Assembly: GCA_014584695.1 (NCBI GenBank)
Contig: JACTMI010000013.1
Coordinates: forward strand, 1 to 41,132
Source of the DNA: Acidobacteriota bacterium
GTDB lineage: Bacteria > Acidobacteriota > Thermoanaerobaculia > Multivoradales > JAGPDF01
Length of the DNA: 41,132 nt
Direction of reading: 5' to 3'
The notes under the pieces are model-generated. The model was not told the DNA's origin. It saw nothing but the letters and a program-made list of their open reading frames with translations, and ran no database searches. The position numbers and the translations under genes were made by a program. Shown one piece after another: positions 1-41,132 of this stretch. Every line of letters starts with the position of its first letter. The stretch's first letter is position 1.

Positions 1-2
1 TG

Positions 3-92
3 ACCCGCCCGATCGCGCAGGCGATCACGGTCGGCTGGGCGACGTCGAACGGTACCGCCACCGCCGGTTCGGACTATCAGGCCGGCAGCGGC
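3..92 (+). pseudogene. Calx-beta domain fragment at window edge
   Basis: The frame starting at base 3 reads ITVGWATSNGTATAGSDY, which matches the conserved core of Calx-beta repeats (strand, then GTATAGSDY). Calx-beta domains occur in large secreted or adhesive proteins. The similarity stops near base 92, where the usual next strand (roughly GTLTF) is missing and an alanine-rich frame runs on to a TGA at 234-236. Only the domain end is visible, because the gene body would lie left of the window. It may be a truncated gene, or one half of a chimeric contig end (see the next entry). Confidence 0.5.
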
Positions 93-239
93 GTGGCGGG
101 GGCGGCGACGACGGCGGCGCCAACGGCCAGCGCCGCCACGGCGAGCCCGGCGCCGGCGCGCGGCGTCACGCTCGCGAACGGCAGCGGCGCCCAGGCGACG
201 AGGGCCGCGAGCGGCAGGGCGCGCGCGACCGGGTGACTT
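77..239 (-). pseudogene. Possible O-antigen ligase N-terminal fragment
   Basis: On the minus strand the frame from about 229 to a TGA at 79-77 reads as hydrophobic membrane sequence containing LVAWAPLPFASVTPRAG. This resembles the first membrane segment of O-antigen ligase/polymerase-type proteins, where a WxPLPFGSV-like motif is common. It stops after about 50 codons, inside the region that encodes Calx-beta on the other strand. No ATG, GTG or TTG was found near its 5' end. It is most likely a truncated gene remnant or a misassembly junction near bases 90-110, and not a working gene. Confidence 0.35.
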
Positions 240-1526
240 ATGATCTGGGCGATGCGATCCAGCGCGCGCCTCGTCTCCGCCCTCGCGGCGGCCTCTTCGT
301 TGCTCGCCCTGCCGGCTCCGGCACAGTTCGCGCAGTATACGGCTCCAGGCTCGCTCGCCGACGGGCCGAGCCTGCGCCGCGAGGCGCTCGAGAGCGCGGT
401 CGCGGAGGCCCGGTGGCGGTTGGGCCCGATCCGGCTCGACCCGCACCTTTCGATCTCCGACCTGGCCTACGTCGACGACGGCCGCGAGGGCAGCGAGCCG
501 GACTGGTCGGTCACCCTCTCGGCGGGGCTGCGCGCCTATCTGCCGGTCGGCACGCGCACCACGGTGGCCGCGTTCGCGCTGCCGGAGTACGTCTACTGGC
601 AGGAGCGGGAGGAGGCGCGACGCGGCAACCAGCGCTTCGGCGTCGGCGCCTTCACCTACTTCAACCGCCTGGCCGTCGAAGTTACCGCGACGCGGGTCGA
701 GGACCTCGACTACGTCACCGCCGCGAGCGCCGAGCGGGTGGCGACGCGCAGCGACGCGCTGGCCTTGGACCTCGAGCTGCCGATCGGGCGGCGGATCTCC
801 CTCGTCGCCTCCGGCACCCTCTCCGAGAGCGAGCACGACCTCGACCGCGAGTCGCTCGCCTTCGGTCTCGCCGACCTCGACCGCGAGGACCGCAGCTACC
901 GCGCGGGGCTGCGCTGGTACCTGACCCCGGCTTTCTCGTTGACCGGCACGGCCGGTCGGACCGAGAGCGACTTCGCCTCCGGCGCCGACGACCGCTCGAA
1001 CCGCGGCGACTCCTGGAGCATCGGGCTGGCCTGGAACCGCCCGAAGCTCGGCGTCTCGCTCACGACCGAGCGCTCCGAGATCGAGCCCGAGCCCGGCTCG
1101 CGCTTCGGCGGCTTCGAGGGCTCGACTTGGCGCGGGCAAGCGCGCTGGACGCCGCGCGACCGCTTCGGCTTGTCGCTCTACGGCCAGCGCCAGCTCGCTT
1201 ACTCGGTGCTCGCGAGCGAGCCCTTCTTCCTCGACCAGCGTTTCGGCGCATCGCTGTCGTTCGGCATCGGCTGGCGGCTGCGGCTCGAGCTGTTCGCCGA
1301 GCGGGGCGAGCTCGACTACACCGAGGCGGCGGTCGCGACGGGACGGGTGGACGATTTCTCGGCCCACGGCGCGCGTCTGTCCGCCCCGCTCGGGCGGCGT
1401 TTCCGGTTCTCGGTCGGAGCGCGCTGGGTCGAGCTCGAATCCGACCTGCCGGGGCAGGGCTACGAGGTCACCGAGATTCTCGGCTCGATCGGCCTGGGCC
1501 TCGGTGGCGGCGGTCTCTGGTACTGA
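240..1526 (+). CDS. Outer-membrane beta-barrel protein of polysaccharide locus
   Basis: This 428-residue protein begins with a signal peptide ending near PAPAQ at about residue 28. The rest is alternating amphipathic strands rich in Tyr, Trp, Arg and acidic residues, ending in an aromatic LWY, the pattern of a transmembrane beta-barrel with a C-terminal targeting residue. Barrel proteins of this size (putative beta-barrel porin type) often sit next to Wza/Wzc genes in exopolysaccharide loci, so a role in polymer passage across the outer membrane is likely but inferred. ATG 240 is used here. ATG 252 (MRSSARLV) gives an equally good or better signal peptide. The wza-like gene follows after a 91-base gap. 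Confidence 0.7.
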   Translation: MIWAMRSSARLVSALAAASSLLALPAPAQFAQYTAPGSLADGPSLRREALESAVAEARWRLGPIRLDPHLSISDLAYVDDGREGSEPDWSVTLSAGLRAYLPVGTRTTVAAFALPEYVYWQEREEARRGNQRFGVGAFTYFNRLAVEVTATRVEDLDYVTAASAERVATRSDALALDLELPIGRRISLVASGTLSESEHDLDRESLAFGLADLDREDRSYRAGLRWYLTPAFSLTGTAGRTESDFASGADDRSNRGDSWSIGLAWNRPKLGVSLTTERSEIEPEPGSRFGGFEGSTWRGQARWTPRDRFGLSLYGQRQLAYSVLASEPFFLDQRFGASLSFGIGWRLRLELFAERGELDYTEAAVATGRVDDFSAHGARLSAPLGRRFRFSVGARWVELESDLPGQGYEVTEILGSIGLGLGGGGLWY

Positions 1527-1599
1527 CCTCCGTTCGAGGTTTTCCGAGCCCGATGCCGGTGGATGAGCGGGGGCGCCGGGTCTGGAACCGGACCTGGTC

Positions 1600-1605
1600 T
1601 AAAAT
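1600..1605 (+). promoter_or_regulatory. Possible -10 element before wza-like gene
   Basis: TAAAAT lies 12 bases before the ATG of the export gene in an otherwise GC-rich 91-base gap. No convincing -35 hexamer sits 16-18 bases upstream, and the start codon would fall almost on the transcript start. It is recorded only as the one AT-rich spot in the gap. Confidence 0.2.
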
Positions 1606-1617
1606 GGTGGATTGCCG

Positions 1618-2460
1618 ATGCGCCCGCTCCGCCCCCTCGCCGTCGCGCTGCTCGCCACCTTCGCCGCCGCCCTCGCGGCGGCGCAGGAGCCGGCGCGCGC
1701 CGGAGGCTACCGGCTGGGGCCCCGCGACCTCCTGTCGATCAAGGTCTACGAGGTGCCGGAGCTCAACGTCGAGGCGCGGGTCTCGGAGCGGGGCACCGTC
1801 AACCTGCCGCTGATCGGCGACGTCGCCGCCGAGGGGCTGACCAGCGAGGAGTTCGAGACCCGCCTCAAGGGGCTGCTCGAAGCCCGCTACGTCAACCGCG
1901 CCTCGGTGTCGATCGAGATCCGCGAGCTGCGGTCGCGCCCGATCGTGGTCATGGGCGCGGTCAAGAGCCCGGGCAACCTCGCCTTCCCGGGGCGCTGGAC
2001 GCTGCTCGAGGCGCTGGCCGCCGCCGGCGGCCTCTCCGACGCCCACACCGACGTCATCACCGTGCTGCGCCGGGCGCCCAACGGCTTGACCGACCAGGTG
2101 GCGGTGCCGGTGGCCGACCTGCTGGTGCGCGGCGATCCGCGCGCCAACATCCCGATCTTCGCCAACGATCTGATCAACGTGCCCGGCGCGGTCACGATCA
2201 CCGTCTTCTGCCTGGGCGAGGTGCGGTCGCCGGGCGCGCTCACCTTCAAGTCGACCGAGCGGGTCACCGTGCTGTCGGTCATCGCCCGCGCCGGCGGCCT
2301 CTCCGACCGCGCCTCGAAGAAGATCTCGCTCAAGCGCCGCAAGGGCGAGAGCCTGCAGGAGGAGCTCGACATCGACTACAAGCGGATCCTGGCCGGCAAG
2401 GAACCCGACCTGACGCTGCGCGACGGCGACGTCCTGGTGGTCAAGGAGTCTCTTTTTTGA
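1618..2460 (+). CDS. wza: Polysaccharide export protein, Wza/SLBB family
   Basis: This is a 280-residue outer-membrane or periplasmic export protein. A signal peptide (MRPLRPLAVALLATF, cleavage after AAA about residue 22) is followed by a Poly_export domain (YRLGPRDLLSIKVYEVPELN, then GTVNLPLIGDV). Two SLBB domains follow (around SRPIVVMGAVKSPGNL and TVFCLGEVRSPGALTF). Family members form the channel for capsule or exopolysaccharide with a Wzc-type inner-membrane partner, which is the next gene. There is no lipobox cysteine, unlike E. coli Wza, so this is the shorter non-lipoprotein type. ATG 1618 gives a clean signal peptide and is preferred over TTG 1612. The stop overlaps the next start in a TTGA junction. 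Confidence 0.9.
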   Translation: MRPLRPLAVALLATFAAALAAAQEPARAGGYRLGPRDLLSIKVYEVPELNVEARVSERGTVNLPLIGDVAAEGLTSEEFETRLKGLLEARYVNRASVSIEIRELRSRPIVVMGAVKSPGNLAFPGRWTLLEALAAAGGLSDAHTDVITVLRRAPNGLTDQVAVPVADLLVRGDPRANIPIFANDLINVPGAVTITVFCLGEVRSPGALTFKSTERVTVLSVIARAGGLSDRASKKISLKRRKGESLQEELDIDYKRILAGKEPDLTLRDGDVLVVKESLF

Positions 2461-4769
2461 GCGAGCCCCGTTCGCCGCGCCCCTCCGGCAGCTTCGAGCT
2501 GCAACTGCAGCGCGAGCTGGCCGAGCCCGAGAGCGAGTTCCATCTCGCCGACTACCTGCGCATCCTGACCGGCCGCTGGCGGCTGATCGTGGTGGTCACG
2601 CTGCTGGCGGCGCTGTTCTCGGTGATGCGCTACGCCATCACGCCGAAGGAGTACCGCGCCACCACCCTGGTCCAGATCGATCGCCGCGTTTCGGTGCCGA
2701 TGCGGGCGGTCCAGGACGCCTGGATGGAGAGCTTCTGGAACATGGAGTACTACCCGACCCAGTACCGGCTGCTCTCCTCGCGCGGGCTGGCCGAACGGGT
2801 GGTGCTCAACCTGCGCCTGGCGGAGGATGCGCGCTTCCACGCCGGCGCCGCGGCCGGCGCCGGCTCGCCGGCCGGCGACGAGGCGCTGGTCGGCGCGCTC
2901 GCCAACCGGCTGCTGGGCGGCCTCGAGGTCGCGCCGGTCCGCAACACGATGCTGGTCGAGATCTCCTTCCGCAGCGGCGATCCCGAGCTCGCGGCGCGGG
3001 TCGCCAACGGCGTCGCCGACGCCTACATCGACTGGGGCATCGAGAGCCGCACCGAGGTGGCGGGCAAGGCCTCGACCTTCTTCGCCCAGCAGATCGAGGC
3101 GCTCAAGCAGGAAATCCAGGACAAGGAGAACCAGCTCCAGGCCTACAGCCGGCGCACCGACATCGTCTCGCTCGACCCGGCCACCAACGTCACGCTGCGC
3201 AAGCTCGAAGCGCTCAACCAGGACTACATCTCGGCGGTCTCGGAGCGGATCGGCAAGGAGGCGCGGGTCAACGAGCTGGTGTCGACGCCGCCCGACCGCG
3301 CGGCGGAGATCCTCTCCGATCCGGCGGTCTCCCAGCAGCGCGCCCAGCTGCTCGAGATGGAGCGCGACTACGCGGTCAAGTCGAACGTCTACAAGCCCGA
3401 GTGGCCGGCGATGGTCGAGCTCCAGGCCAAGATCGAGCAGGCGCGGCGCAACCTGCGCACCGGCGTCACCGAGGCGCTCGAGAAGGCCCGCGAGACGGCG
3501 CGCGCCGATTACCAGAACACGCTGCGCCGCGAGCAGTCGCTCGCCGCCGAGCTCAACCGGGTCAAGAGCGAGAACCGCGAGCTCAACTCCGCGGCGGTCG
3601 AGTACAACAACCTGCAGGTCGAGATCAGCACCCGCCGCGGGTTGCTCGACGAGCTGCTGCGCAAGCAGTCGGAGACCGACGTCGCCTCGCGGCTGCAGGC
3701 GCAGGGCGAGTCGAACGTCCGCATCGTCGACCGCGCGCTGGTGCCCGGCGGGCCGTTCCGGCCCTCGCTGCGGCGCAGCCTGACGCTCGGCCTGGGCGGC
3801 GGCCTGATGGCCGGCCTCGGGCTGGTGCTGCTGCTGCACTACATGGACCGCACCCTCAAGTCGACCGAGGAGGTCGAGCGGGTGCTCGAGCTGCCGGTGC
3901 TCGCCACCATCCCGGACGTCTCCTCCGACGTCAAGGGCTACGGCGTGCTCGGCCGCTACGGCTACGGTTACGGCTACGGCTATGGCGAGCCGCGCAAGGG
4001 CCGTCCGCGCGGCGCGGCGCGGATCCGCAAGCGCGGCGACGAGGAGGAGGTCCAGATCGAGCTGCTGCCGCTCCACCGCCCCCGCCTGGCGGTGGCCGAG
4101 GCCTACCGGACGCTGCGCACGGCGCTGCTGCTGTCGAGCACGCGCGAGCTCAAGCTGGTGCTGGTGACCTCGGCGGTGCCGAGCGAGGGCAAGACCTCGA
4201 CCGCCGCCAACCTCGCGGTGGTCATGGCGCAGCTCGGCAAGCAGGTCCTGCTGGTCGACGCCGACCTGCGCAAGCCACGGGTCCACGAAGTGTTCAAGAT
4301 CGCCAACCGGACCGGCCTGGTGACCTTCCTCACCCAGGGCGCCGAGGTCGAGCAGGTGGTCTTCCGCACCCAGGTCGACAACCTCCACCTGACGCCGTCC
4401 GGGCCGATCCCGCCCAACCCCTCGGAGCTGCTCTCCTCCGACCGGATGGGGCAGTACCTCGATTTCGTGCGCGACCACTTCGACCTGGTGATCTTCGACA
4501 CCGCGCCGACCCTGGCGGTGACCGACGGCATCATCCTCGGCGCCCGGGTCGACGGCACGGTCCTCTGCCTGCGCGCCGGCCACGTCCAGCGGCGCGACGC
4601 CAAGACCTGCCGGGACCGTCTGCTGCAAGGCGGCGTCAAGCTGTTGGGCACCGTCCTCAATCGCCACCACGCGGTCGAGGGCCGCTACCGCGGCGGCTAC
4701 GTCGGCACCTACGAAGCGTACGGCGCGCAGGAGCCGCAGCCGGGCAAGGGCGGCATCGCGGCGCTGTGA
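2457..4769 (+). CDS. wzc: Wzz/BY-kinase polysaccharide co-polymerase
   Basis: This 770-residue inner-membrane protein controls chain length and export by tyrosine autophosphorylation. It has a Wzz N-domain with a first membrane helix (about residues 43-60), a long periplasmic coiled-coil region with GNVR-type features, and a second helix (about 442-463). The cytoplasmic BY-kinase has Walker A SAVPSEGKT (572-580), Walker A' VLLVDADLRKP (about 598-608), Walker B LVIFDTAP (about 677-684) and a C-terminal tyrosine cluster (Y744, Y748, Y752, Y755). The start is TTG 2457, forming TTGA with the wza stop. An odd feature is a (YG)5 tract at residues 501-510 followed by a basic stretch, in the linker between helix 2 and the kinase. 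The phosphatase gene follows with a GTGA overlap. Confidence 0.92.
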   Translation: MSEPRSPRPSGSFELQLQRELAEPESEFHLADYLRILTGRWRLIVVVTLLAALFSVMRYAITPKEYRATTLVQIDRRVSVPMRAVQDAWMESFWNMEYYPTQYRLLSSRGLAERVVLNLRLAEDARFHAGAAAGAGSPAGDEALVGALANRLLGGLEVAPVRNTMLVEISFRSGDPELAARVANGVADAYIDWGIESRTEVAGKASTFFAQQIEALKQEIQDKENQLQAYSRRTDIVSLDPATNVTLRKLEALNQDYISAVSERIGKEARVNELVSTPPDRAAEILSDPAVSQQRAQLLEMERDYAVKSNVYKPEWPAMVELQAKIEQARRNLRTGVTEALEKARETARADYQNTLRREQSLAAELNRVKSENRELNSAAVEYNNLQVEISTRRGLLDELLRKQSETDVASRLQAQGESNVRIVDRALVPGGPFRPSLRRSLTLGLGGGLMAGLGLVLLLHYMDRTLKSTEEVERVLELPVLATIPDVSSDVKGYGVLGRYGYGYGYGYGEPRKGRPRGAARIRKRGDEEEVQIELLPLHRPRLAVAEAYRTLRTALLLSSTRELKLVLVTSAVPSEGKTSTAANLAVVMAQLGKQVLLVDADLRKPRVHEVFKIANRTGLVTFLTQGAEVEQVVFRTQVDNLHLTPSGPIPPNPSELLSSDRMGQYLDFVRDHFDLVIFDTAPTLAVTDGIILGARVDGTVLCLRAGHVQRRDAKTCRDRLLQGGVKLLGTVLNRHHAVEGRYRGGYVGTYEAYGAQEPQPGKGGIAAL

Positions 4770-5518
4770 TCGATCTTCACCTGCACCTGCTGCCGGGCGT
4801 CGACGACGGCCCGGCGACGCTCGACCAGTCCGCCGCGATGTGCCGCGCCGCCGCGGCCGACGGCTGCGTGGCGCTGGTCGCGACGCCGCACCAGCGCCGC
4901 GACGAGTGGGCGACCGGCGACTCCGCCCGGCTGGAACGGGAGCTCGCGCGCCTCGCCGAGCGCTGCGGCGGCCGGCCGCGGCTCTACCTGGGCGGTGAGG
5001 TGCGGGTCGACTCCGAGCTCGTCGCCGACCTCGCGCGGCCGGGCCGCTCGGGGATCGCCACCCTCGCCGGCTCGCGCTACCTGCTGCTCGAGCTCGAGCC
5101 GCGTTGCCTGGGGCCCGATCCGGCGGAGCTCGCGACCGAGCTCCTGGCGCGCGGCTACCAGCCGATCGTCGCCCACCCCGAGATGACCCCCGGCCTCTGG
5201 CGCGAGGAGGGTGCCTGCGAGCGGCTGGTCGAGGCCGGCGCCCTGCTCCAGGTCACCGCCATGAGCGTCACCGGGGACTTCGGCCGCGGGCCGCGGGAGC
5301 GGGTGTGGGACCTGCTCGAGGCCGGGCTGGTCCATTTCGTCGCCAGCGACGCCCACCGCCCCGATTGGCGGCCGCCCGGCCTGGCCCGCGCTCACGGCGA
5401 GATCGCCGCCCGCTTCGGGCTGGCGACGGCGCAGCGGTTGATGGTCGAGAACCCGCTGCTGGTGATCGAGGACCGCCCCTGGGCCTACGCCCCCGGCGTT
5501 CGGGAGGCCGGCGGATGA
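4766..5518 (+). CDS. PHP-type protein-tyrosine phosphatase, CpsB/YwqE family
   Basis: This 250-residue metal-dependent phosphatase of the PHP superfamily is expected to dephosphorylate the BY-kinase encoded just upstream. The motifs are in order: DLHLHLLPGVDDGP at the N-terminus (HxH metal site, normally DIHCHILPGVDDGP), TPHQ near residue 41, GGEVR, AHPEM in place of the usual AHPER, and ASDAH near the C-terminus. The length fits the family. The start is GTG 4766 in a GTGA overlap with the kinase stop; it places the HxH motif right at the N-terminus as in relatives. The wza-wzc-phosphatase order is the classic tyrosine-phosphorylation control unit of capsule loci. Confidence 0.88.
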   Translation: MIDLHLHLLPGVDDGPATLDQSAAMCRAAAADGCVALVATPHQRRDEWATGDSARLERELARLAERCGGRPRLYLGGEVRVDSELVADLARPGRSGIATLAGSRYLLLELEPRCLGPDPAELATELLARGYQPIVAHPEMTPGLWREEGACERLVEAGALLQVTAMSVTGDFGRGPRERVWDLLEAGLVHFVASDAHRPDWRPPGLARAHGEIAARFGLATAQRLMVENPLLVIEDRPWAYAPGVREAGG

Positions 5519-6945
5519 GCCGCTTCGACCGCGGCGGCTGGCGCGCGGCGCCCCTGGCGCTGGCGCTGCTCGCGGCGCTCGCCACCGCGCGGCCGGCGCT
5601 CGCCGCCCAGGCGGCGGATCCCTTCTACACGGCGCTCCTGCGCGACGGCACCCAATCGCTCGCCCGCAACCAGCACGAGGCGGCGGCGGGCGAGCTGCGA
5701 CTCGCCTGCTTCGGCCTGCTCGAGCAGACCGCGCTGCTCGGCGAGTGCCTGACGCGGCTCGCCCTCGCCCAGGCCGGGCTCGGCGAGCGCGACGATTTCC
5801 TGGCCACCTTCCGCCGGCTGGAGGAGGTCGAAGAGCGCTTCGGCGGCTACACGGCGGCCGCGCTCACGCCCGCGGAGCGTGGCGCGTTCGAAGATCGCGT
5901 GGTCGAGTGGGTGCCGCCCGAGATCCTGCGCACCATCCCGCGCTTCGCCGCGGCGGCGGCGCGGCGTGAAGCAGCCGAGCTGGCGGCGCTGCCCGAGGGG
6001 CGGCGGTTGCGCGAGCTCGAGCGCCGCGCCGAGGCCGAGCCCGGCGAGCCGCGCTGGCGCATCGCGCTCGCCGAGCACGAGCTCGGCCGCGGTCGCGCCG
6101 CGGCGGCGCTGCAGCATCTGCGCGGCGTGCCGGCCGAGGCCGAAGGGGGGCAGGCGGGTTGCCTTGCGGGGCGCGCCCTGGCCGCCCTCGACCGCTGCGC
6201 CGAGACCCCGGCGGCGTTCGCGGCCTGCCCGGCGGCCGGCTCCGACCCGGTGCTGGTCGAGCCCCGGCTCCGCTGCCTGATCGAGCTGCAGCGCTTGACC
6301 GAGGCGCGGGCCCTGCTCGCGGCGGCGCCGCGCGCGACCGCCGAGCGGCCGGCGATCGCCCATCTCGCCGCCCGGCTGGAGCCGGCGGCCGCGCCACCGA
6401 CGACCACCGCGCCGGAGAAGTCGGCGGCGCCGGACGCCCAGAAATCGCCCACTCGCCCGGCGGAGCGACGTCCCAGGGGCGCGCCCGCCACCGCGATGGC
6501 GGACGCCGCTCCGGCGACCGCGCCCGCCGCGTCGCCGGCGCCGGAGCAAGCTCCTCCGGCGGCACCTGGCGCGGCGCCCTCGACTCCGCCCGCGCTCGAT
6601 CAGGCGCGCGAACGGATGCGGACCGCCACGACGAGGTCCGAGCTCGAGGCCGCGCTCGCCCTCGCCCAGCCGCTCGCCGAGGCTCATCCCGATCGCGTCG
6701 AGGTCCACCTGCTGATCGGCGAGATCGCCTACCGCGCCTCGAACTGGCGCGCCTGCGCCGCCGCTTATCGGCGCGCCGGCGCGAGCGGCCCGGCCGACCC
6801 GACGCAGCGCTTCTACCTGGCGGTCTGCCTCTACGAGAGTGGCGAGCGCGCCGCCGCGTCGGAGGTCGCCGCGACCGGTCTCGAGCGGCTCCCGCGGACG
6901 CCGTTCGTCGACTCCTACTTGCGCAAGCTGGCGCCTTCGCCTTGA
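5515..6945 (+). CDS. Secreted TPR-like repeat protein
   Basis: This 476-residue exported protein has an N-terminal signal peptide (residues 1-32, ending ARPALAAQA). An alpha-helical, Ala/Leu/Glu-rich region follows with helix pairs like tetratricopeptide repeats. A Pro/Ala/Thr-rich linker (about residues 285-360) leads to a second TPR-like region with VEVHLLIGEIAYRASNWRAC and FYLAVCLYESGERAAA. No enzyme motif is seen. TPR proteins in polysaccharide loci often act as periplasmic scaffolds for the export machine, but that role is only inferred from position. The start is ATG 5515, in an ATGA overlap with the phosphatase stop. The -35 of the next promoter overlaps its stop codon. Confidence 0.7.
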   Translation: MSRFDRGGWRAAPLALALLAALATARPALAAQAADPFYTALLRDGTQSLARNQHEAAAGELRLACFGLLEQTALLGECLTRLALAQAGLGERDDFLATFRRLEEVEERFGGYTAAALTPAERGAFEDRVVEWVPPEILRTIPRFAAAAARREAAELAALPEGRRLRELERRAEAEPGEPRWRIALAEHELGRGRAAAALQHLRGVPAEAEGGQAGCLAGRALAALDRCAETPAAFAACPAAGSDPVLVEPRLRCLIELQRLTEARALLAAAPRATAERPAIAHLAARLEPAAAPPTTTAPEKSAAPDAQKSPTRPAERRPRGAPATAMADAAPATAPAASPAPEQAPPAAPGAAPSTPPALDQARERMRTATTRSELEAALALAQPLAEAHPDRVEVHLLIGEIAYRASNWRACAAAYRRAGASGPADPTQRFYLAVCLYESGERAAASEVAATGLERLPRTPFVDSYLRKLAPSP

Positions 6946-6970
6946 CGGCCAGCGGCCGGAAACATAAGAT
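6942..6970 (+). promoter_or_regulatory. Sigma70-type promoter
   Basis: TTGACG (6942-6947) and TAAGAT (6965-6970) are separated by exactly 17 bases, close to the sigma70 consensus. The expected transcript start near 6977 lies about 25 bases before ATG 7002. The -35 overlaps the stop codon of the repeat-protein gene. This is the best-looking promoter on the plus strand and may start a second transcript running into the glycosyltransferase block. Confidence 0.6.
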
Positions 6971-7001
6971 CCAGCGCGATTTCCGGGGGGTTCCAGCGCT
7001 C

Positions 7002-7883
7002 ATGATCACGCTCAGAAGGACCGTTCCGTTCGCCTTGGCCGGCGCTCTCGCCGTCGCGGCCGCCGGGATCGCCCAGACCCCCGGCGAGGGGATCACCCCG
7101 TCACCGGTCGCCTGCCTGCCGCTCGACGGCAACGGTGTGTTGAACGCGGCGGTCGCCCCCGAGACCCCGGGCTCGACGGTGCGGATGTTCTTCCGCCGGC
7201 TGAACCTCGAGGTCGAGGACTTCTATTACGTCGAGATGGAAGCCGCGGGCGCCGGACTCTACTGGGGCGTCTTCCCGATCCCCACCGAGGACAAGATCAA
7301 ACGCAAGGACCTCAAGCAACGCGACGTGCCGCCGCCGCTCGAGCCCTGGGCGTCCTGGTGGAAGGCCAAGGAGGCCTCGGACCACCGCGATCCCAACCGG
7401 GACCTCGACGAGAAGGTGATCCGGGAGCGGGCGCCGATCGGCAAGCACGAGAAGCGCGCCTGGATGGGCAAGATGTCGGAGGCCGACTTCCAGCGCTGGC
7501 TCGAGCGCCAGCAGTACGAGCCGGCCGAGTACTTCGTCGCCGTCTACGACGCCCAGGGGAGCCGCACCGCGGTCTCCGACATGCACGTCGTCGAGGTGAA
7601 GAAGGACTGCCGCGTGAGCCTCACCCCACAGCAGGAGGGGATGGCGAAGAACCTGACCGTCGGCGAGACCAACACCTGGCAGAAGGGCGAGCAGCCCTTC
7701 CACTGGGAGTGCACCGGGATCGTCACCCGCAAGGATCCGCAGCTCGTCCTGCGCGCCGACGAGGCCTGCCGCGCCTGCGTGATCGCCTGGTGGCCCTACG
7801 CCGCCGGCGGCGCCGCCGCGCTCGGCGCCATCATCGCGGTCAACGAGGACCGCCCCGAGGACGTCTCGCCGGCGAGGCCCTGA
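7002..7883 (+). CDS. Exported protein of unknown function
   Basis: This 293-residue protein was not recognised. A signal peptide (MITLRRTVPFALAGALAVAA, cut near AAAGIAQ) is followed by a mixed alpha/beta domain with many Trp, Tyr and charged residues and a basic middle stretch around residues 90-170. Five cysteines lie in VACLP, KDCRV, WECTG and EACRACV. A C-terminal hydrophobic segment (YAAGGAAALGAIIAV) could be a membrane anchor with a short acidic tail. It has its own promoter and lies between export genes and glycan genes, so an envelope role is likely. ATG 7002 is favoured by the signal peptide. A TTG at 6942 is also in frame and would overlap the upstream stop, but it would bury the signal peptide. 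Confidence 0.6.
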   Translation: MITLRRTVPFALAGALAVAAAGIAQTPGEGITPSPVACLPLDGNGVLNAAVAPETPGSTVRMFFRRLNLEVEDFYYVEMEAAGAGLYWGVFPIPTEDKIKRKDLKQRDVPPPLEPWASWWKAKEASDHRDPNRDLDEKVIRERAPIGKHEKRAWMGKMSEADFQRWLERQQYEPAEYFVAVYDAQGSRTAVSDMHVVEVKKDCRVSLTPQQEGMAKNLTVGETNTWQKGEQPFHWECTGIVTRKDPQLVLRADEACRACVIAWWPYAAGGAAALGAIIAVNEDRPEDVSPARP

Positions 7884-7896
7884 GCCTCCGCCCGCG

Positions 7897-7915
7897 CTGG
7901 CCCGACGGGGGCCAG
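7897..7915 (+). promoter_or_regulatory. Hairpin touching the asnB ribosome-binding site
   Basis: CTGGCCC (7897-7903) and GGGCCAG (7909-7915) form a perfect 7-bp stem with a GACGG loop. The 3' arm shares its last two bases with the strong Shine-Dalgarno AGGAGG (7914-7919), 6 bases before ATG 7926. There is no T-run after it, so it is not a standard terminator. It could limit ribosome access, but this is inferred from the fold only. Confidence 0.35.
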
Positions 7916-7925
7916 GAGGGCGGCC

Positions 7926-9956
7926 ATGTGCGGCATTAACGGCATTCTCCGACTGGCCGACGACGCGCCGCGGATCGAGCTCGCCGAGCTGCGCCGCTGC
8001 CGCGACGTGATGGCCGCGCGCGGCCCCGACGGCGCCGGCGAGTGGCTCTCCTCCGACGGCCGCTGCGCCCTCGCCCACCGCCGCCTCGCCATTCTCGATC
8101 TCGCGCCGCGGGCGGCGCAGCCGATGTCCGGCGCCGGCGGCCGCTTCCGCCTGGTCTTCAACGGCGAGATCTACAACTTCCGCGCCCTGCGCGCCGAGCT
8201 CGAGCGGGGCGGCCACCGCTTCGCGACCGAGAGCGACACCGAGGTCCTGCTGGCGCTGTGGGAGCGCGAGGGCGAGCGCGCCCTCGCCCGTCTGCGCGGC
8301 ATGTACGCCTTCGCGCTCTGGGACGCGCGCGAGGAGTGCCTCACCCTGGTCCGCGATCCGTTCGGCATCAAGCCGCTCTACTACTCGCTCGAACGCCAGA
8401 CCTTGCGCTTCGCCTCGCAGGTGCGCGCCCTCGAAGCGGCCGGCATCTCCGCCGAGATCGACCCCGCGGGCCTCGCCGGCTTCCTGCTCTGGGGCTCCGT
8501 CCCCGAGCCCTGGACGATCCGCCGCGCCGTCCGCGCGCTGCCCGCCGGCCACCTGCTGCGCATCCGCCCCGGCGGCCGCCTCGAAGGCCCCGAGCCCTTC
8601 GCGCCGCCGCCGCCGGACCTCGAATCGCCCTCGCCCGAAGCCCCACCGCTCGGCGTCGAAGCCGCGCTCGCCGCGAGCGTCGGGGCGCACCTGGTCTCCG
8701 ATGTGCCGGTCGCGCTGTTCCTCTCCGCCGGGCTCGACTCCGCCCTCGTCGCCGCGCTCGCCGCGCGCGAGCTGGGCGAGCGCCTCTCGACCTTCACCCT
8801 CGCCTTCGAAGGCTGGCAGGGGAGCGCGCGCGACGAGGCGCCGCTGGCGCGCGAGGTCGCCCGCGTCCTGGGCAGCCGCCACGTCGAGCGCCGCCTCGGC
8901 CGCGACGAAGTCGCCGCCGCCTGGCTGCCCGCGCTCGACGCCATGGACCAGCCCTCGATCGACGGCTTCAACACCTTCCTGGTCGCCCGCGCCGCCCACG
9001 AAGCCGGCATCCAGGTCGCCCTCTCGGGCCTCGGCGGCGACGAGCTGCTCGGCGGCTACCCGTCCTTCCGTGACGTCCCGTCCTGGAACCGCTGGGCGAG
9101 AGCTCTGAGCCGAGTCCCCGGCGCGACCAGGATCTGGCCGAGTCTGACCAGAACCGTCACCCGCACCCCCACCCGCACCCTCGGCCGAACTCTCGGCCGA
9201 ACCCTCGCCCCTGCTCGCCCCAAGCTCCCGGGTCTGCTCGAATACGGCACCACGCTCGCGGGCGCCTACTACCTGCGCCGCGGCCTCTTCCTCCCCGAAG
9301 AGCTCCCCGCGCTGATCGGCAGAGACCGCACCGAAGCCGCCCTGGCCGAGCTCCACCCCGTGATCCAAGCCCAACGAGTCCTGGACCAGCTGACCCACCC
9401 CCACCACCCAGGCCACGACCCCGACTCCGCCCTCGACGGAAACCCCGCCCTCGCCCGCAGCCACGCCTCCGACCCCAACAACGCCCCGAACACCCAACGC
9501 CCGCCCCAAGCCCCCCACCCCCCCTTCTATGGATCTTTTGCTTCTTCTTCTTCTTTCTCTTCAGTTTCGGTGAGCTCGAGAGCCCCCACCGACTGGGACC
9601 GAGTCCAGCTCCTGGAAGCCGCGCTCTACCTGAGAAACCAGCTCCTGCGCGACAGCGACTGGGCGGCGATGGCCCACTCGGTCGAGCTGCGCGTCCCGCT
9701 GGTCGACCCGATCCTCTGGTCCCAGCTCGCGCGGCATCGGCACGAGCCCGCGCGCAGCCGAGGCAAGGCGGCGCTGGTCCGAGCCGTCGCCCCGGAGCTG
9801 CCCGCGGCGCTCTGGAGCCGCCCCAAGAGCGGCTTCGTCGTCCCGGTCGCCGAGTGGCTCTGCCCGCCCCGCCCCGGCGAGCGCGACACCGCCGGCAAAG
9901 GCTCCCGCCGCCTGGCGCTGCGCATCCTCGAGGAGACCGGCCTCTGCGCGCGCTGA
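7926..9956 (+). CDS. asnB: Asparagine synthase-like glutamine amidotransferase
   Basis: This 676-residue enzyme has a class II glutaminase domain starting with catalytic Cys2 (MCGINGI), then RGPDG, FNGEIYN and ESDTE. The synthetase domain has the PP-loop LSAGLDS (residues 266-272) and SGLGGDELLGGY. The family transfers glutamine ammonia to an AMP-activated acid: aspartate in AsnB, or a sugar uronate in some glycan loci. The locus context favours amidation of a sugar acid, but asparagine synthesis is not excluded. AGGAGG lies 6 bases before ATG. The synthetase domain carries a repetitive RT-rich patch (about residues 407-429) and a low-complexity insertion (about 489-555) just before the conserved LRNQLLRDSDWAAMAHSVEL block. 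The frame stays open through both. Confidence 0.85.
   Translation: MCGINGILRLADDAPRIELAELRRCRDVMAARGPDGAGEWLSSDGRCALAHRRLAILDLAPRAAQPMSGAGGRFRLVFNGEIYNFRALRAELERGGHRFATESDTEVLLALWEREGERALARLRGMYAFALWDAREECLTLVRDPFGIKPLYYSLERQTLRFASQVRALEAAGISAEIDPAGLAGFLLWGSVPEPWTIRRAVRALPAGHLLRIRPGGRLEGPEPFAPPPPDLESPSPEAPPLGVEAALAASVGAHLVSDVPVALFLSAGLDSALVAALAARELGERLSTFTLAFEGWQGSARDEAPLAREVARVLGSRHVERRLGRDEVAAAWLPALDAMDQPSIDGFNTFLVARAAHEAGIQVALSGLGGDELLGGYPSFRDVPSWNRWARALSRVPGATRIWPSLTRTVTRTPTRTLGRTLGRTLAPARPKLPGLLEYGTTLAGAYYLRRGLFLPEELPALIGRDRTEAALAELHPVIQAQRVLDQLTHPHHPGHDPDSALDGNPALARSHASDPNNAPNTQRPPQAPHPPFYGSFASSSSFSSVSVSSRAPTDWDRVQLLEAALYLRNQLLRDSDWAAMAHSVELRVPLVDPILWSQLARHRHEPARSRGKAALVRAVAPELPAALWSRPKSGFVVPVAEWLCPPRPGERDTAGKGSRRLALRILEETGLCAR
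9146..9210 (+). repeat. Degenerate 12-nt tandem repeat inside asnB
   Basis: Successive 12-base units such as ACCCGCACCCCC and CTCGGCCGAACT encode a repeating TRTPTRTLGRTLGRTL pattern. The unit length is a multiple of three, so the reading frame is kept. It looks like slippage expansion in a surface loop. Confidence 0.55.
9391..9591 (+). repeat. Low-complexity insertion inside asnB with TTC run
   Basis: A C-rich stretch encoding Pro/His/Asn/Ala-rich sequence is followed, at about 9523-9570, by an AT-rich patch with repeated TTC encoding a Phe/Ser run. The conserved synthase sequence resumes at DWDRVQLLEAALYL. The base composition is sharply unlike the surrounding DNA. The roughly 66-residue insert keeps the frame and has no counterpart in typical family members. 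Confidence 0.55.
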
Positions 9957-11152
9957 TCGCGACGATCCCGCCCGGCCGCGGCGGCGTTCCGGCGATGCTC
10001 CGCGCCGCGCTCGCCCTGCTGGCCGAACGGGGGATCGAGGCCGAGGTCGCCTGGTACGAGCCCTACCGGATGACGCCGCGCCTCTCCGTCCCCTCCTATC
10101 GCCTGGGAACGCGCCGGCCGCGCGCCGAGCGACGGGAGGTCGATGGCGCCGCAGCGGGCTGGGCGATCGGCGCCTGGCTGCCCGAGCTCGAATTCACCCA
10201 CTATCGACCGACTCCGCTCTGGAGAGAGCGGATCGCGACGGCCGACCTCCACCTGGTCGTCTCCGGCACGGCGCTCGCCGGCCTCGCCTTGGAGCGCACC
10301 GCGACGCCGTTTCTCGCCTGGATCGCGAGCGACTGGGAGGGAGATCGCCGGGCACGCGTCGCCGCCTTCCCGGCCCCCCGCCGGCTCCTCGACCGGCTGG
10401 TCGTCGCGCCCGCCTGCCGCCGCCTCGAGCGCCGCATCCTCCGCGCCGCGCACCTGCTCGCCCTCTCCGAGCCGACCCACCGCGCCCTCGACCAAGCGGC
10501 TGGCACCTCGGTGGTGCGGGCAAGGCTGCCGGCGCCAGTCGATCTCGAGCTCTTCCGCCCGGCGCCGGAGCGGGTGATCGCCGGGCGGGTCGGCCTGGTC
10601 GGCCGCTTCGACGATCCCAGGAAGAACACCGGCCTCTTCCTGGCCGCGCTCGCCCGCGCCCGCGAGAGCTCGCCCGCGACGAGCGGCCTGCTGGTCGGCG
10701 CCCAGGCGTCGCCCGAGCTGCGGCGCGAGATCGCCCGCCGCGGTCTCGACGGCGCGATCGAGATCGCCGGCGAGCTCGACCGCGCCGCCTACGCCGAGCG
10801 CCTCGCCACCCTCGACCTGCTCGCCGTCACTTCCCACCAGGAGGGTTTCCACATCGCCGCGCTGGAGGCCATGGCCTGCGGCTGTCCGGTCGTCGCGACG
10901 CGCTGCGGCGGCCCGGAGGAGCTGGTGGTCAACGGCGAGACCGGATTCCTGACCGGCTTCGATGCCGACGAGATCGCCCGCCGCCTGGTCGAGCTCGGGA
11001 GCGATCGCTCGCTGCGCCATCGGTTCGGCGCCGCGGGGCGTGCCAAGGCCGAGCGGAGCTACGGCTGGGAGCGCGTTCGTGAGATCTTCGGAGCGGAGCT
11101 GGAAGCCCACCTGGCGCGCCGCCCGGGGCGCGGCGCCCGCACTGACCCATGA
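9944..11152 (+). CDS. Glycosyltransferase family 4, probable CTG start
   Basis: This is a 402-residue GT-B retaining glycosyltransferase. The N-terminal strand and loop (LRALIATIPPGRGGVPAM) match the usual GT4 start. The C-domain has VGLVGRFDDPRKN, TSHQEGFHIAALEAMACGCP and GGPEELVVNGETGF, which carry the nucleotide-sugar-binding E-x7-E region. No ATG, GTG or TTG lies just before the first strand: ATG 9995 would remove it and GTG 9854 lies deep in asnB. CTG 9944 has AGGAG (9931-9935) 8 bases upstream. CTG 9953 overlaps the asnB stop as CTGA. The donor and linkage cannot be predicted. Confidence 0.8.
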   Translation: MRALIATIPPGRGGVPAMLRAALALLAERGIEAEVAWYEPYRMTPRLSVPSYRLGTRRPRAERREVDGAAAGWAIGAWLPELEFTHYRPTPLWRERIATADLHLVVSGTALAGLALERTATPFLAWIASDWEGDRRARVAAFPAPRRLLDRLVVAPACRRLERRILRAAHLLALSEPTHRALDQAAGTSVVRARLPAPVDLELFRPAPERVIAGRVGLVGRFDDPRKNTGLFLAALARARESSPATSGLLVGAQASPELRREIARRGLDGAIEIAGELDRAAYAERLATLDLLAVTSHQEGFHIAALEAMACGCPVVATRCGGPEELVVNGETGFLTGFDADEIARRLVELGSDRSLRHRFGAAGRAKAERSYGWERVREIFGAELEAHLARRPGRGARTDP

Positions 11153-11247
11153 GAGCCGAGCCGACCCCAGCGTCGATCCGAGTCCGCCGCGCGAGCGCGC
11201 GGACGGCGGAGCGCGCGGCCTCGACGCCGGAGCCGCCCCCCGCATGA
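11149..11247 (+). CDS. Possible 32-residue relay ORF
   Basis: A 32-codon open frame starts at ATG 11149 in an ATGA overlap with the upstream stop and ends at TGA 11245-11247 in an ATGA overlap with the next start. It exactly fills the gap between two glycosyltransferase genes. The product is basic and Ala/Pro-rich (MRAEPTPASIRVRRAS...) with no recognised domain. It may serve to keep ribosomes coupled across the gap and have no product function, or it may be a chance open frame in GC-rich DNA. Confidence 0.35.
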   Translation: MRAEPTPASIRVRRASARTAERAASTPEPPPA

Positions 11248-12290
11248 GCGACGCGCTGGAAGTCTCGGTCGTGCTGGCCGTGCGCGACGGCGAGCGCGAG
11301 CTCGCGGCGACGCTCGACAGCATCTTGGCGCAGCGCGGTGTCGCCTTCGAGGTGATCGCCGTCGACGACGGCTCGCGCGACGGCACGCCGGCGCTGCTCG
11401 CCGCCGCGGCGATGCGGGAGCCCCGCTTGCGGCTCGTCCGTCAGGAGCGGATCGGACTGACGCCGGCCCTGGCGCGCGGCTGCGCGGAAGCGAGCGCGCC
11501 GGTGATCGCCCGGCAAGACGTCGGCGACCTGTCGCACCCCGACCGGCTGGCGCGCCAGAAGGCGCTGCTCGATCGTCACCCCGAGGTCGTCCTGGTCTCC
11601 TGCTGGACCGCTTGCGTCGGCCCGGCGGCGGAGCCGCTCTACATCGAGACGAAGAGCGGCGAGCCCGGCCGACCGCTCGACCTTTTCGCCGCGACGGACC
11701 CGGAGCGGACGGCCGCGGGGCCGACCAGCCACGGCTCGGCGCTCTTCCGGCGCGCGGCCTACGAGGCCGCCGGCCGCTACCGCGAGCAGTTCGCCCTCGG
11801 GCAGGACTGGGACCTCTGGTGCCGCCTGGGCCTGCTCGGCAAGTTCGCCATGGTCGGCGCCGCGCTCTACCTGCGCCGGCTGCAGCCCCGCTCGCTCGGC
11901 TTCGGCGCCCACGACCTGCAGCGCCGCTTCGGCGAGCTGGCGCGCGCCGCGGCGGCGCGCCGCCGCGCCGGCGAGGACGACCGCGACCTGCTGGCCGCGG
12001 CGGCGCGGCTCTCGGCCCGCTTCGCCCGCGAGCGCGAGGCGCGCCTGCGGCACAGCGAGACGCTCGGCAGCTACCACCTCGGCGCCCTGCTGCGCGAGCT
12101 GGGCGAGCCCGCCGCCGGGGCCTACTTCGCCGCCGCGCTGCGCCGACGCCCCTGGCTGTTGCGAGCCTGGGCGCGCTGGATCCAGTCGCGTCTCCGGCCG
12201 CGCCCGCGGCGCAAGGCGGCCGGTTTCGACACGCCGGAGGCGGCGGAGCTGCTGGCGGCCGCTGCCGGGGAGCGGAGGGCGGCGGCGTGA
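11244..12290 (+). CDS. Glycosyltransferase family 2
   Basis: This 348-residue GT-A fold enzyme starts with VSVVLAVRDGERELAATLDS and EVIAVDDGSRDGT, the nucleotide-binding start of GT2. IARQDVGDLSHPDRL stands where the DxD-like motif normally is (here QDVGD), and FALGQDWDLWCRL is the acceptor-side ED-like motif, here QDWDLW. The C-terminal third is Arg/Ala-rich and helical and may bind the membrane surface. ATG 11244 overlaps the relay ORF stop as ATGA. It probably adds one sugar to the lipid-linked repeat unit; the substrate is unknown. The polymerase gene follows with a GTGA overlap. Confidence 0.82.
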   Translation: MSDALEVSVVLAVRDGERELAATLDSILAQRGVAFEVIAVDDGSRDGTPALLAAAAMREPRLRLVRQERIGLTPALARGCAEASAPVIARQDVGDLSHPDRLARQKALLDRHPEVVLVSCWTACVGPAAEPLYIETKSGEPGRPLDLFAATDPERTAAGPTSHGSALFRRAAYEAAGRYREQFALGQDWDLWCRLGLLGKFAMVGAALYLRRLQPRSLGFGAHDLQRRFGELARAAAARRRAGEDDRDLLAAAARLSARFAREREARLRHSETLGSYHLGALLRELGEPAAGAYFAAALRRRPWLLRAWARWIQSRLRPRPRRKAAGFDTPEAAELLAAAAGERRAAA

Positions 12291-13696
12291 CGCCCTTCCT
12301 CCTCCTGCTCGGCGCCGCGGTGCTCGCCGTCTGTCTCTTCGACTGGCGCCGCGGTCTGCTGCTCTGCCTCTGCGTCGGCTTCGCCCAGGACCCCATCCGC
12401 AAGCTCCTCCCCGGTCGCCCGGTCGCGCTGGTCGTCGCCGTGGCGCTCTGCTTCGTCGTCTGCATGGTCGGTCTCTTCGCCCGCGGCGACCGCTTGGGCC
12501 TGCAGCGCCTCTTCCGTTGGTTCCCGCGGGTACGGCCGGCGGCGGCGGCGTTTCTCCTGGTCGTCCTGCTGCAGGCCTTCGCCACCGTCCTGCGCACGGG
12601 CAACTCGGTGCTCGCCGGCATCGGGCTGCTCTCGTACTTGAGCCCGCCACTCGCGCTGCTGCTCGGCGAGCGCTACGTCAGCGACCTCGCCCGCTTCCAG
12701 CGCTGGGTCCGGTGGTACCTGGCGGGGAGCCTCTGCGCCGGAGGCACCGTGCTGCTGCAGGCTCTGGGGTGGAATCCGCAGGTGTTCGCGTCGATCGGGT
12801 TCGAGTGGGTCTACGGCGCGAGCGGCGCCGTCCAGATGCTGAACGGCATCCTGCGCTCTTCGGAGATCGCCGCCTGGCACGCCGCGGCGGGCTGCTGCCT
12901 GCTGAGCGCCTGGGCGATCGGCGCGCGCACCTCCAAGGTGCGCTGGATCGGCGGCGTCGCCGCCGCCGCGCTGTTGGCGGCGGTCTTCCTCACCGGCCGG
13001 CGGAAGATGCTGGCCGAGATCGCTCTCTTCGCCGTGATCTACGGCGTGCTGCTCTTCCATCACCGCCGGGGTGCTTCGCGGGCGGTGCAGTTCGGCGCCG
13101 TCGCCGTGCTCGTCGCCCTGGTCGGTGTGCAGCTGCGCGGCGGCGACGAGTCGGGGCCGGAGCTGGGCGCCTACTTGACCCGCGGCGCGACCGTCTTCGC
13201 GGACGCCGGCGAGCGGTTGGGGGGAATGACGATCGGGATGTTCGCCTCGATCATCAGCAGGAACGGGCTGCTCGGCTCCGGGGCCGGGACCGGCGCCCAG
13301 GGCTCCCAGTACTTCGGCGGCGGCACGGCGATCGTCGGCGGCGCGGCCGAGGGGGGAATGGGCAAAGTGCTCGCGGAGCTCGGCGTGCCCGGACTGGTGG
13401 CGCTCGCCTGGCTCGGCATCGCGCTGGGTCGCGTCGTCTTCCGCATCGTCCGCTTCGCCCGGTCGTGCCCCGCGCACCAGGCGCTCCGTCTCTATGGCCT
13501 CGCCGCCTTCCTGCCCGCGAACGCCGCGGTCTTCCTCACCGCGCATCAAGTCTTCGGCGACCCGTTCGTCCTCATCGTCCTCGGCCTCGTCACCGGCTCG
13601 ATCCTGGCCTTCCCGAAGATCGTGCTGCGTGAGCGGCTGAGTCTCGGCGCGCAGGCGCCGGTGCCCACCGCGCCGGCCGGAAGGCGGGTGGCGTGA
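12287..13696 (+). CDS. O-antigen ligase/Wzy-like polymerase
   Basis: This is a 469-residue multi-pass membrane protein with about 10-12 hydrophobic segments, such as FLLLLGAAVLAVCLF, VALVVAVALCFVVCMVGLF and LVALAWLGIALGRVVF. A larger extracytoplasmic loop (about residues 275-365) contains GLLGSGAGTGAQGSQYFGGG and ends near GKVLAELGVPGL, a layout typical of Wzy polymerases and O-antigen ligases, which cannot be told apart by sequence alone. It would polymerise or transfer lipid-linked repeat units in the periplasm. Its presence alongside an ABC exporter is noteworthy. The start is GTG 12287 in a GTGA overlap, and the end overlaps the next GTG in the same way. Confidence 0.78.
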   Translation: MTPFLLLLGAAVLAVCLFDWRRGLLLCLCVGFAQDPIRKLLPGRPVALVVAVALCFVVCMVGLFARGDRLGLQRLFRWFPRVRPAAAAFLLVVLLQAFATVLRTGNSVLAGIGLLSYLSPPLALLLGERYVSDLARFQRWVRWYLAGSLCAGGTVLLQALGWNPQVFASIGFEWVYGASGAVQMLNGILRSSEIAAWHAAAGCCLLSAWAIGARTSKVRWIGGVAAAALLAAVFLTGRRKMLAEIALFAVIYGVLLFHHRRGASRAVQFGAVAVLVALVGVQLRGGDESGPELGAYLTRGATVFADAGERLGGMTIGMFASIISRNGLLGSGAGTGAQGSQYFGGGTAIVGGAAEGGMGKVLAELGVPGLVALAWLGIALGRVVFRIVRFARSCPAHQALRLYGLAAFLPANAAVFLTAHQVFGDPFVLIVLGLVTGSILAFPKIVLRERLSLGAQAPVPTAPAGRRVA

Positions 13697-14859
13697 AGAT
13701 CCTCCACGTCGTGCCGAGCTATCTGCCCGCCTGGCGCTACGGCGGGCCGATCCGCTCGGTGCACGGGCTCTGCCGCGCGCTCGCCGCGGCCGGACACGAG
13801 GTCGCCGTGGCGACCACGAACGCCGACGGCCCCGGCCGGCTCGACGTACCGCTGGGAGTGCCGGTCGATCGCGACGGCGTCTGCGTCCGCTACTTTCCGC
13901 TCGCCTTCCCGGCGCGGCTCTACCGTTCGCCCGAGCTGCTCGCCTGGGCGCGCCGCGAGATCGAGCGTTTCGACCTCGTCCACCTGCACTCGGTCTTCCT
14001 CTGGCCGACCTCGGCGGTGGCGCGGGTGGCACTGGAGCGCAACCGGCCCCACCTGCTCTCTCCGCGGGGGATGCTCTCGCCGCCCCTCATCGCCGGCCGC
14101 GGGCGGCTGCGCAAGCGGCTCTGGATAGCGCTGGTCGAGCGCAAGACGCTCTCGGACTGTGCGCGAATCGTCGTGACCAGTGGGATCGAAGCTGCTTGGG
14201 TCCGCTCCCTAGGTCTCGACCTTTCGCCTCTCGTCGAGATTCCGAACGGCGTGGACCCCTCCGAGCTCACGTGCGACGAGTCACGGCCCGCCTCTGGAGC
14301 CGTCGCCGAGGTGATCCGTCGCGGACCCTACGCCCTCTTCCTCGGCCGCCTCTCGTGGAAGAAGCGAATCGACCTCGCCATCGGCGCCCTGACCGCCCTG
14401 CCCGGCGCGCGTCTCGTCGTGGCCGGGCCCGACGACGAGGGGCTCCGCCCCGGCCTCGAGGCCCTGGCGCGCGAGCGAGGAGTCGAGGACCGCGTCTCCT
14501 TCTTGGAGACGCTGGTCGGCAGAGACCGCGTCGAGGTCTTGCGTGCCGCGAGAGTCGCGTGGCTCCCCTCGGCATCGGACAACTTCGCCAACGCGATCCT
14601 CGAATCTCTTGCTTGCGGCGTGCCCGCCGTCGTAACGCTCGGAGTCGGTCTCGCCGCCGCGATCGAGCGATTCGGCGCCGGCCAGGTGGTCGAGCCGAGC
14701 GAGGGAGCGATCGCGCGGGCATCAGAGGGCTACTTCCGCGACGCCGCGAGCGCTCGGGAGGCAGGAGAGAGAGGGAGGACCCTGGTCTCTTCCGAGTACA
14801 CCTGGAGTGCCGTCGCCGGCCGCATGGCCGCGGTCTACGAGGAGGTCCTCGCGGCATGA
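13693..14859 (+). CDS. Glycosyltransferase family 4
   Basis: This 388-residue GT-B enzyme begins MKILHVVPSYLPAWRYGGPI, the nucleotide-sugar GT4 signature with an xGGPxRSV loop (GGPIRSVHGL). HLHSVFLWPTSAVAR and LLSPRGML follow, then C-domain motifs LFLGRLSWKKRID, LPSASDNFANAILESLACG and VEPSEGAI. It is related to WcaI/WbuB-like transferases in capsule loci; the acceptor is unknown. GTG 13693 overlaps the polymerase stop and the stop overlaps the next ATG. Third-position GC is near saturation in the first half and clearly relaxed from about base 14150, which may mark a recombination junction inside the gene. Confidence 0.85.
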   Translation: MKILHVVPSYLPAWRYGGPIRSVHGLCRALAAAGHEVAVATTNADGPGRLDVPLGVPVDRDGVCVRYFPLAFPARLYRSPELLAWARREIERFDLVHLHSVFLWPTSAVARVALERNRPHLLSPRGMLSPPLIAGRGRLRKRLWIALVERKTLSDCARIVVTSGIEAAWVRSLGLDLSPLVEIPNGVDPSELTCDESRPASGAVAEVIRRGPYALFLGRLSWKKRIDLAIGALTALPGARLVVAGPDDEGLRPGLEALARERGVEDRVSFLETLVGRDRVEVLRAARVAWLPSASDNFANAILESLACGVPAVVTLGVGLAAAIERFGAGQVVEPSEGAIARASEGYFRDAASAREAGERGRTLVSSEYTWSAVAGRMAAVYEEVLAA

Positions 14860-15719
14860 GCGAGAAGGTCCCGCTGACCGTCGTGCTGGCGACACGCAAC
14901 GAGGAGGCGAACCTCGAGTCGACGCTCGCATCGGTCTCTTCGTGGGTGGACCAGATCATCGTCATCGACTCCGAGAGCTCGGATCGCACGGTCGAGATCG
15001 CGCGTGGGCACGGAGCCGAAGTGGCATCTCTCCCCTACGAGCACGGCAGGATCATCCCGTGGATCTTCCAATGGGCTCTCGACCATCGGGAGATCAGGAA
15101 CGGGTGGATCCTGATCCTCGAAGCCGATCAGCGGGTCTCCGACGGCCTGCGGTGGGAGATCGCTCGGGTCGTTGCCGATGTCAACGAGACCCGCTCGGGC
15201 TTCTACATCCGGCGCTGTCAGGTCTTCCGCGGCAAGCCGATCCGCTTCGGCGGTTACGGCAGCAAGCGTCTGCTGAAGCTGTTCCGCCGCGGAGCAGGCG
15301 AGCTCGATCCTGTCGAGCAGGACACGCGGGTCTACGTACGTGGCGAAGTGGGAACTTTGCGGTCCCCGCTGATCGAGTGGAACCGCAAGGAGGACGACAT
15401 TCTCTTCTACCTGGAGAAGCACTTGCGCTACGCGGAGGCATTCGCCCGCGAGGAGCACCGCCGCAGGACGGAAGCACTCGCCTTCAAGGGGAGAGCCAGG
15501 CTCTTCGGCTCGCCGGACGAACGGGTGCTCTGGCAGAAGCGGATCTGGTTCAGAATGCCGCTCTTCCTCCGCCCGTTCCTCTACTTCTTCTGGCGCTACT
15601 TCCTGCTGCTAGGGTTCCTGGACGGTAGCCGAGGCGCCCTCTTTCATTTCTTGCAGGCCTTCTGGTTCCGTCTCGTCGTCGACGTCAGGCTCGCGGAACT
15701 GCGGCGGGCCGGCAAGTGA
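14856..15719 (+). CDS. GT2 transferase, WaaE/KdtX-like
   Basis: This 287-residue GT2 enzyme has LTVVLATRNEEANLESTLAS, DQIIVIDSESSDRT and WILILEADQRVS (the DxD-type motif). The C-terminal part is aromatic and basic (RPFLYFFWRYFLLLGFLDG), typical of WaaE-like lipopolysaccharide glycosyltransferases that sit at the membrane. It has the usual DSxSxDxT pattern of this subgroup. ATG 14856 overlaps the upstream stop as ATGA. Its stop overlaps a GTG (15716) that opens a 79-codon small frame. Confidence 0.85.
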   Translation: MSEKVPLTVVLATRNEEANLESTLASVSSWVDQIIVIDSESSDRTVEIARGHGAEVASLPYEHGRIIPWIFQWALDHREIRNGWILILEADQRVSDGLRWEIARVVADVNETRSGFYIRRCQVFRGKPIRFGGYGSKRLLKLFRRGAGELDPVEQDTRVYVRGEVGTLRSPLIEWNRKEDDILFYLEKHLRYAEAFAREEHRRRTEALAFKGRARLFGSPDERVLWQKRIWFRMPLFLRPFLYFFWRYFLLLGFLDGSRGALFHFLQAFWFRLVVDVRLAELRRAGK

Positions 15720-15955
15720 AGCGCAGCCGTCCCGACGGCTGTGACGGCTGCGGCCCGGAGGACGCGTCGTGCGGGGAGCGCCGCTCGAAGCAGGAGGCGC
15801 GGCGCTCGAGCGAGGGCCAGCGGATGGCTCTCGCGGGCGGCACCGGCCGACGGCCGGGGCAAAGTGCCACGGCCAGGGGTCGGGAGGCCACTGCGCGCGA
15901 GTACGCCGGGTCGAAGCGGGATCAGGGGCCGCAGGCGCAGCGAGTGAGCGCATGA
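15716..15955 (+). CDS. Possible 79-residue relay ORF, basic, Cys-containing
   Basis: This frame starts at GTG 15716 in a GTGA overlap and ends at TGA 15953-15955 in an ATGA overlap with the PP-loop gene, so it tiles the gap exactly. The product is strongly polar, rich in Arg, Gly, Ser and Glu, with C9, C12 and C19 (DGCDGCGPEDASC). Third positions are mostly G or C, like real genes here. No domain is recognised and there is no membrane segment. It may be a small protein, a spacer kept open for translational coupling, or a decayed gene end. Confidence 0.4.
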   Translation: MKRSRPDGCDGCGPEDASCGERRSKQEARRSSEGQRMALAGGTGRRPGQSATARGREATAREYAGSKRDQGPQAQRVSA

Positions 15956-17121
15956 GGGTCCTCGAGCCTCGACTTTCCCGCGAGGGCGAAGAGTTCGTCT
16001 ATCGAGCCACGGTGACGACTGCCGGTCGATCGTCCGACCTCTGGTACCGGGTCCCAGGCGAATTCGGCGCGCTCGTGTCGCGGCGATCCGACGCCGCCCT
16101 GGTTGCGCTGATCCTGCCGGCGATGGCGGCGGGCGAGGACCTGGAGTTCGAGGGCACGGTCTCCGAGCGATTGCTCGTCGCCCTCTCAGGTCCGTTCCAG
16201 CGGCTCGTCTGCCAGCTCCTGCCCAGTCTGCGGCCGACGAAGATCGACGCGCACGATGTCCGCGCGGCGGCGGGGGAGCGAGCGCCCGGTGTGGCGACAG
16301 GGTTCTCGGCGGGCGTCGACTCCTACGCCGTCTTGGTCGACTACCACTTCCGATCTGCCCCGAGGCGGCACAAGATCACCCACCTCCTCTTCAACGACGT
16401 CGGCTCCCATGGCGACGGTGGCGAGCGCCTGTTTCGGGCGCGACTGAGCCGGCTCCTACCTGTTGCGGCGAACCTGGGCTTGCCCATCGTGCCAGTGAGC
16501 TCCAATCTCGAAGCGTTCTATGACAGGCGGCTCGACTTCCAACGCACGCACACGGTGCGGAATCTCTCGGTGGCGTTTCTCCTCCAGGAGGGAGTCGGCA
16601 GCTTTCTCTACGCCTCGACCTTCAGCTATGCCGACCTCTTCGTCGGGCCCACCCACGACATGGCCTGCGCCGATCCGCTGATTCTGTCGCTACTGTCCAC
16701 GGAGACTTGCGAAGCCGTCTCGGTCGGCAGCGAATACACAAGGGTCGAGAAGACGCTGCGAGTCGCTGAGCTCCCGATTTCTCACCAGACCCTCGATGTG
16801 TGCGTACATGGTGCTCATCTCGGGCCACGCACGAACTGCGCTGCCTGCTGGAAGTGCCTCCGTACGCTCCTGACTCTGGAGATCGCGGGCAAGCTCGAGC
16901 TCTACGAGCCCTGTTTCGACCTCGAGGTCTACCGTGCCAATCGGCGTAGGGGCTGCGAGCTGCTGCTCTCGGGCGCCGACCCCCTCCAGCGCGAAGTCCT
17001 CCGCTTCGCCGTGGATCGGGGATTCGAGCTTCCGCTCGCCGCTCGCCTCCTCAGCTTGCCCCTCGTCCGCCGAATCACCAGCTTGGCCCGGCGCGCGAGA
17101 GTGAGGCTCGCGTCCAACTGA
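15952..17121 (+). CDS. PP-loop ATPase-like protein with CxxCxxC site
   Basis: This 389-residue protein has a central PP-loop, TGFSAGVDSYAV (F118 to S124), the SGGxDS-type motif used by enzymes that adenylate a substrate (QueC, ThiI, asparagine synthase and sugar amidotransferases). A C-terminal CAACWKC (C296, C299, C302) is a likely zinc or iron-sulfur site, followed by LRTLLTLE. It resembles the loosely annotated QueC-like proteins of glycan loci more than true QueC or WbpG, because it has an extra N-terminal domain of about 110 residues. A role in activating a sugar or acid for modification next to the carbamoyltransferase is a guess. ATG 15952 sits in an ATGA overlap. Its stop forms TGATG with the next small frame. 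Confidence 0.65.
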   Translation: MRVLEPRLSREGEEFVYRATVTTAGRSSDLWYRVPGEFGALVSRRSDAALVALILPAMAAGEDLEFEGTVSERLLVALSGPFQRLVCQLLPSLRPTKIDAHDVRAAAGERAPGVATGFSAGVDSYAVLVDYHFRSAPRRHKITHLLFNDVGSHGDGGERLFRARLSRLLPVAANLGLPIVPVSSNLEAFYDRRLDFQRTHTVRNLSVAFLLQEGVGSFLYASTFSYADLFVGPTHDMACADPLILSLLSTETCEAVSVGSEYTRVEKTLRVAELPISHQTLDVCVHGAHLGPRTNCAACWKCLRTLLTLEIAGKLELYEPCFDLEVYRANRRRGCELLLSGADPLQREVLRFAVDRGFELPLAARLLSLPLVRRITSLARRARVRLASN

Positions 17122-17300
17122 TGAAATCGAACGGCCGCCTCTTGCCCCGGGCTGGGGACTCTGAGATCTTGCGAAGCGTGAATGGCGCAGCTGCAAGAGG
17201 TGCAGGACCAGACCGACTTCGAGGTGCTCGATTCGACGCGCCCAGTCCGGTGACAGTCGCAAGGCCAGCCGGCCAGTATACAGTGGAGACCGGTCACTGA
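17121..17300 (+). CDS. Possible 59-residue relay ORF
   Basis: ATG 17121 shares its A with the stop of the PP-loop gene (TGATG), and 59 codons later the TGA (17298-17300) overlaps CTG 17297, the only plausible start of the carbamoyltransferase. The whole 175-base gap is therefore open and coupled at both ends. The product (MKSNGRLLPRAGDSEILRSV...) is basic with no known domain. Codon use is more relaxed than in the GC-rich flanks, like that of the neighbouring genes. It could be a real small protein, a leader that feeds ribosomes into the carbamoyltransferase, or chance. Confidence 0.4.
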   Translation: MKSNGRLLPRAGDSEILRSVNGAAARGAGPDRLRGARFDAPSPVTVARPAGQYTVETGH

Positions 17301-19081
17301 ACCGCCTCCTCGGTCTCTCCGTCTATCACGCCGACTCTTCGGCCGCCGCGGTCGAGGGGGGACGTTTCGTCGCCGGCGTTGAGGAGGAGCGGTTCCGGCG
17401 GGTCAAGCACTGGGCGGGCTTCCCAGCGCACGCGCTTCGTTGGTGCGCAGGCGAGGTCGCTGGCGAGGATCTCGCTTCGATCGAAGCGGTCGCAGTCGCC
17501 CGTGAACCCAGGGCCTACCTCGGGCGGAAGCTGGTCCTCGCGCTCGCCCACCCCCATAGCCTGAGACGCGCTGCGGGCCGGGCCAAGAACCTGCGCCAGG
17601 TCTCCGCCCTGGGCGAGGAGGTGGCGGCGACCCTCGGAGTCGCGCCCAGGGTGATTCCGGTCGAGCACCATCTGGCGCATCTCGCCTCCGGCTTCTTTTG
17701 CTCCCCTTTCGAGGAGGCCGCCTGCCTCTCGGTCGACGGCTTCGGCGACTTCGTCTCGACGATGGTCGCCCACGGCCGGGGGAGTCGGATCGAAGTTCTG
17801 GATCGCGTGTGCTATCCGCACTCGCTCGGCGTCTTCTACACGGCGATGACGCAGTTCCTCGGCTTCCCGAGCTTCGGCGACGAGTACAAAGTGATGGGTC
17901 TTGCCGCCTACGGCGAGCCCCGATTCGTCGACGAGGTCCGCCGCCTGGTTCCGGCGCGCGGCGACGGCTCCTTCGCCCTCGACCTCACGTACTTCCGGCA
18001 CTTGACCGAGGGGGTCGACATGACCTGGGAGGAGGGCTCACCCACGCTGGGGACCCTCTTCACCCCAAAGCTCGAGGAGCTCCTGGGCCCGGCACGGAAT
18101 TCCGCGGCAGAGCTCACCCAGCGGGAGAAGGACATCGCCGCTTCGATGCAGGCCGTCTACGAGGAGCGCTTCTTCGACCTGGTGCGGAAGACACTGACCG
18201 CCACCGGGTCGAAGCGACTGGCGCTCGCCGGGGGCTGTGCCCTCAACTCGCTGGCGAACGGCAAGCTGTTCGAGCGGACCGACGTCCGAGAGATTTTCAT
18301 CCAGGCCGCCGCGGGAGACGCTGGCACTTCGCTCGGCGCCGCGCTCTGGGCGCACCACGCCGTCCTCGGCCGGCCGCGCGACGGCTTCGTCATGGAGCAC
18401 TCCTGTTGGGGGCCGGAGTTCGATGCGGGCACGGTCCGCCGGGCGATCGCGCTCGCGCTCCCCGGCTCCGAGGCGCGCGACGGGCGCTACGCGGTCGACG
18501 GGGGTGAGCTCCAGATTCGGACCGCTCTGGACGAGGAGACCCTAGTCCGAGATACGGCCCGAGCGATCGCCTCGGGCCTGGTTGTCGGCTGGTTCCAGGG
18601 GCGCTCGGAGTGGGGCCCGCGCGCGCTGGGCAACCGCTCGATTCTCGCCGACCCGAGGCGCGCCGACATGAAGGAGATCTTGAACCGCAAGATCAAGCGC
18701 CGGGAGTCGTTCCGCCCCTTCGCGCCATCGATACTCGAGGAGCGGACGGGCGAGTGGTTCACCGAGAGCTACCCGGACCCCTTCATGCTCAAGGTCTATC
18801 CGATCCGCCCGGAAAGGCGAGCGGAGGTGCCCGCCGTCACCCACGTCGACGGCACCGGCCGGCTCCAGACAGTCTCAGAGCGCTCGCACCCACGCTACTA
18901 TCGATTGATCCGCGCTTTCGAGGCCGAGACCGGAGTGCCGATGGTGCTCAACACGTCGTTCAACGAGAACGAGCCGATCGTGAACACACCCGAGGAAGCG
19001 CTCGACTGCTTCCTGCGGACGCGAATGGATCAGTTGGTGATGGGAGGCGTGGCGCTGAGGCGAGTCGAGCCCGCTGTGTGA
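17297..19081 (+). CDS. Sugar O-carbamoyltransferase (NodU/CmcH family), CTG start
   Basis: This 594-residue enzyme would use carbamoyl phosphate and ATP to carbamoylate a hydroxyl, here probably on a polysaccharide sugar. The N-domain starts LLGLSVYHADSSAAAVEGG, then VEEERFRRVKHWAGFP, the metal-binding HHLAH (residues 124-128) and DGFGD (147-151). The YrdC-like C-domain has GRSEWGPRALGNRSIL, RESFRPFAPSIL and NTSFNENEPIVNTPEEA. Between an in-frame stop at 17162 and base 17621 there is no ATG, GTG or TTG in frame. GTG 17621 would delete 108 residues, including the HADSS and EEERF motifs. CTG 17297 has GGAG (17285-17288) 8 bases upstream and overlaps the relay ORF stop as CTGA. The full length fits the family. 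Confidence 0.88.
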   Translation: MNRLLGLSVYHADSSAAAVEGGRFVAGVEEERFRRVKHWAGFPAHALRWCAGEVAGEDLASIEAVAVAREPRAYLGRKLVLALAHPHSLRRAAGRAKNLRQVSALGEEVAATLGVAPRVIPVEHHLAHLASGFFCSPFEEAACLSVDGFGDFVSTMVAHGRGSRIEVLDRVCYPHSLGVFYTAMTQFLGFPSFGDEYKVMGLAAYGEPRFVDEVRRLVPARGDGSFALDLTYFRHLTEGVDMTWEEGSPTLGTLFTPKLEELLGPARNSAAELTQREKDIAASMQAVYEERFFDLVRKTLTATGSKRLALAGGCALNSLANGKLFERTDVREIFIQAAAGDAGTSLGAALWAHHAVLGRPRDGFVMEHSCWGPEFDAGTVRRAIALALPGSEARDGRYAVDGGELQIRTALDEETLVRDTARAIASGLVVGWFQGRSEWGPRALGNRSILADPRRADMKEILNRKIKRRESFRPFAPSILEERTGEWFTESYPDPFMLKVYPIRPERRAEVPAVTHVDGTGRLQTVSERSHPRYYRLIRAFEAETGVPMVLNTSFNENEPIVNTPEEALDCFLRTRMDQLVMGGVALRRVEPAV

Positions 19082-19116
19082 GAGTCGCCGTCGGCGCGGT
19101 GCCCCCTCCACCATGA
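19078..19116 (+). CDS. Possible 12-residue relay ORF
   Basis: GTG 19078 overlaps the carbamoyltransferase stop (GTGA), and 12 codons later TGA 19114-19116 overlaps ATG 19113 of the methyltransferase (ATGA). It encodes MRVAVGAVPPPP. It is too short to be assigned a protein role. Its interest is that it repeats the layout of the three longer relay frames. Confidence 0.25.
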   Translation: MRVAVGAVPPPP

Positions 19117-20084
19117 CCAGCCCAGCGCGGCCTCCAACTCTCCTTGAGCGGGTGGCGTTCACTCTCTGTCACATATCTCGACGAGCGCCCCGTCTTAGAG
19201 GCCGGGATCGAGTGATGCTGGCGCTGCTTGCGGCGACCGGTGCCGTACGGCAGCGGCGCAGAGTCGTGACCCGCCTCACCCGGCCGGTGCCCTATCTCGC
19301 CGAGCTCGACCTCGGCAGCTGGCTCCAGCGATTGGCCTTCGTGAGCGGAGGCTACGAGCCTGAGCTGCCACTCCTTCTCACGCGGCTGCGGGAGCTGCAT
19401 CCAGCCAGCGGTGCTCTGCTCGACGTCGGCGCCAACGTCGGATTGATCTCGATTCCGGCCGCGCTGCTGATACCGACGAATGCCGGAGTCGAGGCCCAGG
19501 TCATCTCCTTCGAGCCCGCACCGGAGAATGTCCAGGCACTCCGGGGGAATATCCAGCGGAATGCTCTCGGCCCTAGGGTCCAGGTGGAAGCCCGTGCCTT
19601 GGGGGAGCAACCCGCGACCGCCTGGATCGAGGTCGAACGCTCACCTGAGAAGATCGCAGGGTCCGGGACGGCCAATCTGTTGCCTTCTGGCCAGGAAGGC
19701 CGGCTAGGCGCAGAACCCGTGGAAGTGGCCACGTTCGATGGCTTGAAGCAGGGCGGCTGGCTTGCACCGCCCATCTCGGTGGTGAAACTCGATACCGACG
19801 GCTACGACCTGATGGCTCTCAGGGGTGCCCTGTCGTTGTTGCGCGACGATCGCCCCTTCGTCGTGGGAGAATTCAGCGCCCACTGCATCGCGTGGCACGG
19901 GCAGACGATTGCCGATGTCGTCTCGTTCGCCCGCCGGCATGCCTATCGTGTTGCCTACCGTTGCCAATGGGATCGCCTCGGGTACAGCCTGGAGCCGCCG
20001 ACGCAGTTCAAAGATGACCTCCTGCTGGTGCCAGGCGAGTTGGAGAACCTCTTGGTCCGCTTCAGCGCGGTATTCCGAAGGTAG
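19113..20084 (+). CDS. FkbM-family methyltransferase
   Basis: This 323-residue class I SAM-dependent methyltransferase has motif I LLDVGANVGLISI (D104 to G110), the acidic strand end VISFEPAPENVQALRGNI, and the FkbM hallmark VVKLDTDGYDLMALRGA with RPFVVGEF. The family methylates hydroxyls on sugars and other metabolites. Here it may O-methylate a repeat-unit sugar or cap the chain. An N-terminal basic, hydrophobic stretch of about 80 residues precedes the fold. ATG 19113 lacks a clear Shine-Dalgarno but sits in an ATGA overlap with the 12-codon frame. It ends in TAG, unusual here where most genes end in TGA. Confidence 0.85.
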   Translation: MTSPARPPTLLERVAFTLCHISRRAPRLRGRDRVMLALLAATGAVRQRRRVVTRLTRPVPYLAELDLGSWLQRLAFVSGGYEPELPLLLTRLRELHPASGALLDVGANVGLISIPAALLIPTNAGVEAQVISFEPAPENVQALRGNIQRNALGPRVQVEARALGEQPATAWIEVERSPEKIAGSGTANLLPSGQEGRLGAEPVEVATFDGLKQGGWLAPPISVVKLDTDGYDLMALRGALSLLRDDRPFVVGEFSAHCIAWHGQTIADVVSFARRHAYRVAYRCQWDRLGYSLEPPTQFKDDLLLVPGELENLLVRFSAVFRR

Positions 20085-20140
20085 GTGTAGAAGAAGGTGC
20101 TTGGTTCTCTGGCCTGGGCCGGAGAGCGACCAGGACAGCG

Positions 20141-20275
20141 ATGGAGCGAGCGTGCCCGAAGGTCTTGAAGGGACTTCGTGTCGTACGCGAGGAAGTAGGA
20201 TGCATAGGGGCGGGCAGCAACCCGGCGGTGCGGTGGATCGAGAATCCAGGATCTCGCGTTCGGAGGCTGGAGTGA
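20141..20275 (+). CDS. Possible 44-residue small ORF before wzm
   Basis: ATG 20141 opens a 44-codon frame (MERACPKVLKGLRVVREEVG...) whose TGA (20273-20275) overlaps GTG 20272 of wzm as GTGA. Unlike the other relay frames it is not coupled to the upstream gene: the fkbM stop is 57 bases away. The rest of the 187-base gap shows no convincing promoter. It may be chance. Confidence 0.2.
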   Translation: MERACPKVLKGLRVVREEVGCIGAGSNPAVRWIENPGSRVRRLE

Positions 20276-21114
20276 GGCAAGAGAAGTACTTTGGGCATGA
20301 CTGGGTCACGATCATCGAGCCTCGGCGCGGGCTTGCAGGCCTCGACATGCGAGAGCTCTGGGCTTACCGCGATCTGCTTTGGGTCTTGTTGACGCGGGAC
20401 ATACGTGTCCGTTACAAGCAGACACTCCTCGGCGCTGGTTGGGCGATCTTGCGGCCCCTCTTGTCGACACTTGTCTTTACGGTTGTGTTTGGTCGCATGG
20501 CGAAGATGCCGTCGGAGGGCGCGCCTTACGCGTTGTTCGCGCTCGCTGGCGTTCTGCCTTGGACCTTTTTCTCATCCGCCGTCGCGGCCGCTGGAGAGTC
20601 GCTCGTGGGTTCTCAGCACCTGGTGAGCAAGATCTACTTCCCGCGGCTCTTGATTCCGCTGTCGGTACTCGGGGCTTGTGTCGTGGATCTGACTGTGGGG
20701 CTATTAGTTCTCGTGGCGATGTCCCTCTGGTATGGAGTTGGAATCACTCTCTCGTGGGTGGCCTTGCCACTGCTCGTGGCCTTTCTCGTGCTGTGCAGTG
20801 TTGGGATTGGAACCCTGTTCGCAGCGCTCAACGTGACTTATCGGGACGTGCGTCACCTGATTCCCTACGCGCTTCAGGTTTGGCTGTACGCGACGCCCGT
20901 GGTGTACCCGCCGACGTTGTTCCCCGAACAGTGGCGGTGGCTGCTCTACTTGAATCCCGCAGCCGGTCCCATCGAGGCCTTTCGTGCGGTTGTCCTCGAT
21001 CGGGCGGTGGATGTTCAAGGTCTCGCGGTCTCTCTGGCGGCTTCTCTGTTGATTCTGGCCGTGGCGCTGCTCTATTTCGGTCGGGTCGAACGTCGCTTCG
21101 CGGATGTCATCTAG
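20272..21114 (+). CDS. wzm: ABC polysaccharide exporter permease (Wzm)
   Basis: This 280-residue ABC-2-type permease has a cytoplasmic N-terminus with RDLLWVLLTRDIRVRYKQTLLGAGW, the conserved start of the family, then six hydrophobic segments (for example LLSTLVFTVVFGRM and SLAASLLILAVALLYFG) and YPPTLFPEQWRWLLYLNP before the fifth. It pairs with the ATPase next door to carry a finished lipid-linked glycan across the inner membrane. GTG 20272 has GGAGG (20262-20266) 5 bases upstream. ATG 20200 is also in frame with GAGGA before it and would add 24 residues, so the start is not certain. GC content is markedly lower than in the flanking genes. Confidence 0.9.
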   Translation: MRQEKYFGHDWVTIIEPRRGLAGLDMRELWAYRDLLWVLLTRDIRVRYKQTLLGAGWAILRPLLSTLVFTVVFGRMAKMPSEGAPYALFALAGVLPWTFFSSAVAAAGESLVGSQHLVSKIYFPRLLIPLSVLGACVVDLTVGLLVLVAMSLWYGVGITLSWVALPLLVAFLVLCSVGIGTLFAALNVTYRDVRHLIPYALQVWLYATPVVYPPTLFPEQWRWLLYLNPAAGPIEAFRAVVLDRAVDVQGLAVSLAASLLILAVALLYFGRVERRFADVI

Positions 21115-21116
21115 CC

Positions 21117-22334
21117 GTGCGATTCGCGCTCGAGGCTCGCGGTATCGGGAAAGAGTACGAGTTGGGAAGCGGCGTGCTTGCCGGAGGTACGCTCTACGAG
21201 AGCCTCGTGGACAATGTGGTCCGATCTTGGCGAAAGCAGGAGCCGCGGCGGCGGGAGCGTTTCTGGGCGCTACGGGACGTTGATTTCGACCTTGCCGCGG
21301 GTGAGGTACTAGGCGTCGTCGGGAGAAACGGAGCAGGCAAGTCCACATTGCTCAAGGTCCTCTCCAGGATTACATCTCCGACGACCGGTCGAGTCACAGT
21401 CCGCGGCAGGCTAGCTAGCCTGCTCGAGGTCGGGACGGGGTTTCACCCCGAGTTGACCGGGCGCGAGAACGTTTTTTTGAACGGCGTGATTCTGGGAATG
21501 TCGCGGCGGGAGATCGCTCGCAAGTTCGACGAGATCGTGGCCTTCGCCGAGTTGGAGCGCTTCCTGGAGACTCCAGTCAAGCGCTACTCGAGCGGAATGT
21601 ACGTACGACTTGCCTTTGCGGTCGCAGCGCATCTGGACGCGGATATTCTGCTCGTCGATGAGGTTCTGGCCGTCGGTGACGCGGCATTTCAGCGCAAGTC
21701 GATCGGCAAGATGGAAGAGGTCGCCGGGAGCGGCCGGGCGGTCGTGTTCGTGAGCCACAATCTGGGGGCCGTGCGGGCCCTGTGCAGCTCGGTCCTTCTT
21801 CTCGAGGGGGGGCGACGCGCCTTTCTGGGCGGTGTCGAGGAGGGGTTGTCGCGCTACGAGGCTGGCTGGGGCATCGAGGTCGTGCCCCTGGACCGGCGCG
21901 CCTTTCACGGGAATCTAAAGACAGGTGTCGAGTTCACGAAGATCGAAACCTGGCAGCACGGAAGTCAGACGCTGGTCATCGATCCCACGAGCGAGTTCGA
22001 GGTGATCGTCCGCGGTAGGGCAGAGCGGTCGTTTCCATCACTGGAAGTAAACCTGGGATTTTCCCGTGACGGTGTGCGCCTGTTCTCGTGCCACGACGCC
22101 CCTAGAGGAACGTCGATGCCCGAGGGGACGTTCTCGTCGCGGTTCGAGCTTCCGGCTCATCTCTTGCGACCAGGGCGATGGTCGATCGGGTTGGGCGCGT
22201 ACAGGCAAGGAGCAGAATGGAAGTGGAATCCAGAAGTCGCGGTAATCGAGGTGTCTGAGAAGTGGGGGGGACGGACAGACGAGCGCGAGAGCGGGTGGGT
22301 GACAGTTGCTTTCCGCGCGGAGCGGTCGAGGTGA
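21117..22334 (+). CDS. wzt: ABC polysaccharide exporter ATPase (Wzt) with C-terminal domain
   Basis: This 405-residue protein has an ATPase domain with Walker A GRNGAGKST (69-77), signature YSSGM (157-161), Walker B ILLVDEVLAVGD (D181, E182) and the SHN switch histidine. Residues from about 255 on form a beta-rich extra domain, as in Wzt proteins that recognise the modified non-reducing end of the O-antigen before export. That points to capped-chain export, with the neighbouring methyltransferases as candidate cappers. GTG 21117 begins 2 bases after the wzm TAG. The N-terminal LYESLVDNVVRSWRK insert before the first strand is typical of the subgroup. Confidence 0.92.
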   Translation: MRFALEARGIGKEYELGSGVLAGGTLYESLVDNVVRSWRKQEPRRRERFWALRDVDFDLAAGEVLGVVGRNGAGKSTLLKVLSRITSPTTGRVTVRGRLASLLEVGTGFHPELTGRENVFLNGVILGMSRREIARKFDEIVAFAELERFLETPVKRYSSGMYVRLAFAVAAHLDADILLVDEVLAVGDAAFQRKSIGKMEEVAGSGRAVVFVSHNLGAVRALCSSVLLLEGGRRAFLGGVEEGLSRYEAGWGIEVVPLDRRAFHGNLKTGVEFTKIETWQHGSQTLVIDPTSEFEVIVRGRAERSFPSLEVNLGFSRDGVRLFSCHDAPRGTSMPEGTFSSRFELPAHLLRPGRWSIGLGAYRQGAEWKWNPEVAVIEVSEKWGGRTDERESGWVTVAFRAERSR

Positions 22335-22341
22335 GCGATAG

Positions 22342-23112
22342 GTGCTCCGCTTGCTGAAGGGCTGGTTACCCGAACCGTGGCGGCGGTCGACTCGTCTTCG
22401 GCGTTGGCTGCCAGCAGCTACTGGGCTGCGGGTGCAGGCTGGGCCATTCGCCGGGCTGAATTACGTCGAGCGCAGTCGCGGAAGTGCGTACTGGCCCAAG
22501 GTGCTGGGCACTTACGAGCTGGAGATCCACGCGGCCGTCGAACGAGCAATCGCCAGGCGTCCCGCCAGAGTCCTGGTGGCCGGTGCCGCCGAGGGGTATT
22601 ACGCGGTGGGTCTCGCTTCACGCTTGCCGGAGTCCGAGGTGGTTGCGTGGGAGCCGGATTCTGAAGCCAGGAATCTGCTGCGTCAGCTGGCCGAGCGCAA
22701 CGGCGTCGAGAGGCGCGTGCGGATCGAGGGTCTGTGCGACCTGTCGACACTCGCACACGAGTGCGGGGCCGGCGAGCGCACGCTCCTCGTGGTCGACGTC
22801 GATGGCGGAGAGGCGCTGCTCCTGGACCCACACTTCGTGCCAGGTCTGGCCCAAGCGGACATGCTCGTCGAGACCCATGATTGCTTCGTTCCGACCGTCA
22901 CGAGCACTCTGGTCGAGAGGTTTCTGGGCAGCCATGAAGTTCAGCGCTTTGCCCAAAGTGTCCGTTCAGCTGCTCTGGTCCGGGAGCTCGATGTTCCGAA
23001 TGCCTGGCGAGGTGCCCTGACACAGCTGCTCGAGGAGCGCCGGCCTTCGGCGAACGAGTGGCTGTGGCTGGAGGCCAAGATCCGGCAGCGTGCAGATGAG
23101 GTGCGAGCGTGA
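22342..23112 (+). CDS. Probable SAM-dependent methyltransferase
   Basis: This is a 256-residue protein with a class I-like fold. A weak motif I, VLVAGAAEGYYAVGLA (G81, G85, YY), replaces the more usual DVGANEGYYA. An acidic strand end VVAWEPDSEARNLL and RTLLVVDVDGGEALLLDP, ADMLVETHD follow, like FkbM relatives. The missing motif I Asp makes activity less sure. It lies directly after wzt, where chain-terminating methyltransferases or kinases are often found, so a chain-end capping role is possible. GTG 22342 is used with GAGG (22328-22331) upstream. Its stop overlaps the next GTG. Confidence 0.6.
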   Translation: MLRLLKGWLPEPWRRSTRLRRWLPAATGLRVQAGPFAGLNYVERSRGSAYWPKVLGTYELEIHAAVERAIARRPARVLVAGAAEGYYAVGLASRLPESEVVAWEPDSEARNLLRQLAERNGVERRVRIEGLCDLSTLAHECGAGERTLLVVDVDGGEALLLDPHFVPGLAQADMLVETHDCFVPTVTSTLVERFLGSHEVQRFAQSVRSAALVRELDVPNAWRGALTQLLEERRPSANEWLWLEAKIRQRADEVRA

Positions 23113-24266
23113 GCCGACTCGCCTTTCTGACCACCATGGCTGGGGTGCCCTGGGGAGGTAGCGAATCACTGTGGCAGGGTACTGCAAGCACAGCGTTGAA
23201 GGCTCGGCACGAGGTCCTCGTCGTGGTGTTCGACTGGAGCGCGACTCGAAGAGAGATCGCCGCACTTGAGAACCTGGGCGCAACCGTCGTCGTTCGGCCT
23301 AGGGCTGAGGGGAACACTGTGGCGCAGAGGTTGGCGCGGCGCCTCGCGCCACGCTACCTGGGCCAGCGCCTGGAGTCGTGGGCTCGGCGGGTGCTCGAGT
23401 TCGCGCCAAGTCACCTCTGTGTAAGCCAGGGTTCATTCTGGGAGCTACTGACCGACAGGAGCGCATTGCGCTTACTGGATTGCGCCCGGTGCCCCATTTC
23501 CCACGTCGTGCAATTGAGCAACGAGACGGTGCCTCTCACTCCGGCGATCAGGGAGGCGGCGAAGGAGCGCTATCGGGGCGCTGCGAACGTGCTGTTTGTG
23601 GCCGAAGAGAATCGGCGCATGGCTGAGCGGCAGATCGCCGGAGCGCTGCCCAACGCTCGAGTCGTGCGGAATCCGGTGAATCTGCAGATTCTGGAGGCGG
23701 TTGGGGCCAGGTCGACAGCGGCCGTGCCCGTGCTGGCTTGTGTGGCGCGTCTGAACGCCAGGCACAAGGGGCATGATCTGCTCCTGGAAGCATTGAGCGC
23801 GCGGGACTGGAGGGAGCGTAAGTGGGAGTGCAGGTTCTACGGGGAAGGCGCCGACAGCTCATACCTGCTGGACCTCATCGCTCACTTTGGGATAACGGAT
23901 CGCGTCAAGCTGATGGGCCACTCGGATGATGTACGTGGCATCTGGGAAGAGTGCGATCTCTTGGTCATGCCGTCTCGGATGGAGGGCACGCCCCTAGCGC
24001 TGGTCGAGGCGATGATCTGCGGGCGACCGGCGGTCGTGACCGACGTCGGCGGCATGACCGAGTGGGTGACCGAGCCAGTTCATGGGTTCGTCGCAGACGC
24101 GCCGACGACGCGATCCATCGGCGAGGCGTTGGAGCGGGCATGGGCCCAGCGGGAACAGTGGCAGGGGATTGGGGAGGTAGCGCGACGCCGCGCTCTCGAG
24201 CTCATGGACCCAGACCCAACGGCCACGCTGCTCGCGATTCTCTCCAATCGCGAGAGATCGACCTGA
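23109..24266 (+). CDS. Glycosyltransferase family 4
   Basis: This 385-residue GT-B enzyme starts LAFLTTMAGVPWGGSESLWQ (GGSE donor loop). The C-domain has VACVARLNARHKGHDLLLEAL, RFYGEGAD, and MPSRMEGTPLALVEAMICGRP with VTDVGGMTEWV, the GT4 donor-binding region. The sugar donor is unknown. GTG 23109 overlaps the methyltransferase stop (GTGA). Composition is intermediate between the AT-richer wzm/wzt pair and the GC-rich right side. Its stop forms CTGA with an in-frame CTG of the next gene. Confidence 0.86.
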   Translation: MSRLAFLTTMAGVPWGGSESLWQGTASTALKARHEVLVVVFDWSATRREIAALENLGATVVVRPRAEGNTVAQRLARRLAPRYLGQRLESWARRVLEFAPSHLCVSQGSFWELLTDRSALRLLDCARCPISHVVQLSNETVPLTPAIREAAKERYRGAANVLFVAEENRRMAERQIAGALPNARVVRNPVNLQILEAVGARSTAAVPVLACVARLNARHKGHDLLLEALSARDWRERKWECRFYGEGADSSYLLDLIAHFGITDRVKLMGHSDDVRGIWEECDLLVMPSRMEGTPLALVEAMICGRPAVVTDVGGMTEWVTEPVHGFVADAPTTRSIGEALERAWAQREQWQGIGEVARRRALELMDPDPTATLLAILSNRERST

Positions 24267-24271
24267 CGGCC

Positions 24272-25153
24272 TTGGACGCCAGCGTCGTCATCTGCACTTT
24301 CGACCGTCCGCAGCTGCTGCGCGATGCGCTCGAAAGCCTCACTCTGGACGATCCCGGGCAGGCAGGTTGGGAGGTCCTCCTAGTCGACAATGGCGGTCGC
24401 AAGCAGACACGCGCGGTCGCTGAGGAGTTCCTCGGGCGCTTGCCGCTGCGGGTCATCCGGGAGGAACGCGTCGGCAAGAGTCGTGCCCTGAATGCCGCAA
24501 TCTCGAACGCCACCGGTGAGTTGCTCCTACTCGCGGACGACGATGTCGAGGTTCGGTCAGGTTGGCGGAAGTCCTTCGCCGATGCCGCGACTCGCCACCC
24601 GGAAGCAGGCTGGTTCGGCGGCAGATCGATTCCAAAGTGGGCAGACGGTACTCCCGAGTGGGCTCGAAAGGACCTACCACCAGCCCTCCGAGGCTACGCC
24701 TGCTGGTACGACCTCGGCCCGGAGTCGCGCCCGTATCGTGCGTCAGACCTGGCTCCAATCGGCGCTTGCATGGCGGTGCGAGCTTCCACGTTCGAGACGG
24801 TCGGCGGGTACGATATCGGACTCGGGCCGCGCGGTTCCGATCGTGGAGTCGGGGATGACACCGAGCTGGTGCGACGGGCCCAGGCAAAGGGCATACCTGG
24901 CTACTGGGTTCCCGAGGCCGTCGTGGATCACTTCGTTCCGGCGAAACGCATGACGCCGGGTGCCGTGTTCCGCTATGGGCTCATCAAGGGCGCGCAGCAG
25001 GCGAGGATGTCGGGCCAGACGAGTGGAGTGGGGAGCGCGGCGGCGCGAGTGGCGAGCCAGCTCGCGAGGGGCCTCGCGCAGCGGTTGGCGGGGCGCCGCG
25101 GGAATGCTCTCGTCTGTTTCTTGAACGCTGGGCTCGCGTGGAGTGGGAGGTAA
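24272..25153 (+). CDS. Glycosyltransferase family 2
   Basis: This 293-residue GT2 enzyme has ASVVICTFDRPQLLRDALES, EVLLVDNGGRKQTR, LLLLADDDVEVRSGW (DDD metal site) and a later GVGDDTELVRRAQAKG (the ED-type catalytic region). A short hydrophobic C-terminus follows. TTG 24272 places the first strand directly after the start. CTG 24263, in frame and overlapping the upstream stop as CTGA, is an alternative that adds three residues. The gene ends in TAA and is followed by GGAGG for the next GT2 gene. Confidence 0.84.
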   Translation: MDASVVICTFDRPQLLRDALESLTLDDPGQAGWEVLLVDNGGRKQTRAVAEEFLGRLPLRVIREERVGKSRALNAAISNATGELLLLADDDVEVRSGWRKSFADAATRHPEAGWFGGRSIPKWADGTPEWARKDLPPALRGYACWYDLGPESRPYRASDLAPIGACMAVRASTFETVGGYDIGLGPRGSDRGVGDDTELVRRAQAKGIPGYWVPEAVVDHFVPAKRMTPGAVFRYGLIKGAQQARMSGQTSGVGSAAARVASQLARGLAQRLAGRRGNALVCFLNAGLAWSGR

Positions 25154-25157
25154 GAGG

Positions 25158-26141
25158 GTGCCCCCCGCGGTCTCGATCGTCATTCCCACGTTCGATCGCG
25201 AGCGGCAGGTGCTGCGCGCGATCGACTCCTGCCGGTCCGCGGCACGCTCGGTGGAGCTCCAGGTGCTGGTCGTCGACGACGCCTCGACGGACGGCACCGT
25301 AGCTGCAATTGCGGCGCGGGATGACAACGTGGAGATCCTCCGCTCCACGGAGAACCGGGGCCAAGCGATCGCGCGCAATCGTGGCCTGGCGGCGGCGCAA
25401 GGGGAGTTCGTCAAGTTCCTCGATTCGGACGATCTCCTGCTCGAAGGGGCGCTCGATCGAGAGGTCGAGCGCGCCCGGCGGGACGGCATCGACCTGCTGG
25501 TCTCCGGCTGGATGCGAGCGGCGGAGACGCCGGATGGCGCCATCGCCCGGGAGACCGCCGAACAATTCTCGCCGCCCGAGCTGTCGCCACTACCGGATCG
25601 GATCCTCCAGGGGTGTGGCGCGCCGGTCTCCGCGGTTCTCTACCGGCGCAGCTTCCTGGAGGGTCTCGCCTGGGATCCGGAGATTCGCCATCCCGACGAC
25701 TGGTTCTTCTTCTGCTCGGTCGCGCTCCGCGGCCCACGCGCCGCCAGGATGGAGGAGCCCGCCTTCCTCTGGATTGATCACCCGGGCCAGAGAGCCAGCG
25801 GCGTGTCAATGCTCGAGTACGCGCGAAACCACCATCGCATCCTTCGGTTCATCCGACGGGAGCTCGAGTCGCGGGGAGAGCTGAACGGTGACCGCCGCAG
25901 GGCGTTGGCGAGGTACTTCTATCGCCAGATGCCCGTGCTGGCGCGAACCGGTGGTGCGGACTTCGAGGACGGAGTCGCAGAGATCCTAGATCTCGATCCG
26001 CGCTTTCATCCCGGCGCGGCGGAGCCACGGTTCCTCGCGAGAGGCCTGGCGAGCGTCGTCGGTTTGCGCCGCGCGCTCCGCTGGCGAGCCGCGGCCGCTG
26101 CTGTCCTGAGACGCAAGAAGGTCGAGGAGATGTGGGGCTGA
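25158..26141 (+). CDS. Glycosyltransferase family 2
   Basis: This 327-residue GT2 enzyme has VSIVIPTFDRERQVLRAIDS, QVLVVDDASTDGT, NRGQAIARNRGLAAAQGEFV and KFLDSDDLLLEGA (DSDD metal site), then PDDWFFFCSVAL at the acceptor side. GTG 25158 has GGAGG (25146-25150) 7 bases upstream, at the end of the previous gene. GTG 25143 is also in frame but would overlap by 11 bases. A basic C-terminus (RWRAAAAAVLRRKKVEEM) could touch the membrane. Its stop shares a base with the next ATG (TGATG). Confidence 0.85.
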   Translation: MPPAVSIVIPTFDRERQVLRAIDSCRSAARSVELQVLVVDDASTDGTVAAIAARDDNVEILRSTENRGQAIARNRGLAAAQGEFVKFLDSDDLLLEGALDREVERARRDGIDLLVSGWMRAAETPDGAIARETAEQFSPPELSPLPDRILQGCGAPVSAVLYRRSFLEGLAWDPEIRHPDDWFFFCSVALRGPRAARMEEPAFLWIDHPGQRASGVSMLEYARNHHRILRFIRRELESRGELNGDRRRALARYFYRQMPVLARTGGADFEDGVAEILDLDPRFHPGAAEPRFLARGLASVVGLRRALRWRAAAAAVLRRKKVEEMWG

Positions 26142-27139
26142 TGATCGACCATCTCGTCTCCGTCATCGTGCCGGTGAGGAATCGGCCGATTCTGCTGCGG
26201 GAAGCCGTGAACAGCGTGCGATCACAGACGTACGACCGCTGGGAGCTGATTGTCGTCGAGGACGGCTCCGAGGACGAGACGCCAGAGGTGGCGCGGGCGA
26301 TCGCCGCGGAGGTCCCGGAGAGGGTGAGAGTGCTCTCCGGGCCTGGCCGCGGTCCGGGGCCCGCGCGCGAAGTCGGGCGGGCGGTTGCGCGGGGAGAGTT
26401 CGTTCAGTACCTCGACAGCGACGACCTGCTGCTGCCGCGGAAGCTCGAGCTCCAGGTGCGGGGCCTTCGCGCCGACTCCCTTGCTGGAGCGAGCTACGGC
26501 TGGACGCTGCTGCGTCGAGCGGACGGGTCGGCCGCGGAGCGTCCCTTGAAGCGTTCGGCGGAGCGCATCGAGACCATGTTTCCCTCCTTCCTCGCTGGTC
26601 GGCCCTGGAACACGACGACCCCGCTCTACCGGGCGAGCGTCTGCGAGGCGGCGGGATCCTGGTCGGATCTCTGGCTCGAAGAGGACTGGGAGTACGACTG
26701 CCGGGTCGCGGCCCTCGGCACGCGGCTGCACCAGGTCGCGGACTGGGTGTGCGAGTACCGCGATCACGACGAGCCCCGACTCGGGCTGGGCGAGCCGCTG
26801 GATCCGAGACGGCTCGGGCAGCAGGCGGAGGCGCATGTGCGGATCTTCGGCCACGCGCGCCGCGCGGGCATCGGGCCGGAAGTGGCGGAGATGGCGTACT
26901 TCGCGCGGGCTCTCTTCCTGCTGGCACGCAAGTGCGGGCGGGCGGGCCTGCGGCGCGAGTGCTTTCGCTTGTTGGGGCTGGCGCGCGAGGCCTCGACGCC
27001 AGAGCGGGCTCATGGATTCGACTTCCGGCTCTACAGGGCGCTCGTCGGCGCGTTTGGTGTGCGGGCTGGGACAGTGCTCGCCGAGCGGTTCAGGGCCAAG
27101 GGTCGGACGTCCGGCGCGACGGCCGGGAGCGTGGCGTGA
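26141..27139 (+). CDS. Glycosyltransferase family 2
   Basis: This 332-residue GT2 enzyme has VSVIVPVRNRPILLREAVNS, ELIVVEDGSEDETPE and QYLDSDDLLLPRKLE (DSDD), with WLEEDWEYDCRVAALG as the ED-containing acceptor motif. It is similar in layout to the preceding gene, so the pair may come from an old duplication followed by divergence. ATG 26141 shares its A with the upstream TGA and has GAGGAG (26124-26129) before it. GTG 26132 is an in-frame alternative. The C-terminus is helical and Arg-rich. Confidence 0.85.
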   Translation: MIDHLVSVIVPVRNRPILLREAVNSVRSQTYDRWELIVVEDGSEDETPEVARAIAAEVPERVRVLSGPGRGPGPAREVGRAVARGEFVQYLDSDDLLLPRKLELQVRGLRADSLAGASYGWTLLRRADGSAAERPLKRSAERIETMFPSFLAGRPWNTTTPLYRASVCEAAGSWSDLWLEEDWEYDCRVAALGTRLHQVADWVCEYRDHDEPRLGLGEPLDPRRLGQQAEAHVRIFGHARRAGIGPEVAEMAYFARALFLLARKCGRAGLRRECFRLLGLAREASTPERAHGFDFRLYRALVGAFGVRAGTVLAERFRAKGRTSGATAGSVA

Positions 27140-28377
27140 GCGAGCCGTCCGGGGGCTCGTGCCGGCGGCCGCGGCTGGCGCTGGTCGTCACCCATCCGAT
27201 CCAGCATTTCGCGCCGCTCTATCGTGAGGTGGCGGCGGCGGGTGAGGTCGACCTGCGGGTCTTCTACTGCTGCGACTGGGGGGTCAAGGCCTACTTCGAC
27301 GCGCTCTATGGGCGCGAGGTGGAGTGGGACGTGCCGCTGCTCGAGGGCTACGAGCACGAGTTTCTGCCCATTCGCCGCCGGCCTCGACGGATCTCGTTCT
27401 TCGAAGTCGACAATCCCGCGGTGAGCGATCGGCTCGCGGCCCTCTCGCCCGATGCGGTTCTCGTGCATGGCTACGGTTGCCGCACGATGTGGCGGGCGGT
27501 TCAATGGGCGGGCGAGCATGGCGTGCCGGCGCTCCTGAGCTCGGACTCCCACGCGGGCGCGCCGGTGGCGGCCTGGAAGCGGCCGCTCAAGGCGCTCTTC
27601 GTCGGCCGCTTCTACGCCCGCCTGGACGGGGCGCTGGCCGTGGGGCAGAGCAACCGCGCCTACCACCGCCGCTACGGACTGCCGGAGGAGCGCATCTTCC
27701 CCGGCGTGCTGCCGGTCGACGGAGGACGGCTGCTCGCCTCGGTGCCCGAGCCCGCAGTCGCCCGGGCTGAGCTGCGCCGCGACCTCGGCATTCCGGAGGA
27801 GGCGGTGGTCGCGCTCTTCTGCGGCAACTTGACGCCGTGGAAGCGACCGTTCGACTTCGTGCGGGCGGTCCAGGCGGCGGAGCCGCGGGTGTGGGGTTTG
27901 GTGGTGGGGGACGGCCCGGAACGACCCCGGGTCGAATCCGCGCTTGCCGAGGATCGCGGCCGAGTGCGACTAGCCGGTTTTGTCAACCAGTCGGCGATCG
28001 GCCGCTACTACGCCGCCTCGGACCTACTGGTCGTCCCCTCGGAGCGCGACGCGCATCCGCTGGTCGTCACGGAAGCTCTCTTCTTCGGGCTGCCGGTCTT
28101 GATTTCGGAAGCGGTCGGCTGCATCGGCTCAGACGATACGGCGCGACCGGGCCAGAACGCCGAGGTTTTCCCCGTCGGCCGCCCCGAAGAGCTCGCGCGG
28201 CTTCTCGGCCGCCTGACGCGCGACGGTGCCGAGCGTGCCCGCCTCGGCACTGCCTCGCGCGCGCTCGCGCCGGAGCAAGATGCGCCGCACGCGGCTCGGC
28301 TCTTGGCAATAGCGACGCGGAGAGTGATCGAGGCGAGTCCTCGAAGCGGACGGTTCGCCAGGAGGGCCGGTGGATGA
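27136..28377 (+). CDS. Glycosyltransferase family 4
   Basis: This 413-residue GT-B enzyme begins with a short tail and then LALVVTHPIQHFAPLYRE, a start shared by GT4 proteins that act on lipid-linked or sulfated glycans. FYCCDWGVKAYFD and LLSSDSHAGAP follow. The C-domain has ALFCGNLTPWKRPFDFVRAV, GLVVGDGPERPRVE and VPSERDAHPLVVTEALFFGLP (E-x7-E type). GTG 27136 overlaps the upstream stop and its stop overlaps the next ATG. The donor cannot be named. Confidence 0.84.
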   Translation: MSEPSGGSCRRPRLALVVTHPIQHFAPLYREVAAAGEVDLRVFYCCDWGVKAYFDALYGREVEWDVPLLEGYEHEFLPIRRRPRRISFFEVDNPAVSDRLAALSPDAVLVHGYGCRTMWRAVQWAGEHGVPALLSSDSHAGAPVAAWKRPLKALFVGRFYARLDGALAVGQSNRAYHRRYGLPEERIFPGVLPVDGGRLLASVPEPAVARAELRRDLGIPEEAVVALFCGNLTPWKRPFDFVRAVQAAEPRVWGLVVGDGPERPRVESALAEDRGRVRLAGFVNQSAIGRYYAASDLLVVPSERDAHPLVVTEALFFGLPVLISEAVGCIGSDDTARPGQNAEVFPVGRPEELARLLGRLTRDGAERARLGTASRALAPEQDAPHAARLLAIATRRVIEASPRSGRFARRAGG

Positions 28378-29684
28378 GAGGAGACCAGGCGTCCACCGGT
28401 CTTGGACGGTCCAGTAGGGACATCAGCCGGCAAGAACCCGAGCCCCGGGAGGCTGGCTTCACCTCCACGAGAGCAACTCGAAAATTCCCGCGACCGGCCA
28501 CGATCCTCGCAGCAGGTTTGCTGCTCGCGAGTCTTGCCACCTTCGCATCGATCTGGAAGGGGCCGGGTGCGCCGCCACCGTGGCCCGAGGACCAGTCCTT
28601 CATCGAGATCGTGGACCTGCGAATCTCGAAGCAGGATGGGATCTGGCAGTTCAAGTACCCGCACCTGGGCCATTCCGGCGGCATCAGCTCGAGCCTGACC
28701 ATCGGTTTCTACAAGCTTCTTGCATCCGTGCCACTCGAAGTGCTCAACCATCATGCCAAGTCGATCGCGGCGGCGCTCTTCTTCTTGGGCGCCGGTTTCT
28801 TGGCGGGCCCGCTCGTCCGGACTTGGCAGGGCGCGGTGCTCCTTCCGGTGCTCGTTTGGGCGGGTGGCTACCAGGCCGTCGAGCCGAGTAGTGAGGTTTT
28901 CGCGGCGGCGTTCTTCTCGCTCTTTCTAGCGGGCGCCGTGCGCGGTGACTGGCCCTTCCTGAGCGGCGTGGCCCTGTCGCTCTTTGCGGTGTCGAAGGTC
29001 GAGTGCCTCCTGTTGGCCGTGCCCGTCGCGCTGGTGTGGCTGCACTCAATCTACGAGCGGAGATTGCGATGGCTGGCCGCAGGTGCGGCGGCTTGCTCGA
29101 CCGCGGTGCTCCTGCTTCCCGGCCTCTACTTGTATCGAGAGTGGGACCTCGGAACCTCGAGAGGAATTGTCGCCTTCGCCCAACACTATGCTTGGCTCGT
29201 CGTACCGGAGTCGAGCGCGGGCCCGCCAGATACCTGGCTGGAGGTGTTCCGGGCGGCCTTTCCGAGCGCCGAGACTCTCTGGGATGTCGTCCGGTCCTAT
29301 CCGATGGGCTACCTGGGGTTCCTCGCGCATTCAATTCCAGCGAGTCTCCTCAACCTCGCGCTTGGACTCCTGGGGACGATGGTTGCGCTCCTTCTCTTCC
29401 CGCTGGTCCGAGGACACTCGAGCGAAGCGCTACGTCTGGCTCGGCTTACGGCGGTCTGTCTCGCCGGCACTCTTCTCTTCGCGGCGCTCTCGGCCGTGCT
29501 GCACCCGCGCTACCTGGCGCGGGTCTATCCAGCTCTAGCGCTGATTGGGACGCTCTTCGTCGAGCGACTCTGGGCCGGGGGGCTGGAGGGTCGTGAACGG
29601 GCGATAGGTGCTGTTGTCCTGACTGCGCTGGTCCTGACCGTCGGCATCTGGGTCGCGGCCTCCCCGCTGAGCGGACTCCGATGA
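28374..29684 (+). CDS. Multi-pass membrane protein, GT-C-like
   Basis: This 436-residue membrane protein has about 9-11 hydrophobic helices after a 43-residue polar N-terminus. Between helix 1 and 2 a periplasmic loop holds PPPWPEDQSFIEIVDLRISK and KYPHLGHSGG, with acidic residues placed where GT-C glycosyltransferases carry a catalytic Asp/Glu. AVLHPRYLARVYPALALIG near the end is like GT39/GT83-type proteins. It may transfer a side-branch sugar from a polyprenyl donor on the periplasmic side, but no signature is decisive and a different membrane role is possible. ATG 28374 is in an ATGA overlap, and the next gene starts in an ATGA overlap. Confidence 0.6.
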   Translation: MRGDQASTGLGRSSRDISRQEPEPREAGFTSTRATRKFPRPATILAAGLLLASLATFASIWKGPGAPPPWPEDQSFIEIVDLRISKQDGIWQFKYPHLGHSGGISSSLTIGFYKLLASVPLEVLNHHAKSIAAALFFLGAGFLAGPLVRTWQGAVLLPVLVWAGGYQAVEPSSEVFAAAFFSLFLAGAVRGDWPFLSGVALSLFAVSKVECLLLAVPVALVWLHSIYERRLRWLAAGAAACSTAVLLLPGLYLYREWDLGTSRGIVAFAQHYAWLVVPESSAGPPDTWLEVFRAAFPSAETLWDVVRSYPMGYLGFLAHSIPASLLNLALGLLGTMVALLLFPLVRGHSSEALRLARLTAVCLAGTLLFAALSAVLHPRYLARVYPALALIGTLFVERLWAGGLEGRERAIGAVVLTALVLTVGIWVAASPLSGLR

Positions 29685-30607
29685 GCGCTGCCGCGATCTC
29701 GGTCGTCATCCCCTCCTATCGCCGGGAAGGCGTTTTGGTGGAGACCGTGCGGCAGTTGCTGGCTCAACTGGGCGAGCACGACGAGCTCGTGGTCGTGGAC
29801 CAGACGCCGGAACACGAGGCGGCGACGGAGTCGGCGATTGCCGAGGTGCTGGCGACGGAGCGGGTGCGCTGGTACCGCAAGCGTCGCCCGAGCATCTGCG
29901 AGGCGATGAATGTCGGCGTGCTGCTGGCGCGCAACGAGGTCGTCCTCTTCCTCGACGACGACGTCGTGCCGGTGCCGGAGCTGCTGGCCGTCTATCGGGA
30001 GCTGTTCTGGGGCGAGGCGCCGCCGCACGCGGTCAACGGGCAGGTGTTGCAGCCGTGGCATGCAGCTCCCTGCGAAGCCGTAGCCGACTTCGAGCTCCGT
30101 TTCGACTTTGCTTTCGCGCGGTCGGCGAAGGTCGTGCCCATGGCGACCGGCAACTGCGCCGTTCTCCGGGAGATCTTCCTGGCAGCCGGAGGAATGGACG
30201 AGAGCTTCGTAGGGGGTTCGTATCGCTGCGATGCCGACTTGGGCTACCGGCTGCGTGACCTGACAGGCAAGCCGGCTCACTTCGAACCGGCTGCAAGCGT
30301 GCGTCACCTTCAAGCCAGCGGCGGCACGCGGGCCCACGGCGCCAAGGACTCCTGGGCGAGCATCGGCTCGGCGGTTGGGGATCACTATCTGGGTTTGCGT
30401 TGGTTCGGGACTCGGGCGGCGCTTCGGCATTCGATTCGACGGCTGGTGCGAGCGCCGCTGAACCGAAGGACGCTCTCGCGGCCCTGGCTGATCCCCTTCC
30501 TGGCGGCGCGAGAAGTGGTGGCGTTTCGTCTCGCGCTCCAACTCGTGCGGAGCGGGCCGGCGCGGACCATTCGGCCGCTGGAGAGCTACCGCGATCTCGA
30601 GAGCTGA
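29681..30607 (+). CDS. Glycosyltransferase family 2
   Basis: This 308-residue GT2 enzyme has ISVVIPSYRREGVLVETVRQ, DELVVVDQTPEHEAA, VVLFLDDDVVPVPE (DDD) and FVGGSYRCDADLGYRLRD (the acceptor-side motif, CDAD in place of the common GEDxDL). It is predicted to add a sugar of unknown type. ATG 29681 overlaps the previous stop. The following 77-base gap is open in frame with the next gene, back to CTG 30604, so the fucose-synthase gene could start further upstream than shown. Confidence 0.85.
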   Translation: MSAAAISVVIPSYRREGVLVETVRQLLAQLGEHDELVVVDQTPEHEAATESAIAEVLATERVRWYRKRRPSICEAMNVGVLLARNEVVLFLDDDVVPVPELLAVYRELFWGEAPPHAVNGQVLQPWHAAPCEAVADFELRFDFAFARSAKVVPMATGNCAVLREIFLAAGGMDESFVGGSYRCDADLGYRLRDLTGKPAHFEPAASVRHLQASGGTRAHGAKDSWASIGSAVGDHYLGLRWFGTRAALRHSIRRLVRAPLNRRTLSRPWLIPFLAAREVVAFRLALQLVRSGPARTIRPLESYRDLES

Positions 30608-30684
30608 ATCGGCGGGCGGGCGCCCGGGTGGGCTCGGCGCTGGTGAAGAGGCTCGACGGGAAGCGAGAGAATAGAATACCCGAC

Positions 30685-31659
30685 ATGCACGATATCGCCC
30701 AGGACGCCCGCATCTTCGTCGCCGGGCACGGCGGCTTAGTCGGATCGGCGATCTTGCGACGGCTGGAGGCCGAGGGCTTCTCTCGGCTGCTGACCGCGAC
30801 GCGCGGAGAGCTCGATCTGCGGGACCAGCGGGCGGTCGACCATTGGTTCGAGGCCAACCGGCCGGAGATCGTGTTCCTGGTGGCGGGCACGGTTGGCGGC
30901 ATTCTCGCCAACTCGACGCGGCCGGCGGAGTTCATCTACGACAACCTGATGATCCATGCAACGGTGGTCCACGCCGCTTACCGCACGGGCGTGCGCCGGC
31001 TGCTCTATCTCGGCAGTTCTTGCATTTATCCACGCCACGCGCCGCAGCCGATCCGCGAGCAGGATCTGCTGACCGGCCTGCTGGAGCCGACCAACGAGCC
31101 CTACGCCATCGCCAAGATCGCCGGTATCAAGCTCTGCCAGGCCTACCGGCGCCAGTACGGCTGCGACTTCATCTCCGCGATGCCGACCAATCTCTATGGC
31201 CCCAACGACAACTTCGATCTCGAGAGCTCGCACGTCCTGCCGGCGCTGATCCGCAAGTTCCACGACGCGAAGGTCGAGGGCAGGCGGAGCGTTACCGTCT
31301 GGGGCACCGGCGCGCCGCGGCGGGAGTTCCTCCACGTCGACGACCTGGCCGACGCCTGCCTCTTTCTGGCGCGCCACTACGACGAGGACGAGCACGTCAA
31401 CGTCGGCACCGGCGAGGACCTCTCGATCCGCGCGCTCGCCGAGTTGGTGCGCGACGTCGTCGCGCCGGGCGTGGCCCTCGAGCTCGAGCCCACCAAGCCG
31501 GACGGCATGCCACGCAAGCTCCTCGACGTCTCGCGCCTCCACGCCCTCGGCTGGCGCCACCGGATCGGCCTGCGCGAGGGGGTCGAGTCGACCTACGCCT
31601 GGTATCAGACTGCCGGCAGTTCGAGACTGCCGGCAGCGACGGCCACGGCACGCAGCTGA
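30685..31659 (+). CDS. fcl: GDP-L-fucose synthase-like epimerase/reductase
   Basis: This 324-residue short-chain dehydrogenase-type enzyme has NADP-binding GHGGLVGSA (14-22), GSSCIYPRHAPQPI with active-site S111/S112, and YAIAKIAG with Y140 and K144. It ends in LLDVSRLHALGW and AWYQ, all characteristic of GDP-fucose synthase, which converts GDP-4-keto-6-deoxymannose to GDP-fucose. No GDP-mannose dehydratase gene is in the window, so the substrate must come from elsewhere. ATG 30685 matches the usual N-terminus. The last 16 residues after AWYQ look like added tail and are encoded over a strong hairpin (31611-31635). Confidence 0.88.
   Translation: MHDIAQDARIFVAGHGGLVGSAILRRLEAEGFSRLLTATRGELDLRDQRAVDHWFEANRPEIVFLVAGTVGGILANSTRPAEFIYDNLMIHATVVHAAYRTGVRRLLYLGSSCIYPRHAPQPIREQDLLTGLLEPTNEPYAIAKIAGIKLCQAYRRQYGCDFISAMPTNLYGPNDNFDLESSHVLPALIRKFHDAKVEGRRSVTVWGTGAPRREFLHVDDLADACLFLARHYDEDEHVNVGTGEDLSIRALAELVRDVVAPGVALELEPTKPDGMPRKLLDVSRLHALGWRHRIGLREGVESTYAWYQTAGSSRLPAATATARS
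31611..31635 (+). terminator. Perfect 10-bp hairpin in 3' end of fcl
   Basis: TGCCGGCAGT (31611-31620) and ACTGCCGGCA (31626-31635) pair perfectly around a TCGAG loop. It is very stable and lies 22 bases before the stop codon, beyond the conserved enzyme C-terminus. No T-run follows, so it is at best an atypical terminator or an RNA-stability element. Confidence 0.35.
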
Positions 31660-31895
31660 GCCGCTGCGCAGCGGCGCACCAGTTGCCCACTCCAGAAGGT
31701 CGGTTCGGAGGATGGGACCTTTGACTAGGCGGTGGCGCCCCGGCGCAAGCGACCAGCTCGACCAGTCGCCGCGAGCTAGCTTTCGCCGCCGCAGCGGATC
31801 AACCAGCGTGCGTCCGTAATCGCGGACTGGACTCGGAGTGTTTGCGGGCAGCCCTGTGATCGATCGAGGCGGTGAACGAGGGATACGATTCGCTC
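31660..31895 (+). other. Gap without a gene; 16-nt palindrome at its start
   Basis: This 236-base gap holds a perfect palindrome GCCGCTGCGCAGCGGC (31660-31675) directly after the fcl stop. Together with the upstream hairpin it could end a transcript. A TTGACT (31721-31726) has no matching -10. No convincing gene is seen. A frame from CTG 31656 closes after about 22 codons. GTG 31872 is in frame with the next gene. Confidence 0.4.
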
Positions 31896-32771
31896 ATGAT
31901 CGACCTGCGCGAGCTACGGTGGCGCCAGCGCTACCGTCTGAGGAGAGTGCGTCTGGCCGTTCGCATGCTGGCGCGCAGGGCAGCGGGGGCGCTGCGCGGC
32001 TCCCGGATTCCAGTCTATTGGTGGAATCGGTTGATCAACTTCGGAGACCTCTTGACGCCGGACCTCGTCGCGCGGTCGGGCAAGATCCCGGTCTGGGCAC
32101 CTTCGGATCGGGCGACGCTGGTCGGCGCGGGCAGTGTGCTGCAGTGGTTGCCGACCTCGTACTCCGGTGTGATCTTCGGCGCGGGCTTCATCGCGGCGAA
32201 CGAAGCGAGGCACTTTCCCAATGCGCGCTTCATCGCCATCCGTGGCTCGCTTTCCGCAGCCAGGACCAATGCCCCCGGGGAGGTTGTACTGGGTGATCCA
32301 GGCCTGCTGGCGCGGAAGCTCTGCTCCGCCGGCGTGAGCGCCGAGTGGCCGCTCGGAGTGGTCGCGCACTACCTGGACCGAACGCACCCGATCGTCGAGG
32401 CACTGAGGAGACGTCTCGGGCGGGAGGTCCGGTGGATCGAGGTACAGCGCTCGTCGACCGAGGTCGCCGCAGAGATCGGCAGGTGCGAGAGAATCCTCTC
32501 CTCCTCGCTCCATGGACTCGTCGTGGCGGACGCGCTGGGCATTCCCAACGCTTGGGTGCGTTTCTCGGACGGGCTCGTAGGCGGCTCCTTCAAGTTCCAC
32601 GACTACTACTCGGCGCTCGGTGTGGAGCGAGCGCCGAGCGGAGTGTCAGGCTCCGAGAGCCTGTCGGACCTGGCGAAGTTGACCGTGGAGCCTCCGGCGA
32701 AGGTCGCAGAGGTGACCACGAACCTCGAGTCGGCCTGGGAGGCGGTCATGGCTTCGCAGGACACTTTCTAG
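31896..32771 (+). CDS. Polysaccharide pyruvyl transferase family protein
   Basis: This 291-residue protein of the CsaB/ExoV family would put a pyruvate ketal on a sugar using phosphoenolpyruvate. It shows PVYWWNRLINFGDLLTPDLV, VGAGSVLQWLP, AIRGSLSAARTN, LGDPGLLARK, and SSSLHGLVVADALGIPNAWV, the most conserved block of the family. The N-terminus is strongly basic. ATG 31896 is chosen. GTG 31872, with GAGG just upstream, would add 8 residues and is nearly as good. It follows the possible terminator region and may start a new transcript, but no clear promoter is visible. Confidence 0.82.
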   Translation: MIDLRELRWRQRYRLRRVRLAVRMLARRAAGALRGSRIPVYWWNRLINFGDLLTPDLVARSGKIPVWAPSDRATLVGAGSVLQWLPTSYSGVIFGAGFIAANEARHFPNARFIAIRGSLSAARTNAPGEVVLGDPGLLARKLCSAGVSAEWPLGVVAHYLDRTHPIVEALRRRLGREVRWIEVQRSSTEVAAEIGRCERILSSSLHGLVVADALGIPNAWVRFSDGLVGGSFKFHDYYSALGVERAPSGVSGSESLSDLAKLTVEPPAKVAEVTTNLESAWEAVMASQDTF

Positions 32772-32779
32772 GCTCGGCC

Positions 32780-33958
32780 ATGAGCCGCCTGCTCTCGATC
32801 TGCGACTGGCTCCCCCCCGACTTCGGCGCGGTCGGCCAATACGCGCTGCTCGCGGCGCGGGCCGAGGCGGCCGGGGGGCGGAGCGTGACGCTCGCGGGGC
32901 TCTCCTCGGCGGGCGATGGCGTCACGGAGGAGAGGATAGGCGGCGGGCGGTTGCGGGTGATTCGGATCGCCGCCGAGCCCTATGATCGCGCGGCGCTTGG
33001 GGCGCGGGCTGCGTGGACGGTGCGGACGAACTTGCGGATCGTCGCGGCGCTGCTACCTGAGATGGTGCGAGCGGACGAGATCCTCTTCACCGGCAGCCCG
33101 CCGTTCCTGATTCACCTGTTGGTGCCGCTGAACTTCTTCCTACGACGGCGGTTGGTCTACCGGATCACCGACTTCCACCCCGAGTGCCTGATCGCCGAGC
33201 TGGGGCGTGCTCCGGTGTGGCTGCGGGCGTTTCGCGCGCTGACGTTCTTCCTGCGCCGCGGGGTCGACCGCTTCGAGGTGTTGGGCGAGGACCAGCGGCG
33301 GCGGCTGCGGGAGATCGGCATCGCGGACCAGCGGATGTCGCTCCGGCGAGACGGTCCGCCGGTCGAGATCGGCCCCGGCACCGAGCCGCTGCCGCGACCG
33401 CCGGAGCTCGGCGGCAAGGTCGTGCTCCTCTACTCCGGCAACTTCGGCGTCGCGCACGACGACGCGACGTTCGTCGAGGGCTACACGCGCCACCACCGTG
33501 AGGGCAGCGGGCGGGTGGTGCTCTGGCTCAACGCCACCGGCGCCAAGGCGGACCGGGTGGAAGCGGCGCTGCGCGAGCGGGGGCTGCCCGTGCATCGCAC
33601 GCGGCCGGTGCCCCTCGACCAGCTCGCGCGCCTGCTGGTGACCCCGGATGCCCACCTGATCACCCTGCGCGACGAGTTCGTCGGCTACGTCCTGCCGTCG
33701 AAGGTCTATGGCTGCATCGCCTCGGGCAAGCCGGTGCTCTTCGTCGGCAGCGAAGCGAGCGATGTCGACCTGCTCTGCCGAGAGCGGCTCTCCGCACGGG
33801 AGTATCTCCGCGTCGAGGTGGGCGAGAGCGCCGCGCTCGCCGGAGCGCTGGAGGAGGTCGGGCGGCGCGCGGCGGATAGACTTCGACTTCTGGAAGAGCC
33901 GACGCAGACGCTCGTGCTGCCTTCGAGCGGTCAGACCGGCCCTTCCGCGTCCGGATGA
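32780..33958 (+). CDS. Glycosyltransferase family 4
   Basis: This 392-residue GT-B enzyme starts LLSICDWLPPDFGAVGQYAL (donor loop GAVGQY). FTGSPPFLIHLLVPLNFF and RITDFHPECLIAELG follow, then LLYSGNFGVAHDDATFVEGY and YVLPSKVYGCIASGKPVLFV. The layout matches GT4 enzymes similar to WbuB/colanic-type transferases that work on polyprenyl-linked acceptors near the membrane. ATG 32780 lies 8 bases after the upstream stop. The end overlaps the phosphoglycosyltransferase gene as ATGA, which fits the two acting in sequence, though that order is inferred. Confidence 0.82.
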   Translation: MSRLLSICDWLPPDFGAVGQYALLAARAEAAGGRSVTLAGLSSAGDGVTEERIGGGRLRVIRIAAEPYDRAALGARAAWTVRTNLRIVAALLPEMVRADEILFTGSPPFLIHLLVPLNFFLRRRLVYRITDFHPECLIAELGRAPVWLRAFRALTFFLRRGVDRFEVLGEDQRRRLREIGIADQRMSLRRDGPPVEIGPGTEPLPRPPELGGKVVLLYSGNFGVAHDDATFVEGYTRHHREGSGRVVLWLNATGAKADRVEAALRERGLPVHRTRPVPLDQLARLLVTPDAHLITLRDEFVGYVLPSKVYGCIASGKPVLFVGSEASDVDLLCRERLSAREYLRVEVGESAALAGALEEVGRRAADRLRLLEEPTQTLVLPSSGQTGPSASG

Positions 33959-35106
33959 CCAACCCCTACCTCACCGCCCTCGCCGCCGCCCTCATCGCTG
34001 GCGTCGTCACCAACGCGCTCGTCCCTCTGGTCATCAAGCTCGCCTCGGCCGTGCGGGCGCTGGATCGCCCGGACGAGCGGAAGCTGCACCAGGGAGAGGT
34101 GCCGCGGTTGGGGGGGGTGGCGATCTTCGTCGGCGTGGCGGTGGCGGCGGGGATGGGGTTGGCGGCGGGGTGGAAGGTGTGGGGGGGCGGGGTGGCGCGG
34201 TCGGAGTACGCGGCGTTCGCGTTCGGGGCGGGGCTGGTCTTTCTGATCGGCGTGCTCGACGATCTCTACGGCGTCTCGCCGGCGAAGAAGTTCCTGGTGC
34301 AGTTCGTGGCGGCCTGGATCCTGGTCCAGATCGGCTGGCGGTTCGAGGTGCTGAACCTGCCACTGGTGGGCGAGATCGAGCTGGGGATGTGGGGCGGCGT
34401 CTTGTCGATCCTCTGGGTGGTCGGGGTGACCAACGCCATCAACCTGATCGACGGGCTCGACGGGCTCGCTTCGGGGGTGGCGGCGATCATCTCGGCGTCG
34501 CTCTTGGTCTATTCGGTGCTCCAGGGCAACCCGGGGAGCGTCGTGCTGCTGGCGGCGATCGTCGGCGCCTGCCTCGGGTTCCTGCGCCACAACTGGCGGC
34601 CGGCGAAGATCTACCTCGGGGACTCGGGGGCGCTCACCCTCGGCTTCGTGCTCGGCGCGATCACGCTGCATTCGTCGCTCAAGGCGCAGGCGGCGGTGGC
34701 GATCCTGGTGCCGATCCTGGCGCTCGGGCTGCCGGTGATCGACACGCTGCTGGTGATGGCGGTCCGCTTCTTCGGCGGCGAGGGGGCGCCGGTGGCGCGC
34801 CGCTTCGCGCGCATGTTCCACGCCGACCGGCGGCATTTGCACCACCTGCTCGGGCACCTGGTCGAACGGCACCGGTCGGTGGTGGGGGTGCTGTACGTCC
34901 TGGCGCTGGTCTTCTGCGGCGCGGCGCTCTATGTCGCGGTCACCGGCGAGTTCGTCGTCGGGGCGACGCTGCTGGTGGTCGAGGTGCTGGCGATCGGCGT
35001 GCTGCGCTGGGCGGGGGTGACGTCGGCGGCGCGGCGGCTGGTGGCGGAGCAGAAGGCGGGGGTGCGGCCGCGCGTCTCGGGGTGGGGGCGGTCGCCGGAG
35101 TCGTAG
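33955..35106 (+). CDS. wecA: WecA/MraY-type undecaprenyl-phosphate sugar-1-P transferase
   Basis: This 383-residue polytopic membrane enzyme would start glycan synthesis by moving a HexNAc-1-phosphate (for example GlcNAc-1-P) from UDP to undecaprenyl phosphate. The motifs are in order: KLHQGEVPRLGG (43-54), VLDDLYG with D102/D103, NAINLIDGLDGL (160-171), GFLRHNW, GDSGAL, and the His motif HADRRHLHHLL (H289 to L299). All ligands for Mg and substrate are present. It has about 10-11 helices, as usual. ATG 33955 overlaps the glycosyltransferase stop. It ends the plus-strand locus. Its sugar specificity cannot be read from the sequence. Confidence 0.9.
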   Translation: MTNPYLTALAAALIAGVVTNALVPLVIKLASAVRALDRPDERKLHQGEVPRLGGVAIFVGVAVAAGMGLAAGWKVWGGGVARSEYAAFAFGAGLVFLIGVLDDLYGVSPAKKFLVQFVAAWILVQIGWRFEVLNLPLVGEIELGMWGGVLSILWVVGVTNAINLIDGLDGLASGVAAIISASLLVYSVLQGNPGSVVLLAAIVGACLGFLRHNWRPAKIYLGDSGALTLGFVLGAITLHSSLKAQAAVAILVPILALGLPVIDTLLVMAVRFFGGEGAPVARRFARMFHADRRHLHHLLGHLVERHRSVVGVLYVLALVFCGAALYVAVTGEFVVGATLLVVEVLAIGVLRWAGVTSAARRLVAEQKAGVRPRVSGWGRSPES

Positions 35107-35144
35107 CTCCCAGTCGAACTTCTGCTGGAAATCGCGCTGGTGGT

Positions 35145-35313
35145 CGGGAGGCCGCCGTCTCTTCTTCCCCCCGGGAACCGGCGCGCTTCTGGTGGTCGGC
35201 GGATCCTGAGCGCGCGCCTGCGCGTCGGCCGCGTTGAGGCGTTTGGGGTGGGTGGGGATCAGGTGGCGCGGCCTCCGAGCTTCCCGGGGGGAAGAAGAGA
35301 CAGCGGCCTCCCG
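35145..35313. repeat. 33-nt inverted repeat element between convergent genes
   Basis: Arms at 35145-35177 and 35281-35313 are complementary at 32 of 33 positions around a 103-base middle part. It fills most of the 237-base gap between convergent genes (plus-strand stop at 35106, minus-strand stop at 35344). The arms are far longer than a normal terminator stem and contain CTTCTTCCCCCCGGGAA. No clear target-site duplication is seen. It could act as a bidirectional terminator or be a small mobile-element remnant with terminal repeats. No supported gene lies inside. Confidence 0.7.
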
Positions 35314-35343
35314 GCGGGGCGGTAGGTGTGGGCTGGTTCGGAT

Positions 35344-36918
35344 CTACTTCAACAGCTCGATCTTCGGCGCCGGGGCGATTCTGCCGGCTCGGGGGCGGAG
35401 CTCGAGGAGGTGGGGCTCCGGGGTGACGGGGAAGCGCGCTTCGAGCTCGCGGGTGCCGGGTGGTACCGGGAGCGGCGGCAGGGCGGCGCCGTCCCAGTGG
35501 AGCTCGAGCAGGCCGCCGTCGGCGGTGGCGGTGGCGAGGTGGATGGCGAGGCCGGGGGCGGCGTGGGCGGGGAGGAGCTCGAGACGGGCCAGGCCCCGTT
35601 CCCAGAGCCAGTCGGTCGCTTCCCAGCTCTGCGCGCCGCGCGGCTCGGGGGCGAGGCCGAGGCCGGGGGCGAGCAGGCGCCAGGGGAGGCGGGGGCGGTA
35701 GTCGCGGTGGGCGCTCTCGAGCAGCGTGCGGGCGGCGGTGGTGGCGCCGCGATCCTGCTCCAGACGGGCTTTGAGGGTCAGGTAGGGGGCCCAGCGCTCG
35801 CTCCAGAGCGCGTCGCTGCGGCGCTCGTAGAGCTCGGCGCGCGGCAGGTCGCCGGTCGCGAGGGCGACCAGGGCGGCGCGGTCGGCCGGGATCCGGCTGC
35901 CCGCCAGCGAAGCGAGACGGGCGAGCGCGTCGGCCGAAAGGGGATTGCGGCCGAGCAGTGCGAGCGGCAGCGACCACTCGATCCAGGCCACCGCCGCTTC
36001 GCCGGCGCGCTCGGCGGCGGGGCCGGCCGGGCGGTGGGCGAGCAGGCGCTCGAGGCGACCGGCGTGGGCGGCGTCGGGCAGGAGCGCGGCGAGCGCGGCG
36101 TCGAGCTCCGTCCGGGCGCGTCCGAGCTCGCCCCGCGCCTGGAGCTTCTCGGCCGCAGCGAGCGCGGCGTCGAAGGCGGCGAGCTCCGCGCTCCGACGGC
36201 GCTCCTCGTAGGTGATCCAGTCACTCCAGTCGCGGCGGCGGCCGGCGGCGTCGACGAAGGCGCGCCAGGCCCAGGGCTGGTCGGGCACCAGGCGCGCGGC
36301 GTCCGCGAACGAGCCGGCGATCTCGATCCAGGGGCCGATCAGGCGCTGGAAGGTGGTCCGGTCGGCCAGCGCTTCGACCAGCAGCCGCTCGGCCAGCTCG
36401 CGCTTGGCCGGCGAGAGGACGGGCCAGACGTCGACGTAGGCGCCGGCCAGCAGCCGCTGCGGCTCGAGCGCCGCCGGCGCGATCTCGATCGCGCGCGCGA
36501 GCGGCGCCTCCCAGTCGCGCGCCAGCGAGAAGAGCCGTGGGTCACGGGCGCGGGAGCGCTCGAGCGCGATCGCGGCGCCCAGTATCCAGGAGGCCTCCCA
36601 GCTCGCGGGCTGACGCGCCAGCGCTTCGCGGGCCAGGTCGCGCGCGGTGGGGAGCCGCCCCGCGCCGCTCGCCGCCGGGCGGACGATTTCGGCGTGGAGC
36701 AGCGCGCGCGCCGCGGCCAGGCGGGCTTCGACCGGATCGGCTTCGCGTCGGACGGCGCGGGTGAGCTCGCGCGCCTCGCGCGTCTCGAGCCCGGCCGCGA
36801 GCGCCCGCGCCAGCACCTCCTCGCCCTCCCGCTCGCGGCCGCGCGCGCCGGCCCAGGCGGTCCAGGCGAGCGCCAAGAGGGCGAGCGCCGCGGCGGCGCG
36901 GGCGGCCGCCCCCCTCAG
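35344..36918 (-). CDS. Membrane-anchored TPR-like repeat protein, probable CTG start
   Basis: This 524-residue protein has an N-terminal hydrophobic anchor or signal (AAAALALLALAWTAWAG). A long alpha-helical region follows with TPR-like helix pairs (for example ARDLAREALARQPASWEASW and ERLLVEALADRTTFQ). The C-terminal domain is beta-rich (GGLLELHWDGAALPPLP, LLELRPRAGRI). No enzyme motif is seen. CTG 36918 forms CTGA with the upstream amidohydrolase stop, and GGAGGGGG lies just before it. The next start, TTG 36876, would cut the hydrophobic segment short. The protein probably lies in the periplasm or inner membrane. Its function is unknown. Confidence 0.62.
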   Translation of the reverse strand: MRGAAARAAAALALLALAWTAWAGARGREREGEEVLARALAAGLETREARELTRAVRREADPVEARLAAARALLHAEIVRPAASGAGRLPTARDLAREALARQPASWEASWILGAAIALERSRARDPRLFSLARDWEAPLARAIEIAPAALEPQRLLAGAYVDVWPVLSPAKRELAERLLVEALADRTTFQRLIGPWIEIAGSFADAARLVPDQPWAWRAFVDAAGRRRDWSDWITYEERRRSAELAAFDAALAAAEKLQARGELGRARTELDAALAALLPDAAHAGRLERLLAHRPAGPAAERAGEAAVAWIEWSLPLALLGRNPLSADALARLASLAGSRIPADRAALVALATGDLPRAELYERRSDALWSERWAPYLTLKARLEQDRGATTAARTLLESAHRDYRPRLPWRLLAPGLGLAPEPRGAQSWEATDWLWERGLARLELLPAHAAPGLAIHLATATADGGLLELHWDGAALPPLPVPPGTRELEARFPVTPEPHLLELRPRAGRIAPAPKIELLK

Positions 36919-38273
36919 CGTGCCCCCTCCGGCAACCGCTGGCGGTACTTGCGCTCGAGCCGCTTGTGGCGGTGGTCGAGGTCGATCTCGCGCCCGGTGA
37001 TGAACAGGTGCGTCACCCGCTGGGTGAGCGGATCCAGCAGATCGCCGCGCGAGACGACCAGCGTCGCCTCCTTGCCCACCTCGAGACTGCCCATCCGGTG
37101 GGCGACGCCGGCGATCTCGGCCGGCACCAGGGTCAGGGCGGCGAGCGCGGCCTCGGCCGGCAGGCCGTAGGCGATCGCGTGGCCGGCCTGGAAGGGGAGG
37201 TTGCGCACGTCCCAGGAGGCCCCCGGCATGGCGAAGGCGATCCGCACGCCGGCGGCGTGGAGGCGCGCGGCGAGGGTGTAGGGGGCGTCCCAGTCGCTGT
37301 CGGCGCGGAACGGCAGGCGGTGGGTGTTGCCGAGCACCACCGGCACCTGGCGCGCCGCCAGCCGCTCGGCGTGCAGGTCGGCTTCGGCGCCGCCGACGAT
37401 CACGATCGAGAGCCCGCGCCGCTCGGCGAAGTCGAGCGCCTGGCCGATCTCGCGCCCGTCGTCGGCGAGGACGAACAGCGGCTCCTCACCGGTGACGATC
37501 GGCGCCAGCGCCGCGCGGCGCAGGTCGACCTGGCCCGCGCCCCCTTCGGGCTCGCCGCCGCGCGCCTGCAGGTAGGCCTCGGCCTGGTCGAGCTCGCGCT
37601 CGAGCGCGAGCCGCTCCTGGGCGGCGCGTTCCTTCTGCTCCTTGGCCGGCGGCGCCCCCCAGCCGCTGCGCACGCCGGCGGCGGGGAAGCGCAGCTGCTG
37701 GCCCCAGGCGAGGCGCAGCCCGGCGTCCTCCTTGTTCCAGCCGTCGAGATGGACGACGAAGGAGCGGCCGGCGAAGAGGCCGCGGGCGCGCTCCGAGGTG
37801 GGCGTCGACTGCACCGTGGTGATGCCGTGCGCGCGCACCGTCGGCAGCAGCTCGGAGTCGGGGTTCCAGGCGACGTGGGCGGCGACTTCGGGGGTCGAGT
37901 CGCCGCTCTCGGTGGTGTCGACGGTCGCCCGCGCGGCCGAGATCTCGACCAGGCCGAGGGTGGTCTGGAGCGCGATCAGGCCGGGGTAGACGCGGGCGCC
38001 TGCGAGCTCGATCACCCGCGCGCCCGCCGGCGGCTCGAGCGCGCGGCCGATGGCGACGATGCGGCCGCCGTCGAAGAGCAGGTCGTGGCCGGCGAGCACG
38101 CCGCCGCTGACGGTGTGGAGCTCGCCGCCGCGCAGCAGCACGGGCCCCCGCTGCGCCGGCGCCGGCGCCTGGTCGTGGGCGAGGGCCGGGGGGGCGGCGG
38201 CGAAGGTCGCGGCGAGCGTCGCGGCGAGCGCGAACGAGGCGCCAACGGTCGGGCGGAGGGTTCGACGGGTCAT
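36915..38273 (-). CDS. Exported amidohydrolase-like protein lacking the HxH metal site
   Basis: This 452-residue amidohydrolase-superfamily protein has a signal peptide (residues 1-32, ending PPALAHDQ). The small beta-domain is intact (VLLRGGELHTVSGGVL, DGGRIVAIG) and so is the C-terminal AHRMGSLEVGKEATLVVSRG. Where catalytic members have PGLIDxHxH, it reads PGLIALQTTLG, with A101, Q103 and T105 in place of Asp and the two His. The metal centre is therefore probably lost or rebuilt, and the protein may be a partner of the larger amidohydrolase next to it. ATG 38273 follows the upstream stop after 1 base, with GGAGGG before it. Confidence 0.72.
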   Translation of the reverse strand: MTRRTLRPTVGASFALAATLAATFAAAPPALAHDQAPAPAQRGPVLLRGGELHTVSGGVLAGHDLLFDGGRIVAIGRALEPPAGARVIELAGARVYPGLIALQTTLGLVEISAARATVDTTESGDSTPEVAAHVAWNPDSELLPTVRAHGITTVQSTPTSERARGLFAGRSFVVHLDGWNKEDAGLRLAWGQQLRFPAAGVRSGWGAPPAKEQKERAAQERLALERELDQAEAYLQARGGEPEGGAGQVDLRRAALAPIVTGEEPLFVLADDGREIGQALDFAERRGLSIVIVGGAEADLHAERLAARQVPVVLGNTHRLPFRADSDWDAPYTLAARLHAAGVRIAFAMPGASWDVRNLPFQAGHAIAYGLPAEAALAALTLVPAEIAGVAHRMGSLEVGKEATLVVSRGDLLDPLTQRVTHLFITGREIDLDHRHKRLERKYRQRLPEGAR

Positions 38274-38274
38274 C

Positions 38275-41132
38275 TCAGTGCCCTCCCTGTCCGGCGAGCG
38301 TCTCCGAGCCTTCGAGGCCGCCCAGGTCGTCGCAGTGCCAGATCTCCGGGGGCCGGGATCTGCCGGCGCCCGGGCTGCCGCCGCCGCCGGTGTCGGCGAG
38401 GAGCTTCGCCACCAGCTCGCGGCGTTCGCGCCGGTCGGCCTCGCGGCGGGCGGCGTCGGCCGCGACGGTGAAGTAGGGGGCGCCGTCGATCCAGGTTTCG
38501 AGCGGCCGCGACAGCGTCGACAGCGGGTGGCCACTCCAGATCACGAAGTCGGCGTCTTTGCCTGGCTCGAGCGAGCCGATCCGGTCGGCGACGCCGAGCA
38601 TCCGCGCCGGGTTGAGCGTCACCATCGCGAGCGCGTCCGCTTCGTCCATGCCGCAGTGGAGCACCGACTTCGACGCCTCCTGGTTCAAGCGCCGGATCAT
38701 CTCCGGCGAGTCCGAGTTGACGGCCACCAGGACGCCGGCGTCGTGCATCAGGCAGGTGTTCTGGGGAATGGCGTCGTAGACCTCGAACTTGTAGGCCCAC
38801 CAGTCGGCGAAGGAGGAGCCGGCGGCGCCGTGCTCGGCCATCTCGGGGGCGACCTTGTAGCCCTCGAGGATGTGGGTGAAGGTGTGGACCTTGAAGCCGA
38901 GCTCGTCGGCCAGCCGGATCAGCGCCAGGATCTCGCTCTGGACGTAGCTGTGGCAGTGGATCTCGCGCCGGCCGTCGAGGATCTCGGCCAGCGCCTCGAG
39001 CGTCAGGTCGCGGCGCGGCGGCAACGCGCGGGCCCGCTCGGCGGCCGGCAGCGCCTCGTAGCGGCGCCGCTCGGCGGCCGCCTCGCGCGCGGCGTGGAAG
39101 GCGTCGCGGATGCGGGCTTCGACCCCCATGCGGCTCTTCGGGTAGCGGTCGGAGGCGTCGCTCCAGTTCGACTGCTTGACGTTCTCGCCAAGCGCGAACT
39201 TGATCCCCGGCGGCGCCGAGAGCTTCATTGCCTCGGCCGGCGCGCCCCAGCGGTGCTTGATCACGACCGCCTGGCCGCCGATCGGATTGGCCGAACCGTG
39301 GAGCAGCTGCGCCGCCGTGGTGCCGCCGGCGAGCGCGCGGTAGATGCCGACGTCGTCGGGGTGGATGACGTCGCCGATGCGCACCTCGGAGGTCACCGCG
39401 TGGGTGCCCTCGTTGACGCCGCCGGAGATCGCGAGGTGGGAGTGCTCGTCGATCAGACCGGGGGTGACGTGGCGGCCGGTGGCGTCGATCACCCGCGCGC
39501 CGGCGGGCGCGGCGAGGCCCGAGCCGACGGCGACGACGCGGCCGCCGCGGACGTGGAGATCGGCGTTTTCGAGCACGCCGCGCGGGCCACTGGTCCAGAT
39601 CGTCGCGTTGCGGACGACGACCTCCTCGGCGGCGGGCGGCGTCTCGAAGCCGAGAGCGGCGTCGGGGTAAGTGCGGCGCGAGACGAGCGCGGCCTCCGGC
39701 TGCCGCCGCTTCTCCTCGCCGCTCGCCTCTTCGGCCGCGGCGTCGCCGGGCTCGAGCGCGACCAGCTCGCGCGCGCCGTCGGCGGCCGTGATCTCGGCGA
39801 CGAGGCGGCCGGCGCGGCGGGCGACGGCGAAGCGGGTGACGCCGGCGGGGCCGCCGGTCTGGCCGAGATCGGCGCGGAAGCTCACCCGGTGACGCTCGAC
39901 CGCGATGCCCTCGAGCTTGGCGCGCGCGGGTTTCGCCTCCTTCCCCGCCGCGATCGCATCCGGCTCGCCCGCCGCCGGAGGCTCGGCTTCGGCGGCGGGG
40001 CTCTCTCCGGCCGCTTGGCCGGCGGCGCCGGCCGGCTCGAGCCGCCCTTCGAGCTTGCCCGGGCGGCGCCCCTCGAGGATCAGGTCGAAGGGGGCGCCGG
40101 CGACGGCGAGGCGGTGCCGGCCGCGGAGGTCGAGCTGGTCGACGGGCTCGACCGTGTGGGCCGGCTCGCCGCCGATCCAGACCTCGAGGATCCGCCCCTC
40201 GCCGCCGAACAGGTCGCCGTCGGCGATCACCAGGTCGGCGCGGCGCCCCGGCTCGAGCGAGCCGACGCGATCGGCGGCGCCGAGCAGGCGCGCGGGCACG
40301 GTGGTCAGACCGGCGAGCGCGCGCTCGGCCGGCAGGCCGCGGCGGACCGCGGCGCGCAGCTGGTCGAGCAGCTGCTCGTCTTTGCCCAGGCCGAGCCCCG
40401 TGAAGGCGAGCTCGACGCCGGCCGCCGCCAGCGCCGCGGCGTTGCCGGGGGCGCGCTCCCAGTGGCGCAGATCGGCCAGGGCGACGCCCAGCTCGGCGTC
40501 GGCGGTCGAGACGTCGGGCTTCTCGGGCAGGCGCAGCGGCAGGACGAGCGGCGCGCCGAGCGCCGCGATCTCTTCGAGCCGCCGCCACTCCGAGCCGCTG
40601 CCGACGTGGACCAATGGCAGCCCCAGCTCGCGGCCGATTGCCGCGGCGCGCAGCAGGTCGTGCTCGTTGGTGGTCTCGAACCAGACCGCCGGCCGCGGCC
40701 GCGCCGCGAACAGGTCGGCGGCGAGCGCGGCGAGCGCCGCGTCGGTGGCCGGGGCCGGCAGCGCCGGGTTGCGCTTGCGGGCGGCGGCGACCTCGTCGAG
40801 CCAGCGCGCGTCGTTTAGGGTCTGGCGGACGAGCGCGATCGAGCCCATCAGCGAGGAGGGGTAGGCCTGCCGCGAGGAGCCCTTGGTGAAGGCGAGGTGG
40901 TGCGGGCCGGCGGCCTCGATCACCCGCGCGCCGGCGTCGCCGGGGGCGAGCGAGACGAGCGCCGCGCGGCCGCGGAAGATGCCGTCGCGGCGCACCGTCG
41001 CCGCCGCGGTGACGCCGCGCGCGAGCAGCGGCTCGGCCGCTTCGGCGTCGGGCGCGAAGCTCTCGGCCGCCCGCCGCTCGGCGTGGACGGCCTCGTTCCA
41101 GGAGCGGGCGCCGGGGAGCGCGCGCTCGGCGG
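38275..41132 (-). CDS. Two-domain amidohydrolase (5' end outside window)
   Basis: At least 951 residues are visible, and the frame is still open at the window edge, so the N-terminus is missing. The first part has SWNEAVHAERRAAESF, GIFRGRAAL, FTKGSSRQAYPSSLMGSIAL and an imidazolonepropionase-like end (DRVGSLEPGRRADLVIADG). The second half is a full amidohydrolase domain with PGLIDEHSHLAI (HxH metal site), EIHCHSY, HTFTHILEGYK, AVNSDSPEM and DRIGSLEPGKDADFVIW. Family members are exported hydrolases of uncertain substrate, often paired with a second amidohydrolase as here. An Ala/Pro/Glu-rich linker joins the halves. The stop is one base before the next gene's ATG, so the minus-strand genes form an operon. 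Confidence 0.85.
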   Translation of the reverse strand, partial: AERALPGARSWNEAVHAERRAAESFAPDAEAAEPLLARGVTAAATVRRDGIFRGRAALVSLAPGDAGARVIEAAGPHHLAFTKGSSRQAYPSSLMGSIALVRQTLNDARWLDEVAAARKRNPALPAPATDAALAALAADLFAARPRPAVWFETTNEHDLLRAAAIGRELGLPLVHVGSGSEWRRLEEIAALGAPLVLPLRLPEKPDVSTADAELGVALADLRHWERAPGNAAALAAAGVELAFTGLGLGKDEQLLDQLRAAVRRGLPAERALAGLTTVPARLLGAADRVGSLEPGRRADLVIADGDLFGGEGRILEVWIGGEPAHTVEPVDQLDLRGRHRLAVAGAPFDLILEGRRPGKLEGRLEPAGAAGQAAGESPAAEAEPPAAGEPDAIAAGKEAKPARAKLEGIAVERHRVSFRADLGQTGGPAGVTRFAVARRAGRLVAEITAADGARELVALEPGDAAAEEASGEEKRRQPEAALVSRRTYPDAALGFETPPAAEEVVVRNATIWTSGPRGVLENADLHVRGGRVVAVGSGLAAPAGARVIDATGRHVTPGLIDEHSHLAISGGVNEGTHAVTSEVRIGDVIHPDDVGIYRALAGGTTAAQLLHGSANPIGGQAVVIKHRWGAPAEAMKLSAPPGIKFALGENVKQSNWSDASDRYPKSRMGVEARIRDAFHAAREAAAERRRYEALPAAERARALPPRRDLTLEALAEILDGRREIHCHSYVQSEILALIRLADELGFKVHTFTHILEGYKVAPEMAEHGAAGSSFADWWAYKFEVYDAIPQNTCLMHDAGVLVAVNSDSPEMIRRLNQEASKSVLHCGMDEADALAMVTLNPARMLGVADRIGSLEPGKDADFVIWSGHPLSTLSRPLETWIDGAPYFTVAADAARREADRRERRELVAKLLADTGGGGSPGAGRSRPPEIWHCDDLGGLEGSETLAGQGGH

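Follow-up and report, generated by a model that had tools for sequence, protein, structure and literature searches.

The window analysed here comprises 41,132 nucleotides from an Acidobacteriota bacterium (contig C44; genome size 4.35 Mb) and carries, on its forward strand, a surface-polysaccharide operon in which an asparagine-synthase-like gene, several GT4 and GT2 glycosyltransferase genes, a NodU/CmcH-type carbamoyltransferase gene, and an FkbM methyltransferase gene were recognized. Most adjacent genes of the operon are joined by 4-base overlaps (ATGA or GTGA), and overlaps of -4 and -1 are the commonest gene spacing in this genome. Putative ABC-transporter genes, identified by eye, are located downstream of the polysaccharide genes. 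A stretch of low complexity, made up of runs of C-rich and TTC-repeat sequence (gcttcttcttcttctttctcttcag), was also noticed by eye at 9500-9580 within the asparagine-synthase-like gene (7926-9956). For the GT4 gene that ends at 11152, a CTG start is possible at 9953, over the previous stop (CTGA). The translation from this position (LIATIPPGRGGVPAML) resembles a GT4 N-terminus, the nearest standard start is the ATG at 9995, and no homologue was found to decide between the two.

The part of the operon that is most relevant here contains four genes on the same strand: a GT2 glycosyltransferase gene (p5, 14856-15719; PF00535), a gene of unnamed family (p6, 15952-17121), the carbamoyltransferase gene (p7, 17297-19081; PF02543 and PF16861), and the FkbM-family methyltransferase gene (19113-20084, predicted start). 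A PP-loop-like motif (TGFSAGVDS) could be seen by eye in p6, which matched no Pfam or NCBIfam model. Distant relatives of p6, with 28-33% identity, occur as multi-copy clusters in two genomes, G083 (C156, 36.9-47.8 kb) and G098 (C36), and no close homologue of either p6 or the FkbM gene was found in related genomes.

Four spacers in this operon are each crossed by a small open frame that overlaps both the stop of the upstream gene and the start of the downstream gene. The first frame (11149-11247, 32 codons, ATGA at both ends) spans the 91-nt spacer between the GT4 gene and a GT2 gene (11153-11243), the second (15716-15955, 79 codons, GTGA upstream and ATGA downstream) the 232-nt spacer between p5 and p6 (15720-15951), the third (17121-17300, 59 codons, TGATG and CTGA) the 175-nt spacer between p6 and the carbamoyltransferase gene (17122-17296), and the fourth (19078-19116, 12 codons, GTGA and ATGA) the 31-nt spacer between the carbamoyltransferase and FkbM genes (19082-19112). 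All four had been pointed out in a sequence-only reading of this DNA, and locating them by script confirmed that they are open, that they overlap both neighbours, and that their coordinates are exact.

The downstream starts of these gaps differ in their backing. For gap 1, the alignment of the following GT2 protein with its homologues begins at residue 2-3. For gap 3, the apparent start is CTG 17297, over the stop of the gap frame; homology of the carbamoyltransferase reaches residue 1-2, the CTG aligns with the position at which its relatives start with GTG or ATG, no in-frame ATG, GTG or TTG occurs before 17621 (more than 300 nt), and a GGAG lies 5' of the CTG with approximately 8 bases between them. 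Either the CTG is in use or this base is an assembly error. The starts after gap 2 (ATG 15952) and gap 4 (ATG 19113), predicted for genes that lack a close homologue, are plausible.

Several features indicate how readily such frames can arise. The base before an upstream TGA always makes an NTG, and a downstream start followed by A gives a TGA, so such end motifs come at little cost. No stop codon is present in any of the six frames of gaps 1 and 4, nor in three of the six frames of gaps 2 and 3, and the openness of the gaps is nothing special. The sequence-only reading had regarded chance as a serious alternative, on the grounds of rare stops in GC-rich DNA and a phase match of one in three, and this proved to be the reading that survived best. 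When the end motifs were held fixed, the gap length was randomized modulo 3, and the interior was shuffled with dinucleotides preserved, the probability of tiling given the ends (frame match and openness) was 0.33, 0.15, 0.07, and 0.33 for gaps 1-4, respectively. In the permutation test suggested at the time, tiling was thus an event of moderate probability for each gap (0.07-0.33); the four together have a nominal P of approximately 0.001. The product of one-third times openness over the four gaps is 0.00125. For the 11 spacers in the window that measure 9 nt or more, the genome's own tiling rates predict 0.52 tiled gaps (P for four or more = 0.0012). Although nominally unusual, this is weak evidence, because a genome like this one offers roughly 100 windows of the kind and the pattern was picked post hoc. 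Both end motifs are present in five spacers of the window; four of these tile, and the remaining one (6946-7001) does not have the required phase. No tiling is seen in six further spacers, among them the one that follows gap 4 (20085-20271, after a TAG stop).

A comparison of the gaps in related genomes had been proposed as a check for conserved frames and overlaps. The relatives could be compared, but the frames and overlaps offered nothing to follow, since none of the relatives carries the gaps and the corresponding genes abut with 4-base overlaps. In three of them (G033, G020, and G015), the genes corresponding to p5 and p7 (64-72% protein identity) are adjacent and share a GTGA or ATGA overlap, while the window has p6 together with the two larger spacers at this position. 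In two others (G027 and G012), different genes fill the p5/p7 junction with hardly any spacer. Moreover, the GT2 gene in G007 that matches the one after gap 1 starts with an ATGA right over the stop of the preceding gene. Judged from these alignments, at least gap 1 at its right end, gap 2 at its left end, and gap 3 at its right end carry overlap motifs still present in relatives. Because the same genes overlap directly by 4 bases there, the end motifs are probably relics of lost overlaps, and they can be explained without any relay of ribosomes. The arrangement also suggests that p6 was inserted here and not lost elsewhere.

Chance in GC-rich DNA, combined with such leftover overlap motifs, is therefore favoured as the likely origin of the four frames, which would then not be genes and, in all likelihood, would have no functional role either. 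The operon would be a mosaic, with genes inserted or swapped into 4-base overlap junctions, and the resulting spacers would retain the old motifs, that is, an NTG before the upstream stop and a downstream NTG followed by A. Because stops are scarce at a GC content of 63-84%, a frame that stays open from one end to the other would need little beyond the right gap length, a one-in-three matter. With regard to these gaps, we infer both that insertions gave rise to them and that the frames lack a function. Two observations count against chance: four tiled spacers in a row (nominal P of approximately 0.001) exceed the maximum in the initial 1.6 Mb sample of the same genome, where any run of four spacers contains at most three that tile, and the same architecture is enriched in spacers shorter than 60 nt, so that the prior for a relay is not nil.

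Other signals in the gaps were also sought. Searches of the organism's own genome with gaps 1-3 returned only the query and short chance matches, indicating single-copy sequences, while gap 4 was too short for such a search. The gap sequences are unrelated to each other and differ in length. A 58-nt match of gap 2, considered as a possible repeat, lies in an apparent obgE-type GTPase gene and was taken as a chance GC-rich resemblance. No RNA family in Rfam matched the gaps at the gathering score, and terminators and promoters were not detected there beyond the shuffled expectation. Folding was somewhat better than that of shuffles only for the first part of gap 2, where several strong hairpins in series are predicted at 15710-15850 (z -2.2; 7 of 200 shuffles equal).

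The foremost rival to chance is a translational relay, which the sequence-only reading had also raised. Here, ribosomes ending at the upstream stop would restart on the overlapping NTG and cross the spacer while translating a meaningless peptide, an idea that is considered rather unlikely; with the same modest prospects, the ribosome would end on the next start, the genes staying coupled and the spacer being shielded from Rho. The ends and phases fit this idea in all four gaps. Reinitiation has been reported to disappear almost entirely when the distance reaches about 20 nt (PMC10666635), so that coupling across a spacer could be preserved by a frame of this kind; studies with a longer reinitiation reach are cited in a review (PMC12548453). 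The weak CTG start of the carbamoyltransferase could be helped by coupling, but with the GGAG upstream this gene could also initiate unaided. Other spacers of the same operon are untiled, and conservation cannot be shown, as no relative carries the gaps.

A wider view of spacer tiling was obtained from 2.0 Mb of the same genome (loci L018-L037, L178-L217, L227-L246, and L267-L286), in which 1108 codirectional gene pairs were defined by a home-made gene caller without a check against curated annotation. Compared with shuffles, tiling was more frequent than expected in spacers of 9-30 nt (17 seen vs. 6.8 expected) and slightly so in those of 30-60 nt (6 vs. 3.6), but not in spacers of at least 60 nt (6 vs. 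6.5). The lengths of gaps 1-3 (91, 232, and 175 nt) thus show no excess, and gap 4 (31 nt) is the only one of the four within the range where tiling may exceed chance here. Among relay-phase spacers shorter than 60 nt, an NTGA start followed a start-bearing stop (A, G or T before TGA) in 35 of 52 cases, compared with 24 of 86 after CTGA stops (P 8e-6) and with 9 of 50 in other phases (P 5e-7), these P values having been computed after several subdivisions were viewed. Frames from start-bearing stops also run out of frame far into the next gene more rarely than frames from CTGA stops. These findings suggest real restarting over stop codons, together with selection on where such ribosomes end. 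In a separate observation, start-bearing stops were nearly absent from same-frame short spacers (7/88).

The signature in short spacers favours the relay, although it did not replicate elsewhere: pooled GC-rich loci of other taxa lacked it (2 vs. 3.7 expected at 9-30 nt), as did, with small numbers, a Sinorhizobium plasmid and one genome belonging to the same order. An absence of phase bias in codirectional spacers has been reported across 530 genomes (PMC2784483), so that a phase bias in this genome, if real, would be lineage-specific. Taken by length, a relay is unlikely for gaps 1-3 but possible for the 31-nt gap 4, and the earlier suggestion of relay frames, still unproven, holds to that extent. 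If relays were true, they would show how operons stay coupled after gene exchange and would represent a class of translated non-protein ORFs overlooked by annotation. The genome-wide short-spacer pattern provides a cleaner testing ground for this idea than the four gaps.

Two further explanations depend on the coding content of the gaps. The frames matched no Pfam family, and the open frames on either strand gave only one weak sub-threshold match (E 0.014). No convincing homologue of the gap frames was found in 59 related genomes, the best match being partial (E 8e-4, 38-52% identical). The codon-position composition of the frames is unlike that of the neighbouring genes, although this test is weak for the frames of 12 and 32 codons. 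GC at the three codon positions is 0.75/0.70/0.86 in the gap 2 frame and 0.69/0.63/0.56 in the gap 3 frame, both of which miss the position-2 dip of the neighbouring genes. In terms of coding score, the gap 2 frame is the highest and the gap 3 frame the lowest of their three forward frames, and the gap 1 frame is beaten by another forward frame.

It is improbable that the frames are what is left of genes that have since decayed and that were formerly coupled, through 4-base overlaps, to the genes on either side. Such genes would explain both end motifs, in-frame deletions would explain the phase, and gene content at the p5/p7 junction does vary among relatives; however, the near-complete lack of Pfam matches and the lack of convincing protein or DNA matches in relatives argue against this origin. 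That at least the 79- and 59-codon frames encode real small proteins, an option also offered by the sequence-only reading, is hardly credible and lacks support, since the open frames, the start codons at coupled positions, and the score of the gap 2 frame are set against missing families and homologues and little or no codon-position signal. For chance with relic ends, the present case serves as a warning that end-to-end frames arise easily in GC-rich operons, as overlap motifs outlast gene swapping.

With respect to known systems, the end motifs of the gaps are the usual -4 and -1 overlaps of NTGA termination-reinitiation coupling (PMC10666635, PMC6728339). Directly coupled pairs overlap or lie within about 20 nt of each other, whereas the genes here are separated by 91, 232, 175, and 31 nt, beyond the reach of direct reinitiation, and could be coupled only through translation of the spacer frame. 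Short upstream ORFs and bicistronic designs (PMC12548453; PMC13255528) similarly use a nonsense peptide solely to bring the ribosome to the next start; they have their own ribosome-binding site, whereas a relay frame would rely on the ribosomes of the upstream gene. Mycobacterial interspersed repetitive units (MIRUs; PMC12548453, citing Supply et al. 1997) are the nearest known parallel for a spacer frame that shares a 4-base overlap with an adjacent gene. These contain a short frame with a -4 nt stop/start overlap with a flanking gene, which is thought to limit the effect of the insertion on expression, and the gap frames likewise overlap the upstream stop and the downstream start. MIRUs, as presented there, are a family of repeated elements, in contrast to the single-copy, mutually unrelated gaps of unequal length that were searched here; where three relatives have a GTGA or ATGA junction, the insert in the window is a whole gene with two spacers. 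By analogy, it is conceivable, if rather unlikely, that a gene cassette landed in a 4-base overlap and that meaningless frames spanning the spacers were kept to hand ribosomes between genes, which would be a MIRU-like principle without the repeat and one aspect of a broader selection, within this lineage, on the restart frame over stop codons.
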